Source of the DNA: a virus | DNA length: 64,000 bases | Strand: one strand, 5' to 3' | IMG/VR virus record: IMGVR_UViG_3300047481_000568 | Location: 1-64,000 of that record | Shown: positions 1 to 64,000 of the stretch, piece by piece | Layout: every line of letters starts with the position of its first letter | Numbering within the stretch: position 1 is the stretch's first letter | The notes under the pieces: generated by a model | Told to the model about the DNA's origin: nothing | The model's input: the letters and a program-made list of their open reading frames with translations, nothing else | Database searches by the model: none | Program-made: the position numbers and the translations under genes

Positions 1-60
1 AGCGTGTTCTTTTGCTTCAACAGCATCTGCCAACGCTTCTTTTATTTTGGCGATATTCAT
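1..60 (-). CDS. partial hypothetical protein, N-terminal 20 residues only
   Basis: The minus strand opens an ATG at 60-58 and reads MNIAKIKEALADAVEAKEHA before the window ends. The ATG overlaps the TGA of the upstream gene (57-380) as ATGA, the usual coupled arrangement in this genome, which supports it being a real start. The peptide is Ala/Glu/Lys-rich and probably helical. Function cannot be judged from this fragment. Confidence 0.55.
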   Translation of the reverse strand, partial: MNIAKIKEALADAVEAKEHA

Positions 61-380
61 TGTTTTGGTTTCCGTTTCGGTTTTCCGTGTTCGTCGTAGC
101 GATTTACAGTCACCCATTTGTTTGATTGCAATTCCCAATTTCCATCTTTATGCCTTTTAATCATTCGGTATGCAATCGCTTTAATTAGTTTGCTGTGTGT
201 GCGATAAAAATTGACATCCCAATCTTCATTGAAAGCACACCATTCATCCCATGTATCTTTCAATGAATTATGCCCGACTAACGCCATGACATAACCGTTG
301 CACCATTGCGTAAGCAGTGCCAATTCCTCGTCGCTGATTTCAGCAGTGGTCATTGCAAGTATGGATTGTGTCTTTCCCAT
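57..380 (-). CDS. hypothetical protein, 107 aa
   Basis: Not recognised. It is a soluble, Trp-rich protein with a basic C-terminus ending KPKRKPKQ. The start at 380 is chosen because AGAGGGA sits about 5 bases upstream; a second ATG at 353 overlaps the previous stop (ATGA) but has no comparable ribosome binding site. The gene overlaps its upstream neighbour by about 30 bases and is followed by another coupled gene, so it belongs to the chain of small accessory genes at this end. Confidence 0.7.
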   Translation of the reverse strand: MGKTQSILAMTTAEISDEELALLTQWCNGYVMALVGHNSLKDTWDEWCAFNEDWDVNFYRTHSKLIKAIAYRMIKRHKDGNWELQSNKWVTVNRYDEHGKPKRKPKQ

Positions 381-691
381 TGTTCCCTCTTTCGTCGTTG
401 ATTCTGAATTGAGTCTAACCTTGCGACATCGCTTCGCAACGACATTACAAGAGTTTCTAACTCGTTCAATTCATTTCGCAGTTGTTTGACTGCTTCAAAC
501 AAGTTTTGTTTTTCGCTCGCTGGTGGATACGCCTCGGATAAGTCGGTGTTCTTTTCTTTGATTGAATCCAACATTATTTCTAATGCATACCGTGACATGG
601 TTACCGACTGCTCGGACGCTGGTGTCCAAGCAAACAAGATTCCCAACTCATCTTGAATCTCATCCATTAGTTCATTTAGTGTTTTTGGCAT
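350..691 (-). CDS. hypothetical coiled-coil protein, 113 aa
   Basis: Not recognised. The last two thirds are rich in Leu/Glu/Arg heptads (ELNELETLVMSLRSDVARL), so a coiled coil is likely. The start MPKTLNEL at 691 is preferred over an ATG six codons upstream because GAGAGGGAA lies just before it. The gene starts inside the end of the small membrane protein gene 672-818. Confidence 0.7.
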   Translation of the reverse strand: MPKTLNELMDEIQDELGILFAWTPASEQSVTMSRYALEIMLDSIKEKNTDLSEAYPPASEKQNLFEAVKQLRNELNELETLVMSLRSDVARLDSIQNQRRKREQWERHNPYLQ

Positions 692-818
692 TGCGTTCCC
701 TCTCTGCATCTTGTTTGATTAATTCATTCCATTCAAGCATTGCTTCAATCTCGTAACCAATCCATGCGAACATGGGCAGAATCACTAAGGGTGAAAGCAT
801 GATTAAAATGTTAAGCAT
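672..818 (-). CDS. small single-pass membrane protein, 48 aa
   Basis: Found by translating the gap: it starts MLNILIMLSPLVILPMFAW and ends in a charged tail KQDAERERNAKNTK. Residues 2-22 form one strongly hydrophobic segment, so the protein should sit in the host membrane with a short charged cytoplasmic tail. The ATG (818-816) lies just upstream of the end of the preceding gene's stop (813-811) and GGGGTAAAG precedes it. The 3' end overlaps the start of 350-691. Function unknown; a host-membrane modifying early protein is one possibility. Confidence 0.6.
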   Translation of the reverse strand: MLNILIMLSPLVILPMFAWIGYEIEAMLEWNELIKQDAERERNAKNTK

Positions 819-1131
819 CTTTACCCCATTTATTCGTTATTTCGTAATTGTTTGAGGACAGCGAAACAACTATTGATTTGTTATCTACAGTTATGTTTTC
901 ATTTACTTTTACAACATTGTCAAGTACATCAGTTAAGCAAATACTCATTTCAGCAAGTTTTTCTTGCATCAAAATAATTTCCCAAGGTGTAAGTGGTTCA
1001 CCACTAAACACATCTTTAGTAAAATCGTTGATGTACCTTCTGAACCCAACAAACAGAACTTGTAGTTCTGTCATTTGAATGTCGCTCAAAGTATCCACAT
1101 TGGCGTATTTGTATTTCTTTTTCTTTAACAT
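811..1131 (-). CDS. hypothetical protein, 106 aa
   Basis: Not recognised. It has a Lys-rich N-terminus (MLKKKKYKY) followed by alternating helical and beta-prone segments, no membrane segment and no cysteines. Its ATG overlaps the upstream TAA (TAATG), consistent with translational coupling to 1131-1358. Confidence 0.65.
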   Translation of the reverse strand: MLKKKKYKYANVDTLSDIQMTELQVLFVGFRRYINDFTKDVFSGEPLTPWEIILMQEKLAEMSICLTDVLDNVVKVNENITVDNKSIVVSLSSNNYEITNKWGKDA

Positions 1132-1358
1132 TACAACACTTCCTCCATGTCCGTTGCAGTTTCTTCCATAATTTCGCTTTCTACCTCTTCTGCGTAATCG
1201 TTCTTAAAGTCGCAGTTGTTATTTGCCCATGTGTATTTTTCATCCACCGACCAGTCTTTCCATTCAGTTGGGTAGGTCAGACCTTCAGGCATTATGTAAT
1301 TCTTGTAGCGAACAAATGTTATTTTGCAAACTTCCTCTACCGTAAAGGAAAGCCTCAT
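1131..1358 (-). CDS. hypothetical acidic protein, 75 aa
   Basis: Not recognised. The N-terminus MRLSFTVEEVCKITF is beta-prone and the C-terminus is very acidic (EEVESEIMEETATDMEEVL). The start at 1358 overlaps the end of 1355-1597 as ATGA. It is one of a run of small coupled genes. Confidence 0.65.
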   Translation of the reverse strand: MRLSFTVEEVCKITFVRYKNYIMPEGLTYPTEWKDWSVDEKYTWANNNCDFKNDYAEEVESEIMEETATDMEEVL

Positions 1359-1597
1359 AGTGCCTCTTTCTTCTCTAACTGGGCATAATACTTTTTTGCT
1401 TCTTCAATTAAGTTTGTTCCATTTGCAAGGTCTAACGAACCCAGCAAACCTTCTTCTGCCAAGTTGGGCAATTCGTCACCAGTTTCTTGAATGCGTTCGT
1501 CAATCCACATATCAAGCAACTCGTGTGCTTTCAAGTGCATTGCCATGTCTCTGTCGTTGTCTGACAGTGTGTAAAAGTATTCCAAGTATTCCGTCAT
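1355..1597 (-). CDS. hypothetical protein, 80 aa
   Basis: Not recognised. Small, acidic, helical and soluble (MTEYLEYFYTLSDNDRDMAM at the start). The start overlaps the stop of 1594-1851 as ATGA, and its own stop is overlapped by 1131-1358. Confidence 0.65.
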   Translation of the reverse strand: MTEYLEYFYTLSDNDRDMAMHLKAHELLDMWIDERIQETGDELPNLAEEGLLGSLDLANGTNLIEEAKKYYAQLEKKEAL

Positions 1598-1851
1598 GAT
1601 GCTTCCTCCTCGTCACCAATCTCATTCCATGCTTGAACAATGTGTGTAACTAAATCCAAGCATTCGCCGTCGGTGTAAATCTCACCATTTGCAAAGCACG
1701 CACCGATCACCATGTCAAGTGCAGTTCCGTCTTTACCTTCACCATCAGCGATTGCTTGTTCCAGTGCTCTTTTTATTGCTATTTTCAGTAAGTCTGAACT
1801 TGCATAACCCATCGTGTTAAAAAACGGTGAGTATTTGTTTGGTTGTTCCAT
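1594..1851 (-). CDS. hypothetical protein, 85 aa, first gene of its transcription unit
   Basis: Not recognised. Small acidic protein with two cysteines. An unusually strong ribosome binding site (AAGGAGGAAACA) precedes the ATG at 1851. It lies directly downstream of the intrinsic terminator at 1925-1974, so it is probably the first gene of the leftmost transcription unit. A TGTAATGTC element 53 bases upstream resembles the -10 region of three other promoters in this window, but has no matching -35. Confidence 0.7.
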   Translation of the reverse strand: MEQPNKYSPFFNTMGYASSDLLKIAIKRALEQAIADGEGKDGTALDMVIGACFANGEIYTDGECLDLVTHIVQAWNEIGDEEEAS

Positions 1852-1924
1852 TGTTTCCTCCTTGACAACAGATTAGTTGGTGAGTGTTGCAGATTGCAAC
1901 CCGACATTACAAAAGTTTTTCAAT

Positions 1925-1974
1925 AAAAAAAGCCTGTTTGCTACTAGCCCTGCACGGCGTTCACAAACAGGCTT
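1925..1974 (-). terminator. intrinsic terminator
   Basis: Perfect 11-bp stem AAGCCTGTTTG (1930-1940) with CAAACAGGCTT (1964-1974), followed in the minus direction by seven T residues (A-tract 1925-1931). It ends the unit containing 2018-2257. A second, weaker stem AACCCT/AGGGTT (1985-1990 with 2003-2008) lies between that gene's stop and this terminator. The plus-strand side also carries TTCTTTT, so the terminator may act in both directions. Confidence 0.85.
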
Positions 1975-2017
1975 CTTTTCGGGCAACCCTGAAGGAGGGT
2001 AAAGGGTTACCTCGGTC

Positions 2018-2257
2018 TTACCACTTAGATGCTAAGTAGTTGTAAGTCTCTTTGCTCACCGTGTCGTGGTGAAACGGGTCATGCATTGTTCCTCTAATCA
2101 TTTCTGTTAAATCAGGTCGGACACTTGCGAGCACATTAAAAAATACTTGACCGTACCTCCAGCCAGTGTCGGTGTTAGCACCTAACTGGTTGTTGTACTT
2201 CGTTACCATCTCAAGAAACTCGTCGTAAGTTTTACTGGTCTTCGTCTTCATACTCAT
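2018..2257 (-). CDS. hypothetical protein, 79 aa
   Basis: Not recognised. Basic N-terminus (MSMKTKTSKTYDEFLEM) and a soluble, Tyr/His-containing body. It overlaps the end of 2232-2531 by 26 bases. It is the last gene before the terminator at 1925-1974. An internal ATG two codons in (MKTKTSK) is an alternative start. Confidence 0.65.
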   Translation of the reverse strand: MSMKTKTSKTYDEFLEMVTKYNNQLGANTDTGWRYGQVFFNVLASVRPDLTEMIRGTMHDPFHHDTVSKETYNYLASKW

Positions 2258-2531
2258 CTTCCATCAAAAAACCTTCCAAATGAAATGCTTCAATTACAGT
2301 CCATGCATCAACCAAAGTTTGGTCACCTTTGTAAAACATTCCTTCAGGTAATTGCAGCATGATTTTTTCGTTTTCGTCTGTTTGCATTTTGCAAGCACGA
2401 ATTGCTTCAACACACATTGGAACATACGCTTCAGGCAACGGTGGATAACAATTTGCAGACAAGTGCCAACGAACAACTTGTTCAATATCGTCAGTTGCAT
2501 CCAACATTCCAAGCAATGACATCAATCCCAT
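2232..2531 (-). CDS. hypothetical acidic protein, 99 aa
   Basis: Not recognised. Helical, with three scattered cysteines and an acidic end EDEYEDEDQ. The start at 2531 overlaps the TAA of the 27-codon membrane gene 2531-2614 (TAATG), and AAGAAGGAAACT precedes it. Confidence 0.65.
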   Translation of the reverse strand: MGLMSLLGMLDATDDIEQVVRWHLSANCYPPLPEAYVPMCVEAIRACKMQTDENEKIMLQLPEGMFYKGDQTLVDAWTVIEAFHLEGFLMEDEYEDEDQ

Positions 2532-2614
2532 TAGTTTCCTTCTTTCTTTTTAAGTAAGTAAGCCAATCCCCAGTACATGAGGATGAGCCAAAACAACAAT
2601 GACCGAACAATCAT
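2531..2614 (-). CDS. membrane microprotein, 27 aa
   Basis: Found by translating the gap: MIVRSLLFWLILMYWGLAYL is a near-continuous hydrophobic helix followed by the basic tail LKKKEGN. The ATG overlaps the previous TGA (ATGA) and the stop overlaps the next ATG (TAATG), so the reading frame is bounded on both sides by the genome's usual coupling signals. The positive-inside rule predicts a cytoplasmic C-terminus. Function unknown. Confidence 0.55.
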   Translation of the reverse strand: MIVRSLLFWLILMYWGLAYLLKKKEGN

Positions 2615-2820
2615 TGTTGCGTCGGGCAATCGTCGTACTGGCGTTCACCGTCTTCACACCCACACCAGTTGAATATCTCTACTTGTGTGAAATGTGTTAA
2701 TTGTGCAAACACGCCCATTGGGTAACTCAACTGTGATGGGTCATTGGCACAATCTGTACACACACCATTATCTGTGTGTGGGCAGAAACCCTGAGCAATT
2801 ATTTCTTTTGTAGTAATCAT
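2611..2820 (-). CDS. Cys-rich hypothetical protein, 69 aa
   Basis: Not recognised. Seven cysteines arranged as FCPHTDNGVCTDC near the N-terminus and WCGCEDGERQYDDC near the C-terminus suggest a small metal-binding (zinc) domain. Start at 2820 overlaps the upstream stop. Cellular role unknown. Confidence 0.65.
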   Translation of the reverse strand: MITTKEIIAQGFCPHTDNGVCTDCANDPSQLSYPMGVFAQLTHFTQVEIFNWCGCEDGERQYDDCPTQQ

Positions 2821-3065
2821 TCTTCCTCCTCATTCATTTGTATAAGAGTTTCCATTACTTCCCAGCCAAGTTCTACTGAACGGTCATGCAATCCCTTTGC
2901 AATCATGTCCAACATTACAAGACTTTCTTCTTGAGATAGTTCGGGGCGAAGCGTTTGGACATCTTCCCATGACCATTTGATTACAACCTTGTCGTAATCT
3001 TCGTGGTAAACGATAGGTGAGTTAATCAGTTGGATATGGGTATCGCCTGTGTTCTTTTTTCTCAT
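2817..3065 (-). CDS. hypothetical protein, 82 aa
   Basis: Not recognised. Beta-prone N-terminal half with WSWEDVQTLRPELSQEE and an acidic C-terminus NEEEE. It is coupled by ATGA overlaps to both neighbours. Confidence 0.65.
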   Translation of the reverse strand: MRKKNTGDTHIQLINSPIVYHEDYDKVVIKWSWEDVQTLRPELSQEESLVMLDMIAKGLHDRSVELGWEVMETLIQMNEEEE

Positions 3066-3349
3066 GAGATATCACCTCCTCGTGCCTCATATGCCTCAAC
3101 TGCGTCGGTCAATGTCTTTCGGTAGTCACCATGCTCTGCATGAAAGCCTTCAGGTCGTGCAATGACATTCCAAACCACATATGGATGAATCGGGTTAGAC
3201 CCATCAAAACAGATTGCAAGCCAACTGGCGAAACAATCGCCAACTACCCTGTCAAACCTTTTTTGACATTTGATGACAACAGCAGTTGTATTGACAACAG
3301 TTCCCTCTGTCACCTCATTCATTGTTTTGTCTAAATTAATAACTTGCAT
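3062..3349 (-). CDS. hypothetical protein, 95 aa
   Basis: Not recognised. The body contains conserved-looking aromatic segments (CFASWLAICFDG, YVVWNVIARP) typical of a compact alpha/beta domain. An AGGAGG-type site lies immediately upstream of the ATG at 3349, and the gene overlaps the end of 3336-3677. Confidence 0.65.
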   Translation of the reverse strand: MQVINLDKTMNEVTEGTVVNTTAVVIKCQKRFDRVVGDCFASWLAICFDGSNPIHPYVVWNVIARPEGFHAEHGDYRKTLTDAVEAYEARGGDIS

Positions 3350-3677
3350 TTTCTTCCTCCTTTTGTCCCATGCTTCTTTGTTTATTCCATTGTGATTGAT
3401 TATAAGCCTTGTTCAGTTTAGAAATCACATTTGTTTGAATAAACATCAAACGACCAGTTTTTAGTTTGCGTAAATGTCCGTACCGAATAAGTGAAGCAAC
3501 TGCTCGCTTCACATCCGATGGTTTGTACATCTTCAAACAAAAAACAAGATACTCGTTCACAGAAAATGTGCCGTCACCAATGCGTGACTTAAACATTGCG
3601 TAATTCAACACTTTGTAACTCACGCTGTTGTATCGCACATGATCTCGGATAATTATTTTCACAGTATGTTGTTCCAA
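3336..3677 (-). CDS. putative winged-helix DNA-binding protein, 113 aa
   Basis: Residues about 40-95 (VNEYLVFCLKMYKPSDVKR, ASLIRYGHLRKLKTGRLMF) read like a winged helix-turn-helix: a helix, a recognition-type helix, then a basic beta-hairpin wing. Phage early genes of this kind often act as transcription regulators. Family assignment is by pattern only. The C-terminus is basic and Asn/Gln-rich. Confidence 0.6.
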   Translation of the reverse strand: MEQHTVKIIIRDHVRYNSVSYKVLNYAMFKSRIGDGTFSVNEYLVFCLKMYKPSDVKRAVASLIRYGHLRKLKTGRLMFIQTNVISKLNKAYNQSQWNKQRSMGQKEEENASY

Positions 3678-3886
3678 TACATAAGTGTGTCATCTGAAAC
3701 AGGTTTGACTGGTGCTTCGGCTTCTTCAACATCCCAAGGATAATCCCAATCCAAAACTTGGATGTCAATTACCTTGCTACGGTCATAGGACTCATTGCCT
3801 AAGTCTCGTGCTTCTTCCAGCGTTTCTGCTTCAATGACATAACACATTGCGACTTCTATTGTTTGGTGAACTATAAATTGCTTCAT
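3659..3886 (-). CDS. hypothetical protein, 75 aa
   Basis: Not recognised by name. The fold looks like a small beta-alpha-beta domain (FIVHQTIEVAMCYVIEAETL, then EEARDLGNE) similar in character to 4919-5095, which also carries an 'AxxxEEAxxxA' helix after two strands. The start MKQFIV at 3886 is chosen because AAGGAGGAAACAAA precedes it and it overlaps the upstream TGA. Confidence 0.65.
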   Translation of the reverse strand: MKQFIVHQTIEVAMCYVIEAETLEEARDLGNESYDRSKVIDIQVLDWDYPWDVEEAEAPVKPVSDDTLMYWNNIL

Positions 3887-4287
3887 TTTGTTTCCTCCTT
3901 GTGACACAACGATACCAAATCTAGAAATGCAACTGCCGTGTCTTTGGCTGATGATGTATGTTTCTCATCAGGGTAAGCAAGGCTGGTTGCTTTCTCAAAC
4001 TCTTTTTCAAATGGGCTGTGAAACTCGTCTTTCTTTATTCCATAATAACGATTGCATCCACCGTTGCCTTCATTCTCAACGAACATGACTGGTTTGCCAT
4101 CTTTGTACAGTTTGGCTTCCCAGTGGTTGCCTCTGCGATGGTTGCGGGAATGAGTGATTACAAGTGCGTAGGGTTTTAGTGGTGTTAAGTTTGTTGGAAC
4201 ACACCAGTTTGACCACACATCGTTATTCAACCGTGTTTGTATTTCTTCTGTTGGTGTTACTAACTGCTTCTTTGTTTTTGTTGTCAT
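3883..4287 (-). CDS. hypothetical protein, 134 aa
   Basis: Not recognised. Lys/Thr-rich N-terminus (MTTKTKKQLVTPTEEI), then a mixed domain with NHRRGNHWEAKLYKDGKP. The start at 4287 is set by ACGAGGAGGAAACAAA directly upstream; longer starts would run into the promoter at 4308-4336. It is the first gene of a unit transcribed from that promoter. Confidence 0.7.
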   Translation of the reverse strand: MTTKTKKQLVTPTEEIQTRLNNDVWSNWCVPTNLTPLKPYALVITHSRNHRRGNHWEAKLYKDGKPVMFVENEGNGGCNRYYGIKKDEFHSPFEKEFEKATSLAYPDEKHTSSAKDTAVAFLDLVSLCHKEETK

Positions 4288-4307
4288 TTTGTTTCCTCCT
4301 CGTAATG

Positions 4308-4336
4308 ACATTACACAACTATTTCTTCTTTGACAA
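4308..4336 (-). promoter_or_regulatory. sigma-70-type promoter with dyad over the -10
   Basis: On the minus strand TTGTCA (-35, 4336-4331) and TAATGT (-10, 4313-4308) are separated by exactly 17 bases, 21 bases upstream of the ATG of 3883-4287. The -10 lies in the near-perfect inverted repeat GTAATGACATTAC (4302-4314), a possible operator. The layout is shared with promoters at 5116-5144 and 6764-6792. Confidence 0.7.
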
Positions 4337-4341
4337 CCTGA

Positions 4342-4665
4342 CTACTGAATAAAATCCAAATCAATGGAATAAAGATGGACAAGTTCGCCATCTTTGGTTT
4401 GCATGGCGTAGTAAGCACCATCATCGTCTTGCTCACCAAGTTCGTTTACACAATGAACAAACTCCATGTCTGCAACTTCTTCTGCATCATAAAAGTTGTC
4501 ATTGTTGTTGGCTGGAATCTTCAAACCTTCTGCTACTAAATCACAACGCATTCTTACTAACATCTTTTCCTTCTTTCTAATAAAACGACCCTGTTCTAGG
4601 GTTTCTTTATTTAATAATTTAAACATATTTACCGACCCCATCAAAGAATCTGCACCAACGCTCAT
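4342..4665 (-). CDS. hypothetical protein, 107 aa
   Basis: Not recognised. Basic N-terminal half (FIRKKEKMLVRMRCDLVAEG) and acidic C-terminal half (EQDDDGAYYAMQTKDGELVH). The start may be internal (MGSVNMFKLL or MFKLLNKET), since no clear ribosome binding site decides it. It ends just upstream of the promoter at 4308-4336. Confidence 0.6.
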   Translation of the reverse strand: MSVGADSLMGSVNMFKLLNKETLEQGRFIRKKEKMLVRMRCDLVAEGLKIPANNNDNFYDAEEVADMEFVHCVNELGEQDDDGAYYAMQTKDGELVHLYSIDLDFIQ

Positions 4666-4916
4666 GCTGTTTCCTCCACTAGTTCGTAAGACACGATAAC
4701 AAAGTCTTCAACAAAATCTTGGCTGTAAAGTTGTTCTAACTCGTTTATGTCTTTGCAATAAAAGAACACACCTTCGTCAATGCGACGCTCTTCTTCTGTA
4801 AAGTTGTCTTCATCTACCCACTCAGCAAACTTGATGAAGGCATTGAATGCTTTATCAAGTGATTCATCAGCGTAGTAAACGCAACAGTTTGCACCAATGT
4901 ATTTGGTCTCGTTCAT
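4662..4916 (-). CDS. hypothetical acidic protein, 84 aa
   Basis: Not recognised. MNETKYIGANCCVYYADE followed by acidic aromatic segments. The double Cys and the acidity are its only marked traits. Its stop overlaps the 4342-4665 start region. Confidence 0.65.
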   Translation of the reverse strand: MNETKYIGANCCVYYADESLDKAFNAFIKFAEWVDEDNFTEEERRIDEGVFFYCKDINELEQLYSQDFVEDFVIVSYELVEETA

Positions 4917-4918
4917 TG

Positions 4919-5095
4919 TTATCCCTCTAAAGCGTTTATTTCGTTTGAAATGTCTTCCATGTCAAACCCGTAGTGCTCGTTCAACAATTCTATTGCAACG
5001 GCTGTTGCCTGCTCTTCGTCTTTTGCTGAAACAGTTGTTTGCAAAGTAAAGTAGTCACCTGCGAACTCTACTGTCCATATATTTTTTCTTCCCAT
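4919..5095 (-). CDS. hypothetical protein, 58 aa
   Basis: Not recognised. Two predicted strands (WTVEFAGDYFTLQTTVSA) followed by a helix with EEQATAVAIELLNEH: a small beta-alpha domain. The start MGRKNIWTV at 5095 is fixed by AAGGAGGAAACAAG just upstream; the frame stays open much further, but that extension runs through the promoter and the overlapping WhiB gene and is a chance opening. Confidence 0.7.
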   Translation of the reverse strand: MGRKNIWTVEFAGDYFTLQTTVSAKDEEQATAVAIELLNEHYGFDMEDISNEINALEG

Positions 5096-5115
5096 CTTGT
5101 TTCCTCCTTGTATTG

Positions 5116-5144
5116 ACATTACAGAACTATTTTGCGTTTGACAA
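5116..5144 (-). promoter_or_regulatory. sigma-70-type promoter inside the end of the WhiB gene
   Basis: TTGTCA (5144-5139), a 17-base spacer, then TAATGT (5121-5116), 20 bases before the ATG of 4919-5095. The -35 and spacer lie within the last codons of 5127-5408. The element has the same TTGTCA-N17-TAATGTC form as the promoter at 4308-4336. Confidence 0.7.
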
Positions 5145-5408
5145 CCTCTGTTGTCGTTTAATTTTTGCTCGTTGTTTTTGGGTCGTTCCTCCCCATACAC
5201 CAACGCAGTTGTTGTCCAATGCGTATTCAAGGCAAGCCTTTTTGACCACGCAAGTCTCACAGAACCATAACGCTCGTTCAGTGGATTGACCTTTCTTGAT
5301 GACGAACACATCTTTAGGCACATCTCTACAATTTGCCCACTTCCTCCACACTGGGTTTTGTTTCTCAATCACTGGATTTAAAAACCAATCAAGAGTTGTA
5401 GCAGTCAT
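5127..5408 (-). CDS. WhiB-like Fe-S transcription regulator, 93 aa
   Basis: The four cluster ligands of the WhiB family are visible as C27, C50, C53 and C59 (WFCETCVVKKACLEYAL), followed by the G(V/I)WGG turn at 70-74 (GVWGGTTQKQR) and a basic C-terminal tail. Known members bind a [4Fe-4S] cluster and contact the primary sigma factor to change promoter choice; phage members can repress host whiB genes. Length is typical. It sits just upstream of a sigma-70-type promoter, so it could regulate the small-gene cluster. The product should be cytoplasmic. Confidence 0.88.
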   Translation of the reverse strand: MTATTLDWFLNPVIEKQNPVWRKWANCRDVPKDVFVIKKGQSTERALWFCETCVVKKACLEYALDNNCVGVWGGTTQKQRAKIKRQQRLSNAK

Positions 5409-5732
5409 TTAATCCTCCTCAATTTCGTTGATGAACATAAAACACGCACCGTCATCATCCGTTGCTCTAAAAGAACAACCAATAGGTGCGATGGCATCCA
5501 TTGCGTCAAAAAGTTCTGTAAGCATTTGGTTCACATCATCAGGGTCGGCATTGTCCCAGTCTTCTGTGAAAATGTCTTCCCATGTGTTATAAAAATCTTG
5601 GGCAAAGTTTGTGTTGGTTTCGTACAAAACTTTAAACAAATTATTCGTCAAATCCTGTGGTCGCAAAGTTCCTTCAGAAACTATTACGCCCTTCCAATCG
5701 TCGCCTAGTTGGTTAAGTTGAAATAATGTCAT
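5409..5732 (-). CDS. hypothetical acidic protein, 107 aa
   Basis: Not recognised. Strongly acidic (DIFTEDWDNADPDDVNQMLTE) with a beta-rich end FRATDDDGACFMFINEI. The segment ATDDDGACFMFI resembles EQDDDGAYYAM in 4342-4665, hinting that these two small proteins may share a C-terminal beta-hairpin element. Confidence 0.65.
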   Translation of the reverse strand: MTLFQLNQLGDDWKGVIVSEGTLRPQDLTNNLFKVLYETNTNFAQDFYNTWEDIFTEDWDNADPDDVNQMLTELFDAMDAIAPIGCSFRATDDDGACFMFINEIEED

Positions 5733-6292
5733 CGGAGTGCCTCCTGTAATTCTTCATAATCAGAATCTAACCACTCTTTGAACAACTCAACATCTTCTGT
5801 TTTAACTGCAACAGTCATTGCAGTACTGAACACATTGCTTGTGCGATCAGCAATTAACGCCACCGAACATGGAACTGTTATTTTCATGTCGCATAAATCT
5901 TGACACCATTGATTGAACTTCTGTTTTCGCCTTGCAGTCTCATCACTCCAACCACCAGTTGTCCAACCATCCATCACCATGTCCCACCCTTTGAGTTTTG
6001 TTTCGGTGTATCCTCGCCAAGCATCTGTTGAAACCCAACTGTGCGAAACCCATTCAGGGTCAATGGTGTCATCGTATGCCAAATCATCACCGTATTCTGT
6101 CATGCGAATATGTTTGCCGATGTAGTACAGGCGAACACCGTTCAAGGTGATAATTCGCAAAGTTGATGCGTACTGCATATCGGATTCTTCACACAAACGA
6201 CACAACGGTGCTTCTTGTGAATGACTCCAACCAATATCGTCTGACGGATACTTTTCGTTGCAGTCGCAACAAGTCTCTAAGTTGTCTTCCAT
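5729..6292 (-). CDS. zinc-finger-containing hypothetical protein, 187 aa
   Basis: The N-terminus carries two CxxC pairs, CCDCNEKYP (residues 8-11) and CRLCEES (31-34), spaced as in a treble-clef or RING-like zinc knuckle. The rest is Trp-rich and not recognised. The start at 6292 follows AAGGAGGAGTT. It is probably a soluble early protein that binds nucleic acid or protein; that is inference from the zinc motif. Confidence 0.65.
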   Translation of the reverse strand: MEDNLETCCDCNEKYPSDDIGWSHSQEAPLCRLCEESDMQYASTLRIITLNGVRLYYIGKHIRMTEYGDDLAYDDTIDPEWVSHSWVSTDAWRGYTETKLKGWDMVMDGWTTGGWSDETARRKQKFNQWCQDLCDMKITVPCSVALIADRTSNVFSTAMTVAVKTEDVELFKEWLDSDYEELQEALR

Positions 6293-6301
6293 AACTCCTC
6301 C

Positions 6302-6448
6302 TTAACTTTTTAAGTTTGCAATTAAATCTTTTAGTTGGTTCTCATTAACCAGCGTAGAGAGAACACCAATCAATGCTTCTACGGCGTTGTCACCAAAACG
6401 ATTACGGACAACTGTGTTTAGTTCGTTGAGTAGTTCTGCTTCGCTCAT
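6302..6448 (-). CDS. small hypothetical protein, 48 aa
   Basis: Found by translating the gap. It reads MSEAELLNELNTVVRNRFG and is almost entirely helical and soluble. The ATG overlaps the TGA of 6445-6735 (ATGA) and AAGAGGGCGT lies upstream. The stop is followed by AAGGAGGAG, the ribosome binding site of the next gene. Function unknown. Confidence 0.6.
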   Translation of the reverse strand: MSEAELLNELNTVVRNRFGDNAVEALIGVLSTLVNENQLKDLIANLKS

Positions 6449-6735
6449 ACGCCCTCTTCATACTTCTCGTAAGGGACAACCATTTCCCAATCAGACCACG
6501 GTTCTTCGGTAACGAAATAACCAATGCGATTAACACGGTTGCGACCAGCAACTATGTATGTACCATCTGCACCATCTACCCAAGTCCAAACATGGTTATG
6601 GGGTTGCATATAAACAAACTCAACTTCTTGCCCATAAGTTTCAAACAGGGTTGTTTCATCTTCAGATATGAAGTGGTTGGTTATTGGCTTGTACCATTTT
6701 TCCCACACTTCAACTTCATCACAAATTGTTGTCAT
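6445..6735 (-). CDS. hypothetical protein, 96 aa
   Basis: Not recognised. Aromatic-rich and acidic (WEKWYKPITNHF, HNHVWTWVDGADGTYIVAG). The start MTTICDEV at 6735 is set by AGAAGGAGGTACACA directly upstream and by the promoter at 6764-6792; upstream in-frame codons overlap that promoter. Confidence 0.68.
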   Translation of the reverse strand: MTTICDEVEVWEKWYKPITNHFISEDETTLFETYGQEVEFVYMQPHNHVWTWVDGADGTYIVAGRNRVNRIGYFVTEEPWSDWEMVVPYEKYEEGV

Positions 6736-6763
6736 TGTGTACCTCCTTCTATAGGTAGTTATG

Positions 6764-6792
6764 ACATTACAGGTCGGTGACCTCTTTTGCAA
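6764..6792 (-). promoter_or_regulatory. sigma-70-type promoter in the end of a zinc-ribbon gene
   Basis: TTGCAA (6792-6787), 17 bases, TAATGT (6769-6764), 28 bases before the ATG of 6445-6735. The -10 includes the stop codon of 6767-6937. The leader contains CCTATAGAAGGAGG. It is the third member of the TGTAATGTC promoter set. Confidence 0.65.
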
Positions 6793-6937
6793 CTTTCTTT
6801 TTAGAAGTTTCTACTAAAGGTTTCCAGTTGGATTGATGGCTACTGTTACCGCATCTATGCATTGGTGGTTCGGACAGTTTTACAAATACGGTCAAAACCT
6901 CGTCACAGTCGGGGCAGTTGTAGTTAATTGTCGGCAT
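6767..6937 (-). CDS. small zinc-ribbon protein, 56 aa
   Basis: Found by translating the gap: MPTINYNCPDCDEVLTVFVK begins with an FmdB-like zinc ribbon (C8, C11, then C29 after HR) and ends with a basic tail SKKKVAKEVTDL. CAGGAGTGAA precedes the ATG at 937 bases past 6000. The third cysteine is followed by NSS rather than a fourth cysteine, so the metal site may be incomplete or use His27 or His34. Role unknown. Confidence 0.6.
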   Translation of the reverse strand: MPTINYNCPDCDEVLTVFVKLSEPPMHRCGNSSHQSNWKPLVETSKKKVAKEVTDL

Positions 6938-6949
6938 TTCACTCCTGAG

Positions 6950-7501
6950 TTATTTGCAGGATGTCGCCCATGCGTACCAGCCACATCCATGTTTATCTTG
7001 TCCATACTTCCACACTTCTAGGGCAGAAAGCAAGTTTAAATATGGGTCATATAAATCGCGTATGTTATTTACCGCGTTTTGGCTCTGTAGGTAACCTTTG
7101 GGGTAATATGTCGTGGACTTGACCCAAAAGGCATTTAATTGGGTTAGACCCAATGAGCCTTTGATGCCATCTACCGTGTTTGGGTCATCACTGTTTAGGG
7201 CTTTAGGCAAACACCTACTTTCTCGGAACATAATCATGTCCAAAGTCGGTAGTTCTTTGACTGCCCAACCAGCATCTACGGCTGTTTCCCACCACTGTGG
7301 GCATTTAGCGTCTGGAGGTATTACTAACCTTTTTTTAGCGGGGACTATTGCCAGTGAAGCCATTGGTGGCTCAACCATTACATAACTTTTTGTTTCGGGT
7401 GCTTTCTGTGTACTAATTTCTTTTGGGGTCGTTATGCCTATGACAATCGCTGTAAGCAAATTTGAAAGAGCCATAAAGACTACGAAAGGAACTTTGAACA
7501 T
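6950..7501 (-). CDS. putative membrane-anchored lytic transglycosylase, 183 aa
   Basis: Residues 5-24 form a hydrophobic signal or anchor; after a linker, residues 68-180 resemble the SLT (Slt35/resuscitation-like) fold, with the catalytic glutamate E94 in MFRESRCLP and the GSLGLTQLN signature at 115-123. Such enzymes cleave the glycan strands of peptidoglycan outside the membrane. It is far from the lysis cassette and lies between regulatory genes, directly downstream of a terminator, so it might act at a different stage (for example wall remodelling or exclusion) rather than final lysis. Cys97, Cys67, Cys176 and Cys182 could form disulfides outside the cell. Confidence 0.72.
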   Translation of the reverse strand: MFKVPFVVFMALSNLLTAIVIGITTPKEISTQKAPETKSYVMVEPPMASLAIVPAKKRLVIPPDAKCPQWWETAVDAGWAVKELPTLDMIMFRESRCLPKALNSDDPNTVDGIKGSLGLTQLNAFWVKSTTYYPKGYLQSQNAVNNIRDLYDPYLNLLSALEVWKYGQDKHGCGWYAWATSCK

Positions 7502-7524
7502 TCATCATCCTTTGGTCGGTTAAT

Positions 7525-7553
7525 AAAAAAGACCCTACAAATTACATAGGGTC
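7525..7553 (-). terminator. intrinsic terminator
   Basis: A 7-bp stem GACCCTA/TAGGGTC (7531-7537 with 7547-7553), loop of nine bases, followed on the minus strand by six T residues (A-run 7525-7530). It ends the unit whose last gene is the second WhiB-like gene 7575-8000. Confidence 0.85.
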
Positions 7554-7574
7554 GTGCCTGCTAAAGGCTTACTA

Positions 7575-8000
7575 CTAGTTTACCCCATCAAGGTGGTTAA
7601 ACAACCTGCTATGAACATTTTCAATGTCCGTCAAACCCTTGCCCACTTTGGGATACAGAGATTTATCTAATTTTTTATTAAAAACTTTTTCATGATTTGA
7701 GACACAATCAACACAACGGCAACTTTGCCTAAATCGTGCAACAGTGCCATGACGGGCAAGATACTTGTCCGTTTTGTTTAAATAGGATGATCGCTCTTGT
7801 GGTGTTAAGCCACCCCACATTCCGTAAGTTTCTTTTGCGCCTGCTTTTAAGCACTCTTTCCATACCGGACATGATGCACAAACCGTTACGGCAACGTCGT
7901 AATAAACCTGATGATTCTCATGCTCAACTGGTGGGAACCACAAGTCCCCGTGTAAGCCTCTGCATTGCGCTTTAGATATCCAATTAGGAGTTTCCATCAA
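7575..8000 (-). CDS. WhiB-like regulator with C-terminal extension, 141 aa
   Basis: Cluster ligands C13, C41, C44 and C50 (CASCPVWKEC) and the turn GMWGGLTPQER at 60-70 define a WhiB family member. Unlike the other copy it has about 60 extra residues containing CRCVDC (94-99), which could bind a second metal or DNA. WhiB proteins are cytoplasmic sigma-factor partners. It is the last gene before the terminator at 7525-7553 and overlaps 7984-8310. The start may be the first or second Met. Confidence 0.87.
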   Translation of the reverse strand: MMETPNWISKAQCRGLHGDLWFPPVEHENHQVYYDVAVTVCASCPVWKECLKAGAKETYGMWGGLTPQERSSYLNKTDKYLARHGTVARFRQSCRCVDCVSNHEKVFNKKLDKSLYPKVGKGLTDIENVHSRLFNHLDGVN

Positions 8001-8310
8001 CCAAAGACTCTCTGTAGAGGACTAAAGCAATAATTGCATAACAAGCTAAGTCCATTAAAGAATCTTCAATGCCTTCATTGACTAACGCACTGCCCTTTGC
8101 AGCGTTCTGTAATCTGACAACTTTGTCATTGGCTCTAATGAGAGTGCCAATCCATGCTGGAACACCCCATTGTTCTGATGACCGTACATTGCCAAGAGTA
8201 TCTATACCAATTCCGTAATCTCTTCCTTTCTTGTCATGCAATAGTGCCATTTCTTCAAGAACTTGAAAAAACATCGGATGTCCATGTAGGTTTTCAAATC
8301 GTTTGCTCAT
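7984..8310 (-). CDS. Nmad1/DUF1599-like nucleotide-modification-associated protein, 108 aa
   Basis: The segment KKGRDYGIGIDTLGNVR followed by WGVPAWIGTLIRANDKVVRL matches my memory of the DUF1599/Nmad1 domain, an all-helical relative of MazG-type nucleotide pyrophosphohydrolases common in actinophages. It probably acts on the nucleotide pool in the cytoplasm. It is coupled to the DUF4406-like gene 8307-8753, which supports a nucleotide-metabolism role. Confidence 0.7.
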   Translation of the reverse strand: MSKRFENLHGHPMFFQVLEEMALLHDKKGRDYGIGIDTLGNVRSSEQWGVPAWIGTLIRANDKVVRLQNAAKGSALVNEGIEDSLMDLACYAIIALVLYRESLVDGNS

Positions 8311-8753
8311 ACGTCAGGCTCCGATTCAAGCCAAGCCGATAAATCATCTAAATGATAAAAGATTGGGATACCTACCTTCTTAGCCTCAACAATCTCTCTA
8401 TCTGCACCTTGAGATAAACCGTCAATGCGTAAAAGGGCATCACAACGTCTCATCATCAACAAACAATATTCTGACCAAAATGCTGGTTCGTGAGGGATTA
8501 CTGTATTCCAAAGCAAAGTCAAATGGGGCAAAATGGGCATACACACACCTGAGGTGTATAAGTCATCTGCAATGCGTATTGCCCTGTTGGTGTTTTCTAT
8601 AGGGTCAGGAAAAGCATAAGGGGCAGAAATGTAGACATGGGGCAACAACAGGTGTGCCAGCATTCTTAGACCACTTCTCTCGTCTTCGCTTAGATTAGGG
8701 TCACTAATATCTTCAGAATAATTACGAATTGTGTAACCAGATTTTTCTATCAT
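8307..8753 (-). CDS. DUF4406/nucleoside 2-deoxyribosyltransferase-like protein, 148 aa
   Basis: The pattern VYISAPYAFPDPIENTNRA, then MPILPHLTLLW, then CDALLRIDG and GADREIVEAKKVGIP is that of the nucleoside 2-deoxyribosyltransferase-like superfamily (DUF4406 type): a Rossmann-like fold with a phosphate-binding N-terminal loop and an acidic C-terminal nucleophile region. The likely substrate is a nucleotide or deoxyribonucleotide. The start at 8753 overlaps no gene. Its end overlaps 7984-8310 as ATGA. Confidence 0.7.
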   Translation of the reverse strand: MIEKSGYTIRNYSEDISDPNLSEDERSGLRMLAHLLLPHVYISAPYAFPDPIENTNRAIRIADDLYTSGVCMPILPHLTLLWNTVIPHEPAFWSEYCLLMMRRCDALLRIDGLSQGADREIVEAKKVGIPIFYHLDDLSAWLESEPDV

Positions 8754-8775
8754 TGTGTCCTTGTTGTATTACAGG

Positions 8776-9027
8776 TTATTTAACGGCTTTGGTATTCCAG
8801 TCTGAGATTGCCCGAATTAAAGAAACCAAATGACCAGTGAGGTCTTCACCGTCTTCTAGTGCCTTACAGTACTTATTAGTTTGAGTGATGACAGGCTGTG
8901 CGTACGCTAGTTTCTGTAAAAGAACATCAACCAATTCTCGTAGTTCAGCTTTGTCTTCGTTTGCCCGTTCTAAGGAAGTTTGCAAATCTTGGATAACAGC
9001 ATATTCGTACATAGTGTCTATTGCCAT
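8776..9027 (-). CDS. coiled-coil hypothetical protein, 83 aa
   Basis: Not recognised. A Leu/Glu-rich helical protein (DLQTSLERANEDKAELRELV) with probable coiled coil between residues 13 and 45. AGCGAGGAAATC precedes the ATG. It is the first gene downstream of the promoter-like sequence at 9059-9088. Confidence 0.62.
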   Translation of the reverse strand: MAIDTMYEYAVIQDLQTSLERANEDKAELRELVDVLLQKLAYAQPVITQTNKYCKALEDGEDLTGHLVSLIRAISDWNTKAVK

Positions 9028-9058
9028 GATTTCCTCGCTTTCTATAGGGTACGTATCA

Positions 9059-9088
9059 AATGTACCTTATATTTACGGGGTTTGTCAA
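9059..9088 (-). promoter_or_regulatory. probable promoter
   Basis: Consensus -35 TTGACA (9088-9083), 18-base spacer, TACATT (9064-9059), 31 bases before the ATG of 8776-9027. The -35 overlaps the end of 9085-10521. The leader shares CCTATAGAA with the leader of the promoter at 6764-6792. The -10 is weak. Confidence 0.45.
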
Positions 9089-10521
9089 TTATCCTCGCTT
9101 AAGTCCAGTATTTCCGAATACATTGCATCACTTTGTTGGGCGTTAAAACCCCCACCTGTCAAGCGTTTCGTTGATTCACCAACGTTTGCACCGAACAATC
9201 TGCTCAATACCCCACTACTGCCTCTTGCCTCAACTTCCAACCTAACCATGTCTCTTGTGTCAGATATGTCTTTGAACTTCTCAACAAAAGAAAATAACCT
9301 ATCAATCTCGTCTGAAAGTGCTGGGTCAAGACCCTGACCTTCTAGTTCTTCAGCAAATCGGGCAAACAAAACACGGCTTACCTGCATCTCTAGCATTGCC
9401 CTCAAAGCAGACTGTAATTGGTCTTTTGTTTTGATCTCAATCGGCAACTTAAAACCACATTCCGCATTCTCACGAAACGCAGGACAACGTGACGACAAAT
9501 AGCAATTATTACACTGCCTTAAAAGGTTAGAATTATACCTAATTGTAGATACTGTTTCTATGCTAATTTCGCCATCTTCCCCTTGTTCTGCAAGGGTTTC
9601 GGCTAATGGACTTGCATATTGCTCTACGCCCATTATTGGTAAAATAACTTTTTCGTCTTCGTGCCGCTTTTCTACCCCCCTTATATCAATATTGTCACCC
9701 CCTCGTGCCACATTTTGCAAACTTTGATTTTTCGTGAAATTATTGATATAAGGGTCATTTTCAGATAGACCCAATTCTTGTTCGTCATCATCTTTTACAG
9801 GGTCATAGACCCCAAAAGTTTGACTTTCCCACGCCTTCCAAGACTTAATTGCAAGTCTCGCTACCTCATTATTATCGTCTTGAACAATGGCATCCATGTC
9901 AATACCCAACCGCATGATGTCGGCACGATGTTTTTTGCGGGAAGACTCTTTCTGTTGGGCTGGATACCTGCGTAACCCATGCCCATCCCATACTTGGGTT
10001 TCTCCATACCTAACAGCACTAGTCCAAGAACCCACTACAGCCGAATCCCAAGCAAGGGTTTCCAAAATGTCGGGTTTTGAAGAAACTGCTATCAATTTTG
10101 CATCCCATCTTGTCATGGCGTTTCTAATCTTGGATATGGTTTTTCCGTTTACGGCTTTATCACTGATCGCTGCTTTTCCGTATTTTTGACATAACCATGA
10201 CAGGCGTTCCATGTCTTCAGGGTCGTTCCACAGTGGGATGTAGCGTTCACCCATCCAAGAACCGTCGTAGTCGGGGCGACCAATTACATGGGTCAAAGTT
10301 TCGTAATGCTCCCTAACAAAGGCGTCGTATCGGTTAACATCTTCGTCATTTTCAGATGTATACAAAATTAACTCCCCGCCGTTAAACATGGTGGGCAGGT
10401 CTAGTTGTTTCTTTTTTGGTATGGCAAGGTGGGTTAAATTGACAGCAAACCTTGTTACCCCCGAAGCGATGAGCAACGACCTAAAAGATGATTTTTCTGA
10501 GTTTGCAAAGTAAATCTTCAT
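9085..10521 (-). CDS. hypothetical protein with C-terminal Cys4 motif, 478 aa
   Basis: Not confidently recognised. Residues 1-170 look alpha/beta (MKIYFANSEKSSFRSLLIAS then repeated strand-helix units and DAKLIAVSSKPD), compatible with a TIM-barrel-like fold. A low-complexity acidic linker follows (about 240-300), then C337, C340, C346 and C355 (CNNCYLSSRCPAF) forming a probable zinc or Fe-S site, and a helical end. The next two genes in transcription (none) and the two upstream genes, 10518-11003 and 11003-11524, are coupled to it, so the three likely work together. The N-terminus resembles phage proteins of the tRNA-guanine-transglycosylase-like group only loosely; I would not name it so. 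Confidence 0.7.
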   Translation of the reverse strand: MKIYFANSEKSSFRSLLIASGVTRFAVNLTHLAIPKKKQLDLPTMFNGGELILYTSENDEDVNRYDAFVREHYETLTHVIGRPDYDGSWMGERYIPLWNDPEDMERLSWLCQKYGKAAISDKAVNGKTISKIRNAMTRWDAKLIAVSSKPDILETLAWDSAVVGSWTSAVRYGETQVWDGHGLRRYPAQQKESSRKKHRADIMRLGIDMDAIVQDDNNEVARLAIKSWKAWESQTFGVYDPVKDDDEQELGLSENDPYINNFTKNQSLQNVARGGDNIDIRGVEKRHEDEKVILPIMGVEQYASPLAETLAEQGEDGEISIETVSTIRYNSNLLRQCNNCYLSSRCPAFRENAECGFKLPIEIKTKDQLQSALRAMLEMQVSRVLFARFAEELEGQGLDPALSDEIDRLFSFVEKFKDISDTRDMVRLEVEARGSSGVLSRLFGANVGESTKRLTGGGFNAQQSDAMYSEILDLSEDN

Positions 10522-11003
10522 CTTTGTTCTTTTTCTGCTCGGTATATGGTTTGTACTTCTATTTCTTTAACTAAATCATCCCACAGTTGGTGTTCTCTTT
10601 GCTTGTTTTCTCGCCATTCCGGGCGAACAAATGCTGGTAGACCAACAAGTAATGATGGGATTGCATCTTCCATTACAAGCTTTACAGTGCGTGGGTTGGA
10701 ATCCACAAACCAATGAATCTTTCCATAGATTGCATTGAAATCTCGCACACGATCACGGATGTCTTCGGGTTTAATGGATTCAATAACGTCAATATGGGCA
10801 TATTTATACCCCTCTAGTTTTGCCCAACCCTCAATCAAATCTGCTCTGGTTGTACCTGTAGCCATAATAATCAAGTTGCCGTGATATTGGTTGTACAGGG
10901 CGTGCCAAAGTTTTCTAGATTCAAGAGCTGGTTGTCGTGCGCCAATAGACATTGATTTGTCCGTTGTTGGGTATGCCAACACGTCAAAAGTAACAATGAG
11001 CAT
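10518..11003 (-). CDS. putative HAD-like hydrolase, 161 aa
   Basis: The start MLIVTFDVLAYP, a central IIMATGTTRADL and a later IHWFVDSNPRTV are placed like HAD motifs I (Asp in FDV), II (Thr in ATG) and IV (Asp in FVDS), so a degenerate HAD-type phosphatase fold is plausible. The usual DxD in motif I is absent (DVL), so activity is uncertain. The start at 11003 is preferred because it overlaps the upstream TAA (TAATG); 29 upstream in-frame codons are shared with the end of 11003-11524 in another frame. Confidence 0.6.
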   Translation of the reverse strand: MLIVTFDVLAYPTTDKSMSIGARQPALESRKLWHALYNQYHGNLIIMATGTTRADLIEGWAKLEGYKYAHIDVIESIKPEDIRDRVRDFNAIYGKIHWFVDSNPRTVKLVMEDAIPSLLVGLPAFVRPEWRENKQREHQLWDDLVKEIEVQTIYRAEKEQR

Positions 11004-11524
11004 TAGTTTTTGCCGACGTCTATGTCGTATATTCCAAGTTGTTTGCGTTCCTTGTGGGCGACATATGACGCACAAGGGCAATACATGCACAAGTATTGAC
11101 GTTTGTTTAAAGGCACGCCAGTTTTGCGACCAATGGTTTTGGATTCGTCACACCAGTCAATGCAAGAATCTTTTGGTCGGTCATGTTTGTTAAAACAACG
11201 CATAGCATCCACTTTAAGTTCATCACGAAAATCGCTGATGTATAAATCATGTGATTTCAATTCGTTTTTGATGGCTGTTTCAGCATCAAGTTTGCTTGCA
11301 GTTTCTTTATCGGTTCGGAAGATCATTCCACGCCAATTTTCGTGGTCGGGATTCCTTGCTTTGTGTCTTTCAAGAATGTCAATTAATTCCATGTCGTATT
11401 CTGGTACGCCCTCGTATGGGCGCATTTTGTACATCACTGCCCCACTCTTTTTACCCGATGGCTCTTCTCGCCAGCATACAAGTAGGCGATGTTCTTGCTC
11501 ATTAGTAAACTCTTTGGGTTCCAT
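11003..11524 (-). CDS. Cys-rich hypothetical protein, 173 aa
   Basis: Not recognised. The C-terminal third holds a dense set of cysteines: C110, then SCIDWC, then LCMYCPCASY, which could hold a zinc or Fe-S cluster. The N-terminal two thirds are charged and helical. It is the first of three coupled genes (with 10518-11003 and 9085-10521); both it and the 478-aa protein carry cluster-like cysteines. Confidence 0.65.
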   Translation of the reverse strand: MEPKEFTNEQEHRLLVCWREEPSGKKSGAVMYKMRPYEGVPEYDMELIDILERHKARNPDHENWRGMIFRTDKETASKLDAETAIKNELKSHDLYISDFRDELKVDAMRCFNKHDRPKDSCIDWCDESKTIGRKTGVPLNKRQYLCMYCPCASYVAHKERKQLGIYDIDVGKN

Positions 11525-11547
11525 TTAATGCTACTTTCTTAGATTAT

Positions 11548-11892
11548 TTACAGATGTGGTCTTGTGTCCTCAGGGTCAATCGTACCACTTTGGTGTAGTT
11601 CCTCTTGCACATTTGGGTGTAAAACTAGCAGTTTTCTAAGGGTGTTGGCGTCATTTGATGACAGTTTACTAGGATCAACTGATTCATGTAATAGTCCTAA
11701 AGACTGAGAATAATGCCCTATTGTGGCGTCGCTAAGGGACGTAAGATGTTCAAATGCTTCGGTTGTTTTTGGGTGTATTTTCTGTGTTTTAGCGGGGTGC
11801 ATTGCTACAGATAGTTGTTGAGACAGGTGTGAACTTAAATCATTATTTATTTTGTTCTGTTTGTAGTCGTTTAAATTAACGATTTTGCCCAT
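11548..11892 (-). CDS. hypothetical protein, 114 aa
   Basis: Not recognised. MGKIVNLNDYKQNKINN resembles the N-terminal 'IVNLNDY' tag seen in several small phage proteins; the rest is helical and His/Ser-rich. It lies at the border between the disordered-protein block and the Cys-rich gene trio. Confidence 0.6.
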   Translation of the reverse strand: MGKIVNLNDYKQNKINNDLSSHLSQQLSVAMHPAKTQKIHPKTTEAFEHLTSLSDATIGHYSQSLGLLHESVDPSKLSSNDANTLRKLLVLHPNVQEELHQSGTIDPEDTRPHL

Positions 11893-11898
11893 AGCGGA

Positions 11899-12168
11899 TT
11901 ACCAACCGTCGGTGTTTTTGTCAAACTTTCTTGGGGCTTCCACGCCGTCATTGTCTTTTGCCACTTGCTCTGATTCGTAAGCATCGTTGTCCATCATGTC
12001 TTGGGCTACAGACTCAATCAAACCGTAATTCATGTGGTCATCCAAAGGTGTGTCGTAGGATGGAATGCGCCCACTGCCCTCTAACTTTTGGCGAGCTTTC
12101 TCTAAATACATAGAGTTAAAATCAACTTTGCGATTTGTGTTATGTCGCTCGTCTTTACCTTTAGCCAC
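11899..12168 (-). CDS. hypothetical protein, 89 aa, paralogous N-terminus
   Basis: Not recognised. If read from GTG at 12168 it begins (M)AKGKDERHNTNRKVDF, almost the same as the start of the adjacent gene 12161-12349 (MAKGKDERHNKNRQ). That shared start argues for the GTG, although the GAGG ribosome binding site is about 12 bases away and ATG codons at 12192 or 12201 are alternatives. The rest is polar and acidic, probably disordered. Confidence 0.5.
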   Translation of the reverse strand: MAKGKDERHNTNRKVDFNSMYLEKARQKLEGSGRIPSYDTPLDDHMNYGLIESVAQDMMDNDAYESEQVAKDNDGVEAPRKFDKNTDGW

Positions 12169-12349
12169 TATATGACCAAGCCTCATTGCCATCTTCGTCA
12201 ATTACTTTTTTGTATACCGTTTTATCATATTCTTGTTCTGAATCAAACCGATTGGGTTTGCCATACAGAAAGTCATTAACGTCTGAAAACGTTACTGGTT
12301 TAAGAGGTTGTCGGTTTTTATTATGTCGTTCGTCTTTGCCTTTAGCCAT
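12161..12349 (-). CDS. hypothetical protein, 62 aa, paralogous N-terminus
   Basis: Not recognised. The start MAKGKDERHNKNRQ at 12349 is set by AGGAGACCCCA upstream. The N-terminal decapeptide is repeated in the next gene, 11899-12168; the remainder (NDFLYGKPNRFDSEQEYDKT) is polar. The frame is open far upstream, but that part overlaps 12342-12689 and lacks a ribosome binding site. Confidence 0.6.
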   Translation of the reverse strand: MAKGKDERHNKNRQPLKPVTFSDVNDFLYGKPNRFDSEQEYDKTVYKKVIDEDGNEAWSYSG

Positions 12350-12689
12350 TGGGGTCTCCTTGCTCGTAATCCATGTCCGTCGGTGATTCATATTGAGTAT
12401 CGTACGCATAATCTGCCGCATCATTATCGTCTGCAGAAAACGTAGTTTGAGAGTTTGTGTGGTGACCCTCAACCAAATCGTAGCCATGTCGGTCTGCCTC
12501 AGCACGCCGAAATTCCAAATTGTTTGCTCCTAAAGCATACATGGTTGCAGCAATAGGTTTTCCTGTTGAGCGACTCCGCCAATGAAACGGGATCATGTTT
12601 AACCCCTGAGATACACCCTGTGAATCAATATGGGTGACTTTTCCGTCTGCGCCAATATCAATAAGGTCAGGTCTGTCTTCGTTAGCCAT
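12342..12689 (-). CDS. hypothetical protein, 115 aa
   Basis: Not recognised. The N-terminal part (DIGADGKVTHIDSQG, IPFHWRSRSTGKPIAATMY) could form a small beta domain; the C-terminus is acidic and Tyr/Asp-rich. It starts the group of polar proteins running to 17.4 kb in reverse order. Confidence 0.62.
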   Translation of the reverse strand: MANEDRPDLIDIGADGKVTHIDSQGVSQGLNMIPFHWRSRSTGKPIAATMYALGANNLEFRRAEADRHGYDLVEGHHTNSQTTFSADDNDAADYAYDTQYESPTDMDYEQGDPNG

Positions 12690-12716
12690 ACCTACATTGT
12701 ACCAAGGATTTCTTGG

Positions 12717-13040
12717 TTAGCTCCACTTCTTTATTTCGCCGTATTGAACCATCTGCTCATTTAACATATTGGCGTGGGCTAAAGCCTCGTGATGGCGTTC
12801 GTAAGGTTGAGTCACATTGGCAGGTATCTCAGTTTTGTCTCTTTTGCCCAAAGTAGTTCTGCGATGTATGCGATATTCGCCGTTGGTTTCGGGCACAACA
12901 AAGAAATGACCACCTGGAACGCCTTTGGCGTGATGCATGACTGTCTTTGGGTCAGGCGTAGTGTCCACGTATTCTTTTACGCGGAATTTGTTACGCGATT
13001 TAGCCCAATTAGGACGACGATCTTTATCTGAGTAAGCCAT
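12717..13040 (-). CDS. hypothetical protein, 107 aa
   Basis: Not recognised. Basic N-terminus (DKDRRPNWAKSRNKFRVKEY) and a compact segment PGGHFFVVPETNGEYRIHRR suggestive of a beta-hairpin, then a helix. It could be a small nucleic-acid-binding protein, judged only by charge. Confidence 0.62.
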   Translation of the reverse strand: MAYSDKDRRPNWAKSRNKFRVKEYVDTTPDPKTVMHHAKGVPGGHFFVVPETNGEYRIHRRTTLGKRDKTEIPANVTQPYERHHEALAHANMLNEQMVQYGEIKKWS

Positions 13041-13045
13041 AGGGC

Positions 13046-13246
13046 TTACGATCTTAGATTTGGATCGTTTTCAGCCAGTGGTGATCGTGGGACAAAATTG
13101 TATTGCTCGTTAAGCACCATTGTTAGTTTGGTGGGGCAGTGCATGTCAAGCTCACCACCACGATTTGGGGTTGTGTTTTTAAAAGTGCCGTCAGTAGCAC
13201 CAAGCCGAAGATCGGCATTTTGAGAACGAGATGTGTTTACAGCCAT
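13046..13246 (-). CDS. hypothetical protein, 66 aa
   Basis: Not recognised. Polar, basic protein (MAVNTSRSQNADLRLGATDG) with one cysteine in DMHCPTKLTM. Separated by five bases from the next gene. It belongs to the block of probably virion-linked or DNA-linked polar proteins. Confidence 0.6.
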   Translation of the reverse strand: MAVNTSRSQNADLRLGATDGTFKNTTPNRGGELDMHCPTKLTMVLNEQYNFVPRSPLAENDPNLRS

Positions 13247-13269
13247 AATATTAGTTTACCACTTTCTTT

Positions 13270-14106
13270 TTAAGCTCTAAAGTCACTTGCACCTGGACCG
13301 TTGATTATTGTGTTTGATCCAGTATTTTCTACTTTTATAGAAGGTTGAGGGCGAGAAGAGGTAGGAGCTGCAGGAGCTGCTGGTGTTCGTTTTGTAGTAG
13401 GTTTAGGTTTAGCGTTTTTGCGTCCAGTAATGCCTTCTTTTGCAATACGTTCTTTTTGTTCTGAAGTTCCACTTTTTTGAATATCAGACCTAAGTGCCCT
13501 TCTTGCTTTTGCCGTTTCTCTATCTCGTTCTCTTTGTTGTGGAGTTTTTACACGTGTTGGTTTATTTGGTGCTGTTGCTGGTTCTGGGGTACTACCAGTA
13601 GCGGTAGCGGTGTTACGGTCTCCAATTAATTGGGCACCTTCACCAACTGCAGAAAATACGTTAGCACCTTCGGCTATATCTTTAATATCGCCAGTATTGG
13701 TAAAACTCCTGTCTTCTAAATAACCAGAATTTTGGTTGTTTATGATGGTCATTTTGCCTGCAAGTTTTTCATAAGCGTCCATGTCATATTCTCTGCCATC
13801 TGCGTCGTATACAGCCCCTGGTTTTCCTGACTCTCTTTGACTTCTTTGACTTCTTCCTCCTCCCCTCCTCTCCAATGGGTCACCCCACATAAGATTTTGT
13901 TGATTAAGTGGAGAAAAATATGATGCACCTAAATCAGCCGCTTGTGCTTGTTTTCCTGGAATTCCAAAATCTTTTCCACCAGCACCACTACTGCCTACGC
14001 TGCCCAGTGGTTTTCCTGGGTTTCCCATATCCATATCTCTTGGGTTGCGACCCGTGGCGTTGTACAAAGGTGCGACGGGATTGTTGCCAAACTTGTCAGA
14101 AGCCAT
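13270..14106 (-). CDS. disordered protein with shared NNQNSGY module, 278 aa
   Basis: The whole protein is low-complexity: Gly/Pro/Ser-rich at the N-terminus, Lys/Arg/Ala/Pro-rich at the C-terminus (about 180-260). Residues 121-166 form a distinct conserved module (INNQNSGY ... ANVFSAVGEGAQLIGDRNT) that recurs in 14438-15754. The basic tail suggests nucleic acid binding, and the module may mediate assembly or self-association. No enzymatic motif is visible. It could be a virion component or a condensate-forming protein; both are inference. Confidence 0.65.
   Translation of the reverse strand: MASDKFGNNPVAPLYNATGRNPRDMDMGNPGKPLGSVGSSGAGGKDFGIPGKQAQAADLGASYFSPLNQQNLMWGDPLERRGGGRSQRSQRESGKPGAVYDADGREYDMDAYEKLAGKMTIINNQNSGYLEDRSFTNTGDIKDIAEGANVFSAVGEGAQLIGDRNTATATGSTPEPATAPNKPTRVKTPQQRERDRETAKARRALRSDIQKSGTSEQKERIAKEGITGRKNAKPKPTTKRTPAAPAAPTSSRPQPSIKVENTGSNTIINGPGASDFRA
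13609..13746 (-). repeat. first copy of the NNQNSGY/GANVFSAVGEGAQLIGDRNT coding module
   Basis: This stretch encodes residues 121-166 of the 278-aa protein. About 17 consecutive residues from GANVFSAVG to IGDRNT are identical to those encoded at 14612-14743, while the flanking sequence is unrelated low-complexity coding DNA. Confidence 0.8.
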
Positions 14107-14123
14107 GGCTACAGTTTACTCTA

Positions 14124-14438
14124 TTACCAAAGGTTGTTCATAGAATAACGGCCCGAACCTGTAAAGGCATCGTCATTCATTTGTGCCCTGGTGAGCATGT
14201 TTACTGCTCCAGACACCCATGAACGATATGTTGGGGCGTTTCTATCAACAGACAAAATGTCCATAACTCCAAGTTCTTGCTTGTTAAAACCCCTACTCTG
14301 TGGCATCAGTTGTTGAGGAACTGCTGGGCGAATTTGACGAATAGTTTCTGGATCTGAAATGGCAGATTCCAAAGCCATGTCTACAAGCATTTCTTCACGA
14401 GTTTGCCATGGTCGTGTGCGAGCAACGTTTTGAGACAT
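14124..14438 (-). CDS. hypothetical protein, 104 aa
   Basis: Not recognised. Helical N-terminal half (REEMLVDMALESAISDPETI) and a Ser/Asn/Met-rich end. It lies between the two genes that share the NNQNSGY module and overlaps the start of the second by a TAATG-type junction, so co-function with them is likely. Confidence 0.62.
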   Translation of the reverse strand: MSQNVARTRPWQTREEMLVDMALESAISDPETIRQIRPAVPQQLMPQSRGFNKQELGVMDILSVDRNAPTYRSWVSGAVNMLTRAQMNDDAFTGSGRYSMNNLW

Positions 14439-15754
14439 TACTTCTTTCTAGAAGTTGGGCGCCCACCACGACTTGCGTTTTGGGCACGTGGGTGTGATGA
14501 AGCAGTTCCTGAGGTGCTGGCTGTAATGCCACGACCACCACTGCTTGTTGCTTTACCTGTTGTTGTTGCAGTTATCGGTTGCCCAGCACCACCAGTAATA
14601 TTTTGCGTAGTGTTACGATCTCCAATCAGTTGAGCGCCTTCTCCAACTGCTGAAAACACATTGGCACCTTCGGCTACGCCACTGATAGAACCAGTCATGG
14701 TCAGACCTCTGTTAACTTGGTAGCCAGAGTTTTGGTTGTTAATAGCTCTTGGTGAATCCGGTGTTGGATCAGGCAACTTCTTACCGCCGCTCGGTGGTGG
14801 TGGTGGTGGCGTTGAACCTCCACCACTCCCACTTGGTGGTGGTGGTGGTGGCGTTGATGTTGCGGCAGGAGCACCAGGTCGTGAAGTAAACGAACCTATA
14901 CGACTACGCAAGCGGCTCATAAATCCAGGTTTGTCTGCTTTTGGCATTTCACCATCTTTAGTTGGCGTAACCATTACCGTTGGCTTTTGACGTGGTGTTG
15001 GGTCTGATGGCATTTCACCTTTGTCACTTGGGTCTTTACTGATGTCATCACGTGCATCGTTACGATTTGCATTTGCTAATTTCCTAATGCGTGCTGTGCG
15101 AGCTTCATCTTTTTCTCGTCGTGTTTCAGGCATTTCTGTTGTAATGTCATTTTGTCTAAAAGCAGGACCAGATTTTCCACTTGTACCTTCTGCACCTGCA
15201 CGAAGTTTTGATGGTTCTACAGGACCAGCTTTTGCTCGTTGTTCTGCAACAGAACCAAAAGTGTAGCCAGGATTTCCTGGTGGTGGATTCTTTTCTCGTT
15301 GTTCTGCAACACTTCCAAATTTTGGACGATCTTTAGACGATGGTTTAGGAGTACGTTGTGTGGATGTACCGGAACCAGTGTTATCTTTTGAACCTGCTGG
15401 ACTTGGTGGACCTTGTTTATCGCCTTCACTTGCAGGTTGAGAAATTGGGTTGCGTTCTTTAGCTTCGGTTACAGCATCTTTTGCTTTAGCACCTGCGGCT
15501 TCTACAGCATCAACTTTTTTAGACGTACTCTTCTTTTTTGTTGTTTTCTTTTTGTCTTTGGCTGTTTGTGCGGATTCTTCAAGTGCTTTTTTGTTTGCAG
15601 GTGTCATGCTTTTTGCAGCAGCCTTTCGTGTTTTAGTAGCCATTTCTGTATTTCCAGACTTCTCTTGACGCCTAGCTTCAGATTCGTAAGCTGCCCCAAT
15701 TTTTTCAAAAGGAGTTTTAGGTGTACTTTTCTTCTTTTTAGGTTTGTCAGCCAT
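14438..15754 (-). CDS. Lys/Pro-rich disordered protein with shared module, 438 aa
   Basis: The N-terminal 80 residues are Lys-rich and histone-tail-like (DKKKTTKKKSTSKK), followed by Gly/Ser/Pro-rich sequence with a duplicated FGSVAEQR (147-154 and 167-174), two PPPPPP tracts near 302 and 315, and the module at 338-381 also found in 13270-14106. Such composition suggests DNA binding plus flexible linkers, perhaps to coat or organise phage DNA or to scaffold a complex. No catalytic motif is visible. ATG at 15754. Confidence 0.65.
   Translation of the reverse strand: MADKPKKKKSTPKTPFEKIGAAYESEARRQEKSGNTEMATKTRKAAAKSMTPANKKALEESAQTAKDKKKTTKKKSTSKKVDAVEAAGAKAKDAVTEAKERNPISQPASEGDKQGPPSPAGSKDNTGSGTSTQRTPKPSSKDRPKFGSVAEQREKNPPPGNPGYTFGSVAEQRAKAGPVEPSKLRAGAEGTSGKSGPAFRQNDITTEMPETRREKDEARTARIRKLANANRNDARDDISKDPSDKGEMPSDPTPRQKPTVMVTPTKDGEMPKADKPGFMSRLRSRIGSFTSRPGAPAATSTPPPPPPSGSGGGSTPPPPPPSGGKKLPDPTPDSPRAINNQNSGYQVNRGLTMTGSISGVAEGANVFSAVGEGAQLIGDRNTTQNITGGAGQPITATTTGKATSSGGRGITASTSGTASSHPRAQNASRGGRPTSRKK
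14612..14743 (-). repeat. second copy of the NNQNSGY/GANVFSAVGEGAQLIGDRNT coding module
   Basis: Encodes residues 338-381 of the 438-aa protein. The copy shares NNQNSGY and GANVFSAVGEGAQLIGDRNT with 13609-13746 but diverges between them, which indicates an old duplication held by selection at the protein level. Confidence 0.8.
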
Positions 15755-15808
15755 TGTTAAATAAACTCCAAAGAATGCAGATGTAGGACTACTTTTAGTT
15801 TATCAGGT

Positions 15809-16297
15809 TCAACGCCAAGTTGGTTTTAAAGTTTTTAGTCCTGCACGACGTTCTAAATCAATATATTCTGGATTCTCAGCATAGAGAGTTCGTGGAATAC
15901 CACGAGGACCAACTTTGCCATCATTGGTAAGAACCACAGGCATGGCTCCGGGTGGGGCAAACTTTACTCCTGCGTCTTGATAGGAAATACCTGTCCACAA
16001 ATTAAACTGATCAGGCCAAACGTAATCTCCTGGGTTTACTCGTTCGCCTTTATGCACACCACGAGAGTACTGTCGGGCATTTTTACGACTCAGTGTTCCT
16101 AAAGTCTTGTCCTGTCGGCGGTTAGACGACATGGTGCCAAGGTATCCGTCTGGATACGTAGTGTCTTGCATCGTACGGTAGCCAGCAAGTTGGTAATCCT
16201 TGTTGTTCCTAAAGACAGGTTCTGGGCCAAATACGGGTAGCGACGAAGATTCACTAACTGAGTTGGGGCTTTGCCAATCAGAAAAAGCTTGTTTCAT
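15809..16297 (-). CDS. hypothetical protein, 162 aa
   Basis: Not recognised. Tyr/Arg/Gly-rich sequence with segments (YPDGYLGTMSSNRRQDKTLG, GERVNPGDYVWPDQFNLWTG, PRGIPRTLYAENPEY) that could be a beta-rich fold. Its gene is coupled to the 43-codon Lys-rich gene upstream. Confidence 0.6.
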   Translation of the reverse strand: MKQAFSDWQSPNSVSESSSLPVFGPEPVFRNNKDYQLAGYRTMQDTTYPDGYLGTMSSNRRQDKTLGTLSRKNARQYSRGVHKGERVNPGDYVWPDQFNLWTGISYQDAGVKFAPPGAMPVVLTNDGKVGPRGIPRTLYAENPEYIDLERRAGLKTLKPTWR

Positions 16298-16425
16298 TGA
16301 TTTCCTGCCCTACTGTGGTCAAACGAAGTCATAAACCCTCCTGCAGCACCTGAAACTGACGAGATTGGACGTGGCTTTACCTTACTAACAACCTTTTTAG
16401 TAGTTTTCTTTTTTTTAGTAGCCAT
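16294..16425 (-). CDS. Lys-rich small basic protein, 43 aa
   Basis: Found by translating the gap: MATKKKKTTKKVVSKVKPRP is extremely basic, followed by Gly/Ser/Ala-rich sequence ending SFDHSRAGNQ. AACAGGAA precedes the ATG, which overlaps the stop of 16415-16834; the stop overlaps the next ATG as ATGA. It resembles a short histone-H1-like DNA-binding peptide. Confidence 0.6.
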   Translation of the reverse strand: MATKKKKTTKKVVSKVKPRPISSVSGAAGGFMTSFDHSRAGNQ

Positions 16426-16834
16426 TTCCTGTTTCTTTGTTCCAATCATCCGCAGTCATGTTTCTTTTTGGAAGTTTGATATCATCAGGGTTTTTAATAC
16501 GAGATTTTTTTGTATATTCTGTGTTTGACGTCATTGGTCCTTTAACATTTTTTGATTTATCGTTTATAAACCTATCATCCCTATCAGGAATCGTTTTATC
16601 ACTTATTTTGTTTGGTCGTTGTTTGGAATACATAATCTGTTTAGAAAGGTCACTACGACGCCCATCATGGTCGTAGTCGTCAGGTTTGTCTGGTAAACCA
16701 CCTGTTTTAGTTGGTGGTTTTAGTGGAGGCTTTTTACCACCACCAGAAGTACCTGTAGACAAGTACATGGGCTTGGTTAGAGCGTAGTTAGCCCTAGGTC
16801 CTGCAATAGTCGTGCCTCTGTGGTTAGTGGGCAT
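16415..16834 (-). CDS. hypothetical basic disordered protein, 139 aa
   Basis: Not recognised. Rich in Lys, Pro, Asp and Thr (GGGKKPPLKPPTKTGGLPDK) with no hydrophobic core, so probably unstructured. It is part of the polar-protein block. Confidence 0.58.
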   Translation of the reverse strand: MPTNHRGTTIAGPRANYALTKPMYLSTGTSGGGKKPPLKPPTKTGGLPDKPDDYDHDGRRSDLSKQIMYSKQRPNKISDKTIPDRDDRFINDKSKNVKGPMTSNTEYTKKSRIKNPDDIKLPKRNMTADDWNKETGNGY

Positions 16835-16836
16835 GT

Positions 16837-17046
16837 TTACTCAGTCCAAACGTTGATTTTTCCAGCGCCTGTTGGTCGTGGAATGCCGTGCGGAGGAGCA
16901 TCATCTCCTCGTGTTTCATCAACGTCAGTCATTGTCACTTTACGTGAAGGATTATGTGATTGATCAATTTGACGACGGGCTTTTCTACCTTTGTACTCCG
17001 CCATATCAACAACATTTTTCTTCATGCTTGGTTGAATGTAGCCCAT
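16837..17046 (-). CDS. hypothetical basic protein, 69 aa
   Basis: Not recognised. The start MGYIQPSMKKNVVDM at 17046 is chosen because it directly follows the stop of 17048-17461; the long open frame above it overlaps that gene and looks like a chance opening. The sequence has AEYKGRKARRQIDQSH and ends NVWTE. Confidence 0.58.
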   Translation of the reverse strand: MGYIQPSMKKNVVDMAEYKGRKARRQIDQSHNPSRKVTMTDVDETRGDDAPPHGIPRPTGAGKINVWTE

Positions 17047-17047
17047 A

Positions 17048-17461
17048 CTAAATCTCTGGTACTCCACTATGGTATTTATCAATACCTTCAAAACCACCTT
17101 CAAGGTATGCTCTTTCCGTGCCGCCTGGTTTAGCATCTTGTTTATATGTCTGATTAGAGCGTAAACGGATGTCTTCTTCTTTTTTTGCCTGTGCGTATTG
17201 TTTTCCACGTTTTGCAGACTCTTCACGGTATGCAGGGTCGTTAATGCCAGACTTCTCAATGGCCTTCTGGCTTTTCTTTGCGGCTTTGCGTGATGCTTTA
17301 GTTGAAGCAGGTGGCTCGCTAGAAATTTTGACTCTCTTTGTTGGAGCAGGAGGTTCACCATAAATTTTTTGTTCTTTTACTGGTGGCGGTGGAGGTGCTG
17401 TTACACCGTGTGGATCGTCATATCGTCCGCCGTGGGGTTTTCTGTGAAAAATAATGCCCAT
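17048..17461 (-). CDS. hypothetical Pro/Lys-rich protein, 137 aa
   Basis: Not recognised. Pro-rich N-terminus (GVTAPPPPPVKEQK), Lys/Ala-rich centre (KASRKAAKKSQKAIEKSG) and a polar C-terminus. Two bases separate it from the SpoVS-like gene. Confidence 0.58.
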   Translation of the reverse strand: MGIIFHRKPHGGRYDDPHGVTAPPPPPVKEQKIYGEPPAPTKRVKISSEPPASTKASRKAAKKSQKAIEKSGINDPAYREESAKRGKQYAQAKKEEDIRLRSNQTYKQDAKPGGTERAYLEGGFEGIDKYHSGVPEI

Positions 17462-17463
17462 GT

Positions 17464-17754
17464 CTACCTCAGTACTGGTTTAAAAGAGATTGCTGAAATG
17501 CTTTCTCCGTTCTCTCCAATAATATCATCAAACCCAATAATGAAGTAAAGATCAAGACCTCGTGGGGCAACAAAACCACGGGCGATTGCAGCCGCCTTTG
17601 CTGCTTGGTTTACAGCGCTTGCGCCAATAGCGCGAATCTTTGGAAGATGCCCAGCGATGATAGATCGGGCAAGAATAGAGCCAACACTTTGAGGGTTGCT
17701 ACTACCTGATACTTTTAAAACATCTTCAACCTTTTGATTAAGTTCTTGTGACAT
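17464..17754 (-). CDS. SpoVS-like protein, 96 aa
   Basis: The segment VLKVSGSSNPQSVGSIL, then IRAIGASAVNQAAKAAAIAR and GFVAPRGLDL matches the core of stage V sporulation protein S, including the A(I/V)GA.A(V/L)NQA.KA.AIARGFVAP signature, at the family's usual length. SpoVS proteins are small, Alba-like alpha/beta proteins that probably bind nucleic acid and affect sporulation and cell division in Bacillus; homologues are wide in bacteria. In this phage it sits between the replication nucleases and the disordered basic proteins, so a DNA- or RNA-binding role in DNA organisation is the simplest reading. Confidence 0.82.
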   Translation of the reverse strand: MSQELNQKVEDVLKVSGSSNPQSVGSILARSIIAGHLPKIRAIGASAVNQAAKAAAIARGFVAPRGLDLYFIIGFDDIIGENGESISAISFKPVLR

Positions 17755-17799
17755 ATAGACTCCTGTTTGTAAATCATACGGAAGGCCTATATTACCACG

Positions 17800-18162
17800 T
17801 TATGCAAAATTGGCGGATTTCAACAATGCGACCATGTCTTCTAAACGCATAACTGCATAGGATTCACCTAAAGCCGCTGCCCCTTTTCCTGGGCGCTTTA
17901 CAACCAATAAAGGTAATCCTTTTGGCAGTTTAGACGCTTGGGTTACAGTGTCATTTAGCCATTCGCTTAACTTAAAAGACTTTTGATTCTTGCATTGAAT
18001 TGCTACCTCGGTAGAATCGGGATGCTTAACACCATGAATATCCCCAGAATCATTCTCCCCAGCCAAGGCGGTTCTTCTGGCATTAATGAAATCTTGTTCT
18101 TTTAGGTAACCGACAATCGCAGTTTCAAATGAAGTACCCTTTGCTTTATGTTTGTTGCCCAT
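17800..18162 (-). CDS. putative Holliday junction resolvase-like nuclease, 120 aa
   Basis: A PD-(D/E)XK-type pattern: E13 in GTSFETAIVGYL, RR.ALAG then D41 in NDSGDIHGV, and IQCKNQ (Q56, K58) followed by LSEWL. This matches small phage and archaeal resolvase-like nucleases that cut branched DNA. The final acidic residue before the Lys is Gln (QxK), a known variant. It is coupled to a winged-helix gene and lies in the recombination module; branch removal before packaging is the likely role. Confidence 0.75.
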   Translation of the reverse strand: MGNKHKAKGTSFETAIVGYLKEQDFINARRTALAGENDSGDIHGVKHPDSTEVAIQCKNQKSFKLSEWLNDTVTQASKLPKGLPLLVVKRPGKGAAALGESYAVMRLEDMVALLKSANFA

Positions 18163-18421
18163 AACCCAACTCGTCCATTAATCGTTTTCCTTTATTTGTA
18201 ATTCTGTAAACACGAACCTTTACACCAGCACGGCTTAATCGTTTTTGACCAGTTCGCTCTAAATAGCCAGCAGTGTTTAACTGACCGACAAGACACCACC
18301 AACCGTTGTGTCCTTGATCTAGTTTTGTGTACTCACCCATCTCGTCAGTGGTCATGTCTTCATGTTCGTAGAAGGCACTCAAAACCAAATAAGAGCGGCT
18401 GTTAATTGTTATTGTTTTCAT
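18146..18421 (-). CDS. winged-helix DNA-binding protein, 91 aa
   Basis: Residues 12-85 read as a winged helix: helices at YLVLSAFYEHE, TTDEMGEYTKL and CLVGQLNTAGYLERTG, then a basic wing KVRVYRITNKGKRLMDELG. The composition resembles MarR/PadR-type or replication-linked wHTH domains. It probably regulates transcription or recruits the overlapping nuclease gene's product to DNA. Confidence 0.62.
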   Translation of the reverse strand: MKTITINSRSYLVLSAFYEHEDMTTDEMGEYTKLDQGHNGWWCLVGQLNTAGYLERTGQKRLSRAGVKVRVYRITNKGKRLMDELGYGQQT

Positions 18422-18424
18422 AAA

Positions 18425-18586
18425 TTACTCCTCTAAAATGTCGTAATTGGCATAACTCATCAGTATTAACCTTTTGTCAGGAGACACACCAATCCAAGTT
18501 GGGGCATCACTGTCGCACAAACACCCTACGGTTCTACGTTCATCATTGGAAAAAACGTGACCACAGGAGTTGCAACGAATGTTCAT
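18425..18586 (-). CDS. small zinc-ribbon protein, 53 aa
   Basis: The protein starts MNIRCNSCGHVFSNDERR and has CLCDSD further on, giving a four-Cys zinc ribbon (C5, C8 and about C23, C25). The start at 18586 is chosen since upstream codons overlap 18589-19074. No strong ribosome binding site is visible. Function unknown. Confidence 0.55.
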   Translation of the reverse strand: MNIRCNSCGHVFSNDERRTVGCLCDSDAPTWIGVSPDKRLILMSYANYDILEE

Positions 18587-18588
18587 GA

Positions 18589-19074
18589 CTAAGCAATAAA
18601 CCTTGCAGCTCTGTTTTCTTTTGGAGCAAGACTGATGCGACGACTCAACTCTCTTGACAAAACTTGTGCACCTCGTTCGCACCGTTCAAAAACTGTTTCC
18701 ACAAGTTTCCGGTATGCACGTGCTTGTGTATACGCTTCTTGTTGTTTTTGCACCTTTTCTTCTACGTCACGTTTTGCTTTGGCAATAGTAACTAACTCTC
18801 CTTTAATTTTGTTTCCCCATTGTTCAATCAAAGTGCAAGCCTTTGTGTACTCAAATGCGTTTAATTCACGTTCCTCAACAATCTCGGCAGCAATTAATTG
18901 TGCTTGAGCGTAGTTAACCCAAGACATAAACTCAGAATACAAAGTCATCAATTCAACTTCTGAAATGTCACCAAGGTTTCGTGGAACTACTGGAAGTAGG
19001 CTGTGTGGTTTTTCAGGCAATGCAAAAGTCTTCAAAAACCTATTCATCTCTGGTGTTTCTTCTACGATCATCAT
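18589..19074 (-). CDS. coiled-coil hypothetical protein, 161 aa
   Basis: Not recognised. Long helices with a charged coiled coil in the second half (AKAKRDVEEKVQKQQEAYTQ) and a basic end. The start MMIVEETPEM at 19074 is preferred: GGAG lies five bases upstream and the ATG overlaps the TGA of the Cas4-like gene. In some phages a helical partner sits beside the Cas4-like/RecB-like nuclease; the link is inference. Confidence 0.62.
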   Translation of the reverse strand: MMIVEETPEMNRFLKTFALPEKPHSLLPVVPRNLGDISEVELMTLYSEFMSWVNYAQAQLIAAEIVEERELNAFEYTKACTLIEQWGNKIKGELVTIAKAKRDVEEKVQKQQEAYTQARAYRKLVETVFERCERGAQVLSRELSRRISLAPKENRAARFIA

Positions 19075-19937
19075 TTGCTCCAACATGTGTTCTTATATGG
19101 ACAGTACTTACAACCATTGCAAGTCGCTGCTTCTGCCCATGCTGGTCGCATAGGTGGAATCTTTTGTTGTAATGCTACTAACAAAATACGGCAATTGTCA
19201 AGTATGGGTTGAACCAAATGGGGCAAATACTTAATTGAAAATTCTTTAACTTCTTGAGAAGGTTTCCATTCATATATAAAAGTCAAATCATGTATGCCAG
19301 TGCAATGCATATATAACATACCTTGACGAACATGACTAGGAAATGGTTGGCGAATCTTTTTCCACAAGCCGTCAATGCCCATGTTGGGGTTTTCTTCATA
19401 CTGTTTGTACAAGTCAAAGTCCTCAAAGCGAACTGTGCCCACTCCAACGGATTTTATTTCAATTAAAGTTCTTCCCTTTTTGTCCGAAACAATCCCGTCA
19501 GCACTTCCTCTAATACCATGTTCTTCGTCCTTGACTGGAACTTCGGCATAACTTAAGGCAACGGTTAAACCACATTCTGGGCAATGATCCGGAGACAAAT
19601 CCCACCATAAATGGTGACAAGACCCGCAACGAAAATTACCTTCTAATACACCTGCTTCCCAAAGCCAAGTTTGCCATTTGTGATGAATAGCATGACCTTC
19701 TTCAAAAACATTTAAACGTTGAAAAGAAAAGTTTTCGTCAGCCTTAACTTCGTTCTTAATTGTGTACCAAGATGCTCTTGGACACCAATCTCTTTTTGCT
19801 AGTTCGCTGGGATGAAAAAAAGACGTATCTCTTTTCTTGTCTTTTTGTTTTTTATTTTTTAACAACTGAATTGCAACAGTTGGCAAAATCCTACCGTTCA
19901 TCTTAAGTAGGTTTTTGTAATTATGCATGTCAGACAT
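19071..19937 (-). CDS. Cas4/RecB-like PD-(D/E)XK nuclease with Fe-S cysteines, 288 aa
   Basis: The order of motifs matches Cas4-like exonucleases: HPSEL and C52 (DWCPRASWY), a conserved GHAIHHKWQTW helix, GSADG (144-148), the catalytic IEIKS (159-163), QGMLYM (205-210) and C-terminal C273, C276, C279, C285. C52 plus three of the C-terminal cysteines would hold a [4Fe-4S] cluster. A zinc ribbon (C104, C107, C119, C122) is inserted before the catalytic core. It lies beside RecA and the resolvase-like genes, so end resection for recombination is the likely role. No cas1 or cas2 is present. Confidence 0.8.
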   Translation of the reverse strand: MSDMHNYKNLLKMNGRILPTVAIQLLKNKKQKDKKRDTSFFHPSELAKRDWCPRASWYTIKNEVKADENFSFQRLNVFEEGHAIHHKWQTWLWEAGVLEGNFRCGSCHHLWWDLSPDHCPECGLTVALSYAEVPVKDEEHGIRGSADGIVSDKKGRTLIEIKSVGVGTVRFEDFDLYKQYEENPNMGIDGLWKKIRQPFPSHVRQGMLYMHCTGIHDLTFIYEWKPSQEVKEFSIKYLPHLVQPILDNCRILLVALQQKIPPMRPAWAEAATCNGCKYCPYKNTCWSK

Positions 19938-20268
19938 CAGTTGTTATCTCCAAAAAATCATCCTCACCAATGACCACGTAACGACGACCAGCGAGGTCAA
20001 ACTGCAACACAGGTACACGATCTTCAAGTAACGCACGATCCCTCAATTCTCTTAAATCAACTTCTTTAAGAGTAATAGTCTTTTTGTTCTCAGTCAACTT
20101 GTTTTCAATAAGATATTCATGGCTACGTACGTCATTCTTACGAAGCCAACCAGCCCCTGAACGGGCGTTTCTAGAACCTTTGTATCTGTCTGCAGTCCTC
20201 TTTTCTTGTTTCTTAGAAGACTTCATGATCCTTGTATGTTTATCAGGATCTCTTCCTAATATGGTCAT
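19930..20268 (-). CDS. second resolvase-like PD-(D/E)XK nuclease, 112 aa
   Basis: GSRNARSGAG, then D46 (KNDVRSHEYLI), E55 and K57 (IENK) and a later DLRELRDRALLEDRVPVLQF match the short phage Holliday-junction-resolvase-like fold (E/D...ExK). The N-terminus is basic. It overlaps the end of the Cas4-like gene region and the RecA start, so three nuclease or recombinase genes are translationally coupled here. Confidence 0.68.
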   Translation of the reverse strand: MTILGRDPDKHTRIMKSSKKQEKRTADRYKGSRNARSGAGWLRKNDVRSHEYLIENKLTENKKTITLKEVDLRELRDRALLEDRVPVLQFDLAGRRYVVIGEDDFLEITTDV

Positions 20269-21287
20269 CTAACCACTTTGTAATACTCTTCAATGTCATG
20301 CTTTAGTTCTTTTTGCATAAACAAATCTTCCCTAAAAGCCTCAAGCATCTTGTCCTTGCCTTGCCACTTTTGACTGCCATAAGCGTAATACGCTCCTGAA
20401 CGAGTTATCACATCAATAACTGTTGCAATGTTTATCATATCTTTTAAGGTATCAAAAGAACCTTTAGGGAAACCTGTGGCGTCAGTAAAGTAAAAATCAA
20501 CAACTGCTTGTTGTGATGGTTTGTACGTTTTGTTTTTTAAAGTACGGGCTTTAATAGTTTGCCCTACAATTTCGTCTTTCTCTTTAAGCCATTCATCTCG
20601 CCTGACTTCAACACGAACAAAATAACTAAAGTTCTTAGCAAGACCGCCTGGTGTTGTCCTACTGTCTCCCCACATTACGCCAATCTTTTGACGCCATTGA
20701 TTAATCATCAAACCAGTGCATGAACGTTCTTTTTCTACCATTGAACGTTTCTGCGCTTCTGATGCTTTGCGGAAAAACTTTGATGTGATGCGAGCACCTA
20801 AACCAACTGTGAACTCGTCCATCATTCGTTCTGATTCGTCTGTGGGTACAAGTGCTGGTAAAGAATCAATCACAATGCAGTCAGCAGCACGATTCTTCAT
20901 AAGTTCAATGACCAAGTTGTACGCTTGCTCCATACTGTTGGTCTCAATGACCCACAAACGAGAAAGATCAACACCAATTGATTTTGCGTAGTCGGGCACA
21001 AATTCTTCTGCCGCTACCCAAACTGCTGTCCAATCTGGGTCAAGTGCTTGGTTTGCTGCAATAGTTTTGAATGCAAGTGCCGTCTTTCCAGACGACTCAT
21101 CACCAATTATTTCTGACCATTGATTGGCAGGCCACCCACCACCAAGCATCAAATCGTAAGCAAGAATTCCCGTAGTGGTACGTTCTAGTTGCTGGTGCAT
21201 AGCATCAGCTCTTAAAATTGAAACGTCGTTTTGTTTTTTGTTTATCTTGTTGATGATTGCCGATATTGATTCGTAATCAGTTTCCAT
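20265..21287 (-). CDS. RecA-like recombinase, 340 aa
   Basis: Walker A GDESSGKT at 62-69, Walker B with DCIVIDSLPAL at 137-147, and the RecA-typical TTTGILAYDLMLGGG and NQWRQKIGVMWGDSRTTPGG identify a RecA/UvsX-type strand-exchange ATPase. The start METDYESI at 21287 is set by ATGAGGAAC upstream. It would form filaments on single-stranded DNA. Its neighbours are a resolvase-like nuclease and a Cas4-like nuclease. It lacks the long RecA C-terminal domain. Confidence 0.9.
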   Translation of the reverse strand: METDYESISAIINKINKKQNDVSILRADAMHQQLERTTTGILAYDLMLGGGWPANQWSEIIGDESSGKTALAFKTIAANQALDPDWTAVWVAAEEFVPDYAKSIGVDLSRLWVIETNSMEQAYNLVIELMKNRAADCIVIDSLPALVPTDESERMMDEFTVGLGARITSKFFRKASEAQKRSMVEKERSCTGLMINQWRQKIGVMWGDSRTTPGGLAKNFSYFVRVEVRRDEWLKEKDEIVGQTIKARTLKNKTYKPSQQAVVDFYFTDATGFPKGSFDTLKDMINIATVIDVITRSGAYYAYGSQKWQGKDKMLEAFREDLFMQKELKHDIEEYYKVVR

Positions 21288-21297
21288 TTTGTGTTCC

Positions 21298-21654
21298 TCA
21301 TACTGACCATGATGCCTGGTCTGCTTGTTCATATAAACCGTTCCACCCGCATTCAAAACATCTTGGTGCTGGTGTGTGGCCTAGCGTACCACCGTTTGAT
21401 CTACTAAACACGTTTTTGCTACCGCAGCGTGGGCATGTAAGAGACCCTTCACGGCGATGGGCTTCCCCACCTTTCCATGTTCTTATTGCTGTTCCCATAT
21501 CTGTTTGACCATTTGGGTCTCTTTGTTCTTGAACAGCAACTGTTGTTGCTTGTTGACGCAATGCAGGAAGAATTACATTCTTAGTAACCGGAGGCAGAGA
21601 AGAACTTTCCTGTTGATCTTTGTTACTTAATTTTTTATCCCACCACGATGACAT
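21298..21654 (-). CDS. zinc-ribbon protein, 118 aa
   Basis: A C-terminal zinc ribbon CPRCGSKNVFS ... CFECGWNG (Cys at about 75, 78 and 98, 101) follows a polar linker. It lies between recA and polA-like genes, so nucleic-acid binding in the replisome is plausible. Not otherwise recognised. Confidence 0.66.
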   Translation of the reverse strand: MSSWWDKKLSNKDQQESSSLPPVTKNVILPALRQQATTVAVQEQRDPNGQTDMGTAIRTWKGGEAHRREGSLTCPRCGSKNVFSRSNGGTLGHTPAPRCFECGWNGLYEQADQASWSV

Positions 21655-21676
21655 GTCGTGTAAACCTCATTTTGTG

Positions 21677-22051
21677 TTAATCGTCTTCGTACTCTTCATC
21701 ATACTCAATACTTCCAAGCAAGGCAACCTTGCCATTTGACAATAGTTTTTGAACAAGTGCCATACTGTAGGACAAGATTACCGCTTTGGTGCTCTCTACC
21801 ATTTCAAGAGACGGTTTTGGAATATCAGGCTGTGTCGTTGACAGTACTTGAGCAAACCATTCAACAGATTCCACAATCTCATCAAAAATTCCAAAATCGT
21901 GTAATGTCTCCCATTGACCTTCAATCAATTGATTTTCCAACTCTTCAACATCTTTTGAAACTGGGGCAAAACCTAATTGATTTGCAACACTTTGTCCGGT
22001 AATGGAAGAAAGCATTAAACAAAAATTTCGTTTGTCAAGAGTAGTTGTCAT
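21677..22051 (-). CDS. hypothetical protein, 124 aa
   Basis: Not recognised. Mostly helical with an acidic tail EYDEEYEDD. The start MTTTLDKRN at 22051 overlaps the stop of the polymerase gene (ATGA). It could be a polymerase-associated factor by position only. Confidence 0.62.
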   Translation of the reverse strand: MTTTLDKRNFCLMLSSITGQSVANQLGFAPVSKDVEELENQLIEGQWETLHDFGIFDEIVESVEWFAQVLSTTQPDIPKPSLEMVESTKAVILSYSMALVQKLLSNGKVALLGSIEYDEEYEDD

Positions 22052-24096
22052 TGTTTTGCCTCCGCCCAACTTCGTGCCGAATGACACGAAACTTTTAATG
22101 TGACTCCCATGATATCTCTATTATGACCCATGGCGGTGATCAGTGTGTTTATTGATGTTTCTTCTTGGTCTTCAGGAGTAATGGCAACAAGTTCGTCGTG
22201 AACCTGCACAAGCATTTTTGTTTTAGTATCTTTAAAAGCATTGTCAACATCAATCATGGCTTGTTTACAAATGTCAGCAGCACTTCCTTGAATGATTGCG
22301 TTAATTGCTTGTCGTTGTGCTCTTGAAACTAACTCAGACGAACGAGAAGATAAATCAGGCAATCGTCTGCGCCTTCCACTAAGTGTTGTAACGTACCCTT
22401 TTTTGGTTGCTGTAGCTATAGCCGTCTGCTTCCATTTAGTTAGCCCAGAAAAACTTTTGTAATAAGAGGCCAGAAGTTCTTCGGCATGTTCTGGTGTTAT
22501 GCCAGTGACTCTCGCAAGTTTGGTTGAACCACCGCCATAGGCTGTTAAAAAGTTTACGCCTTTACCAATTTGTCGTTCTTCCGAAGTAACTTCACAAACA
22601 CCTTTTTTAAACACAGCAGCAGCTGTTGCTGAGTGAATGTCTTCGTTGTGTTTAAAGATCTCAAGTAAACGAGCATCTTGACTGAACATAGCCATAACAC
22701 GCAGTTCAATCTGATCGTAGTCAGCGACCAACATTGTGTACCCGTCCGGTGGTACAAACAGTTTTCTAATACTGGAATCACGAGGAATGTTTTGAAGGTT
22801 TGGAGATGATGAAGACAAACGCCCAGTGGCTGTCCTATGTAGATTGAATGAAGGATGTAGTTTGTTGTTGTTAAGTTTTGGCAACAAACCATCTACATAG
22901 GTATTCTTTAGCTTCTGTGTTTCAGACCACTCCAAAAGAAGTGGTATTACTGGATGCTTACCCCGAAGACTTTCCAGAGACTCTGTGTCCACTGATGGTG
23001 CGCCTTTTGGTGTTTTCTTGGTGGGCTTTAAACCTAACCCACCTTCTCGCTTTTTGTTAAATAAAAACAATTGCTTGTCCTTATTTGAATCTGGATTGAA
23101 TCCAGGGTAAGCAAACTCTGATAAAAGTAATAAAGTGTCGTTTAACTTTGTGTCTAACTCTTTTCGCAAATTCTTTAGGTTATAACCATCTACAGTAATG
23201 CCTTCTTGCTCCATGCTCATCAATACCTGAAGCACATCCATGTCTTGTTCCATTACAGGTAACAACGAAGATTCGGCTTTTAACTTAGCCATCAGCTTTA
23301 TGTAGAGCATCCATGTCCAGCGAGCGTCTAAGTGAACGTAACGAGATGCGGCGCCGTAAGTAACTGAGTCAATAGTTTTGCCAAGCTTTCCTTCTTTGTC
23401 GTAAGGAGCATGACTACCAAAATTGTGGGCAATCAAGTTAACTAAAGAAAAACTAGAAATGTTTTCATCGCAAATGTGTTGTAGGACCATCGTGTCTCTA
23501 TATGGTCCTGGCGGTAATTCTCCATAATACTTTTGAATAGATAGAGCATCAAACTTTACGTTGTGCCCTACCTTTATTGCATTGCCAAAAAACAATGGGC
23601 GTAGACACTCAAACACGTCATAGCGAGATAACTGAGCCGGAGGTTCTGAGTGAACAGCAGGAATGTAATACTTTGTTTTAGCTGTTGAAACTTTACCGTT
23701 CTTTAAGACTTTGCGGTACTCAAGAGGGGGTAATGTCGCTCCGTCACCACGCTGTTCGGGTACGAGTACCTCTCCTAATTTATGTCCCATTGGGATAGCC
23801 CACGAATGCCCATGTGTTGCAATGCCCAACCAGAACACTTCGTTGCGTAGTGGATTAACTGCAAGGTCTTTAAGATATCGTTGGCGAATTGCTTCAGTAG
23901 ATCTCTCAACAACATCCTCGCTGGGGTTCTTGAGTGTTGCAATGTGTTGTGCGCACTCTTTTTGAAAGTGTGCATTTACATCATCGTGACGCTCAAGAAC
24001 ACCCCGCGATTCAATGTCAAAAGCAAACGAGCCAAATTCTGTGACTACATCTACTATTTGCTTTAATTCATCAACGGTGTTTACCGTCTTGTACAT
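22048..24096 (-). CDS. polA: DNA polymerase I, family A, with 3'-5' exonuclease domain, 682 aa
   Basis: Exonuclease motif I FDIES at 26-30, exo III region near YVHLDARWTW, and polymerase motifs A (DYDQIELR, 459-466), B (RQIGKGVNFLTAYG, 508-521) and C (VHDELV, 632-637) are all present. Length and layout match phage family A polymerases with the proofreading domain and without a 5' nuclease. The fingers motif has the usual R...K...F...YG, with Phe at the nucleotide-discrimination position. It copies the phage genome together with the primase and DnaB-type helicase in the same block. Confidence 0.93.
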   Translation of the reverse strand: MYKTVNTVDELKQIVDVVTEFGSFAFDIESRGVLERHDDVNAHFQKECAQHIATLKNPSEDVVERSTEAIRQRYLKDLAVNPLRNEVFWLGIATHGHSWAIPMGHKLGEVLVPEQRGDGATLPPLEYRKVLKNGKVSTAKTKYYIPAVHSEPPAQLSRYDVFECLRPLFFGNAIKVGHNVKFDALSIQKYYGELPPGPYRDTMVLQHICDENISSFSLVNLIAHNFGSHAPYDKEGKLGKTIDSVTYGAASRYVHLDARWTWMLYIKLMAKLKAESSLLPVMEQDMDVLQVLMSMEQEGITVDGYNLKNLRKELDTKLNDTLLLLSEFAYPGFNPDSNKDKQLFLFNKKREGGLGLKPTKKTPKGAPSVDTESLESLRGKHPVIPLLLEWSETQKLKNTYVDGLLPKLNNNKLHPSFNLHRTATGRLSSSSPNLQNIPRDSSIRKLFVPPDGYTMLVADYDQIELRVMAMFSQDARLLEIFKHNEDIHSATAAAVFKKGVCEVTSEERQIGKGVNFLTAYGGGSTKLARVTGITPEHAEELLASYYKSFSGLTKWKQTAIATATKKGYVTTLSGRRRRLPDLSSRSSELVSRAQRQAINAIIQGSAADICKQAMIDVDNAFKDTKTKMLVQVHDELVAITPEDQEETSINTLITAMGHNRDIMGVTLKVSCHSARSWAEAKQ

Positions 24097-24099
24097 TGA

Positions 24100-24819
24100 T
24101 TACCGTGCGTCGTTGATCTCGGATGAAATGTCCAAAAGCTCTGAACGTGTTGGTATTGAAATGATTTCAGGTGTGTAACAATTGCGCTTAAGCACAGACA
24201 TATCTTCGTCTGTATAGCCAACCATTGACCACTCTGACAAGTCACGCTCACGAACCATTTGAAGAATGGTTTGTGTTTGTGCGCCTTTGCCAGTCTTGGA
24301 TACTGCCCAATAGTGTTTGGACAATGGACCTTGCTGTGGATTTGTGTGGAAGTTCTTAAGTTGGTCAATCAAACGAACGCCAACCTCAAATGACTTAACT
24401 GATAGGTCTCCGTCTTCGCCAAGTACTGCAATGTTGAAAGCAAACTTAGTTGATGGGCGATTACCAGCGTCACAAAGTGGGCAACCTTCAGGATGATCTG
24501 CCAAGCAAACAAAAGACTTCTGACCAGCACGGCCATCAATCCAGTGTGTGCGAAACGATGCATAAGGTTCGTCCTCTAAGAACTTAATAATTTGTGGATC
24601 TTCTGTGACTTTAAAACGTTGAGCAAACGCTGAAGTTGATTCTTGCACTTTTTGTGCTGCACCCCAACCACGGTTGATTACGCTTTTCTTTCCAGGATTA
24701 GCCACTGGTGTTTCTACTCGCTCTTTTTGAGTGAGGGATTCTTTCTTTGTTGCAACCTTGACAGGCGAATCAAACTCTACTTCGTCTGTGTCAAAGTCAT
24801 CGTCGTATTTATTTGGCAT
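24100..24819 (-). CDS. putative single-stranded DNA-binding protein, 239 aa
   Basis: An acidic, low-complexity N-terminus, a core with SFVCLADHPEGCPLCDAG (C105, C113, C116), and beta-strand-rich sequence resemble the SSB-like proteins of actinophage replication modules, placed directly upstream of the polymerase. The CPLC motif probably binds zinc, as in T4 gp32. The function is inferred from pattern and location. Confidence 0.68.
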   Translation of the reverse strand: MPNKYDDDFDTDEVEFDSPVKVATKKESLTQKERVETPVANPGKKSVINRGWGAAQKVQESTSAFAQRFKVTEDPQIIKFLEDEPYASFRTHWIDGRAGQKSFVCLADHPEGCPLCDAGNRPSTKFAFNIAVLGEDGDLSVKSFEVGVRLIDQLKNFHTNPQQGPLSKHYWAVSKTGKGAQTQTILQMVRERDLSEWSMVGYTDEDMSVLKRNCYTPEIISIPTRSELLDISSEINDAR

Positions 24820-24849
24820 TTGTCTTTGTCCTTTGTGTGTGTGTATTTT

Positions 24850-25275
24850 TTATTTTTTCCAGTTGTCTGTTATGTATTGCTTTAATTTATTCCAGTTCTC
24901 AGCTGTCACGGTAGTTGGTGGTGTATCTCCAATTATCGTGTTAACTGCTAACACTATCAAGTCTACCTGCTTGCGTGTATAAATCCTCCTCCCTTTTGCC
25001 TCTACCCCAGGAAGTTGTCCCCCGTCTGGAGGTGCTGTTCGGTATATGGGTTTTGGGATAATTCCTTTCTTCTCCCAAGTTCTAACAGTTATCGTTTTCT
25101 TTCCTAAAACTTTAGCTAATTGTCCAATTGTAAACACTTCAGTGCGTTCTCCCTTAATTACGTAGTAAGAAGATTTAACGCCAAAAAACGGGTCGTCAAT
25201 CTTCTTTGGCTTACGCTTTGTCCTGTTCTTTGGAGGGCGCTTTCCTGGGTAATCCTCTACACCTTTAAAGCCCAC
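24850..25275 (-). CDS. MerR-type helix-turn-helix protein, 141 aa
   Basis: Residues 47-80 (FTIGQLAKVLGKKTITVRTW, KKGIIPKP) match the MerR/excisionase winged helix: a short N-terminal strand, HTH, then a wing with RIYTRKQVDLIV. The N-terminus is Lys/Arg-rich. It probably regulates the replication genes or binds near the origin. The plus strand just downstream has a short TG repeat (24833-24844). Confidence 0.72.
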   Translation of the reverse strand: MGFKGVEDYPGKRPPKNRTKRKPKKIDDPFFGVKSSYYVIKGERTEVFTIGQLAKVLGKKTITVRTWEKKGIIPKPIYRTAPPDGGQLPGVEAKGRRIYTRKQVDLIVLAVNTIIGDTPPTTVTAENWNKLKQYITDNWKK

Positions 25276-25676
25276 GTTTCCTTCTCCACATAGAATGATT
25301 TAACTTTTTCTTGAAGCTCATCGTTATCCCATGCTAGACCAAGAAGGCGATCTTCGCTGATGGTTTCAATAATTTCTTTAACCGTATCCCAATACCCATT
25401 TTCTTTTGCCCAAGCTTCTGCTGCAGACGCATTGAATGTTTTAGAAATGCGGCGCTCTCTTTTAATCTCACATGCTGGAAGATTGATCCATAAATTTCCT
25501 TTGTCGTCTGGCTTGCCATATGCGTCAAGAACTTCTGTCAATTCTTTTTTAAAACCGTCTAAGCGTTTTTGTGTTGTCTCCAACATTGCTTTATGATTTT
25601 GAAATTCGCTAACAAGTTTACTAACGTATGCTTCATCAAAAGTTGATTCAAGTTGTTGTCTAACTATTTTGCTCAT
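25257..25676 (-). CDS. hypothetical coiled-coil protein, 139 aa
   Basis: Not recognised. Residues 1-50 form a coiled coil (ESTFDEAYVSKLVSEFQNHK), the centre contains beta segments, and the C-terminus is helical. The layout (coiled coil then a small domain) is reminiscent of Gam-like or siphophage recombination partners, but I cannot identify the family. Confidence 0.6.
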   Translation of the reverse strand: MSKIVRQQLESTFDEAYVSKLVSEFQNHKAMLETTQKRLDGFKKELTEVLDAYGKPDDKGNLWINLPACEIKRERRISKTFNASAAEAWAKENGYWDTVKEIIETISEDRLLGLAWDNDELQEKVKSFYVEKETWALKV

Positions 25677-25677
25677 G

Positions 25678-27222
25678 TCATACCTCGCTGTGTGCTATAA
25701 AATCGGATAGTGCTCCCAAAGTAAGTTTATAGTCGCCCTTGGTATCATAGCCACCATCTATAAACGCTTTGTTGATATTTCTTTTTTCTTGTAACATTTC
25801 GTACTGTCGTTCTTCAATGCTACCTTTCATCACGAATGAAACAACATTGACATGAGGAAACTCTGAAGAAAGTCTGATGATACGGGCTTCTCTTTGGTCA
25901 AGCTTACCTGCTGACCAAGGCAGATCGTAAGAAATTAAGTAGTTAGCAATAGGTAGGTCAACGCCGTAACCGCCAGCGTCTGAGGACAAAAACAAACGTG
26001 TATTGGGGTCCTGGGTAAATTGTTGTTTAGATGAATCCCTATCCAACATTGTCATTCCGCCCATAAACAATACGCTGTTAGTCAAGTGTTTAGTAGCCCT
26101 CTGAATCAACCTAAGGTTTTCTTTAAAGAATGAAAACAAAACAACTTTGTTGTTTGCTGATTGTTCTAAAACATCTGTAATGTATTGAACCACTGCTTCT
26201 AGTTTTGGTGTTCCGGAAGTTGGTGGCATTATTCCTTGATTGACTAGTTTGTTTGCGTATTCGCTGCCCAAATCTGTTGACGCATCTGCGTACATTTTGG
26301 CCGACCAATGAACCAACTCTGGGTTATCACAAAACATTCGCAGCACAATTAGTTTAGACATAATGTCTCCTTGTGCTTCTTTGTTGCCTGATGAACCATA
26401 ATAGTGGCTCCAAATGTCAAAGCCTCGTCCTGTTTGAGAAATTGCTTTTTGAATTGATTGCAACAAATCGTGTGCAATCTTTCTGTACACAACAGCACCA
26501 GCCGTGTCAAAAGGAACTGGTATTACTTGTTGTATAACTTGGGGTAATTGATCGGCAATGTCTTCTCTAGTCTTACGAATCATTACGCCTTCCATGCTGT
26601 CATGGAGTTGTTTTAGATTTCGGTAACGACTTGGTTTTCCAAACCTGTCTCTTACGATAAAAGTCCTATCAAAGATGTCAACCTTACCCAGTACTTTGGG
26701 GTCAACAAACTCCATAATAGAAAATAGTTCTTCAGGGCGATTTTCAATTGGTTGCCCAGTTAACGCAAACCGATAATGGTATCTCTTGCCTATTCTTTTT
26801 ACTAAACGAGAACGTCTGGCTTTAGCCGATTTAATAATCGTGGCTTCATCCACAACCATTGCATCAAATGTATGTTTTTCAAAATCAGCCAAGTCATTCT
26901 TTAAAGACTCAGAGTTAATAATTACGTAAGTAGCGCTAATTGACGCTCTCCATTGTTTTTTTCTAGTACTAACTGTTCCGTCTATGACAATGCTGGTGGA
27001 GTCGGTAAACTTTTTAATTTCCCGTTCCCATTGATACTTAAGTGACGAAGGTACAACAATCAAAGCTTTTTTTATTTCCCCTTGATCTTTTAAAGCTTCT
27101 AACGCTGAAAGTGTTGTAATGGTTTTACCAGCGCCCATGACTAAAGCTAAAAGCATTTGACCGCGATCTACCATCGCATCAGAAGCTTCTTGTTGAAATG
27201 GATACAAGTTTCCTTTAAACAT
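25678..27222 (-). CDS. SNF2-type DEAD/DEAH-box helicase, 514 aa
   Basis: Motif I GAGKT at 30-34, motif II DEAT at 125-128, motif III LTGQPIENR, and motifs V/VI in SSDAGGYGVDLPIAN and ARIIRL place it in the SNF2 family (superfamily 2). Such phage proteins remodel DNA-protein complexes or drive branch migration. It is coupled to the primase gene upstream. Confidence 0.88.
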   Translation of the reverse strand: MFKGNLYPFQQEASDAMVDRGQMLLALVMGAGKTITTLSALEALKDQGEIKKALIVVPSSLKYQWEREIKKFTDSTSIVIDGTVSTRKKQWRASISATYVIINSESLKNDLADFEKHTFDAMVVDEATIIKSAKARRSRLVKRIGKRYHYRFALTGQPIENRPEELFSIMEFVDPKVLGKVDIFDRTFIVRDRFGKPSRYRNLKQLHDSMEGVMIRKTREDIADQLPQVIQQVIPVPFDTAGAVVYRKIAHDLLQSIQKAISQTGRGFDIWSHYYGSSGNKEAQGDIMSKLIVLRMFCDNPELVHWSAKMYADASTDLGSEYANKLVNQGIMPPTSGTPKLEAVVQYITDVLEQSANNKVVLFSFFKENLRLIQRATKHLTNSVLFMGGMTMLDRDSSKQQFTQDPNTRLFLSSDAGGYGVDLPIANYLISYDLPWSAGKLDQREARIIRLSSEFPHVNVVSFVMKGSIEERQYEMLQEKRNINKAFIDGGYDTKGDYKLTLGALSDFIAHSEV

Positions 27223-28144
27223 GTAGCCACCATGGGAATACAGATGCTTTAGATATTGATTCGTAAACTTCTGCGTCTGTCATATCCCCAATGTCTTTTG
27301 CATCTGTATGAGAATACTTTGCCCACAGTACTGGGGTTCTAAATGCAGGCAATTTTTCTTTTAATTTTTGAGCCGCTGCAATTCCTGCTGAATCATTGTC
27401 TAATGCAATAATCAATTTATTAACATGGTTAGCAAGTAATGAAATTTGTGTCTTGCTTATGTGTGCACCAAACGAAGCCAACCCACAACAACCGCCAATT
27501 GCTGTGTGTAAACGTACAACGTCAAGTGGGGATTCAACCAAAACACAAGTGTCACAGTCTGCTTTGTCAAGACCAAACAACGTGCTTGATTTAGAAACCC
27601 CTACTGGGTAATTCAAAACTTTAGTTTTAGACTTGGATTGCCAACCTAAAAGTTCTCCAAAAGGTGACACGATAGGGATAACCCATGCTCTTGAAGAGGT
27701 ATCCCATCGGATACCATATCTACGGGCCGCATCTCTATCTAAATTCCTACTTGCTAATAACTCATCTGAAGGAACGGCAAACTTACTAAACGCCATCCAA
27801 TCCACAACTGGCTGTTGAGGTTCTACTTCTACTGGGTTAGTTAATCTGGTAAGACCATTGTTAATTAGAAATTCATGCACAGCAACAATAGAGTCAGATT
27901 CACCTGTTAACTCAGAAACTAAATGAGACAGTGTTCCTTTAGCGCCGCATGAATAACAAATCCATAAACCATTAGAAGCGTTCATAGACCACGACGGAGA
28001 TCTATCAGCTTTACCAGTTCTGTTTAGATGAACTGGACACCTAGCGGAAATTTCAGTGTCGCCAACACGGACGACATCAACACCTAAACTTTTTAAAACA
28101 TCTGCAATATCAGTAGTACCATGAATCGCTGTCATCATCGTCAT
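27215..28144 (-). CDS. DNA primase with zinc finger and TOPRIM domain, 309 aa
   Basis: CHC2-like zinc finger (C36, H39, C63, C66: ARCPVHLN and WICYSCGAKG), then a TOPRIM core with LVESPLDVVRL (E in motif 1) and IIALDNDSAGIAAA (the DxD). It synthesises RNA primers on the lagging strand in partnership with the DnaB-type helicase encoded by the overlapping gene 28110-29369. The start is one of several clustered ATGs near 28144. Confidence 0.9.
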   Translation of the reverse strand: MTMMTAIHGTTDIADVLKSLGVDVVRVGDTEISARCPVHLNRTGKADRSPSWSMNASNGLWICYSCGAKGTLSHLVSELTGESDSIVAVHEFLINNGLTRLTNPVEVEPQQPVVDWMAFSKFAVPSDELLASRNLDRDAARRYGIRWDTSSRAWVIPIVSPFGELLGWQSKSKTKVLNYPVGVSKSSTLFGLDKADCDTCVLVESPLDVVRLHTAIGGCCGLASFGAHISKTQISLLANHVNKLIIALDNDSAGIAAAQKLKEKLPAFRTPVLWAKYSHTDAKDIGDMTDAEVYESISKASVFPWWLHV

Positions 28145-29369
28145 CGTCCTCTCCTACTTCTGTGAAGTCCATGTTCTTCCAATCCCAGTTAATGCGAATC
28201 TCACCCAGTGGTGCTGAACGAGCAAGAACGACACGGATAATTGATTGATTATCAATATCAGGGTCTGACTCCACGCCAACAATAAGGTCTGAGTCCTGGG
28301 CAAAAGATGATGTGTAGCCAATTGAGTCGGCAGTAATCTTGCGAGACTTCTTGTTGCCAAGTTTCCATGACAGAACCTGAGTGGTTCCAATAACCGGAAT
28401 GTCTGCGTTCTGAGCCAAACGCTTTAGAGACCTAGTGATGTTGGTAAGAGCTTGTGGCGAACCCTTAGGCTCACCGTTCTCATCGTCCATTAAGTACACA
28501 CCGTCAACAAACAAGATGTCGGGTTTAAATTCTTTTACCTTTGCAGCAAGTGCACTTACTGTTGTTAGCGAAGATGTATCTTCTGTAACCACAAATGGGT
28601 GCATGTTTTTTCGCATGCGCAAAGTGGTAGCAATCTTTTCCAACTCGTTGTTAGTCAGCGAGCCACGCAATATGTTTGTGTAGGCAACCTTAGAAACAAT
28701 TGCGTCGTATCGTGCTGCTTGTTCTTCAGCGGACATTTCAAATGAAACAAACAAAGGAGACTTGCCATGAAGGTGGGCGGCATTTGCCATGATAAGAGTC
28801 ATCAATGATTTACCTTTTTTGGCCTCACCTACAAACGTAATAAGTTGCTGTGGTCTAAACCCAGATGTGATTCTGTCCAAACCAAGTAGACCAGTTGGGA
28901 TACCACGCAATGCGTTTGGCGTGCTTTGTAATTCTTTGTACTTGTCAACTCGTGACTCCCATGTCTCAATCAAGTTTATGTCACGCAACCGTGCTGTCTC
29001 TGCAGATGCTTTTTGTAAACCATTTGCAAGGTCAAGTAACGCTTTAGCCGTGTCACCAGATTCCAAAGATGGCATTGCAAGCGCCATAGCCTCAAGCAAA
29101 TTACGATGACGGTACGATTCATAAACTTCATCAATGAGTGCCGTGAATGGTTCATCCTCAGCAGTGATTAACCGAATGTCTCCAAACTCTTGACTAAGCG
29201 CTCGCTTAGATGGAACTTCGCCGTGGTCTCGCCAAAAGGTAATCAACCATGACCAAACTTTGGACCACTCTGCTGTGAAGTGGTCTTCTTTTACGCCAGC
29301 TTTTAGAGCAACTGATAAATCTTTAGTTTGAATTACCTTGCTTATTAAGAGATGTTCTGCACTAGCCAT
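28110..29369 (-). CDS. dnaB: DnaB-type replicative helicase, 419 aa
   Basis: An N-terminal all-helical DnaB domain (residues 1-120), then Walker A GEAKKGKS at 181-188, Walker B in DILFVDGVYLM and IPVIGTTQVLSWK, the RecA-like core. A Cys-free polyacidic tail (DDDDDSDSWYY) ends it. The start MASAEHLL at 29369 overlaps the upstream TAA (TAATG). It is a hexameric 5'-3' helicase loaded by the DnaC-like protein two genes upstream. Confidence 0.9.
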   Translation of the reverse strand: MASAEHLLISKVIQTKDLSVALKAGVKEDHFTAEWSKVWSWLITFWRDHGEVPSKRALSQEFGDIRLITAEDEPFTALIDEVYESYRHRNLLEAMALAMPSLESGDTAKALLDLANGLQKASAETARLRDINLIETWESRVDKYKELQSTPNALRGIPTGLLGLDRITSGFRPQQLITFVGEAKKGKSLMTLIMANAAHLHGKSPLFVSFEMSAEEQAARYDAIVSKVAYTNILRGSLTNNELEKIATTLRMRKNMHPFVVTEDTSSLTTVSALAAKVKEFKPDILFVDGVYLMDDENGEPKGSPQALTNITRSLKRLAQNADIPVIGTTQVLSWKLGNKKSRKITADSIGYTSSFAQDSDLIVGVESDPDIDNQSIIRVVLARSAPLGEIRINWDWKNMDFTEVGEDDDDDDSDSWYY

Positions 29370-29809
29370 TACGCAGACCACGCAGTCTTGGGTGTAACCA
29401 CCGTGGATCTGAAGCCAATAATTTTTGCGTGCTCTTCATCTGCTGTATACACCTTCTGTATGGACGGAAAAAACCTGAGGTCGTATGCTAACTCCTCAAT
29501 TGACTTATACGCCGTTACTACCGTTGATATCCCTTTTCTTACTAACCACTTTTCAATGCTGTCAACAAGATAGTCGGGCAACAACGTATAAACAACTATC
29601 CCCACGTTATATCTGTTAATTAAATCAATTGCATGTTTGACTGGTATTTCGTTTACTTTCCAAAAAGATATGTACTGTTCCCAATTCTTTGCAGTCAATG
29701 CAACACGTGCTCTAAGTTTAGATAACCCTTCCGGCTCTGATGCCAGAACGCCCTCAAACATTGTTGCTTGAGAGATTGGAGAAAAGGAAGCTAAATCATT
29801 CCCCTGCAT
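29369..29809 (-). CDS. hypothetical protein, 146 aa
   Basis: Not recognised. The alpha/beta pattern (VGIVVYTLLPDYLVDSIEKW, ISTVVTAYKSIEELAYDLRF, VYTADEEHAKIIGFRS) is like a small Rossmann or HAD-like fold lacking clear catalytic residues. It is placed between helicase loader and helicase genes, with coupled stops and starts, so a replication accessory role is likely. Confidence 0.65.
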   Translation of the reverse strand: MQGNDLASFSPISQATMFEGVLASEPEGLSKLRARVALTAKNWEQYISFWKVNEIPVKHAIDLINRYNVGIVVYTLLPDYLVDSIEKWLVRKGISTVVTAYKSIEELAYDLRFFPSIQKVYTADEEHAKIIGFRSTVVTPKTAWSA

Positions 29810-30446
29810 AATGTGGGTCCAATAAACGATAGTCCTTTCCTAAGAAAGGCAATACGCAACAACACTCGCTAAGAATGGAAGCAACACGTGGTCCGTAAAT
29901 ATCACTTAAACGTGATAACGGAATTTCACTAGTAATGATTGTGATTAATTGTTGCTCGTAACGACTATTCAACATAGACGTAATTGCCTTCTTTGTAAAA
30001 TCAGTCATACGTTCTGAACCAAGGTTGTCCAAAACCAAAACGTCGTACACGGCGTTGATGTACTTCAACATGTATTCGTCGGAGTACATGTCAGATAAAA
30101 CATTGTCAGGATTCATCTCGTCGTATGATGCTTCAACAAACTTTTCAGCCGTTATAAAGAATCCACTTAGTTGGTGGTTTAACACGATCTCACGAAGTAA
30201 CCCACATGCAACATGTGTCTTTCCACTTCCAGAACCGCCAAAAAAGTAAAGACCTTCTCCGCATTCTTTGTTGTGTTCAATGTTGGTTAACCATTGACGA
30301 ACGTATGTAACAACATCTGGACTTCCCAAGTCTGTGTTGTAGTCATCTAAAGTTTTTTTAGTGAAGCGTTTAGGTATGTGCGCATTCTTTAAGCGCTCTA
30401 TAGGTTGTCTGTTGCGCCAATACTTTGCAGAGTGCCATTCACTCAT
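29796..30446 (-). CDS. dnaC: DnaC-like helicase loader ATPase, 216 aa
   Basis: Walker A GGSGSGKT at 70-77 after YFFGG, Walker B VLVLDNLGSE (D140), sensor I-like LITIITSEIPLS and an Arg-finger region match the IstB/DnaC AAA+ family. It loads the phage or host DnaB helicase on to the origin. The upstream gene 30439-30837 probably bridges initiator and loader. Confidence 0.86.
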   Translation of the reverse strand: MSEWHSAKYWRNRQPIERLKNAHIPKRFTKKTLDDYNTDLGSPDVVTYVRQWLTNIEHNKECGEGLYFFGGSGSGKTHVACGLLREIVLNHQLSGFFITAEKFVEASYDEMNPDNVLSDMYSDEYMLKYINAVYDVLVLDNLGSERMTDFTKKAITSMLNSRYEQQLITIITSEIPLSRLSDIYGPRVASILSECCCVLPFLGKDYRLLDPHYAGE

Positions 30447-30837
30447 GTGTACCTTTCATCAATCTCTTGTCAACAGTGTATTCGGAATAATCGTATTTAG
30501 ACAACGGTGTATCTACTTTTTTCTTTAAAGCATCCAAGCGCGACGCAAACCCCTTCCACGTTGGTACATCTGTTGGCAATGGTGTTTGTTTAATTTCGTG
30601 AGCAAACACGTCAATCATTTTATAAATTTGTTCTATTGTCACGCCTTTTTCTTGTAAGTTCTTAAACACTTTCATCAATGCTATTCCGTTAACCGGAGCA
30701 TTCAATGTCATGTTTTTACTAATTGTTGCGTCTCTAAAATAAGCCACCAACCCAGTTGTTGAACTTTTCTTTTTAACTGGTGGCTTACTAACAGGTTCGT
30801 CAGCTCCTAATGTTTTACCGCCCCAGTCATCAATCAT
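30439..30837 (-). CDS. hypothetical protein, 132 aa, probable replisome organiser component
   Basis: Not recognised by motif. Residues 20-95 are helical (GLVAYFRDATISKN, MKVFKNLQEKGVTIEQIYKMI). Position between the initiator and the DnaC-like loader, with overlapping stops, suggests a helicase-loading partner. No catalytic motif. Confidence 0.62.
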   Translation of the reverse strand: MIDDWGGKTLGADEPVSKPPVKKKSSTTGLVAYFRDATISKNMTLNAPVNGIALMKVFKNLQEKGVTIEQIYKMIDVFAHEIKQTPLPTDVPTWKGFASRLDALKKKVDTPLSKYDYSEYTVDKRLMKGTHE

Positions 30838-30998
30838 TATCCATCCAACTTTTTGGCTTTATCAACGATGTACATGACCTTAATCATTTTTCCGTTTTCT
30901 ACTGGAGTCAAAGACAGTTTAGGCACCAGAACTTCTTTTCCTTTATCGTTTATTTCTTTCTCGCTGTACTCCCACATCCATCGCATGCCTTTACCCAT
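30837..30998 (-). CDS. small hypothetical protein, 53 aa
   Basis: Found by translating the gap: MGKGMRWMWEYSEKEINDKG continuing to KMIKVMYIVDKAKKLDG. The stop overlaps the next ATG as TAATG, and the ATG lies a few bases above the stop of the initiator gene. Basic, Lys-rich and probably soluble. Coupled location suggests a replication accessory protein. Confidence 0.6.
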   Translation of the reverse strand: MGKGMRWMWEYSEKEINDKGKEVLVPKLSLTPVENGKMIKVMYIVDKAKKLDG

Positions 30999-31566
30999 TG
31001 CTGTGTCTCCCGTCGGTAAGTTTTAACTGTCGGTTCCACCGACTGTCCGTTGAGTATAGATCCAAGCTCTTAGTACCTTTTCTCTTCTTTTGGTTTTCCT
31101 TCTTATAATTATTTTTCTTTCTTATTTGGGTGTCACTGGAGTCACTCAATATGAGTGTCTCTGGAGTCACCCCAGGGGTGTCACTGGAGTCACTACTAAA
31201 CACCCCAGTGTCTCTAGAGTCACCCCCATTAATTAAGGCTTCTGCGGCTGCCGTATTGTACGTAATTACGTACAAATTTGGCATGTTCTTTCCGTATCTG
31301 CCCATCTTTACAATCTTGCGGATAACCCCAATCTCAACCAAACGATGCATTGCCCTAATTACAGTCCTACGGTTGTATCCGGTGTCCCTTGCTAGAACGT
31401 CATATGTCGTAGACAAAGTTTGGTCATGTGTGTTCATGTAACCAATGGCACATGTCAATACATGTAACGCCACTGAATCGCCTTTCATGTACTTAACAAC
31501 CCAAGTAGGTATGGAAATCCAAGGTCCTCCTAGTTTGGTATTCTCGCCTGCACTTTTTTGTTTCAT
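30991..31566 (-). CDS. putative replication initiator with winged helix and internal iterons, 191 aa
   Basis: Residues 30-105 form a winged helix (VALHVLTCAIGYM, YDVLARDTGYNRRTVIRAM, GVIRKIVKMGRYGKN) like lambda O-type or DnaD/RepN-type initiators. Residues 115-148 are Ser/Asp/Thr-rich and are encoded by four copies of a 16-base iteron; the following Lys/Asn-rich segment is encoded by an AT-rich tract. This is the classic arrangement in which an initiator gene contains its own origin. The downstream genes are a small protein, a partner protein, a DnaC-like loader, the helicase and the primase. Confidence 0.75.
   Translation of the reverse strand: MKQKSAGENTKLGGPWISIPTWVVKYMKGDSVALHVLTCAIGYMNTHDQTLSTTYDVLARDTGYNRRTVIRAMHRLVEIGVIRKIVKMGRYGKNMPNLYVITYNTAAAEALINGGDSRDTGVFSSDSSDTPGVTPETLILSDSSDTQIRKKNNYKKENQKKRKGTKSLDLYSTDSRWNRQLKLTDGRHSNG
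31130..31223. repeat. four iterons: probable replication origin
   Basis: Plus-strand copies GTGTCACTGGAGTCAC (31130-31145), GTGTCTCTGGAGTCAC (31155-31170), GTGTCACTGGAGTCAC (31178-31193) and GTGTCTCTAGAGTCAC (31208-31223) start 25, 23 and 30 bases apart and lie inside the putative initiator gene. A strand-asymmetric AT-rich tract (about 31078-31128) adjoins them, as expected for the DNA unwinding element. The design matches lambda ori within gene O. Each unit holds an imperfect dyad (GTGTCTC...GAGTCAC). Confidence 0.72.
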
Positions 31567-31606
31567 ATAGTTGCATCCTCTCTAGTGATCGTGTTATGCT
31601 TTTGGT

Positions 31607-31706
31607 AAGTAAACGGTTCCCTTCTCCCGTTTACTATTGCGAGTTATTTAGTAACTGCGCAAGGCCCACTTGATAGTGGGGGCGTTGGTTTCCCTTCTTA
31701 CCAACG
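31607..31706 (-). ncRNA. hairpin array in a 143-base intergenic leader
   Basis: On the minus strand (RNA sense) hairpin B (CGUUGGU/ACCAACG, 31683-31706) and hairpin A (AGUAAACGG/CCGUUUACU, 31608-31635) have unrelated stems but nearly identical ten-base loops, AAGAAGGGAA and GAGAAGGGAA. Between them lie CCCACU/AGUGGG with an AUCA loop (31665-31680) and AGUUA/UAACU (31642-31656). The region lies between 31710-32336 and the initiator gene start. It is not terminator-like because no U-tract follows. A protein- or RNA-binding leader is likely. Confidence 0.6.
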
Positions 31707-31709
31707 TCC

Positions 31710-32336
31710 TCACTGTGGGTTTAAAAACTCCAATATTTTGCTCTTAGAACCGCTAACTGTCTTATGTTGCCCATCTATGGTGTAAACAAGCGTATACAGC
31801 TCATTAGAGAGGTTAGAAACCAAATCCTGTGTAGGGGGAAGGGTATCCTTTTTTGACGCATCCTGGGGCTTCCTAGAGGCCTCTACGGGCTTATCTTCTA
31901 CTGGTTCCCCAACTGTTAAAGGCACTAAACCATTACACAGGTCTAGAGTCTCCATATTCTTTGCATTGGCTGTAAGAACAATCTCCTCTACAAACTGTGT
32001 AGGTTGGTCAAAAGTAGCGACTTCATCCCATAACACAAGTACTGTGGCGTCAGGGTAGCTGTCCAGACTATCCTCAATAAGATTGTCTACTTTTACAACT
32101 CGGTTCGCAGCACCCTCAACCAGGTGATGAACTTTGTTATCAGAGTGGACCACTGTAAATGACGCTGAATGTTCTATGAGCCAATCGTAAACACGACTCT
32201 GACCATCTGTGGGTTTGCCTGTCCAAAGAACCACAAACTCTTTTGTGGTCAATGCCACGTCACTTAAACCAGTTTCAATTACATTTGCGCTTGCGTTACC
32301 TGTACCTGCTATCAGGTAGTACCTAGACTTTTGCAT
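31710..32336 (-). CDS. hypothetical alpha/beta protein, 208 aa
   Basis: Residues 5-130 show alternating strands and helices (YLIAGTGNASANVIETGL, EFVVLWTGKPTDGQSRVYDWL, ATVLVLWDEVATFDQ) of a Rossmann-like or toprim-like fold; a polar linker (about 148-170) leads to a small C-terminal beta domain. No nucleotide-binding signature is complete. Not recognised. It lies between the tail genes and the hairpin leader. Confidence 0.64.
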   Translation of the reverse strand: MQKSRYYLIAGTGNASANVIETGLSDVALTTKEFVVLWTGKPTDGQSRVYDWLIEHSASFTVVHSDNKVHHLVEGAANRVVKVDNLIEDSLDSYPDATVLVLWDEVATFDQPTQFVEEIVLTANAKNMETLDLCNGLVPLTVGEPVEDKPVEASRKPQDASKKDTLPPTQDLVSNLSNELYTLVYTIDGQHKTVSGSKSKILEFLNPQ

Positions 32337-32345
32337 GTTGTCCTC

Positions 32346-32618
32346 CTACTTTAAAGACTTGTTATGTGCCATATCTCCTAGATAAGTCAGACATCGTAGC
32401 ACCGTGTGGCAGAAGCCAGCAAGTGTTGCAATGATTAAACCTCCCAACCAAATGTTGTCTACACCGACAACAAAAGAAGCGCCGTAAGAAACTACGACTC
32501 CCGCTAAAACTTTAACCCAAGGCATTGCTTCTTTAGGTAAAAGTAAATCAATTACTTGCAACAGTTTGTAAACGGCTAGTGCACAAATTATATAGTTCAC
32601 GTTTTTCCTGGTATCCAA
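32346..32618 (-). CDS. small membrane protein, 90 aa
   Basis: Hydrophobic segments at about 7-24, 33-52 and 55-75 (IICALAVYKLLQVIDLLL, VLAGVVVSYGASFVVG, IWLGGLIIATLAGFC) indicate two or three transmembrane helices, with a charged C-terminus. This is holin-like in size and topology, but the lysis cassette is 24 kb away, so a tail-associated or superinfection membrane role is equally possible. Confidence 0.65.
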   Translation of the reverse strand: MDTRKNVNYIICALAVYKLLQVIDLLLPKEAMPWVKVLAGVVVSYGASFVVGVDNIWLGGLIIATLAGFCHTVLRCLTYLGDMAHNKSLK

Positions 32619-34237
32619 TCGTAGTTAATAGTTTTGTCTATAGATGGATCAAGAAGCATAGTGACTGGTAATAGTTTTGGCAACAAATCAACAATAGTAT
32701 CTTGAGTTTTTTTTCTATTAGTTGAATAAGTTGAGTACGATGCATATTGACTGCCAGACCATTGGTGGTCAGCAAAGTTGTTTTGGTAAACAAATCCACC
32801 AAAATCTGAATCACCATTAAAGAACGGGCCGTAGGAGTTAGGTTCAACCATCCACTTAGTTATTGTTGTTGATGTACCAGCCGCTAAACCAAGAATTAGA
32901 ACCGGGTACAGCATAGCTGTAGTGTTTTGTGTTGGCGCTAAGATTACTTTTCTACCAGATGGACTTAGGTTTGCAGGAATGATTTGATCGCTTTGGTTAC
33001 TTGTTGACCAGTTAGACCATGATGCCGATGCAGATGCCCATTGAGCACCCCAAATACTTCCGGCAGAAGCTGTTGTTATTTCAATAGACGACCAGTAATC
33101 AGTATTGTCTTTTACTGGAACAGCCACTGTGGACATCAAAGCAAACTGTGCGGATGAACTTCCTGAATTGGTAACCGTAATGTAATTACCAGATTTAGTG
33201 TAAGCAACAGAAGCCGTTTCTGTTGTTAAATTCCATTTTTTAGTACCAGATTCAATTACAAACAACGAGTCCGCTACTAAGTTTGCTTTTTCTGCATGGA
33301 TATTAAATGTGTAACGAGGACTACTTGTTGACTCAATAACATCAACTTCAGAACCAGTTACAGCAATCAAATATTGTTTTGTTGCCTCAAGTGTTCCTTT
33401 ACGTTGACGATAGTAAGCAATGTCTTTTAAGATCTGCCTAATTCGTGATGTTCCTAAATCTTGAATAGAAACTTCCAAACCAAACATGGTGGCTAGTTGG
33501 TCTATAGATTCGGTTTCTGTTTTTTCTGGGTCATATTGTTGGACTACAGAATTAAGTAATGTTCTAATTCGGTCAAACTCAAATCCAAAAATGTCTAAAT
33601 ATCGGTAAAGGTATCCTCGCGATAAACCTTCTGGATCTGTATCGGTTCCGTTGGTGTCGGCAATGCGATGATGAGATGGTATGCGTTCCCACAAAGCATC
33701 GGTTGTGTGGTGATCAAAAGGTACTAACTCTTGTAATGTCGCAACTCTTTCGTACCAATTGACGCCTGCTGGACCTGTTCCGTTTTGGTTCCAGTGTAAA
33801 AATAAAGAGTAGTAAGCCCACGCCCCCGACGGGACGTTATTGTGTGTTACTGAATAAGTTGTATCTGCATAATTTTGTTCTTTAAGGATTACACCATCAG
33901 CAACTGTTTCAGGAGCACCTGTTCTAGAGTAAACAACAACAACACCTTTAATAGAAGTTTCTCCTCCTAATTTTGTTGCAGGGTCTTCAATTAAAAATGA
34001 TGACCATGTTATATTTACAGACGAATGCGTGACTGCAGTTGCTTTAAAACTTGCGGCAATGTTCAATTCACCAACTGGTGCAATAAACCCATCTGCCCTC
34101 AATGAGCTGTCTGAGTCCAATCTTGTTTGCCCAACTGGGGCGTCTGTGTCTGTACCACGAACATACGAACCAAACGCGTTGGCGTCAGGACTTGCAATTA
34201 AGTCAACGCGACGAATCCTAAAAGATTTATATGCCAT
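32597..34237 (-). CDS. tail protein with P2 I-like domain, 546 aa
   Basis: Residues around 200-300 (MFGLEVSIQDLGTSRIRQIL, AYYRQRKGTLEATKQYLIAV) match the P2 tail protein I / T4 gp-wedge-associated family, placed directly after baseplate J as in other contractile tails. The remainder is beta-rich, Thr/Ser-rich sequence resembling receptor-binding or fibre-attachment domains. It is likely the last baseplate protein and may carry a host-binding part. Confidence 0.78.
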   Translation of the reverse strand: MAYKSFRIRRVDLIASPDANAFGSYVRGTDTDAPVGQTRLDSDSSLRADGFIAPVGELNIAASFKATAVTHSSVNITWSSFLIEDPATKLGGETSIKGVVVVYSRTGAPETVADGVILKEQNYADTTYSVTHNNVPSGAWAYYSLFLHWNQNGTGPAGVNWYERVATLQELVPFDHHTTDALWERIPSHHRIADTNGTDTDPEGLSRGYLYRYLDIFGFEFDRIRTLLNSVVQQYDPEKTETESIDQLATMFGLEVSIQDLGTSRIRQILKDIAYYRQRKGTLEATKQYLIAVTGSEVDVIESTSSPRYTFNIHAEKANLVADSLFVIESGTKKWNLTTETASVAYTKSGNYITVTNSGSSSAQFALMSTVAVPVKDNTDYWSSIEITTASAGSIWGAQWASASASWSNWSTSNQSDQIIPANLSPSGRKVILAPTQNTTAMLYPVLILGLAAGTSTTITKWMVEPNSYGPFFNGDSDFGGFVYQNNFADHQWSGSQYASYSTYSTNRKKTQDTIVDLLPKLLPVTMLLDPSIDKTINYDWIPGKT

Positions 34238-36042
34238 TAGACAGAAGCGACTCCACCACTTGCAGTTACGCTTAATTCAGACAATAACAACAATTTGTTA
34301 TCTGATGCTTGTACGCCTTCTACAGAAGGGGCCAAAGACGCAACGTCAATTACATTGGTTGCTCCTTTAGTAAAGCGCGAAACGCTGACATAATCAACAC
34401 CATCTATTCCTAGAATAGTTCGGTACAAAGTACCAAGAGTAATTGTTTGCCCAAATGAAACGTTATCAAAATTAAACAATAATTTGATTGCAGCCTCTAC
34501 ATTATCTTTTACTGCATCTTGAATAAAGCTGGGCAACACTGCTACGTTGCATGTAATTTTTACCAAATCCAAGGCAACGCTAGGCATTACTAAAGAGTTA
34601 ACGCCAACTATTTCTCTTGGAGAAATATAATCATAGATAAAATCTCTGTAAACCGTGTCTAAAACAATAGGGCTAGTTGTTGGACTAACAACTAAAGTTC
34701 CGTCGTACACATCTTGTGGGGTTAGGGCATAAAGTTTAACTTGGGCGTTTTTGTATGTTGCAGTTGACGCTACACTTGCCGACGCTACGCTTGCCGAAAC
34801 AAGAGCGTAAGTAAACGTTGTAGGAGTAGGTGTACCTGTTACTACATAGGTACCGTCAAATGTATCGTCAACGCCAAACACACCTACGTATTCGTTTGTT
34901 GTTAAGCCATGTGCTGAACTTGTTGTTAGCGTAGCCACAGTTGGCGTCTTAGCTTTGTTGGTTATAACACCTTGTTTTGCTGTAGCACCAGAGACTATTT
35001 CTGCTTTTGTTTTAACAATACCCGAAACTCGCAAAAGCAAATCTTCGTAATCTTGCAAGGATACTGCTCTGTCTTGGGATCTAAATGATGTTGGAATATT
35101 TGCTTTAAGAGACACTATGCTTTCAGAATCTGAACCACCAAATGCACGAATTGAATTTGGGGTAATTACAATTCCGTCATAAGTTGGTCCAAAGGAGTTA
35201 GATAGTGAATAAAAAGCAGTTACTGAGTTTGCTTCAACATTTCCGGCTGCGCCACGGCTCCTACGGTAAGTAATGGTTACAGTAGCATTAGTTGCTGGAA
35301 TCTTTCCATGAATGCCGTTTCCAAATTGGAGAACAACACTGTCGTCAGACTCAATGCTTGCTACATATACTTTGTCAGAATTCGTGTTTTCAATTAAACG
35401 TGTAACTTGAGAATACGAAACATTTGCTCCTAATACACCTTCTGCAACATTTACTACAATTGATTCTTTTACAACACCAGTTTTGGACAACGTATACCTT
35501 TGACTAAGTTGACCGTTGCTCGTAAAAGTTTCTGTAAAAAACTCTCCTTCAGTTAGCCTTAAAGTTGCAGGAACTGTTTTGGCATATGTAGTGTACCCAG
35601 CAACAGGTGTTCCAGTAGAATTAAAAGCAATTGATTGGTTAGATGTAAATATTACAGATTCGGCAGTTTCAACCAGTGGGTTGGCTGTAAATTTAGTGTT
35701 TGCTGGAATTAGAATAGGTGACACGTCTGTAGCCAAAGAATTTGTTGCATTCAAGACTATTGAAGTTTGCGCAGATGTTCTTCCATGAGGAATGTAATCT
35801 AATAGACTTGCAATTGCTAACAAAGACGAACGCCTTGTTGCCGTTTCTAAAAATGACTCCCTGGCCGCTTGGTCTACGTAATAATGCAAAATGTCGCCCA
35901 TGTATGAAACAAGGTCAACAAACAATACTCCAAAATCCGAACTATCTCGTGATGTCCATTCAGGTAAAACGACAGATGCACGATTTAAAAGGTCAGTACG
36001 GATAGATTCGTAATCTCGGTTAGTATAATCAAATGTGCTCAT
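34237..36042 (-). CDS. baseplate J-like wedge protein, 601 aa
   Basis: The start MSTFDYTNRDYESIRTDLLN, followed by LVDLVSYMGDILHYYVDQAA and RSSLLAIASLLDYIPHG, is characteristic of the Baseplate_J / T4 gp6 family N-terminus. The middle holds an inserted beta domain of Ala/Ser/Thr-rich sequence (about 360-430). It forms the baseplate wedge joined to the gp25-like protein, whose gene overlaps by ATGA. Confidence 0.9.
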   Translation of the reverse strand: MSTFDYTNRDYESIRTDLLNRASVVLPEWTSRDSSDFGVLFVDLVSYMGDILHYYVDQAARESFLETATRRSSLLAIASLLDYIPHGRTSAQTSIVLNATNSLATDVSPILIPANTKFTANPLVETAESVIFTSNQSIAFNSTGTPVAGYTTYAKTVPATLRLTEGEFFTETFTSNGQLSQRYTLSKTGVVKESIVVNVAEGVLGANVSYSQVTRLIENTNSDKVYVASIESDDSVVLQFGNGIHGKIPATNATVTITYRRSRGAAGNVEANSVTAFYSLSNSFGPTYDGIVITPNSIRAFGGSDSESIVSLKANIPTSFRSQDRAVSLQDYEDLLLRVSGIVKTKAEIVSGATAKQGVITNKAKTPTVATLTTSSAHGLTTNEYVGVFGVDDTFDGTYVVTGTPTPTTFTYALVSASVASASVASTATYKNAQVKLYALTPQDVYDGTLVVSPTTSPIVLDTVYRDFIYDYISPREIVGVNSLVMPSVALDLVKITCNVAVLPSFIQDAVKDNVEAAIKLLFNFDNVSFGQTITLGTLYRTILGIDGVDYVSVSRFTKGATNVIDVASLAPSVEGVQASDNKLLLLSELSVTASGGVASV

Positions 36043-36437
36043 AAACTAGAATCCTCGGTAAGGTCAGATGGTAGCACTACAGTAACAGTTGCCTGCTGTC
36101 TACCAACGGTGGGTATTTGGTATTCTACTGTCATTCTTATTGTAGAATCATTGAAGTCACTAGGACCTTCTATCCTTAAGTTGAGAACTTGAACTCCAGA
36201 AATATGTCTTTGCATTCCTTGAAGTGCTTCTACTTTGTATTCTTCAAAAATTAAAGGGTCAAAATTTTCGTACAATAATACGTTTGTATTTGCTCCGTAT
36301 AACGGAAACATTGGACGTTCAAATACTGATGTAGACAAGTAATCTACAAATTTTTGTTTTGCAATGTCTTCAGTACTTTGAACTGCTGAAAACTTACCTG
36401 AAGTAGTAATATTCATTGGCATTTTTATAATTGTCAT
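36039..36437 (-). CDS. gp25-like baseplate wedge protein, 132 aa
   Basis: The pattern FSAVQSTEDIAKQKFVDYLS then RPMFPLYGANTNVLLYENFD, and later RISG(V)QV..LRI, fits the GPW/gp25 family that links baseplate hub and wedge. Length is typical. It is coupled to baseplate J. A start at the first or second Met of MTIIKMPMNI is possible. Confidence 0.85.
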   Translation of the reverse strand: MTIIKMPMNITTSGKFSAVQSTEDIAKQKFVDYLSTSVFERPMFPLYGANTNVLLYENFDPLIFEEYKVEALQGMQRHISGVQVLNLRIEGPSDFNDSTIRMTVEYQIPTVGRQQATVTVVLPSDLTEDSSL

Positions 36438-36449
36438 AGAGTTCCTGAT

Positions 36450-36755
36450 TTAACTAAAAACTTGTACAGAAAGGATAGATCCGTATCCATCTGTTGGGGT
36501 ACTTGTAGGTGGTTGATTAAGGTTAAGAATAAAAACATTTGTATAGTCAGAGTTATCCGTGGTAACTACTACTTGTTCTCCAATTGTTGGTACAGGCCAA
36601 ACGCCATTTACTTTTTTTCTACCTATAAATGATATATCCAATGTAAGTTCTGGGCCAAATTTAGACGGTATTCGCACTTTTATTTCACCAGTAGAAGAGT
36701 CAGCATAAGAGACAATAGCCCTATGGACATATGGTTGAAAGACTTCAGTATACAT
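36450..36755 (-). CDS. OB-fold baseplate hub or spike protein, 101 aa
   Basis: Beta-rich sequence PYVHRAIVSYADSSTGEIKV, IPSKFGPELTLDISFIG and QVVVTTDNSDYTNVFIL resembles the OB domain of gp5/gpV-like spike proteins, minus a beta-helix needle. The short form suggests it is the hub-spike OB domain alone, with the tip encoded elsewhere. It overlaps the start of 36745-37908. Confidence 0.7.
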   Translation of the reverse strand: MYTEVFQPYVHRAIVSYADSSTGEIKVRIPSKFGPELTLDISFIGRKKVNGVWPVPTIGEQVVVTTDNSDYTNVFILNLNQPPTSTPTDGYGSILSVQVFS

Positions 36756-37908
36756 ACGCCTCTTCGGTAGTGGCTTTCCATAAACTATTGGAGAGCTTAG
36801 AAGGAGGTGGATTTTTAAAAGGGGCTTCCTTAATTAAAGTTAAAGGGGTTCTGTTAATTGAATCGGTTTTAATTTTAAGTGTTGTAATGTAGTGTTTTTC
36901 GTTTAGGTGGTGTGTCGCTTCTTCAATTAACCAATAGCCATCAAACTCTGAGTTGTACGAATCTATTAAAACAAGTCTTCCCGGCATTGCGGTAGAGATA
37001 CCAACAACTTTAACAACGGCAGTCATTCCATAAGAATCTCTATTATATTTTCTAACGTATTGCTCTAAGGCGGCTTTAGATGTCGTATTAATTGTTAACT
37101 CGTGAGTAAACCTTGAAGGTAGCTTAGTTCCTAATCCACTAGGTGTGTTTTGAGTAGAAGAGATCCTTAACTCTTTTCCTAAATTGTCCAATGACTTCAA
37201 CGTCCAATCAACTGCATCTCCTTGAGGGGTAACATCTCCAAAAAAGCCATTAAATTCATAAATGTTTCCTGGAGCCTTTTCAACACCCTCGTCTGATTCT
37301 AGTGTGCGAAGAATTGTAATTGGAGCACTTTTTACGTAATACGAAAAAGGATCATAAACACTTAAATGAGTGTTGTGAGCTGTTATTGAATAACCAATTT
37401 GTTTTGCTGTATTTACCAATAGTTCCCAATCACTAATTCCCTGTTGTGATATTACAGGAAACACATAATTATTGTTTGGAATTGAATACGAAAAATTGTA
37501 TTTAGCAGCAATAATTTCTGTTAATTGCTTAATAGTTTTTTTAGAATATGTTGTGTTTCTTAACGGTTTCATTTGATAACTACTACCAAAGCACACAACT
37601 TTAGCCATTTGTATTAATGAATCATTTACAGTTCCCATTCTTGTTAATGATTCAACTTCAACATAAGCAACATAGCCAGTAAACTCAATTATGTTTGCTT
37701 CATTGTTTCCTATTGTTATTCGTACAGGAAGTCCTTTGTAAGCCACTACAGCCATTCCTGGAAAACCTCCATAAGTGATAGTAGCTATATCGTGTTTGTT
37801 TTCCGAAAAAGTTAACTCAACGTTTCCGATTTGGTTGTCGGGAACAGTGCCGCCTTCAATGTCAATAGTGATAATAGCGGAATCGCTAGTAGCGTTAGTA
37901 GTAATCAT
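36745..37908 (-). CDS. baseplate hub protein, gpD/gp27-like, 387 aa
   Basis: The start with beta strands (SAIITIDIEGGTVPDNQIGN, ATITYGGFPGMAVVAYKGLP) and later WELLVNTAKQIGYSITAHN match the late control gene D / T4 gp27 hub fold: a trimeric ring that connects tail tube and spike. It sits directly after the LysM-type protein, the usual order in contractile tails. Confidence 0.82.
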   Translation of the reverse strand: MITTNATSDSAIITIDIEGGTVPDNQIGNVELTFSENKHDIATITYGGFPGMAVVAYKGLPVRITIGNNEANIIEFTGYVAYVEVESLTRMGTVNDSLIQMAKVVCFGSSYQMKPLRNTTYSKKTIKQLTEIIAAKYNFSYSIPNNNYVFPVISQQGISDWELLVNTAKQIGYSITAHNTHLSVYDPFSYYVKSAPITILRTLESDEGVEKAPGNIYEFNGFFGDVTPQGDAVDWTLKSLDNLGKELRISSTQNTPSGLGTKLPSRFTHELTINTTSKAALEQYVRKYNRDSYGMTAVVKVVGISTAMPGRLVLIDSYNSEFDGYWLIEEATHHLNEKHYITTLKIKTDSINRTPLTLIKEAPFKNPPPSKLSNSLWKATTEEAYVY

Positions 37909-38153
37909 GTGGGAATGCGAATACGATCATTTGCTTGCAAGTCAAATGAAAAATCTATTTGTGGATTTAAATCTAATAATCTCCAATGTTGGGAACTATC
38001 TCCATATATTTTTGCTGCAAGGTTTTCAAAAGTATCACCCGGTTGCACAATATAAATTTGTACAGATGTTTCCGTATAATTTTTCCTTTCAGCCACTACT
38101 GTTCCATCTGGGGCTACTGCAAGGCGATACCGAGATAAAGAGTTAATAGCCAT
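37905..38153 (-). CDS. LysM-domain tail protein, gp53-like, 82 aa
   Basis: Residues 30-80 (VQIYIVQPGDTFENLAAKIY, WRLLDLNPQIDFSFDLQAND, RIRIPT) form a LysM domain, the hallmark of the T4 gp53 / phage-tail LysM protein that joins the tube to the baseplate hub. It is coupled by overlap to the hub gene (36745-37908) and the large structural gene 38153-39883. Confidence 0.88.
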   Translation of the reverse strand: MAINSLSRYRLAVAPDGTVVAERKNYTETSVQIYIVQPGDTFENLAAKIYGDSSQHWRLLDLNPQIDFSFDLQANDRIRIPT

Positions 38154-39883
38154 TATTCAGTTTTCCTTGTACCGTAAGTTGCGTCTTTAAACAAAACATC
38201 GTCTCCAGCAGCAACTGTTTTTTTATATGTTATAGATTGACCAACTGGGTATACAGCTCCACCAGTTTCCAAATTTATATAAATAGTAACTTCTACTACA
38301 AACTTGTCTTGGTCAAACGGTTTTGGAATAGTGGGTTGCAAATTAACAGTCCACTTACCTGGAGTTTCATCTTTAATTTTATGCACAATTTTTAAAGCTT
38401 TATTGTCTAAGTCATCAGGTTTTAGTTGGGTTGCATCATTGCTTAGTTCTTCAACTATTTTTCCGGATCCTGTTGCAAGAATAAAAGGTTCTTTTTCTGT
38501 TCCCCATGTTTTAAGGAAAGAATCATTAGGAGCACCTTTTTCTAGGGTGATAGAACCTTCCGCAGATGTTCTTGTTAATTGTCTAGAATTTGATGCCCCA
38601 ACCACATGTTGATACCACCACATTTTTATTTCTCCAGACCAAAAAAACGAAGAGACTCCTCCAGTAAGCTCTGTCAGTGAGGTGTTTCTATATTCATTAC
38701 TTGCATCTGTCAACAACATATCAAAAGAAAAGTTATGTAATGTTTCAGTAAGGGTTAAATATTTTAATAAATCTTGAGTTGATTTCTGATGTTTAGGAGA
38801 GCCTTTATATATAGTTTTTAATCTATCTTCTATTGCATTATGGGCTAAAGTTTGGGACGTAGTAACCGTCGGCGTATCTGGACCAGTTTCAGTAGTTATT
38901 GGATTTGGCGTAGTAAGAATTGTGTTTTGTTTTGAAAAACCAATGTATAGAGCTTGAACGCTTAGCTCTACAGTTGCTTGAGTGGGGATAAAGTCTCTAG
39001 AAAATTTATGAAAATTTACAGCGCTTTGTAACACAAAACCTTCAACCATCATGTTGTTTGAAAGAACGATACGAACTGGTGTTGGAACTAAAAATGCTTG
39101 GTTACCTAAATTAGGATTTGATCCTGATTGTCCTGTCCAGAAATCAGCAGCTTTTGCATTAAAATCTTTTCGGTCTTGGGCGTCTTGTTGTTTAGCCGTT
39201 AATGTAGTTCCTGGGGTTGAAAAAGATTGGGTAGTAGCATTTGCTGCTGATGCGGCTTTATCAGCAATCTTTTTAATAATGCTTACAGTTTCAGAATTAA
39301 TTCCTTGTCCTATTACTGCATCTAAAACTAGAATATCAGCAAGAACCCCAATTTTGGTTACCCAACTTTGATCAAATTTTTCCGTAGCAAACAAAGAATC
39401 TTTATTATCAAAAATTGTTGGCGATGGGTTTTTCTTACCTTCACGTAAAATTTTGTTACCTGTTAAATATTGGTTTCTACTGACTTCTGCTTCTCTGTTG
39501 AACAAAAGTTTAATGTTAAAAGTTGATTGTCCAGGAATAGGAACAGTAAGTTGTCCAGGATCTTGGTTAAAAAAGTATTGAGTATCATAACTATTGCCCG
39601 CAACATTACGCACAACGCTCTCTGGTTGAAATTGAAAATTACATTTTCTGTTACTAATATTGGTGGAATCTATACCCATATTTTTATAAAACTCATTTAA
39701 TCTACGAATGTAACCACGAAGGGGTTTATATGTTCCATCTAGCGTTGACAGATCGTGGGTAGTTGCTCCAGGCCAAATAAACGGAGGGTTGTCAAGATAA
39801 GACGGTTTACTTAAGTTATCAAGAGTTGTTTTTACTTTTGAATTGTATAAATCTTTAGAATCACTAAACAAATTTTGCGGCAT
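38153..39883 (-). CDS. virion structural protein, probable baseplate component, 576 aa
   Basis: Not recognised by motif. Beta-rich segments (VRIVLSNNMMVEGFVLQSAV near 268-287, AQVELSVQALYIGFSK) recall the tail-baseplate proteins between the tape measure and the LysM protein in other contractile phages. Coupled to the tape measure gene by a shared TAATG junction. Confidence 0.7.
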   Translation of the reverse strand: MPQNLFSDSKDLYNSKVKTTLDNLSKPSYLDNPPFIWPGATTHDLSTLDGTYKPLRGYIRRLNEFYKNMGIDSTNISNRKCNFQFQPESVVRNVAGNSYDTQYFFNQDPGQLTVPIPGQSTFNIKLLFNREAEVSRNQYLTGNKILREGKKNPSPTIFDNKDSLFATEKFDQSWVTKIGVLADILVLDAVIGQGINSETVSIIKKIADKAASAANATTQSFSTPGTTLTAKQQDAQDRKDFNAKAADFWTGQSGSNPNLGNQAFLVPTPVRIVLSNNMMVEGFVLQSAVNFHKFSRDFIPTQATVELSVQALYIGFSKQNTILTTPNPITTETGPDTPTVTTSQTLAHNAIEDRLKTIYKGSPKHQKSTQDLLKYLTLTETLHNFSFDMLLTDASNEYRNTSLTELTGGVSSFFWSGEIKMWWYQHVVGASNSRQLTRTSAEGSITLEKGAPNDSFLKTWGTEKEPFILATGSGKIVEELSNDATQLKPDDLDNKALKIVHKIKDETPGKWTVNLQPTIPKPFDQDKFVVEVTIYINLETGGAVYPVGQSITYKKTVAAGDDVLFKDATYGTRKTE

Positions 39884-42525
39884 TAGATTGTCCTCAACAG
39901 TTCTCGTTTAAGATCATTATCCAGTAATCGGGCTATTTCTTCAGCCATACGTCTTGCGTCTGACGGGTTGTTTCCAGTGGAGGTCACGTATATGTTCGGA
40001 GCAATTGTAACACTAGTATTACCTGCAACTTGCACATTGGTAGAACCCCGTGTTGGTTCATTAGAAACAGGGTCGCCTACAGCAGCAAACATTCCTGGAA
40101 GTTCTCCACCAAAATTCCAAGTGTTTCTTTCTGGAAATATGCCAACACCTTCTTTTGTTCCCTTTGCTTCCATTGTTGTACCATCTCCAAGGCTGATAGC
40201 CACATGGTGTGCTGGAGCTTCTCCATCTTTTCTAAAAAGTAACGCTCCTTTTTTCTTTTTAGCATCTTCTGGAGACAGTGCCCCACCAGTTTTTTCAGTG
40301 TACTTTAAAAGACCGTCGGCGTTTGTATTTCCAAAACCAGGAGCTTCGTAACCAGATTGTTTAGCTGCCCAAACAACAAGACCACTGCAATCAAACTTGT
40401 CAGGATCTGGATTGGATAAATCTCTAGCTGTGTTAAGTTCATATGTATCTCCTTGCGCTTTTAACGCTTGGTTTACAAATGCTTCTGCTTTGTTTGTCGC
40501 AACAGTTTCTAGTTTTGATATACCTGGTGCAGTTCCTGTACTAGGTGTTGGTGCGTTGGTTGCACCCAACATTGATTGTTTTCCAGCAACTCCTGCTCCA
40601 CCTGCAATACCATCATCAAGCAATGATTTTAAGTTAGTTGTTTGAATTTGTTGTGCGACACTGGTAGTGCCAGCGCTTTGTACAGCATTTAAACCTGCTT
40701 GGTATTCAGCCCTAGTTTTTGGAAGTTCTGCAGGTTGTACGTGCCATGGTTCGCCATGTGAACCGCCAAAAGATTTTAATCCGTATTTTGCTGCATTCTT
40801 TTCTACCCAATCCAAATCTCCGGTTAGGTCGGCAGCAAGACCCAATTCGTGCATAGATGTTCCTGGAGGGGCAACTGGTGCTCCACTAACATGTCGGTAT
40901 CGTTTTCCGTTCCAAGATACATCTCCGTTTTCTGATTCTGTGTAACGAGAAAGAAACAAAGCTTTCTGATCTTCTTCTGAACGATGACCGTCTGCCAACC
41001 CAACGTTTGGATTGTCTTCAAACATTTTTAACAATCTAGTTTTAAACGATGAATTTAATGGAGAAAATTCTGGTGAATTAACAAGGTCAGCTAGCGGTAT
41101 CTGCCCGTTTTTAAAAGGGATATTTACACCTTTTGTTTTGTCCCCAGTAACGGGGTCTCCAGAAGGTGAAGTTGATAATAAATTGGTGCCTAGCCCAGCA
41201 AGAGTTAGGCCAAGGGGAGCACCTCCTCCCAAAGTTCCTACAGTCATTAATCCGCCTGCTGCAATCATTCCGTAACCAGTAAGTTTTCTAAACATGCTGT
41301 TGCGTGAAGAGATGTTGGCGCCAACAATTCCACTTAATCTTTCTTCTAACAATCCCAACGCTTTAGTAACTTTTTGAGTGTTTTCTTCCATTTGTGCAAG
41401 ATTATCGGCTTGTCGTTTGTAGTAGTTTTCATCACGACCTTCTCTAACACGAGCCGTTTCTTCAGCCTGTGTTGCAAAACTTTTTTCAATACCCATAACT
41501 TGACGGTCTTGTTCTTTAGACGGATCGTACATTGTTGTTTTACCAGTTTTTTTCTGATATTGAATATTGGCATTTGCATAATCCAATATTTGGTCAATCA
41601 TGTCTTCAGGCACACCAGACGCCATCAACATAGCCCTAGTGTTAGATCCTGCTTGACGAGCACCAGCAAGTCTTCCCTCATTAGTAAGTCCAGTTCTTTG
41701 AACAATTTGTTGCATGACTTTGTCCATAGAACGTTGTTGACCACCAAGACCGTACATGCCAGTGCCCAACATCATTGTCAGTCTGTTGTTAGCAGCAGGT
41801 CCTGCAAGAGTTGCTGCTTGTTGCGCAAGTTGATCTGTTCCAATTGAGTAACCAGAAAGTGCTCGTAGCCCAGCAAAACCAGCGGCATTTCCTGAAGCGC
41901 TCAAACCTGTCTGTGCTTGCATGGTAAGAAGTGTGCTAATGCCACCATAACCAAGGCGTTGCCCAGTCATTTCTTGCCGCATGTTGATGTATTGAGTTTG
42001 AGAAATGCCTTGTTGCTGTTGGTAGTAAACACCTAATTTGTCTGCGGACAATGAACGAGCATAGTTATTGTCCATTCTTTGATTCATTGCATCAATGGTG
42101 GTTGAAAGGTATTGCATTCCCCTTGCTGCAAGCATTCCTTTTCCACCAATTGCGGGCACACCACCGCCACCGCCAGTAGGTGGTTCTTTGTACATTGCAG
42201 GAAAATTGATGTTGTTTGTGATCGTGTTAGATCCCGTGCCACTAACACTTACCCCATCAGCACGGTCACCATTAACGGTCATTGGCAATTTAACAGCACC
42301 AGCTGCCGCTTTACCACCACTGGAAGTTCCAGTTAACCCGCCTAAACCGCTAATTTCCCTTAAATAATCTAATGTTTTCTTTAACTCGGTGTTGATAGTA
42401 CCAAGATTATTTTTTAAGTATGCAAAATCAGCTTTAACAGACTTGATGCCATTAGCCAACTTGTCCATCTGGTCAACGTCAACTTTAAATTTAGCTCGTA
42501 AGTCTCCTAAGTTTTTTTCTGCCAT
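39883..42525 (-). CDS. tape measure protein with M15 peptidase and NlpC/P60 domains, 880 aa
   Basis: An N-terminal helical region (residues 1-65 coiled coil KSVKADFAYLKNNLGTINTE) and a central Ala/Gly/Gln-rich helical part fit a short tape measure protein. The C-terminal third holds two peptidoglycan hydrolases: a VanY-like M15 peptidase with H559 (SMHELGLAAD), D566 and H595 (EPWHVQP), and an NlpC/P60 domain with C713 (FDCSGLVVWA) and H773/H774 (HHVAISLGDG). The end (IAPNIYVTSTGNNPSDARR) resembles other tape-measure C-termini. It sets tail length and, during injection, likely opens the cell wall. Confidence 0.84.
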   Translation of the reverse strand: MAEKNLGDLRAKFKVDVDQMDKLANGIKSVKADFAYLKNNLGTINTELKKTLDYLREISGLGGLTGTSSGGKAAAGAVKLPMTVNGDRADGVSVSGTGSNTITNNINFPAMYKEPPTGGGGGVPAIGGKGMLAARGMQYLSTTIDAMNQRMDNNYARSLSADKLGVYYQQQQGISQTQYINMRQEMTGQRLGYGGISTLLTMQAQTGLSASGNAAGFAGLRALSGYSIGTDQLAQQAATLAGPAANNRLTMMLGTGMYGLGGQQRSMDKVMQQIVQRTGLTNEGRLAGARQAGSNTRAMLMASGVPEDMIDQILDYANANIQYQKKTGKTTMYDPSKEQDRQVMGIEKSFATQAEETARVREGRDENYYKRQADNLAQMEENTQKVTKALGLLEERLSGIVGANISSRNSMFRKLTGYGMIAAGGLMTVGTLGGGAPLGLTLAGLGTNLLSTSPSGDPVTGDKTKGVNIPFKNGQIPLADLVNSPEFSPLNSSFKTRLLKMFEDNPNVGLADGHRSEEDQKALFLSRYTESENGDVSWNGKRYRHVSGAPVAPPGTSMHELGLAADLTGDLDWVEKNAAKYGLKSFGGSHGEPWHVQPAELPKTRAEYQAGLNAVQSAGTTSVAQQIQTTNLKSLLDDGIAGGAGVAGKQSMLGATNAPTPSTGTAPGISKLETVATNKAEAFVNQALKAQGDTYELNTARDLSNPDPDKFDCSGLVVWAAKQSGYEAPGFGNTNADGLLKYTEKTGGALSPEDAKKKKGALLFRKDGEAPAHHVAISLGDGTTMEAKGTKEGVGIFPERNTWNFGGELPGMFAAVGDPVSNEPTRGSTNVQVAGNTSVTIAPNIYVTSTGNNPSDARRMAEEIARLLDNDLKRELLRTI

Positions 42526-42537
42526 GATTACTCCTAT

Positions 42538-42687
42538 TTACGCCTGTTTACGCCAACGGCTCATTGCCGCCCAATAGGTGCGCTGACGCACCGTCATGTT
42601 TTGTATGTCGTTGAGCGAAAAGCCCTTGTAAACAGATGCAATAGCATCGTAATCCCAATATGTACTTACTAGATTAGCCGAATAAAA
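42538..42687 (-). CDS. tail assembly chaperone frameshift extension
   Basis: In the +1 frame after 42674-43468 an open stretch of 49 codons encodes YWDYDAIASVYKGFSLND and RQRTYWAAMSRWRKQA, ending at TAA (42540-42538) just before the tape measure gene. It has no ATG, GTG or TTG start before its conserved-looking part, so it should be made by frameshifting. The window between the +1-frame stop and the 0-frame stop is AACTGGGCCTCCCTTTTATTCGGC; CTT TTA offers slippage of the Leu tRNA from CTT to TTT. The fusion would be about 309 aa. Confidence 0.6.
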   Translation of the reverse strand, partial: FYSANLVSTYWDYDAIASVYKGFSLNDIQNMTVRQRTYWAAMSRWRKQA

Positions 42688-43468
42688 GGGAGGCCCAGTT
42701 TAGTGCGATTGGAAAAGGTTTTTCGCAATGGGCACAGTGGGCTTCCACCTCCTTGATTTCTGGGCCTGGTTGTGCTTCAAGTAACTTGTCAATAATTGCG
42801 GCACGGTCTTTCATGCCAAGACTTTTTGCCCATTTTTCAACGTCATTTGGTTTGTTATCATCATCCCACACAGCACAACGAGAAATAAGGATTGTGTTTT
42901 GTTCTGGAATGCTCTTGGCTTTTTTGCCAACAATCTGGCTGTCTTTTCCTGAGACAAGACGAAACTTTTGTTTTGTCCCATTGCGCAATGTTACCACTAT
43001 TGGTTCTTGTGGGTTGTGTTTTGGTTTTTTAACCGGAAACCCCGACATTTCAATTAACACGTCATTTGATTGTGTACAGTGAGGACATTTTATTTCGTAT
43101 TCACGATTTTCACCGTAGGTTGCACGGACAGTTGCAAGGAATAAAGAATCCCTATCGCCTAAAATAAGTTCGTCAATAATGTTTGGATTTTCAGATACCT
43201 TGATGTTTCCTACAGTGACAACACTTCGTTTTAAAAGTGCTGCCATGTATTGAGCATAAAGCAAATCATCATTTGCGTCTAGTGCTGCCAAAGCTTCTTC
43301 GTCTTCACCAGTTAGTTCTTTAACTACAGCCGTAGTTTCCCACTCTTTAGTAGCTTCATTAAAAACACCACAAACTAATTCTAAAGTGGTATTTGGTGTA
43401 GCTACTATTCGTGGAACTGGATCGGCTATAGCCGCTGCAATAGCTGCAGCATCTTGTTGTGTACCCAT
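42674..43468 (-). CDS. tail assembly chaperone with zinc-binding Cys pairs, 264 aa
   Basis: Lies between tail tube and tape measure, the place of the gpG/GT-type chaperone. Helical N-terminus with AAAIAAAIADPV, beta-rich middle, and two CxxC pairs, IKCPHCTQSNDV (around 138-141) and HCAHCEKPFP (247-250), that could hold one zinc site. The Cys pairs are like those in T4-type baseplate chaperone proteins (gp26/gp51 group). A +1 frameshift near its end gives the extended form. Confidence 0.72.
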   Translation of the reverse strand: MGTQQDAAAIAAAIADPVPRIVATPNTTLELVCGVFNEATKEWETTAVVKELTGEDEEALAALDANDDLLYAQYMAALLKRSVVTVGNIKVSENPNIIDELILGDRDSLFLATVRATYGENREYEIKCPHCTQSNDVLIEMSGFPVKKPKHNPQEPIVVTLRNGTKQKFRLVSGKDSQIVGKKAKSIPEQNTILISRCAVWDDDNKPNDVEKWAKSLGMKDRAAIIDKLLEAQPGPEIKEVEAHCAHCEKPFPIALNWASLLFG

Positions 43469-43500
43469 TGTTTACTCCTATGTTTTAAATATGTTTTTAA

Positions 43501-44130
43501 TTAATTTGCTCCAACGATTTTTGTAATATCCTCATCTGTCCAAGCTACTACAAAACCTTCGTGATGAATGTTAAGTTGTTGAATCATGATGCCATTGTCA
43601 CCAGCGTTAAGATCGCTAAGACCATAAGCACCAGGCCAGCAGTTAAACAACTTAAAAGCTAGTTTGGCTTTTCCTGGGTTAACTGCTTTATTAGCAGTAG
43701 AACTGTCGTAAGCGTATTGCACTGGAGATGCAGTATATGGATGATCAAATACTTGAACAATAACGTTGCAACGATAGTTAGTTTCATTTCCTTTTGAACC
43801 GCCTGTTATTCCAGCTGCACCACCGTCAACCCATGAGTGCATGAATTGCTGCCATTTATAGAGCTGTGCTTGCTTTGCAAAAGCTCCACGTGCAAATGAA
43901 ATTGGCGGGAAGTCTGATTGACCAACCATCTTGTGCGGATGGGTATTCATTCCACCTTCACGATAAGCAATCAATTCGTTTTGAACTGAAAGCCCACCCA
44001 TTTGAGCAAAACCTAATTCCCCAATTCCGTCTACCAAGCTACCAAGAGACCCTGTCTCATCAATAGGTGTAAACCTAACTATAAATTTAAAATTACGAAG
44101 AGGGTCTGTACGTTGTGTATGAACTGTCAT
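43501..44130 (-). CDS. tail tube protein, gp19-like, 209 aa
   Basis: The pattern DPLRNFKFIVRFTPIDETG, then GFAQMGGLSVQNELIAYREG, GGMNTHPHKMVGQSDFPPIS fits the T4 gp19-type tail tube family. Length is typical of contractile-tail tubes. It follows the sheath gene, and the ribosome binding site AGGAGATACTATG is strong. It forms the inner rigid tube. Confidence 0.87.
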   Translation of the reverse strand: MTVHTQRTDPLRNFKFIVRFTPIDETGSLGSLVDGIGELGFAQMGGLSVQNELIAYREGGMNTHPHKMVGQSDFPPISFARGAFAKQAQLYKWQQFMHSWVDGGAAGITGGSKGNETNYRCNVIVQVFDHPYTASPVQYAYDSSTANKAVNPGKAKLAFKLFNCWPGAYGLSDLNAGDNGIMIQQLNIHHEGFVVAWTDEDITKIVGAN

Positions 44131-44138
44131 AGTATCTC

Positions 44139-45683
44139 CTAGATAGATGTTGCTGTTGAACCACCAGCAAACTGACTGATGGTAATTACAATAAATTCAG
44201 CAGGAGTTTGCAAAGCAACCCCAACTTCAATGTTTACTTGTCCGTCTTCTACTGTAAGAGCCGTATTGTTTGTTGAGTTACAGACAACGTAAAAAGCCTC
44301 GCCAGTATTTATTCCTTTCAAACCTCCGGTGCCCCAAAAGTTAGTAAGAATTGCCGAAACTTTAACAGTCAAATCTGACCACAAGCGTGCGTCGTTTGGT
44401 TCAAACAAAGCAAATGCTGTTGCATCTTTTAGCGTTTGTTTTAGGAAATTAAGTGAACGGCGAACGGTGATGAACTTATCTGATGTGCCTCGCGCTTGCG
44501 TACGAGCACCATTAATAATTACGCCAACTCCAGGAACGACGCTAAATAGGTTCAACTGTTCTGTTTTATACAAAGAACCTTGTTCTGCTTCAGTGAGAGT
44601 TGCAACAAGGCCAAATACGTTGCGCAAATCCAAGCCGTAACCAGCTGGAGCTTTAGCAACGCCTCGTGCTACCTCTGAGCGAACCATTGCACCAACAACG
44701 GCTCCACCTGCAAAGGTATTGCGAATTGCTGCAGCACCGGACTTTGTTGGGTCGTACATTTTAAGGGCTGGACCATAAACAGCTGCATAGCTAGATTGCG
44801 TGTATCCAGCAACTGCTGCTGACAACAAAGATTTGCTTGTTGCGGTTAGTGGTGTGTCTACTACCAAGAACGAGTTACCACGAGAAATCATTTTGGTAAT
44901 TCCGTTGTTAACAATTGTAGATGAGGTTTGACCAACTAAGTTGAAGATTAACGATTGCTGATTGGTGTCATAAGCGTTCAATGCCGTTGCCCAATCGGTT
45001 GAGTCAATTGAACCAATGCCATCGCTACCGTTTGCAAAAGTCTTGGTAACTGTGTATGAAGATGATGTCAATCCAGTAATTGTAAGCTCAGCACCTACTG
45101 CAACAGTAGCAACACTTGCTGTCGTTACATAGGAAGAATACAAGTCAAGAACTGTTGTAATGTATCTGTTGCTTTCAGGGTCAACCGACACTCCAGACCA
45201 TTCTTCTACTTGAACGCCACTAGATTTTACAGTTACTGTAAACAAAGTGTTTTTTGTAAATTTTGGAGTTGTTGTAGGTGTGACCAATGTGGTGTCGTCA
45301 AAAGTGTAATCAACAGTTAAGTTGTTTCCCCAAACACCAACAGATTTGGCTTCAAGTGTCCAAATGTCAGCGGCAGCACCTACAGCTGGTGTTCCTTGAA
45401 TAGTGCTGGTAGCTTTTACAGCAGAACCGTCTGCTACACGTGTGACGTAAGCTGATTGACCACCATTTGCAAAAAAATGGTAAACCGCATAACCAAGGTC
45501 GTAAGCATTGTCCAACGCCCCAAACAAACTTGTGTATTGTGCCCAGCTTGTGATTAACGCTGGTGTAGTTGGTCCGCGTTCAGCCGTACCTACAAAAGCT
45601 GCAGCGGTAACGCCTGTATTTGCCTGAATGTTGGTAGTAAACGCCGCTTCCGAAACGTATACTCCTGGACGCTCATATGCCAT
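44139..45683 (-). CDS. contractile tail sheath protein, 514 aa
   Basis: The start MAYERPGVYVSEAAFTTNI and TAAAFVGTAERGPTTPALIT, then FALFEPNDARLWSDLTVKV and the C-terminal GEAFYVVCNSTNNT are the sheath family signature. It polymerises around the tube and contracts during injection. This defines the phage as a myovirus. No domain insertion beyond the usual variable region is evident. Confidence 0.93.
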   Translation of the reverse strand: MAYERPGVYVSEAAFTTNIQANTGVTAAAFVGTAERGPTTPALITSWAQYTSLFGALDNAYDLGYAVYHFFANGGQSAYVTRVADGSAVKATSTIQGTPAVGAAADIWTLEAKSVGVWGNNLTVDYTFDDTTLVTPTTTPKFTKNTLFTVTVKSSGVQVEEWSGVSVDPESNRYITTVLDLYSSYVTTASVATVAVGAELTITGLTSSSYTVTKTFANGSDGIGSIDSTDWATALNAYDTNQQSLIFNLVGQTSSTIVNNGITKMISRGNSFLVVDTPLTATSKSLLSAAVAGYTQSSYAAVYGPALKMYDPTKSGAAAIRNTFAGGAVVGAMVRSEVARGVAKAPAGYGLDLRNVFGLVATLTEAEQGSLYKTEQLNLFSVVPGVGVIINGARTQARGTSDKFITVRRSLNFLKQTLKDATAFALFEPNDARLWSDLTVKVSAILTNFWGTGGLKGINTGEAFYVVCNSTNNTALTVEDGQVNIEVGVALQTPAEFIVITISQFAGGSTATSI

Positions 45684-45718
45684 GATAACTCCTATGTGAT
45701 TGTGATATGGACGAGATA

Positions 45719-46387
45719 TTACTCATTAAAAACTGTTAGTTGATGTTCAATTGTACTATTAATTGTGGACACTGGTTTAACCGTTGTAATAGCGGCGAGG
45801 TCATCTGGCGCAATTTCCGATGACATTTTTAAAGTATATACCTTGCGAAATATACGTTTTCTAAAGCCAGATTCTTGGTCCAAAAGGTCTGCGTTGGTCC
45901 AATCCAACAGGTCAAACCTTCTTGCCGTATTATCGGCTTGAATAGTAATAGAATTGTACCTAAAAGGAACGACTCTTTGCAATAATCTAGACGTTAATTG
46001 ACGATCATGTAGGGCTGTTCGGCAGTAAGTAGAAACTTGATATAAAAGGTCTACTGGTATAAACTCTACAGATTGTTTAAATGAGTTTGTTGACCCACCA
46101 GTAACGCTGGCGCTAACGCTAGGCCAATAATCAAAATATGCTGGATTGTCTGACCACCCACCAGCGTTTCCAGAATAAATAGAAACATCGGAATGTTGTC
46201 TGTCTGTTGCGTGCAATACGTCAATAAGTTCAATTGTGATAAATGGGTAGTTACGTTCAGTTTCTGATTCTGGGTATCTAAAAAACACGTCTACTTCTCT
46301 TAAATTATTACGGTCATCAGATACGGTACAGTTAGAAAAACGCAATTTAACAGCTTCGTCCTCGGCTAGTAAAAACCCAGTTTTCAT
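45719..46387 (-). CDS. virion structural protein, likely head-tail connector or tail completion, 222 aa
   Basis: Not recognised by name. Beta-rich sequence with VDVFFRYPESETERNYPFIT resembles the C-terminal domain of tail-terminator proteins in contractile phages, which sit directly upstream of the sheath gene. Position between a small connector-like gene and the sheath supports a tail-completion role. Confidence 0.66.
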   Translation of the reverse strand: MKTGFLLAEDEAVKLRFSNCTVSDDRNNLREVDVFFRYPESETERNYPFITIELIDVLHATDRQHSDVSIYSGNAGGWSDNPAYFDYWPSVSASVTGGSTNSFKQSVEFIPVDLLYQVSTYCRTALHDRQLTSRLLQRVVPFRYNSITIQADNTARRFDLLDWTNADLLDQESGFRKRIFRKVYTLKMSSEIAPDDLAAITTVKPVSTINSTIEHQLTVFNE

Positions 46388-46785
46388 AGTTTATCGCCTA
46401 AGTATTCTTTAATTTTAGTATTAATTTGCTTTCCAAGGGTCTTATTAACTGTAAGAACTTCATGTCTCAACAAAGATTTAGCAGGTGGTCCATACTCTAA
46501 ACTTGCGGCTTTTGCATTTGAGGCGCCCGCTACATTATAGTGAAACGACAAGTCTTCAGGGTCCCAATCAATACTGAAATCCTTAGCAATAGATGCCCAT
46601 TCTTTTTCTTTTTCAGGCAATGATTTTTTAATTCGTTTTTCTTCTTCAATAATTGCTTCCCCAACAATCCTAGTTAAGTGTTCTTCCATGTTTAAGAAAA
46701 GGTCTGCAAGGTAAGTAATTGGAGCGGGACAACCTGCGACAATAGGGGTAGAGGATGCGTTCGTAGATTTGCCAGTCATTGGCAC
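46384..46785 (-). CDS. virion structural protein, 133 aa, connector-like
   Basis: Not recognised. A helical centre (FLNMEEHLTRIVGEAIIEEE, KRIKKSLPEKEKEW) and a C-terminal helix with SLLRHEVLTVNKTLGKQINT resemble the HK97-gp10-type neck proteins. It follows the palindromic hairpin at 46809-46828 and is coupled to 45719-46387. Confidence 0.6.
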   Translation of the reverse strand: MPMTGKSTNASSTPIVAGCPAPITYLADLFLNMEEHLTRIVGEAIIEEEKRIKKSLPEKEKEWASIAKDFSIDWDPEDLSFHYNVAGASNAKAASLEYGPPAKSLLRHEVLTVNKTLGKQINTKIKEYLGDKL

Positions 46786-46808
46786 TCCTTTAACCCTAGG
46801 CGTTGTAT

Positions 46809-46828
46809 TACTTAGCGCACGCTAAGTA
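46809..46828 (-). other. perfect inverted repeat hairpin in intergenic spacer
   Basis: TACTTAGC-GCAC-GCTAAGTA (46809-46828): an 8-bp stem with a four-base loop in the 54-base gap before 46384-46785. No U-tract follows, so it is not an ordinary terminator. It could be an operator, an RNA processing site or a weak attenuator in the structural operon. Confidence 0.6.
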
Positions 46829-46839
46829 TTTACAGTTTA

Positions 46840-47370
46840 TCAGGTAAGGGATGGCAACGTAGAGGGCCATGGAAAATCGTTTACAGTTAATGCTGCAGGA
46901 CCTGGATCGTTAGGCATTTCATCATTGACATAAACTTCAATTCCCTCAACAACAACCAATACGTCATCCTTTACACGACCACGAACTCGGTACATAGTAA
47001 CGCTGTAATACCTAGCATCGTACATAAACATGTCGTTTAGATGTCGTTGGTATTCGTAAGGTTCGTCAATACCAGCATCACGCATGTCAGCAATAGACAT
47101 AACGACGTTTACTACCTGCACTGGTTGACGACCTTCTGGGATAGCCCGTTTTGTGTCTTCAGTTTCAGTAACCATCAGTACTGGAACAATGACCTTGTCT
47201 TTGTATTTTTTACCATCTGCACCAGACGGTCCTTCGTCATATACATCGTCATATTCGCTACCCTCAGCTGAAAAGGGAATGAAACTAAACCACGCTATGG
47301 TTTCTCCAACTTGTCGGTGGTATTGACGATAATTCTTGCGAATATGGGCAAGTTCTCTACGACCATCCAT
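46840..47370 (-). CDS. virion structural protein, neck/connector-like, 176 aa
   Basis: Not recognised by name. It contains an alpha/beta domain with QPVQVVNVVMSIADMRDAG and DMFMYDARYYSVTMYRVRG. Position after the portal-capsid genes and before tail completion suggests a head-tail joining protein. Trp/Tyr content is high. Confidence 0.64.
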   Translation of the reverse strand: MDGRRELAHIRKNYRQYHRQVGETIAWFSFIPFSAEGSEYDDVYDEGPSGADGKKYKDKVIVPVLMVTETEDTKRAIPEGRQPVQVVNVVMSIADMRDAGIDEPYEYQRHLNDMFMYDARYYSVTMYRVRGRVKDDVLVVVEGIEVYVNDEMPNDPGPAALTVNDFPWPSTLPSLT

Positions 47371-47373
47371 GGC

Positions 47374-48207
47374 TTATATTCCGTAGATAGCAGACGAGTT
47401 TATTGTCGTTCCAGGCTCAATAGTTACAAAAACATCGCTAATTTGCTTGTCTTCAGGTTCCTCAATGTTGATAACACCGTCTCCAATTTCTGGAAAGAGT
47501 CGTTCAATTGGGCCGTACTCTCCAAGTTCCTTGGATTTATAGATTGGGACATACCTGTTTGTACTTCTAGATACACGGCGAAGATTCATTATTTCAATTC
47601 TTTCAAGACCAATATTTAAAGCCTTGGCTTGTTTCTCGTATGCTTTTGACCAATAGTCAAGTAGGCTTTGAACCATTCTGAACCGTTGGCTTGCCGGGAT
47701 ATGTACGGACTCTGAGGTAGTAACATCAATGTCTCGGCTGTATTCAGTAAGCAAACCCCACAGTGCTTCAACAACACAACTCATGCCAATGGTGTCAATA
47801 ACAATCCCAGACATTTTTTCAAGTGGCAAATCCAAGTTGTAGACATGTTGCTCAATAGCATGGGTTGCGTAAAACTCAAGGTCTGAAGGCAAAACCCATT
47901 CATAGTAGTAACCTTCAACCAAGATGTTTGCGCCAGCAGTTGGGGTTTGATTAAACCGCAAAATGCCATTGCGTGCATCTAGTGAGTAATAAGAACTAGC
48001 GGAAGTGCTTGAAGTTATAGTTACTGGGGCGCTGTTTGTGTATGAAGCAACCCATAAAGAGTCTTTGTCAATATTTGGATTTCCTAATTCGTAAGTTCTA
48101 CCTACTGCATTAAACGATACTTGAAAAAACTTAGGAAAATCTCTTAAGAACCCTCTAGCAATTGTTGTAATGGTGTTTACGGAAGCAGGGTCAAATACTG
48201 TATGCAT
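47374..48207 (-). CDS. virion structural protein, head-tail adaptor-like, 277 aa
   Basis: Not recognised by motif. A beta-sandwich-like N-terminal half (FQVSFNAVGRTYELGNPNID, ANILVEGYYYEWVLP) and a helical C-terminal part (RFRMVQSLLDYWSKAYEKQA) are placed like the adaptor proteins between capsid and tail. It could be a neck whisker or adaptor; no close family recalled. Confidence 0.64.
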   Translation of the reverse strand: MHTVFDPASVNTITTIARGFLRDFPKFFQVSFNAVGRTYELGNPNIDKDSLWVASYTNSAPVTITSSTSASSYYSLDARNGILRFNQTPTAGANILVEGYYYEWVLPSDLEFYATHAIEQHVYNLDLPLEKMSGIVIDTIGMSCVVEALWGLLTEYSRDIDVTTSESVHIPASQRFRMVQSLLDYWSKAYEKQAKALNIGLERIEIMNLRRVSRSTNRYVPIYKSKELGEYGPIERLFPEIGDGVINIEEPEDKQISDVFVTIEPGTTINSSAIYGI

Positions 48208-48224
48208 GATAACAGTTTACTTTA

Positions 48225-48377
48225 TTATTGATCGCCAGAACCAGAGCCAGGAACTGTGTCTTGCAACTCTTGGTTCATTGCAGGCTGTTGTTCTCTAAAT
48301 CGCCCCAAGCTAACGCGGCGAACTCTTGTAATGTCTGCAACAGTTCCCGTGGGAGTAGGAAGAAGTTCTTCGCTCAC
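48225..48377 (-). CDS. small hypothetical protein with GTG start, 50 aa
   Basis: Found by translating the gap: from GTG at 48377 it reads (M)SEELLPTPTGTVADITRVR and ends TVPGSGSGDQ. The GTG overlaps the TGA of 48374-49015 (GTGA), the genome's usual coupling. Small, polar and probably virion-linked by position. No strong ribosome binding site. Confidence 0.55.
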   Translation of the reverse strand: MSEELLPTPTGTVADITRVRRVSLGRFREQQPAMNQELQDTVPGSGSGDQ

Positions 48378-49015
48378 AATCCAACAAGCAAAAATGGATT
48401 CAAAGGGACATCAGGAACTACAGTGTACACACCTAAGTTTTGCCAAGACCCGGATTGTTTTACATATAGAGACGATTGTCCCAATGCTGGTGTAAAACTA
48501 GTTCGGATATACAAATCTCCGTCTACGCCAACTGCAGGTGGAACTCCAGTTCCGCTTCGTATAATTGTAGAAGTTAGTTTTCGTTTATCTACAACGCTGT
48601 TGTTGCCAAAAGTTTCTCCAGACTTTCGGTACAAAGCATAAAGAACAATTTGGGTAGAAGCTATTACAGGGAAAATAGGGTTTGTTGCATCTGGAGTACC
48701 AACCACAGTATTCAATGAAAATACTCCAGAACTATTTTGGGCAACAATTAAATCAAAACGTGGGTCAGCAACAGGGGCTGTAAAGTTTAAAGTAGTTCCG
48801 GAAACTTGTCCGTAAACGCCATCAATGATTACTTCACCAGCAGCAACGATTGCTGATCCGTTGACTGCTGCGTTAAAGGTAGCGGATAGTCCAGAAAGAA
48901 CCGCATAGCGATTGTTGCCAACAATTTCAAAATCTAATGAATCAGGTTCTGCTTGGTCTAAACTTTGGATTGATACACCAAATTGATTTGCGTTCGGTAC
49001 TATAAATCCTGTCAT
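48374..49015 (-). CDS. beta-rich virion protein, 213 aa, possible fibre or head decoration
   Basis: The N-terminal half is beta-strand-rich (FEIVGNNRYAVLSGLSATFN, VIIDGVYGQVSGTTLNFTAP), and residues 160-200 contain GVDGDLYIRTSFTPALGQSS with SLYVKQSGSWQNLG, a short repeat type found in many phage fibre proteins. It may be a head fibre or decoration. The coupled 50-aa gene follows. Confidence 0.7.
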   Translation of the reverse strand: MTGFIVPNANQFGVSIQSLDQAEPDSLDFEIVGNNRYAVLSGLSATFNAAVNGSAIVAAGEVIIDGVYGQVSGTTLNFTAPVADPRFDLIVAQNSSGVFSLNTVVGTPDATNPIFPVIASTQIVLYALYRKSGETFGNNSVVDKRKLTSTIIRSGTGVPPAVGVDGDLYIRTSFTPALGQSSLYVKQSGSWQNLGVYTVVPDVPLNPFLLVGL

Positions 49016-49025
49016 TATTTAAACC

Positions 49026-49277
49026 TCAGAGCGTGTCGTAGATGTTTCCTGTTTTCTTAAGGTAGTTAAACAGTTCACGAGGAAGCTTGTAACGTTGTCC
49101 ATCAACAAATGAATAGCTTGACTGGCTCCAAAACATAACCCAACTACCTTTGACTCTTGCTGATACCAAGTCGTCTTTAGTGTTTGGATCAAGTACTTCC
49201 GCCTCATCACGCTCAATTGCGTACAAACTTTGGTCTTGTTCAACAAATTCTTTAATTTCTTTTTTAGCACGTGCCAT
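49026..49277 (-). CDS. hypothetical virion-block protein, 83 aa
   Basis: Not recognised. N-terminal helix (AKKEIKEFVEQDQSLYAIE) and a beta-hairpin segment with VKGSWVMFWSQSSYSFVDGQ. It follows the capsid terminator, so it is translated mainly from readthrough transcripts or a separate start; by position it may be a small decoration or neck protein. Confidence 0.64.
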   Translation of the reverse strand: MARAKKEIKEFVEQDQSLYAIERDEAEVLDPNTKDDLVSARVKGSWVMFWSQSSYSFVDGQRYKLPRELFNYLKKTGNIYDTL

Positions 49278-49308
49278 TTTATGGTTCCTTTTTGTGTAGT
49301 TAAGAATA

Positions 49309-49332
49309 AAGTGGGGGTATTAACCCCCACTT
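49309..49332 (-). terminator. intrinsic terminator after the capsid gene
   Basis: A perfect 10-bp stem AAGTGGGGGT/ACCCCCACTT (49309-49318 with 49323-49332) with an ATTA loop, followed on the minus strand by TTTATTCTTAA. It sits 16 bases beyond the major capsid stop and ahead of the small gene 49026-49277. It should stop most transcripts after the abundant capsid gene, leaving less readthrough into neck and tail genes. Confidence 0.82.
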
Positions 49333-49347
49333 ACATCTTAGAGATAA

Positions 49348-50433
49348 TTACGAAGCGCCGATTGCGCCACCCTTGGTGTTAAGTACAACACGGGATTCTC
49401 CAGTGATCATACCGAAGCCCCAAATTGCGTACCAAGCAAGACCATGCTCACGACCAAAGTCAATGACACCACCGTCACGAAGTTCTACTGGCAATGCAAT
49501 AGCGTGACCGAAAGCGTTGTCACCAATCATGATGGCGCTGTATGAAGATGCTGTTGGTGCTTGGTTGCCAGTCGTGCCCGACACAAGGTCTGCAGGACCG
49601 CCACCTTGAGCAACTTGAGTTGTCTCAATGAATACTACGTCGTAGATACGACCAATTTCACCGAGCATGAAGTTGCCTGGAGCAGCATATTTTGTTACTT
49701 CAATGAATTCTGGCCAGTCACGAAGCGCACGGCTTTGTGATGGGTGAACGAAGCACACGTATGTGTCACCAAGACGTGGGATGTTCTGACCAGCAAGAAT
49801 TTCAACTGCATCTTTAATTGTTGCAGGTGAGAGGTAGCCAGGATCGTTGTACGTACCAGCTGCCGAGTACTCGTAAGGAGCAATTGAACCACGTGTTGAA
49901 CCATTGGTTTTGCGACCAAAGACAACGCTTGGTGGAACTGCTGCGCCACCACCAAACGGAACAGCGTTCTGATAGAGCGTGTTACGTGCTTGGATGTCCA
50001 TTGACTGTGCCATGTGACGACCAAGCAAACGGCTTGATGAAGCCATTACGTCGTCAAATGATGCGTTAAGCAACAGTTCGGTTACGGCAAGAGCTTGGCC
50101 TTGTTCGCCAACTGTGATTTGAATCTGCGATGCTGACAAAGCTACTGGCTCAAGACGAACACCTTCAGTAAGGGTCGCGCCGTTTGTCTCGTCAACACCA
50201 AGATTGGTGTAACGCATGAAGTTGATTGTCAAACCAGGCATTACACCAAGTTCGGTCTTCTTCACTGCGAATTGTTCAAAACGAAGAACAGGCATTGCTT
50301 GGAACAAAATTTCTTTTGACCAAATCTGTTGAATCGCTGGTGAGAGTGTTGCATCACTTGAGTAACCAGTTGTGCTTACCGAAGTAAGACCTGCACCCGT
50401 AATTGCGCCACCCTGTGGGCCTGGAATTGCCAT
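49348..50433 (-). CDS. major capsid protein, N4-gp56-like HK97 fold, 361 aa
   Basis: The segments SPAIQQIWSKEILFQAMPVL, ITVGEQGQALAVTELLLNAS and MDIQARNTLYQNAVPFGGG match the N4-gp56 family. Length is typical. It lies after portal and scaffold, has a strong ribosome binding site, and ends at a terminator. It builds the icosahedral shell. No N-terminal delta domain of the HK97 kind is visible. Confidence 0.92.
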   Translation of the reverse strand: MAIPGPQGGAITGAGLTSVSTTGYSSDATLSPAIQQIWSKEILFQAMPVLRFEQFAVKKTELGVMPGLTINFMRYTNLGVDETNGATLTEGVRLEPVALSASQIQITVGEQGQALAVTELLLNASFDDVMASSSRLLGRHMAQSMDIQARNTLYQNAVPFGGGAAVPPSVVFGRKTNGSTRGSIAPYEYSAAGTYNDPGYLSPATIKDAVEILAGQNIPRLGDTYVCFVHPSQSRALRDWPEFIEVTKYAAPGNFMLGEIGRIYDVVFIETTQVAQGGGPADLVSGTTGNQAPTASSYSAIMIGDNAFGHAIALPVELRDGGVIDFGREHGLAWYAIWGFGMITGESRVVLNTKGGAIGAS

Positions 50434-50469
50434 AATTTATCTCCTAAATTTCATGTTGAATATTGGACC

Positions 50470-51273
50470 TTAAAAACGACCTTTATTGGATCGTGAACTT
50501 AATAGCCTGTCTCTCATTTTAACATACTGGTCCATTGTCATGTTTCGGATATCATCCGAGTTCAACGTTTGGTATTCCTGTTGGTTTTCCATTGGTCCAG
50601 ACACTGGCGAAGTAACCGATACGCCTTTAAGTTGGCGTGGTTGCGTCGCTTGTTGGACACTTTGAAGTATAGCAGCACTGCGTTGGCGCAAAATATCTAC
50701 TGAAGCGTCTACCTCTTCAATAGTGTTACCAGCAACAAGATCAATCAATTCTGGAATGATGTTTTCTTGTTCCTCGTGAAGCTTTCGCTGACGGTAGGCT
50801 TCTAATTCACGCAATTCGCGCTCTTTATCAAGCAATGCTTGTTGAGACTTGCGATCCTCTTCAATTGCTGCAAACCGAGCTTGCCATTCAGCATCAATGT
50901 TTTTAATCTTGATGTTAAACTCATCCTCAGTTTTTGCCAACAATTGCTTAGATGTAAGTTCTTCAAACTCACGTTGTTTGCGAACTTCTTCCTCAGCACG
51001 AGCCGTTTCTTCAGCTTTTTTAATAGCTGCTTCACGATCCTGTGCAAGGACTTTGAGTTGCTCTTCCATTGCCTTTGCTCGTGCATCGGCTTCTTCAAGC
51101 CGCTTGTACATCTTGTCTTTTTCCTGCTTACGGATGTTTTCAACATCTGTCTCAGAAAAGGTTTTACCCGTTGGGGTAACTTGATTACTTGGGGCTACTT
51201 GTTGAGCCGCCTCATTAAACGCATCAACTGCAATTGCAGGGATGGTGATTTCATCTGTCTCTCGCTTTGCCAT
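50470..51273 (-). CDS. scaffold-like coiled-coil protein, 267 aa
   Basis: Residues 50-170 form a long charged coiled coil (LEEADARAKAMEEQLKVLAQ, EETARAEEEVRKQREFEELT), with a disordered start and a basic C-terminus (MTMDQYVKMRDRLLSSRSNK). Location between portal and capsid is the standard place of the scaffolding protein. It would guide capsid assembly and then leave or be cleaved, possibly by the Ntn hydrolase 53330-53965. Confidence 0.82.
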   Translation of the reverse strand: MAKRETDEITIPAIAVDAFNEAAQQVAPSNQVTPTGKTFSETDVENIRKQEKDKMYKRLEEADARAKAMEEQLKVLAQDREAAIKKAEETARAEEEVRKQREFEELTSKQLLAKTEDEFNIKIKNIDAEWQARFAAIEEDRKSQQALLDKERELRELEAYRQRKLHEEQENIIPELIDLVAGNTIEEVDASVDILRQRSAAILQSVQQATQPRQLKGVSVTSPVSGPMENQQEYQTLNSDDIRNMTMDQYVKMRDRLLSSRSNKGRF

Positions 51274-51324
51274 AATTTTCTCCTATGTTTTGTTTAGCGA
51301 ATATTTACTGATGTAGTTAACGAA

Positions 51325-53019
51325 TTATTTGTCTTCATCAGGAATACGACGCTGTGCAAACCTTGCGCCATATGCCCGACTAGTCATTTTATTAATTAGA
51401 TCTTCCTCAATTGGTGGAATACCACCAACACCTGGAAGCGGTCCGCCCGTTCCCGAACTTCCCGCACTAGATACATTAGCACCTCCAGCAGAAGTCGTTT
51501 GCATGCCAGATGCGTCAGGCAATAGGCCTGTAGCAAGCATTACTGCTTGACCAATCTGTGCACGTACCATATCAAGTGCACCTTGGTCAATTGCGTCGTC
51601 CATAAGTTCGTCAAAGATTTCAATCATCTTTTCGTTCGGGAATTCTTCGCCTAGTGAACGAAGAGCACCTTTTTTAGACTCAATGCCCAATGCCATTTTT
51701 GCTTGTGCTTCGTTGAGTTTAATAAGAGCATCAACAGGAAGTGGTTCTGGCCAATGAATTGTTGTCTTGTAGGTATTTGGGTCCATCGGATCTAACTGTG
51801 TTAGTTGATCTGCTTCCGGCATTGCCGATTGTGATGGGTCGTATACCAAAAGTTCTGGCATAAATACTGATGCTGTTCTGATGATAATTTCATTAAGTTT
51901 TTCTAAACCGTTAGTGAAGTGCACTTTTTTCATTTGATAACGGTTCATCAAAGGTTGATATTGAATTGCTAGAGCAACGCCAGAAGTGTTGGATACTGGT
52001 TGAAATTGTCCTAGTGCCGTTTCTGGAACACCAGTAATTTCATGCATTGCTCGTTTAATCAATTGAATGTATTCAAGTGCTCCAGCCATTTCTCCACGAG
52101 ATTCAAGGTTAAATACTTGTGCATCTTTTGGAAGACCAGCCCAAACTTTCTTTGGACCTCGCTCAAGTTGACTTGCTTTTGCACCAGTAATAATTGTTAC
52201 TGGAGCAGCATGGTAATTGATGATGTCTGAAACTTCAGTCATCTTTTCGTTAAGTTCACGGTTTAATTGAATTACATCCCAAATGTCTGATTGACCCCAA
52301 GGTGACGAAGTAATCGTTATGTTTGGGATGTGGACAATAGGGACGGTACCAATGGGGTTTGGATACGAATCAATTAGTTCGTCGTTTACGTATTGCTGAA
52401 CTAGTTCATCAGTAAGTATTTCCGTAAAGGTATAAACCTGACGAGTACCTTCTGGAGATGTGCCCCAAAACCGATACTTAAGTTTGAAACGCAACAAGCG
52501 TTCACGATCATGTGGATGATATTCAGGAAAACAGTGCGCTGGGTTAAGAGGCAAAATACGAACACGACCTGGACGAACAACACCAGCACCGTCTGTATAT
52601 GGTTCATCATACGCAACTTTTACAAAACAATCTCCAGTAACACTGGCTAATTGCCCCATCTGCCAAAGCAAATAATGTTTGTTGTTTTGGTTATCCCAAA
52701 TTTCGTGAAGAAGTCGTGGAATAATTGCTTGGTTTTGTTCAGGAACTTTAAATTGAATTCCCTTACCAAAACAAAAGTTGGTGATGAAGTCCGACATTGT
52801 TCGGACATAATTCATGGTGATGTTGTTGTCGCCCATTTCGCGACGGTATGACCAATGGTGTCCTAAGTACCAAGCCCATGCAGCAGAGTAGCGGTTAAGG
52901 CGTGGGCCGTGAACTTCAAACTCTTCGTCGGCAAGTTCAACTAATCCTAAAGGGCTGATAGCAACTGTTAGATCGCTAGATGCAGCCCTATAAGACGGAG
53001 ACCAAAAATCAATAGGCAT
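51325..53019 (-). CDS. portal protein, 564 aa
   Basis: The pattern FEVHGPRLNRYSAAWAWYLG, then ELNEKMTEVSDIINYHAAPV, EITGVPETALGQFQPVSNTS and a helical IQLIKRAMHE are typical of the phage portal family. The length and the Pro/Gly-rich C-terminus are normal. It forms the dodecameric DNA gate at one capsid vertex. Confidence 0.9.
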   Translation of the reverse strand: MPIDFWSPSYRAASSDLTVAISPLGLVELADEEFEVHGPRLNRYSAAWAWYLGHHWSYRREMGDNNITMNYVRTMSDFITNFCFGKGIQFKVPEQNQAIIPRLLHEIWDNQNNKHYLLWQMGQLASVTGDCFVKVAYDEPYTDGAGVVRPGRVRILPLNPAHCFPEYHPHDRERLLRFKLKYRFWGTSPEGTRQVYTFTEILTDELVQQYVNDELIDSYPNPIGTVPIVHIPNITITSSPWGQSDIWDVIQLNRELNEKMTEVSDIINYHAAPVTIITGAKASQLERGPKKVWAGLPKDAQVFNLESRGEMAGALEYIQLIKRAMHEITGVPETALGQFQPVSNTSGVALAIQYQPLMNRYQMKKVHFTNGLEKLNEIIIRTASVFMPELLVYDPSQSAMPEADQLTQLDPMDPNTYKTTIHWPEPLPVDALIKLNEAQAKMALGIESKKGALRSLGEEFPNEKMIEIFDELMDDAIDQGALDMVRAQIGQAVMLATGLLPDASGMQTTSAGGANVSSAGSSGTGGPLPGVGGIPPIEEDLINKMTSRAYGARFAQRRIPDEDK

Positions 53020-53049
53020 TTAAAACCTCTTTAAGAAAGTAATAAGATA

Positions 53050-53301
53050 TTACTTCTTTTTTGCTGGGGCTTTTTTGGCAACAGGTTTTGCTGGGGCTGC
53101 GGCTACGGCTTTAGTAGCCAAGTCAATCAGCATAGTTGTGTTTTTGTCACCAATTTTGGTTGAAACAAATGACAGAGCAAGGGCTGCTACTGGAACACAG
53201 GCGGCTACTACCTCTGCTGAAACGTCGTATTTTGTGCCGACATATGTCAACAAGCCTAGCAAGGCTCCTTTTGCTGTTGCGTCTACATGAGCTGTTTTCA
53301 T
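53050..53301 (-). CDS. small membrane-like protein with basic Ala/Lys/Pro tail, 83 aa
   Basis: Two hydrophobic stretches (ALLGLLTYVGTK and AACVPVAALALSFVSTKIG) suggest a membrane hairpin, followed by a histone-like tail AKPVAKKAPAKKK. Small proteins of this kind appear near structural genes in actinophages, sometimes called holin-like. It sits between the Ntn-hydrolase and portal genes, away from the lysis cassette. Confidence 0.62.
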   Translation of the reverse strand: MKTAHVDATAKGALLGLLTYVGTKYDVSAEVVAACVPVAALALSFVSTKIGDKNTTMLIDLATKAVAAAPAKPVAKKAPAKKK

Positions 53302-53329
53302 GGTATTACTCCTTTTGTTGGTTTGTTAA

Positions 53330-53965
53330 TTATACAGGTTTACGCGATTTACTGCGTACTTCGTATTCTTGCACAAAGGTGTGGTATGGCGCACCCGTGT
53401 AAGGGTCAAACTTAGCAGAGATTGCTATGGCTTTTATAGCGTTGGCTTTTGCTTGAATAACAGTTTGTTTTTTGTTATGTACTAAAGCCTGTAATGCCCC
53501 AAGAGCGTATGATGATCCAGTGCCAATTGCGTATAACCCAGTAAAGTCCGAATACCACGAATAATCTCCATCAATTAAATACAATGTTCCATTGATTGAC
53601 AAAAGAATAGTTGACCCTTGTTCAGCCATGTGTTCTTTATCGTCACGGTCAGGAACTGAATATCCTTGAGAATCAAAGCATTCTCGTAATGCCGGAATGA
53701 ATTTACTGGTAATAAATTGATCTAGTTTTTTACCTCTGGTGTTTGGAGTTGGCGTTGGTGGTTGGAATACATGTTGAAGAATGTTAATTGCTCTAAGGTC
53801 ACCAGCAGTTGCTAATAGGTATTTTCCATTGACGGCCACTTTTCCAGATCCTTCACGCAAAGTTCCTATCTGTGAAATCAACCCATCAGAGTAAGAATCA
53901 CTAATACGAGAATCAGCACAAATTACTGAAAACCCATCTCCTTGAATAGCAATAATTGTTGTCAT
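53330..53965 (-). CDS. proteasome-beta/HslV-like Ntn hydrolase, 211 aa
   Basis: Starting MTTIIAIQGDGFSVICADSR at 53965, loss of Met would expose Thr1 of a TTIIA core; Asp17 and Arg19 fall in the conserved D17-S-R19 position of beta-type peptidases, and a GSGKVAVNGKYLLATAGD segment gives a Lys33 equivalent (Lys41 here). This is the N-terminal nucleophile hydrolase fold of proteasome beta and HslV subunits. The start is fixed by TAATG-type proximity to the upstream gene; 14 further codons upstream are unlikely. It lies between metallophosphatase and portal, where other phages encode the prohead protease, and no other prohead protease is visible here. Confidence 0.78.
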   Translation of the reverse strand: MTTIIAIQGDGFSVICADSRISDSYSDGLISQIGTLREGSGKVAVNGKYLLATAGDLRAINILQHVFQPPTPTPNTRGKKLDQFITSKFIPALRECFDSQGYSVPDRDDKEHMAEQGSTILLSINGTLYLIDGDYSWYSDFTGLYAIGTGSSYALGALQALVHNKKQTVIQAKANAIKAIAISAKFDPYTGAPYHTFVQEYEVRSKSRKPV

Positions 53966-53970
53966 GTATG

Positions 53971-55140
53971 TTACGCACTGTATTCTTTGCCGTGGTACAT
54001 AGCCCAACCATCGTAAATTGGAATTACTTCGTAAGCAAACTTATGTGCTCCAGTGTCTTCATAGGTGACAATACCAAGACCCTGTTGCCAATTTTCGTAA
54101 CGAGTCAATGGTCGTCCGTCTAGATCTACGCCACCTTTAGTAGAAGGGATAGCGCCATCAATACGAGCGAGACAACCAGGCGACGCCGCCATGATCGTGC
54201 GAGGACCGTCAAAGTCTTCTCTAGTTTTATAAGCAGTTTCAATTCTGTGAATGTGTCCATAAATTACGCTCGTTTTCTCCGCATTTAAATAAACGTGTGC
54301 TGTTGATCCTGATGATTTAACTCTATCTCCATGTATTACTCGTAATTTTTCATTAATCCAAAAATCCGATGCTGGATAACCAGGACGGTACTCAACACCA
54401 AATTCATCCATTCTGCATAGATAGGGAACACTTAATACTGGCCAAGATTCTGGAATGTTTCCTTTTCTTAAACCGTATGCGGCTCCAGCATTGGTAAGCA
54501 AGTACTTAGGCATTCTTTCTTCGTGGTTACCTGCCAGCCAAACAATTTGTGCGTTGGGAGCAGCGCTTCGCATCTCTGCACAAAAAGCAGTTGCTCTATC
54601 AATTGATGCTTGTGTTGTTTGTGCGTACGCTGGGTATGTAAGATACTTCCCCATTTCCGGCAAATCTAAATTGTCACCAACACAAACGATCACGTCTGGC
54701 TTTACTGTTTTTATTATTGCCAACGAAACAGAAATTGCTTTCTCATCATGAGTGGCTTCTAATTCTCCAGACCTTCCACGATAGAAACCTATTTGCAAAT
54801 CAGGAACAACAACGCATGTTTTAAATCCAGTAGCTGGTTTAGATGATGCTTTATTTACTGGAATTTTAAAAGATGGTCCTTGTTTTACTAAAGGCCACTC
54901 TGGACCAATTTCCCATTTAGGAGACAATTGAACAACAACTGTTTCTTGAGTTTGTGGTTCACCTTCTTTATCTTTAGAGAAGCGTTGTGTAACAGTAACC
55001 TTTTTAAGGTCACCTATTTCAGATACATCAATGTCTTTTTCAAGCAACACATCTGCTAAAGAACTAATCAATTTATCTTTGCGTTGTTTCTTTTCTTGTT
55101 CAGACGTAATATTAGTTAATTTGCTCTGTAGGTTACTCAT
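53971..55140 (-). CDS. calcineurin-like metallophosphatase, 389 aa
   Basis: The metallophosphoesterase motifs are clear: VVPDLQIG (D114), GDNLD (155-159), GNHEER (204-209), VIHGD and YGHIHR. The first 100 residues are a charged helical extension. It probably hydrolyses a nucleotide or nucleic-acid phosphate using two metal ions. In phages such genes can be recombination nucleases or phosphatases; the location at the start of the virion block is unusual. Confidence 0.86.
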   Translation of the reverse strand: MSNLQSKLTNITSEQEKKQRKDKLISSLADVLLEKDIDVSEIGDLKKVTVTQRFSKDKEGEPQTQETVVVQLSPKWEIGPEWPLVKQGPSFKIPVNKASSKPATGFKTCVVVPDLQIGFYRGRSGELEATHDEKAISVSLAIIKTVKPDVIVCVGDNLDLPEMGKYLTYPAYAQTTQASIDRATAFCAEMRSAAPNAQIVWLAGNHEERMPKYLLTNAGAAYGLRKGNIPESWPVLSVPYLCRMDEFGVEYRPGYPASDFWINEKLRVIHGDRVKSSGSTAHVYLNAEKTSVIYGHIHRIETAYKTREDFDGPRTIMAASPGCLARIDGAIPSTKGGVDLDGRPLTRYENWQQGLGIVTYEDTGAHKFAYEVIPIYDGWAMYHGKEYSA

Positions 55141-55430
55141 TGTTTTTTCTCCAAGTTATTAGGGAAGCATAAACATTGGTCATCTGTTCCCGCTTTAAAA
55201 CAATGACGTTTATGGTTGAGTGTGGTTCTTGATATTGAAAATCCTTCTGTAATTAATGCTTTATGTATTTGGCTTGTTGAAGCTGGGCTTTGTAATGCAG
55301 TTATAAAAGCCTGCGCTGTTTCTTTGTCCAATCGTTTGTGGATCTTACCCAATGGACAAGGTGCTTCAACCTCTTGCGACATCACTGCTAATTTTGAAAG
55401 CAGTGTTTTTTCTTGCGTACCTTTGGTCAT
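55137..55430 (-). CDS. putative HTH protein, 97 aa
   Basis: Not recognised by name. Residues 30-75 (LDKETAQAFITALQSPASTS, QIHKALITEGFSISRTTLNH) look like a DNA-binding helix-turn-helix, and CLCF at the end is Cys-rich. It could be a terminase-small-subunit-like or regulatory HTH by pattern; position at the promoter's proximal end of the virion operon suggests control. Confidence 0.64.
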   Translation of the reverse strand: MTKGTQEKTLLSKLAVMSQEVEAPCPLGKIHKRLDKETAQAFITALQSPASTSQIHKALITEGFSISRTTLNHKRHCFKAGTDDQCLCFPNNLEKKQ

Positions 55431-55570
55431 TTTGTTTCCTTTTTGGCCAACCTGTTTTTCTTTTCCAACAACAGCTTGTCTATCAAGTTTACTAACGTTT
55501 CTTCTTCCATTTTTCCTGGATAGACTTTTCGTAAAAAGTAAACAATTAGATCAATGTCTGAAACCCGCAT
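55427..55570 (-). CDS. small hypothetical protein, 47 aa, from a leaderless promoter
   Basis: Found by translating the gap: MRVSDIDLIVYFLRKVYPGK then a helical basic part ending RLAKKETK. The ATG begins six bases after the -10 of the promoter at 55577-55605, so the mRNA would be leaderless. The stop overlaps the next ATG as ATGA. Role unknown; possibly a small regulator. Confidence 0.6.
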   Translation of the reverse strand: MRVSDIDLIVYFLRKVYPGKMEEETLVNLIDKLLLEKKNRLAKKETK

Positions 55571-55576
55571 ATAGGC

Positions 55577-55605
55577 ATACTATCAACTCAATGACGTGCC
55601 GTCAA
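55577..55605 (-). promoter_or_regulatory. late promoter with predicted leaderless start
   Basis: On the minus strand TTGACG (55605-55600), 17-base spacer, TAGTAT (55582-55577), then GCCTAT and the ATG at 55570. Transcription would start at or next to that ATG, so no ribosome binding site is possible. Leaderless mRNAs are common in actinobacteria. It lies in the gap between the endolysin and the virion block and probably drives the latter. Confidence 0.68.
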
Positions 55606-55621
55606 CAAAGTGCTGTAATGT

Positions 55622-56389
55622 CTACTTTAGGCCTAGGAGTTCTTTTACCTTTGGACCAACAACAGAGTCGGCGTTAAGTTTGTTTGCAACCTTGAATGCT
55701 TTAACAGCTTCTTGGGTCTTTGGACCAAGATCTCCATCAATTGCGCCATTGTAAAACCCTTTATCTTTAAGAGCTTGTTGAAGTGCCTTATTTGCATCTT
55801 GAGGAGCCTCAGTTGCTGGGGCTGCTACCGCATTTGCTGCAGGTGCTGGTTGCCCATTAGCAAAAGCAACTACTGCTGGAGGTGGAGTATCACCACATAC
55901 ATAGCGCAAATGCCAGGGTTCCGAGGGAACCACTTCCCATGAAAATCCAAAATCTTTGACGTTGGCAATCAGCCAATTAAGACGCTTTGGTTCTCCTGCT
56001 GAATGCACATCAACAGCAATACCAAGATTATGGTTTGACTTTCCCGGAGTGGCAAGCATTGCCATACCCTTTTTTAAATACCAGGTTTTTCCTTCAAATG
56101 ATTTTGTGCTTGTTCCTGCAATCGGTTCCAAAACGTAGCGCTGCTTAAAACCCGCCAATTGCGACTCGTAAGAGCGATAGAGGTCGCCCGATGATGTCGG
56201 CTTGAGTTCAAGTCCGTCTGCTTTGGCTTTGGCGACCATCGCGTTCCATGCGTTTGCTGCAAGCCAGTGGAGTTTTCCTCCTCCTGGGATTGGTCTAAGT
56301 AAAGATTCGGGCAGTTTTCCAGGGTCAACTCCTTTAAGGTCGGCAGGCATCTTGATTGGAACAATGTAATTCCATGCAACTTTACTCAT
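55622..56389 (-). CDS. endolysin: M15 VanY-like peptidase plus peptidoglycan-binding domain, 255 aa
   Basis: Residues 30-165 hold an M15 D-Ala-D-Ala carboxypeptidase/endopeptidase fold with zinc ligands H120 and D127 (SNHNLGIAVDVH) and H160 (EPWHLRYV). A Pro/Ala-rich linker (168-197) leads to a PG_binding_1-like domain (about 205-255, QALKDKGFYNGAIDGDLGPK). It cuts the peptide cross-links during lysis. It is the last gene of the lysis cassette after two membrane proteins. Confidence 0.88.
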   Translation of the reverse strand: MSKVAWNYIVPIKMPADLKGVDPGKLPESLLRPIPGGGKLHWLAANAWNAMVAKAKADGLELKPTSSGDLYRSYESQLAGFKQRYVLEPIAGTSTKSFEGKTWYLKKGMAMLATPGKSNHNLGIAVDVHSAGEPKRLNWLIANVKDFGFSWEVVPSEPWHLRYVCGDTPPPAVVAFANGQPAPAANAVAAPATEAPQDANKALQQALKDKGFYNGAIDGDLGPKTQEAVKAFKVANKLNADSVVGPKVKELLGLK

Positions 56390-56688
56390 TGTACATCCTT
56401 TGTTTTAGATTTAACTGGTTTCTTTGATTCTTCTTTTACTTCAGAATCCTTGCCGTCAACTTTGTTAAAAACATCATTAATTTCTGAAAGCGTAAGTTTT
56501 CCGTCATCTAGGAAAGAACGAGACAATCCTTCTACAACAAAAGCAACACCAGCGATACCAGCCATAAAACAAGCCTTCCACAAAGGCACTCCAGCAATTG
56601 CGCCTGCACCAATTACACCCAAACCAGATGCGGCAAAAGTTGCAAGTATTCTAAGAAGAACATTAATAAACAAATCTTTATTTTTCAT
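56386..56688 (-). CDS. putative holin, 100 aa
   Basis: Two transmembrane segments (about 8-30 and 34-56: ILATFAASGLGVIGAGAIAG, ACFMAGIAGVAFVVEGL) and a charged Lys/Glu-rich C-terminal tail fit a class II holin. It directly precedes the endolysin gene with an ATGA junction. It would open the membrane at lysis. Confidence 0.75.
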   Translation of the reverse strand: MKNKDLFINVLLRILATFAASGLGVIGAGAIAGVPLWKACFMAGIAGVAFVVEGLSRSFLDDGKLTLSEINDVFNKVDGKDSEVKEESKKPVKSKTKDVQ

Positions 56689-56890
56689 AAGCGTGCCAAT
56701 CTATGTGTTTATCTAGTTTCTTTCCTACTTTTTTGACGCTCTTTGTCAACACTTTCATTTCCTCCATGACCTTGTTGTGGTCATCTCTATTCGTTTTTGA
56801 AAGGGTGCCCAAAATCTTTATTACCCAACCAATTCCTGTAGCCAAGACAGGAATGGATGCGGCGATAACTATTGCCCAGGCGTCAGTCAT
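56678..56890 (-). CDS. putative second holin or antiholin, 70 aa
   Basis: One N-terminal transmembrane segment (about 4-30: WAIVIAASIPVLATGIGWVI) then a basic coiled-coil-like cytoplasmic tail (MEEMKVLTKSVKKVGKKLDK). This matches the single-TM DUF2746-type proteins found next to holins in actinophages. It overlaps the end of 56883-58052 and precedes the holin gene. Confidence 0.72.
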   Translation of the reverse strand: MTDAWAIVIAASIPVLATGIGWVIKILGTLSKTNRDDHNKVMEEMKVLTKSVKKVGKKLDKHIDWHAYEK

Positions 56891-58052
56891 TGCCCAATTG
56901 CTTCCTTGACGGTTTGCGACTGATAGAAACTGATGTTGTTCGTGCGTATTTTTTTGGAATTCCAGTAGGAGAACCTACTGGGGCATCTGGATCAAGTGGT
57001 CGTACAAAACTAGATGGACCAGCTTTGTAATTAGATTCTCTAAATGCTGGAGTTAATTTGTGACGCAACAACCCCACTTGTCCACCATACCCAAGTTCTT
57101 CGTCAAGAAATCTGGAATCACTTGCGTCTGCATCGTAAGACTTAAAAGTTCCTCTATTACCATGGGAATCTTGCATTGTCCAAGTATTTGGTTTTACTTG
57201 GCTTGGCGTTGCCCATACTGGTGCTTGTGCTGTTTTCCCAGCGCCTACTCGTTGTTGCACCCGTTTGACAGGGGTTTGCTCGCTGATACTCCCCGTTTCA
57301 ATATAATTTTTAGGGTTGTCAGCGTCAAATTCTTTTTCACCAGGGCGAAGTACTCTGTTCATTGTTCTCTTTGTGTAATTAGTGTGCGTCAACATTGGTA
57401 CCATTTTAGCTGCGCCGATTGCTTCAGGATCTTTTTTCCCTAAACCAGATAGATCATGAATAAAAGGACCAGCAAGTGTTGTTGAAGGCAAGTGCACATC
57501 GGACCACATATTAAAACGAATAGCGGGAACTAATCCTTCTGCGCGTGCTGCGCTTGCACCCTTACGAGCCTGCATGATTGTAAGTGCTCCTGCAAATTGT
57601 GGGTTTTCTGCCCAATATGCAGAACGAATCTTTTGCGCTCTAATTACAGCATTATCTTTTCCTTCTTTGTGAATGCCTCCATGACCACTTTCTGCATTGC
57701 ACAGTTTTTCGCATTCTGCTGTTTTGCAACCAGCGCACGCATCAAATATCCCACTGGTGTCAGCGTGTGCTAAAGACACTCCCATTTCGTGAACTACATT
57801 AATTTTAGAATTTGGATGAGTTGCATTTTTAGCTATTTTTGCGTTGAATGCATCATCGTCAGGGTCCATGCCACTAACCATGGTTAGACCTTTGCCACCA
57901 GGTTTGTTATAGCCAGGAATTATTTTAGAAGTTTTAAATTTATTCCAATCCTTAAAAACAGCCTGTCGGCTATTTCTTGTTGACATTGCTTGGTTGTATT
58001 CAGATTCAGACACTGAGTTTATGATGTCTGTTAGCGACGGTAACTTAGCCAT
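56883..58052 (-). CDS. gp88-like phage protein, 389 aa
   Basis: The stretch CAGCKTAECEKLCNAESGHG with AVIRAQKIRSAYWAENPQFAG and the later VPAIRFNMWSDVHLPS resembles the Gene product 88 family of actinophages: a Cys-rich core (probable metal or Fe-S site) followed by an R.N...D segment. The basic C-terminus is disordered. The start MAKLPSLTDI at 58052 follows GGGAGTTAACACC. Biochemical activity is not established. It lies beside the lysis cassette. Confidence 0.66.
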   Translation of the reverse strand: MAKLPSLTDIINSVSESEYNQAMSTRNSRQAVFKDWNKFKTSKIIPGYNKPGGKGLTMVSGMDPDDDAFNAKIAKNATHPNSKINVVHEMGVSLAHADTSGIFDACAGCKTAECEKLCNAESGHGGIHKEGKDNAVIRAQKIRSAYWAENPQFAGALTIMQARKGASAARAEGLVPAIRFNMWSDVHLPSTTLAGPFIHDLSGLGKKDPEAIGAAKMVPMLTHTNYTKRTMNRVLRPGEKEFDADNPKNYIETGSISEQTPVKRVQQRVGAGKTAQAPVWATPSQVKPNTWTMQDSHGNRGTFKSYDADASDSRFLDEELGYGGQVGLLRHKLTPAFRESNYKAGPSSFVRPLDPDAPVGSPTGIPKKYARTTSVSISRKPSRKQLGND

Positions 58053-58056
58053 GGTG

Positions 58057-58590
58057 TTAACTCCCGTAGTCGTATTTGTCTTTGCGACCTTTTTCAACGT
58101 GCAATGCACGCCTACGAAGATCGGTTTCTTTGCTCAATCGTCCTTCTTCTTCTGGTCGCTCAACATCACGAACACCCGAATCCAAATGCGGAGACTGTGT
58201 ACCAAATGCGGAATCAACTGGGTCCATGGGTTCTTCTGAGAACTGTTGATTAGATAGAGCAGTTGGCTGCAAACCCGAACCCGCTAAATTCTTTGGCATA
58301 GCATAGCCAGTTGGTTGATAAACCGAAACACCAAGTGTATTCTTCAAATACGAGTTAAGTACAAACGGGTGTCGTCGTTCCCGTAGTTCAGCAGATGCTG
58401 GTGGGGTGCGCAAAACAAGGGTTTGAAAAATACCTTTTCTGCTTTTGTAACCACGTGGGTTATACGCACCTGAAGGACTTAACCCGTAACGGGGCGCAAT
58501 ACTTTCAGATAGTTCCTGCGTTCCTGTGAGACCGCTGTCTCCAGATTCAAGACCGCCGGACTCAGATGCGGAAGCTGTTCCGCCTTCCAT
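58057..58590 (-). CDS. hypothetical polar protein, 177 aa
   Basis: Not recognised. Ser/Gly/Glu-rich N-terminus, a central more ordered part (SRKGIFQTLVLRTPPASAEL, ERRHPFVLNSYLKNTLG) and a charged tail (DVERPEEEGRLSKETDLRRR). Coupled in the terminase-gp88 group. Confidence 0.62.
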   Translation of the reverse strand: MEGGTASASESGGLESGDSGLTGTQELSESIAPRYGLSPSGAYNPRGYKSRKGIFQTLVLRTPPASAELRERRHPFVLNSYLKNTLGVSVYQPTGYAMPKNLAGSGLQPTALSNQQFSEEPMDPVDSAFGTQSPHLDSGVRDVERPEEEGRLSKETDLRRRALHVEKGRKDKYDYGS

Positions 58591-58592
58591 TG

Positions 58593-59000
58593 TTAGTCGC
58601 TAACAACAGTTACGTTTGGACGGTTCATGTGGCCACCGCTGTTGTAGGAATACTCCCACTTCGGCATGTCGTCGCCAGCCATAGCACCTTCCACAAACTC
58701 GCTAAGCACCGATGGTGCTTCAACCCACGAAGCCGAACCTACGTGTGCACGCTCGCGCATAGTATCTGCGGCATGCTTATAGAACATCTCAGGGTTGTTT
58801 TGGTTCATTCGCATTGGCGATGGAGCTGTGTCCTCGTATGCGCCTTTGGCAAAATCGTTTGGAACGTCGGTGTCTGTAGCAACGCCTTCTTCAAAGCGAA
58901 GCGGACCCTTGTTGCCTGGAATGCTTGGGGCGTACTCGCCTTCAAACATAATTTCGTTACGACCTGTTTCTGGGAACATAGGTGCTGGTGATACTGTCAT
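58593..59000 (-). CDS. hypothetical protein, 135 aa
   Basis: Not recognised. Pro/Met-rich N-terminus (MTVSPAPMFPETGRNEIMFE) and a helical segment with PEMFYKHAADTMRERAH. Stop directly followed by the start of 58057-58590. It follows the terminase gene in transcription and may be virion-linked. Confidence 0.62.
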   Translation of the reverse strand: MTVSPAPMFPETGRNEIMFEGEYAPSIPGNKGPLRFEEGVATDTDVPNDFAKGAYEDTAPSPMRMNQNNPEMFYKHAADTMRERAHVGSASWVEAPSVLSEFVEGAMAGDDMPKWEYSYNSGGHMNRPNVTVVSD

Positions 59001-59040
59001 GTGTCACTCCTTAGAGTTAATCGGATATTAAAGAATACCA

Positions 59041-60597
59041 TTATTTAAAGAACGGGTTTTCCCCAACTTGGATTGTAGGCATGGTGTCATGCAGGGTTGT
59101 AGAACATGCCAAAGCAAGGGAATCTGGGTAGTCGTCAAAAGCTCCTTTTTCGTCAGGGGCTTCTGCCAACATATACGGACCTTTGTAAACTTTTTCCAAA
59201 TCGTTCATTTGTTGGTTAAATCGTTTCCACATTTTAGTGCGTCGGGCTTTAGAATGCCCAGGAATAATAAGTTGTTCTCTTTGGATTAATTCGGTCAAAT
59301 GCACCCATCGTTCATTTTGGCTTTTTGAGTCAGATGGTGTAGCCGTTACTTCTATGTGGGGCAAAAGGATTTGAAGACGTTCGGCAACCGCACCACCAAC
59401 ACCTTGGGCATCTACAGCAACTTTACAAACTTCATAATTACGCAAAAAATCAACAATTTGAAAGTATTGACTTTCCCATTCTTGGTCGTTTATTTCTAAC
59501 CAATTTAAAATTCTGTGTTCATAGAAACCAAACGGATCTGGATGGTCCCAATCCACCCACACGACAGTCACTACCGTAGAGTCATTAGAACGAGCAACGT
59601 CAATTCCGGCAACTACAGGTGTTCTCCACCATTGTTTAACCAACGGCATAGACGGTTCATACAGTCTTTCCATGCGCTCTTCGGTGACAAACATACCTTT
59701 TTCAAGCATCCAACGATTGCAGTAGGACATTTGAAATTCATCAGAATCTTCACCAATTCGTAGTTTTTCTTTGGCAATAAACTTTAGGTAGTTCTGGTTG
59801 TACTTGGAAGCAACTTTCCAGTCGTATTCAAAATGACAGTCTCTCATGCTCCTTTTACTGCTGGTCATTCGTCGTTTGTTGTATTGAATCATCTTGTAGA
59901 AATACGATTTGGTTCGGGAAGCAGTACCAGTTAGCATGATGCTTCCGTTGTTAAACGCCAACATCGGTTTAATAGATTTGGCAATCACGTATTCGTCAGC
60001 TTCTTGAGCCTCGTCAATTAACACAAAGTGATACGTTTTAGATTCAATCTTGGCTTTGGGGTTACAGGTTTGCATACGGCACAACGACCCAGCATTCTTT
60101 AACGCCAGAATTTTTCCCTTACCTCGTGTGCCACCAGCCTTGGTACTGTCGTCAATTTCTGGATCTAACAAGAATGTCAAAGCATGGTCTGATGTCAAAC
60201 GATTAACTATGCGACTAAACACCGTGTCGGCTTGGTCTTCAACGGGAGCAAATACACCGCACCAAAAACCCTTACTGAACTTAGACAACCATGTTGGATA
60301 TACAGGAGCTAACTTTGGAAGAATGACCATCATGGATGCAAGCACATTAGAAATGACTTCTGATTTACCGCTTTGGCGAGTTGCAACTAGCGTTATTTCT
60401 TCGCCGTCACCCAGCACAATAGATTCAATTACACGATAAGCAATTGGAATTTGATAGGGAAAAAACTCAACATCACAGAATTGTTCTGTGAACAATACCA
60501 GTTTTGTGACGAGTTGCTCTACAAACTCAGCCGAGGTTTCGTCTAATTCTTCAACTAAATCCTCTGGTAATTGTTCGTCAATTAGTGTTTCGCTCAT
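59041..60597 (-). CDS. terminase large subunit, 518 aa
   Basis: Walker A ATRQSGKS at 72-79, Walker B LIDEAQ at 193-198, and nuclease acidic residues D333 (GIDVARSNDS) and D396 (VAVDAQGVGG) identify the packaging ATPase-nuclease. Coupling motif III GTAS at 224-227. It translocates DNA into the prohead and cuts concatemers. It resembles the T4 gp17-like type. The small subunit is not identified; 60613-60864 and 60848-61102 lie upstream. Confidence 0.93.
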   Translation of the reverse strand: MSETLIDEQLPEDLVEELDETSAEFVEQLVTKLVLFTEQFCDVEFFPYQIPIAYRVIESIVLGDGEEITLVATRQSGKSEVISNVLASMMVILPKLAPVYPTWLSKFSKGFWCGVFAPVEDQADTVFSRIVNRLTSDHALTFLLDPEIDDSTKAGGTRGKGKILALKNAGSLCRMQTCNPKAKIESKTYHFVLIDEAQEADEYVIAKSIKPMLAFNNGSIMLTGTASRTKSYFYKMIQYNKRRMTSSKRSMRDCHFEYDWKVASKYNQNYLKFIAKEKLRIGEDSDEFQMSYCNRWMLEKGMFVTEERMERLYEPSMPLVKQWWRTPVVAGIDVARSNDSTVVTVVWVDWDHPDPFGFYEHRILNWLEINDQEWESQYFQIVDFLRNYEVCKVAVDAQGVGGAVAERLQILLPHIEVTATPSDSKSQNERWVHLTELIQREQLIIPGHSKARRTKMWKRFNQQMNDLEKVYKGPYMLAEAPDEKGAFDDYPDSLALACSTTLHDTMPTIQVGENPFFK

Positions 60598-60612
60598 TCA
60601 TACAAGGATACA

Positions 60613-60864
60613 CTACATCTCAAATAACGATAGTTGGTCCGGATGAACTTCTGTTGGGCGCACTAGTCCTTTGTGGTATTCATAAAGATCTTCAACGCAA
60701 ATTAAAAAATTGTAAAGGTCGTCAACGTCAGCAATCAAACGGTAATCTTCTCGTTTAATTATGTTGTTGCGAGGAAACGATCCAATATCGTTTGCCATCT
60801 TTCGTAACATAGTTACGACTTTGTCCATTTTTAGTTCTTCTGGTGATCTACATGTGTCGGTCAT
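60613..60864 (-). CDS. hypothetical protein, 83 aa, terminase-adjacent
   Basis: Not recognised. Helical (EELKMDKVVTMLRKMANDIG, DYRLIADVDDLYNFLICVED) and placed where a small terminase might be. The start MTDTCRSPEELK at 60864 is set by AAAGAGGAAAA; it overlaps the end of 60848-61102. Confidence 0.62.
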   Translation of the reverse strand: MTDTCRSPEELKMDKVVTMLRKMANDIGSFPRNNIIKREDYRLIADVDDLYNFLICVEDLYEYHKGLVRPTEVHPDQLSLFEM

Positions 60865-61102
60865 TTTTCCTCTTTTCAATTTCCGACCATACCACAGCAA
60901 TAGCTTCTATGCATGAAGCAACCTCCGCTGATGGCGCATCTTTAAAGCGCCAATTATCAAAGGAAGCGCCCAAAGACATAATGGAATTATCCATCCATGT
61001 ATACAAAGATGAAGTATCTAATCTCTCCGCACGAAGTTGTGCACGAGTTCTTTCTTTTTCCTCAGTCAGCAACTTAGTAGTTTTGAACAATCTCAACGCC
61101 AA
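60848..61102 (-). CDS. hypothetical coiled-coil protein, 84 aa
   Basis: Not recognised. Charged helical N-terminus (LLTEEKERTRAQLRAERLDT) and a Trp-containing C-terminal half ending KRKNDRHM. Position just before the terminase suggests a packaging partner, by location only. Confidence 0.6.
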   Translation of the reverse strand: MALRLFKTTKLLTEEKERTRAQLRAERLDTSSLYTWMDNSIMSLGASFDNWRFKDAPSAEVASCIEAIAVVWSEIEKRKNDRHM

Positions 61103-61368
61103 TCTCCAATCTCACTAGTAGGTGTTGTCATCATCCTACCTTCAAGAACGCTTAGCGTCCCTTCTTCTTCATCTGTAAACTTTCGTTTTTTACAAACACC
61201 AACTTGTGTAATGTACTTTCCTGTTTTAATTTGAATCCCTTTTCCAACACGCCAATAGCCTCCCAGTTCACGAAGCCAACCAATAGCTAATTTAGGTGTT
61301 GAACTGGTTGCAGTATCACGAACTATCCAATAGACAAACCAAAAACCGTAAACCGTGTTGATAGCCAT
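61093..61368 (-). CDS. hypothetical protein, 91 aa
   Basis: Not recognised. N-terminal beta-rich, aromatic sequence (NTVYGFWFVYWIVRDTATSS) and a basic middle with a Cys (VGVCKKRKFTDEEEGTL). The start MAINTVYG at 61368 is chosen because the upstream frame overlaps 61385-61987. Confidence 0.58.
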   Translation of the reverse strand: MAINTVYGFWFVYWIVRDTATSSTPKLAIGWLRELGGYWRVGKGIQIKTGKYITQVGVCKKRKFTDEEEGTLSVLEGRMMTTPTSEIGDWR

Positions 61369-61384
61369 GTTGTGTAGCCTAGCG

Positions 61385-61987
61385 CTATTGTTGCTGTGGT
61401 ATTCCAGTACCCGATTCATAATCTTCTTCTGAAAGAGGATTAGCCTTAGGAATTCCTGGGATTGGAGGAACGTTCCCGTAATCACCTTTTTGAATTTTTG
61501 CACCAAACGGAGTGGCTGATGGGTTTTTAAATTTATCCATGTCTGTTGTGTACCCACCAGAAAGTCCAGACGTGTTTATAGTTTTTCCTTTAGACAAAGC
61601 GGTCATAAACCGTTTTGCAACAAACGCTGGAACATTGTTAAAAACGTAATAAGGTCCATTTTTCCTGCCTGCTTGTCCTCTCCAAGTTACATAAATGTCA
61701 CCATTTAACGTTTGTTTATCAAAAAAGTATTGAGCATTTAAGATTCTTGTGCTACTTGTACCATTAGTATTTGCCCCTAAGTTTTTAAGGTCGTGACCAT
61801 TGTTTGGTGTTTGGTCTGTTGCTGCCCACTGTTCAAAGCGTTCTTTTTCACCTTGAATTACATCCTTAGTTTCTGGAGTTGATTTGGCAAAAGCTTCTTG
61901 AGCATCTTTGTATTGTGCGGTAGACGAGAGGCTTTGTTTAACGCGAGCACGTGCCTCTCGTGATATTCCTCTTGGTGGTCTAGCCAT
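61385..61987 (-). CDS. KTSC-like domain protein, 200 aa
   Basis: Residues about 90-145 (NGDIYVTWRGQAGRKNGPYY, VFNNVPAFVAKRFMTALSKG) resemble the KTSC domain, a short domain with Y..F..VP...A......S.G, known from phage and bacterial proteins of uncertain role, often with lysyl-tRNA synthetase. The rest is polar, charged and probably disordered. Confidence 0.58.
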   Translation of the reverse strand: MARPPRGISREARARVKQSLSSTAQYKDAQEAFAKSTPETKDVIQGEKERFEQWAATDQTPNNGHDLKNLGANTNGTSSTRILNAQYFFDKQTLNGDIYVTWRGQAGRKNGPYYVFNNVPAFVAKRFMTALSKGKTINTSGLSGGYTTDMDKFKNPSATPFGAKIQKGDYGNVPPIPGIPKANPLSEEDYESGTGIPQQQ

Positions 61988-62007
61988 GGCTCATATTATA
62001 GAATAAA

Positions 62008-63090
62008 CTACAAGGCTAGTATTTTAAGCATTACCTTGTGCCAATCGGCACCAGTTTGGGTCATTGTAAAGTTTTCTTTTAGTATTTCATAATTGACGTC
62101 GGCTTCGTCTTTGCGAAGTTGTGGATTGATTAATTCCTTTAAATGGTATTGCCATTCTTCAGCACTCCGAGCCACTCTGCCAATACCAGCGTTCGCTAGA
62201 TACTCGTACTCCGGAGAATAGGAAGATACAAAAGGTACTCCAGAAGCAGCGTATTCAAGTCCTTTTATGTAGGACTTAGCGTGGTTAAAAGGTAAATCAT
62301 TAAGAGGAACAATTCCAATGTCTATCTTGTTAAACAATTTAGGGTATTCCCTAATTGGACATAATGGAGTATCCGTGCATCGTTGTTTATCTATTTTTAG
62401 CTGCTCCCTAGCTAAGGGCGAATTTCTAGTATGACCAGAATGATGAAACAATAAGTTGTTTTTCTTCATAAATGGTCCAATCCAAGAGGACAAAGTTTCT
62501 AAGTCTCTAGACCTCCATGGAGTTGCGCCCACCCAACCAATTGTCGGTCTACTAGCTGCTCTATCTTTTCTACGCACCCACCGAGGTAGATCAATACCGT
62601 TTCGTACAAGGTAAACGTTTTTGTATTTTGCTTTGTAGTAATCGTACAAAAATGGTGTTGATGTTACTATTGCGTCTGCTTGAGCAATAATAGAGTTGTA
62701 ATGATCCCGATTATTTTCTGAATTTCTTTTTGGGTCAGTAACAGCATAAGCTTGATTAGTCTCGTCTAAACCATCAAAGAAGTCGTCAATATCTACAACT
62801 ATTTTTTGACCAAGGGCCTTAGCAATCGGCATTGCTGATGCCACTTCTTTTCTCATAAGAAGTTTGAACACCAAAATATCCCAACCATGTACGGCTTGGT
62901 TCTCATTCAAAATCATTCCAAAACCGTGTTCTTTATTAAATTGTGGCAAACCGATACCAGCACGCCAACCATGTTTTTCTAATTCGCGCATTGGCAATAA
63001 ACATCTATACCAAGCACATCCGTTAGGCTGTAATGGTTTTGTTCCGAATGCCCAATCGTGTGTTAAAAATCCTATTGTGTTCCGTCTCAT
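62008..63090 (-). CDS. glycosyltransferase, GT4-like, 360 aa
   Basis: Two Rossmann halves: the first with ALGQKIVVDIDDFFDGLDET and ADAIVTSTPFLYDYYKAKYK, the second with TIGWVGATPWRSRDLETLSS and KSYIKGLEYAASGVPFVSS, which carries the E-x7-E-like donor-site region (GLEYAASGVP). These match group 1 glycosyltransferases (GT-B fold). It may glycosylate the virion proteins or host surface to alter adsorption or hide phage DNA or proteins. The start is at 63090 after AAGGTAC. Confidence 0.8.
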   Translation of the reverse strand: MRRNTIGFLTHDWAFGTKPLQPNGCAWYRCLLPMRELEKHGWRAGIGLPQFNKEHGFGMILNENQAVHGWDILVFKLLMRKEVASAMPIAKALGQKIVVDIDDFFDGLDETNQAYAVTDPKRNSENNRDHYNSIIAQADAIVTSTPFLYDYYKAKYKNVYLVRNGIDLPRWVRRKDRAASRPTIGWVGATPWRSRDLETLSSWIGPFMKKNNLLFHHSGHTRNSPLAREQLKIDKQRCTDTPLCPIREYPKLFNKIDIGIVPLNDLPFNHAKSYIKGLEYAASGVPFVSSYSPEYEYLANAGIGRVARSAEEWQYHLKELINPQLRKDEADVNYEILKENFTMTQTGADWHKVMLKILAL

Positions 63091-63096
63091 GTACCT

Positions 63097-63261
63097 TTAT
63101 TCGTCTTTAGATAAATATGCACTTCCTAGCGAGAGCACTATAGCAGCAACACTGATCCAAATGCCAGTTGTACGAGTACTTCCAGATAGGGTTATCAACA
63201 CCAACCCGGTTCCGGCTAGGGTCCAAATTAGACCTTTTAATTCTTTTTTAACATTTTCCAT
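63097..63261 (-). CDS. small two-helix membrane protein, 54 aa
   Basis: Found by translating the gap: MENVKKELKGLIWTLAGTGL then LVLITLSG and later IWISVAAIVLSLGSAYL, ending in SKDE. Two transmembrane segments separated by a short Arg/Thr loop fit a small holin-like or membrane-anchor protein. TATGGAGTTTT precedes the ATG. The stop is followed seven bases later by the glycosyltransferase ATG. Confidence 0.6.
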   Translation of the reverse strand: MENVKKELKGLIWTLAGTGLVLITLSGSTRTTGIWISVAAIVLSLGSAYLSKDE

Positions 63262-63374
63262 AAAACTCCATATACGCTAGTTTTAATAAAGTCCGCTGTC
63301 AGGTAGCCCATGTGGTGTTTTGTCGCCTGTAATAGCCTCCTAGAGGCCTCTAATGCGATCTTAATTAGTTAACC

Positions 63375-64000
63375 TTACCCAACCCGTATGCGAACTGGGA
63401 CACTTAATAATACAGCACCCACGCCAACGATGACACGGCGATCACCCACTGGCACTCTGGAACCCATGGGAACATACACATCAAATACACCTTCAAAAAC
63501 ATTGAGTTCTTTTTCAAATGCTTTTCTAACTTTTTTGGGCGCTTCTTGAACTGCTTTTGAAATTGCTAACCCATCTTCTGACGACACCTCAGACGCAACC
63601 ACGGCATCAAATATTTCTGTTGCTTGTTCTCCGTCAATGCTTTCCAACACTTTTGGACTTGTTGCAAGTTCTGTTGCTTGTTCTTCATTGACTCCGCCTT
63701 CTTGTTCAATAATCAAAGTAACTACTTCAGCAACCTGTTCTTTAGAAATAGTCTCCGATTCAAGAATGTTTACAACTGCTTCAAACTTTTCAGCATCAAG
63801 TTTTGTTTCTAAAACAGCCGTAAATGTTTCAATTAAAACTTCATCAGTTACTTTTTTATCAAAGATGACGTCAAGAACGGTTTCTAGTTTTTCAGCGTCA
63901 AGTTCTCCTTGAAGAACTTCTTTGGCTAATTCAACTGTCTCTTCATCTGACAGTTCATCATTGAATACGGCATCAAGAACCGATGCTAACTTTTCTCCAG
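63375..64000 (-). CDS. partial repetitive helical protein, C-terminal 208 codons only
   Basis: The open frame continues to the window edge; what is seen is a run of degenerate ~30-residue helical repeats, with phrases such as LDAEKLETVLDVI and LDAEKFEAVVNIL and KEQVAEVVTLII, spaced regularly, then a hydrophobic end (VYVPMGSRVPVGD, VIVGVGAVLLSVPVRIRVG). It is acidic and rich in Val/Glu/Leu. A spaced repeat helical solenoid, maybe a virion fibre stalk or scaffold, is the best guess. The N-terminal part lies outside the window. Confidence 0.62.
   Translation of the reverse strand, partial: GEKLASVLDAVFNDELSDEETVELAKEVLQGELDAEKLETVLDVIFDKKVTDEVLIETFTAVLETKLDAEKFEAVVNILESETISKEQVAEVVTLIIEQEGGVNEEQATELATSPKVLESIDGEQATEIFDAVVASEVSSEDGLAISKAVQEAPKKVRKAFEKELNVFEGVFDVYVPMGSRVPVGDRRVIVGVGAVLLSVPVRIRVG

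Follow-up and report, generated by a model that had tools for sequence, protein, structure and literature searches.

A predicted small RNA gene with Shine-Dalgarno-complementary loops beside the replication initiator gene in a group of uncultured phages

Plasmid copy-control antisense RNAs of the CopA/RNAI type are counter-transcribed hairpin RNAs at the leader of a replication initiator. In phage lambda, the promoter pO lies at the start of O, where it opposes pR and makes the OOP RNA (PMC3985674). This promoter adjusts how much transcription arrives at the origin within O, and promoter interference, not the RNA, has been proposed to tune replication, OOP itself acting on cII and not on the O mRNA (PMC3985674). 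In actinobacteria, the 6C/B11 RNA has C-rich loops on two hairpins, through which it pairs with ribosome-binding sites (PMC10470900).

Here we analyse a hairpin locus in a 64-kb phage record from IMG/VR (the window, meaning the whole stretch of DNA studied), and find that it very probably holds a real and conserved small RNA gene, assignable to one strand and placed like that of OOP, its transcription being predicted from sequence. The layout resembles that of lambda pO/OOP in that a promoter lies directly upstream of an O-type initiator and a short RNA would be directed away from it, convergent with the preceding gene and reaching the end of that gene, as judged here from a predicted RNA end (PMC3985674). 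A further likeness lies in the iterons within the initiator gene (here at 31128-31224, with a predicted origin role). The differences are that we found no sequence relation to OOP, that the neighbour is not cII, that the overlap with the preceding gene is only ~13 nt, and that the RNA has three hairpins with pyrimidine loops and in some clades is predicted to pair with the initiator ribosome-binding site (RBS). As in 6C/B11, two hairpin loops are predicted to pair with RBSs, and the host phylum is probably the same. Unlike 6C, whose two loops contain runs of roughly six C, the RNA has loops in which C and U are mixed, with at most 3 consecutive C in the window and 5 in L117/L169, and it is phage-borne beside an initiator; a search of Rfam gave no match and nothing else relevant to the element. 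Compared with CopA/RNAI, this too would be a counter-transcribed hairpin RNA at the leader of an initiator gene, but it does not overlap the initiator RBS, and its loops are similar across distant phages rather than diversified.

The phage and the genes flanking the hairpins

The window phage has contractile-tail genes and a terminase that is ~46% identical to those of the Streptomyces phages LuckySocke, BRock and others. Because of this similarity and the WhiB genes, one in the window and a homologue in 13 of 20 related contigs, the host is probably an actinobacterium. The tail and replication genes of LuckySocke follow the same order, but a different hairpin occupies its intergenic gap 101/102.

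In the window, the gap that holds the hairpins (31567-31709), earlier described as the longest gene-free stretch but one, is equalled in length by several other gaps between ORFs of at least 70 aa, which short genes may occupy. On one side it adjoins the gene for a 191-aa lambda O-like replication initiator (30991-31566, minus strand; PHROGs 270, 391 and 8540, with a weak Pfam HTH_36 match), which confirms the original prediction that the gap precedes a probable initiator, and this is the gene that is likely to be regulated. Within it lie four 19-bp direct repeats of the GGGTGTCACTGGAGTCACT type (31128-31224), 74-100% identical to the reference copy, which are the likely origin; related initiators contain similar repeated peptides (VTGDT-like). 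On the other side is a conserved 208-aa gene (31710-32336, minus strand), convergent with the predicted small RNA, whose homologues occur in dozens of IMG/VR contigs. The protein family starts with YLIxGTGNAsaNVIE; searches gave no match in Pfam, PHROGs or isolate phages and no relatives among prokaryote genome contigs.

Fold, strand and promoter of the predicted RNA

Read on the minus strand, one hairpin has the arms CGUUGGU/ACCAACG around the loop AAGAAGGGAA, while the other, that of 31608-31635, has the arms AGUAAACGG and CCGUUUACU around the loop GAGAAGGGAA. The pair is thus present where it had been reported, with unrelated stems and loops identical at nine of ten bases. On the plus strand the region folds into three hairpins: SL1 (31608-31635; nine pairs, loop UUCCCUUCUC at 31617-31626), SL2 (31638-31661; ten pairs) and a long hairpin, SL3 (31662-31722; 23 pairs in two helices, loop UUCCCUUCUU at 31690-31699). 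Two smaller hairpins had been thought to lie between the pair; SL2 is a true middle hairpin, and the second, the CCCAC/GUGGG pairing, in the plus-strand fold forms part of the large hairpin's base. The fold energy was -47.3 kcal/mol (z = -4.1) for the minus strand and -59.0 kcal/mol (z = -6.1) for the plus strand, with 0 of 200 dinucleotide shuffles as good in either case.

We assign the RNA to the plus strand because of the asymmetry of wobble pairs, the better folding of this strand and a conserved promoter, which together contradict the minus-strand RNA of the original prediction. Isolated non-Watson-Crick positions in otherwise perfect stems were G·U 43 times on the plus strand and 8 times on the gene strand, giving p = 7e-7 when distinct sites are counted, a value that is approximate as these sites are related by descent and are taken as independent. 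The plus strand folded better in 19 of 26 representatives. All 53 of 53 homologous sequences carry an extended -10 motif, TGnTAnnnT, which reads into the hairpins on the plus strand and sits between them and the Shine-Dalgarno (SD) sequence of the initiator gene. Where the initiator start could be placed, the motif lies 21-40 nt from it; at four distant loci, L221, L222, L232 and L241, the motif was located from the side of the 208-aa gene. The five positions of the motif are invariant and the neighbouring positions variable, and a TTG recurs ~17-18 nt upstream of it in most representatives; since the sequences were aligned on the motif itself, what counts as evidence is that every sequence has it at the same place. 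In the same stretch of the gene strand, the motif was found in 0 of 26 representatives. A generic consensus promoter scanner made no call at the plus-strand site, where the hexamers fall below its threshold.

In the window, the predicted -35 (TTGCAT, 31571-31576) and the predicted extended -10 (TGT-TATGCT, 31592-31600, with TATGCT at 31595-31600) are separated by an 18-nt spacer. The predicted RNA (31607-31722, plus strand, ~115 nt) would start ~7 nt past the -10 and end at the base of SL3, and with this end the 3' arm of SL3 would overlap the 208-aa gene, from its final codons through the stop, by ~13 nt. On the sequence evidence, the strand, promoter and fold of the RNA are well supported.

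A leader or other RNA on the gene strand, with SD-like purine loops binding ribosomes or a protein, was the model first put forward for this locus. It would account for the SD-like character of the loops on that strand, which in L088 and L137 extends to a full complement of the 16S tail, and for the gene strand also folding better than shuffles. Set against the wobble asymmetry, the lack of a recognised gene-strand promoter and the plus-strand promoter present in all sequences, it appears very unlikely, and neither a gene-strand leader nor an SD mimic that captures ribosomes is the explanation that fits best. Protein binding by the loops is possible, and nothing specific was found in its support.

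Other candidates for the gene strand were rejected. For a CsrA-binding (Rsm-type) RNA or sponge, GGA is absent from the loops of L067 (AAGGGCAA) and L015 (AAGGGUA), and the strand is wrong too. Pairing of the purine loop with a downstream UCCUUCU hairpin, seen in L021, is impossible in L019, and antitermination sites (put, boxA), STAB-SD-type mRNA stabilisers and ribosome standby sites fell with the gene strand.

We regard as highly improbable a DNA-level or termination element, that is, a hairpin ending the operon of the 208-aa gene without any regulatory RNA. A long G+C-rich stem does abut the stop codon of this gene in most clades, but the G·U asymmetry points to selection as RNA, the loop is conserved, and the iterons, rejected as an explanation of the hairpins, lie elsewhere, inside the initiator gene. 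Moreover, the long hairpin in the window has no U-tract (its 3' side on the plus strand is UUUAAAAACUCC) and no intrinsic terminator was called there, in agreement with the original prediction; in L169 and L171 the long hairpin is followed by UUUCGUUUU.

Conservation in related phages

Queries made from the initiator and the 208-aa neighbour, as single sequences and as profiles, brought in the IMG/VR relatives, which were sorted into 14 groups. In ~14 groups of related contigs, equivalent hairpins lie upstream of the initiator gene, and between groups their stems are rewritten through compensatory changes. In most groups the hairpin starts at or just past the 208-aa gene's stop codon. In the L128-L146 group and in L157-L171 this neighbour gives way to another gene, one that diverges from the initiator. 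The pyrimidine loop core (purine on the gene strand) is kept in nine of the 14 groups, and in L157, L167, L221, L222 and L232 the promoter and hairpins are kept but the SD-complementary loop is not.

Among ten sequences of the window's clade, 95.0% of cells were paired, compared with 91.8% in shuffles, and 10 pairs had changed on both sides, compared with 3.0 in shuffles (0 of 500 as high), so that the compensatory stem changes foreseen in relatives were indeed observed. Sliding the pairing partners lowered the paired cells to 37-51%. In these ten members SL1 had 96.6% of cells paired and 2 pairs changed on both sides, SL2 had 96.0% paired, and SL3 had 7 pairs with changes on both sides. Across 17 clade representatives, whose SL3 arms were put in register by hand from folds, eight inner SL3 pairs are retained with 3-6 pair types each and 2 unpaired cells in total; a MAFFT alignment of SL3 across clades put the stems out of register and was left out. 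The earlier proposal of a conserved, structured regulatory RNA with loops under selection is supported as a prediction.

Conservation also bears on the idea that transcription alone matters, with the promoter opposing read-through into the initiator and origin and the RNA a side product that ends in a terminating hairpin. Lambda pO, for which interference is proposed (PMC3985674), shares this layout, and the promoter is kept even where the loop is not. A by-product, however, would not need loops and stems conserved as RNA, and we judge this reading quite unlikely.

In L128, L137, L157 and L162 the divergent gene shares its strand with the RNA and begins a short way past the hairpins; here the RNA could be the leader of that gene, which in L128 and L137 has no clear SD. 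The L010 contig contains, from ~4620 to its end at 4683, a perfect fold-back at the hairpin, most likely an artefact that the structure provoked during assembly. Pattern matches in L040 and L042 proved to be unrelated coding sequence. The element had no match among 50,697 isolate-phage records, and no account of the RNA was found in the open-access literature searched.

Loop complementarity and candidate targets

With the transcript on the plus strand, the loops become anti-SD-like pyrimidine loops rather than SD-like purine loops, so that the relation to RBSs seen in the original prediction holds but its sense is reversed. The pyrimidine loops of SL1 and SL3 are complementary to SD sequences, and SL3 loops are closer to the 16S rRNA 3' end than are shuffled loops (0 of 1000) or permuted tails (18 of 3000). 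The match reaches 9-11 bases in L088 and the L128/L137/L144 group, and is only partial in the remaining clades, the window's included.

These observations would be expected of a trans-acting RNA whose loops mimic the 16S 3' end and, in the manner of 6C/B11, bind the SDs in a number of phage or host mRNAs instead of acting mainly on the initiator, as would the presence of a same-sequence loop twice in one RNA, a feature of B11 (PMC10470900). In the window, the GTG-start gene at 24850-25275 has an RBS, GGAGAAGG, that is complementary to the SL1 loop region over 8 bases, and GAGAAGGAAAC is retained at this gene start in six relatives, making this conserved RBS a candidate alternative or second target in the window's clade. 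Since the window loops pair unremarkably with start regions in general (median -4.1 kcal/mol, versus -3.7 at random positions) and most clades match the 16S tail only in part, we consider such an RNA unlikely. Rather unlikely, too, is a widespread phage RNA that shows copies of the 16S 3' end in its loops and blocks host and phage SDs broadly, with linkers tuned to its own initiator.

Pairing with the initiator RBS was assessed across 17 clades. The whole RNA was predicted to pair with its own initiator RBS at a mean of -16.35 kcal/mol, compared with -13.54 kcal/mol for those of other clades, an advantage matched in 0 of 20,000 permutations that take related sequences as independent. Because the RBS lies outside the RNA gene, this complementarity is not an automatic consequence of antisense overlap. 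Most of the signal comes from L088, with 13 consecutive pairs between RNA and initiator RBS, L157/L162, where the RNA pairs with the SD region and start codon, L128/L137/L144, where CUCCUCAGG pairs with CCUGAGGAG at the RBS, L067 and L106; pairing is individually strong in L067, L088, L157 and L162. In a comparison with shuffled RNAs, the lowest attainable p, 0.0025, was obtained for 4 of 22 sequences, and for several more p fell around 0.03-0.10. For the window's own clade, pairing with the initiator RBS does not exceed chance, and within genomes other gene starts often outscore the initiator as partner of the RNA. Initiator-RBS pairing is therefore supported by sequence for some clades and unproven for the window.

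The reading that we prefer is of an RNA that works mainly by limiting initiator expression, through antisense or convergent action and, in some clades, RBS pairing; we put this at about an even chance. Host RNA polymerase would probably transcribe the ~115-nt RNA on the plus strand from the promoter between the hairpins and the initiator RBS, proceeding away from the initiator into the end of the 208-aa gene. The RNA would fold into three hairpins, two of them exposing the SD-complementary pyrimidine loops. As the gap contains no recognised promoter for the gene strand, transcription of the initiator probably continues from the 208-aa gene, giving a message that would carry the full complement of the RNA. 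This message would be reduced by convergent transcription and by antisense pairing in which the loops make the first contact, and in several clades RNA loops or linkers may additionally pair with the SD and start region of the initiator.

If this is true, the RNA would constitute a family not described before, in a large group of uncultured freshwater phages whose hosts are probably actinobacteria, and the lambda pO/OOP layout would have recurred with no detectable sequence relation at the RNA. It would also offer a case in nature of the anti-Shine-Dalgarno sequence being copied in RNA loops, and a simple, testable model for how such phages may restrain the initiation of replication.
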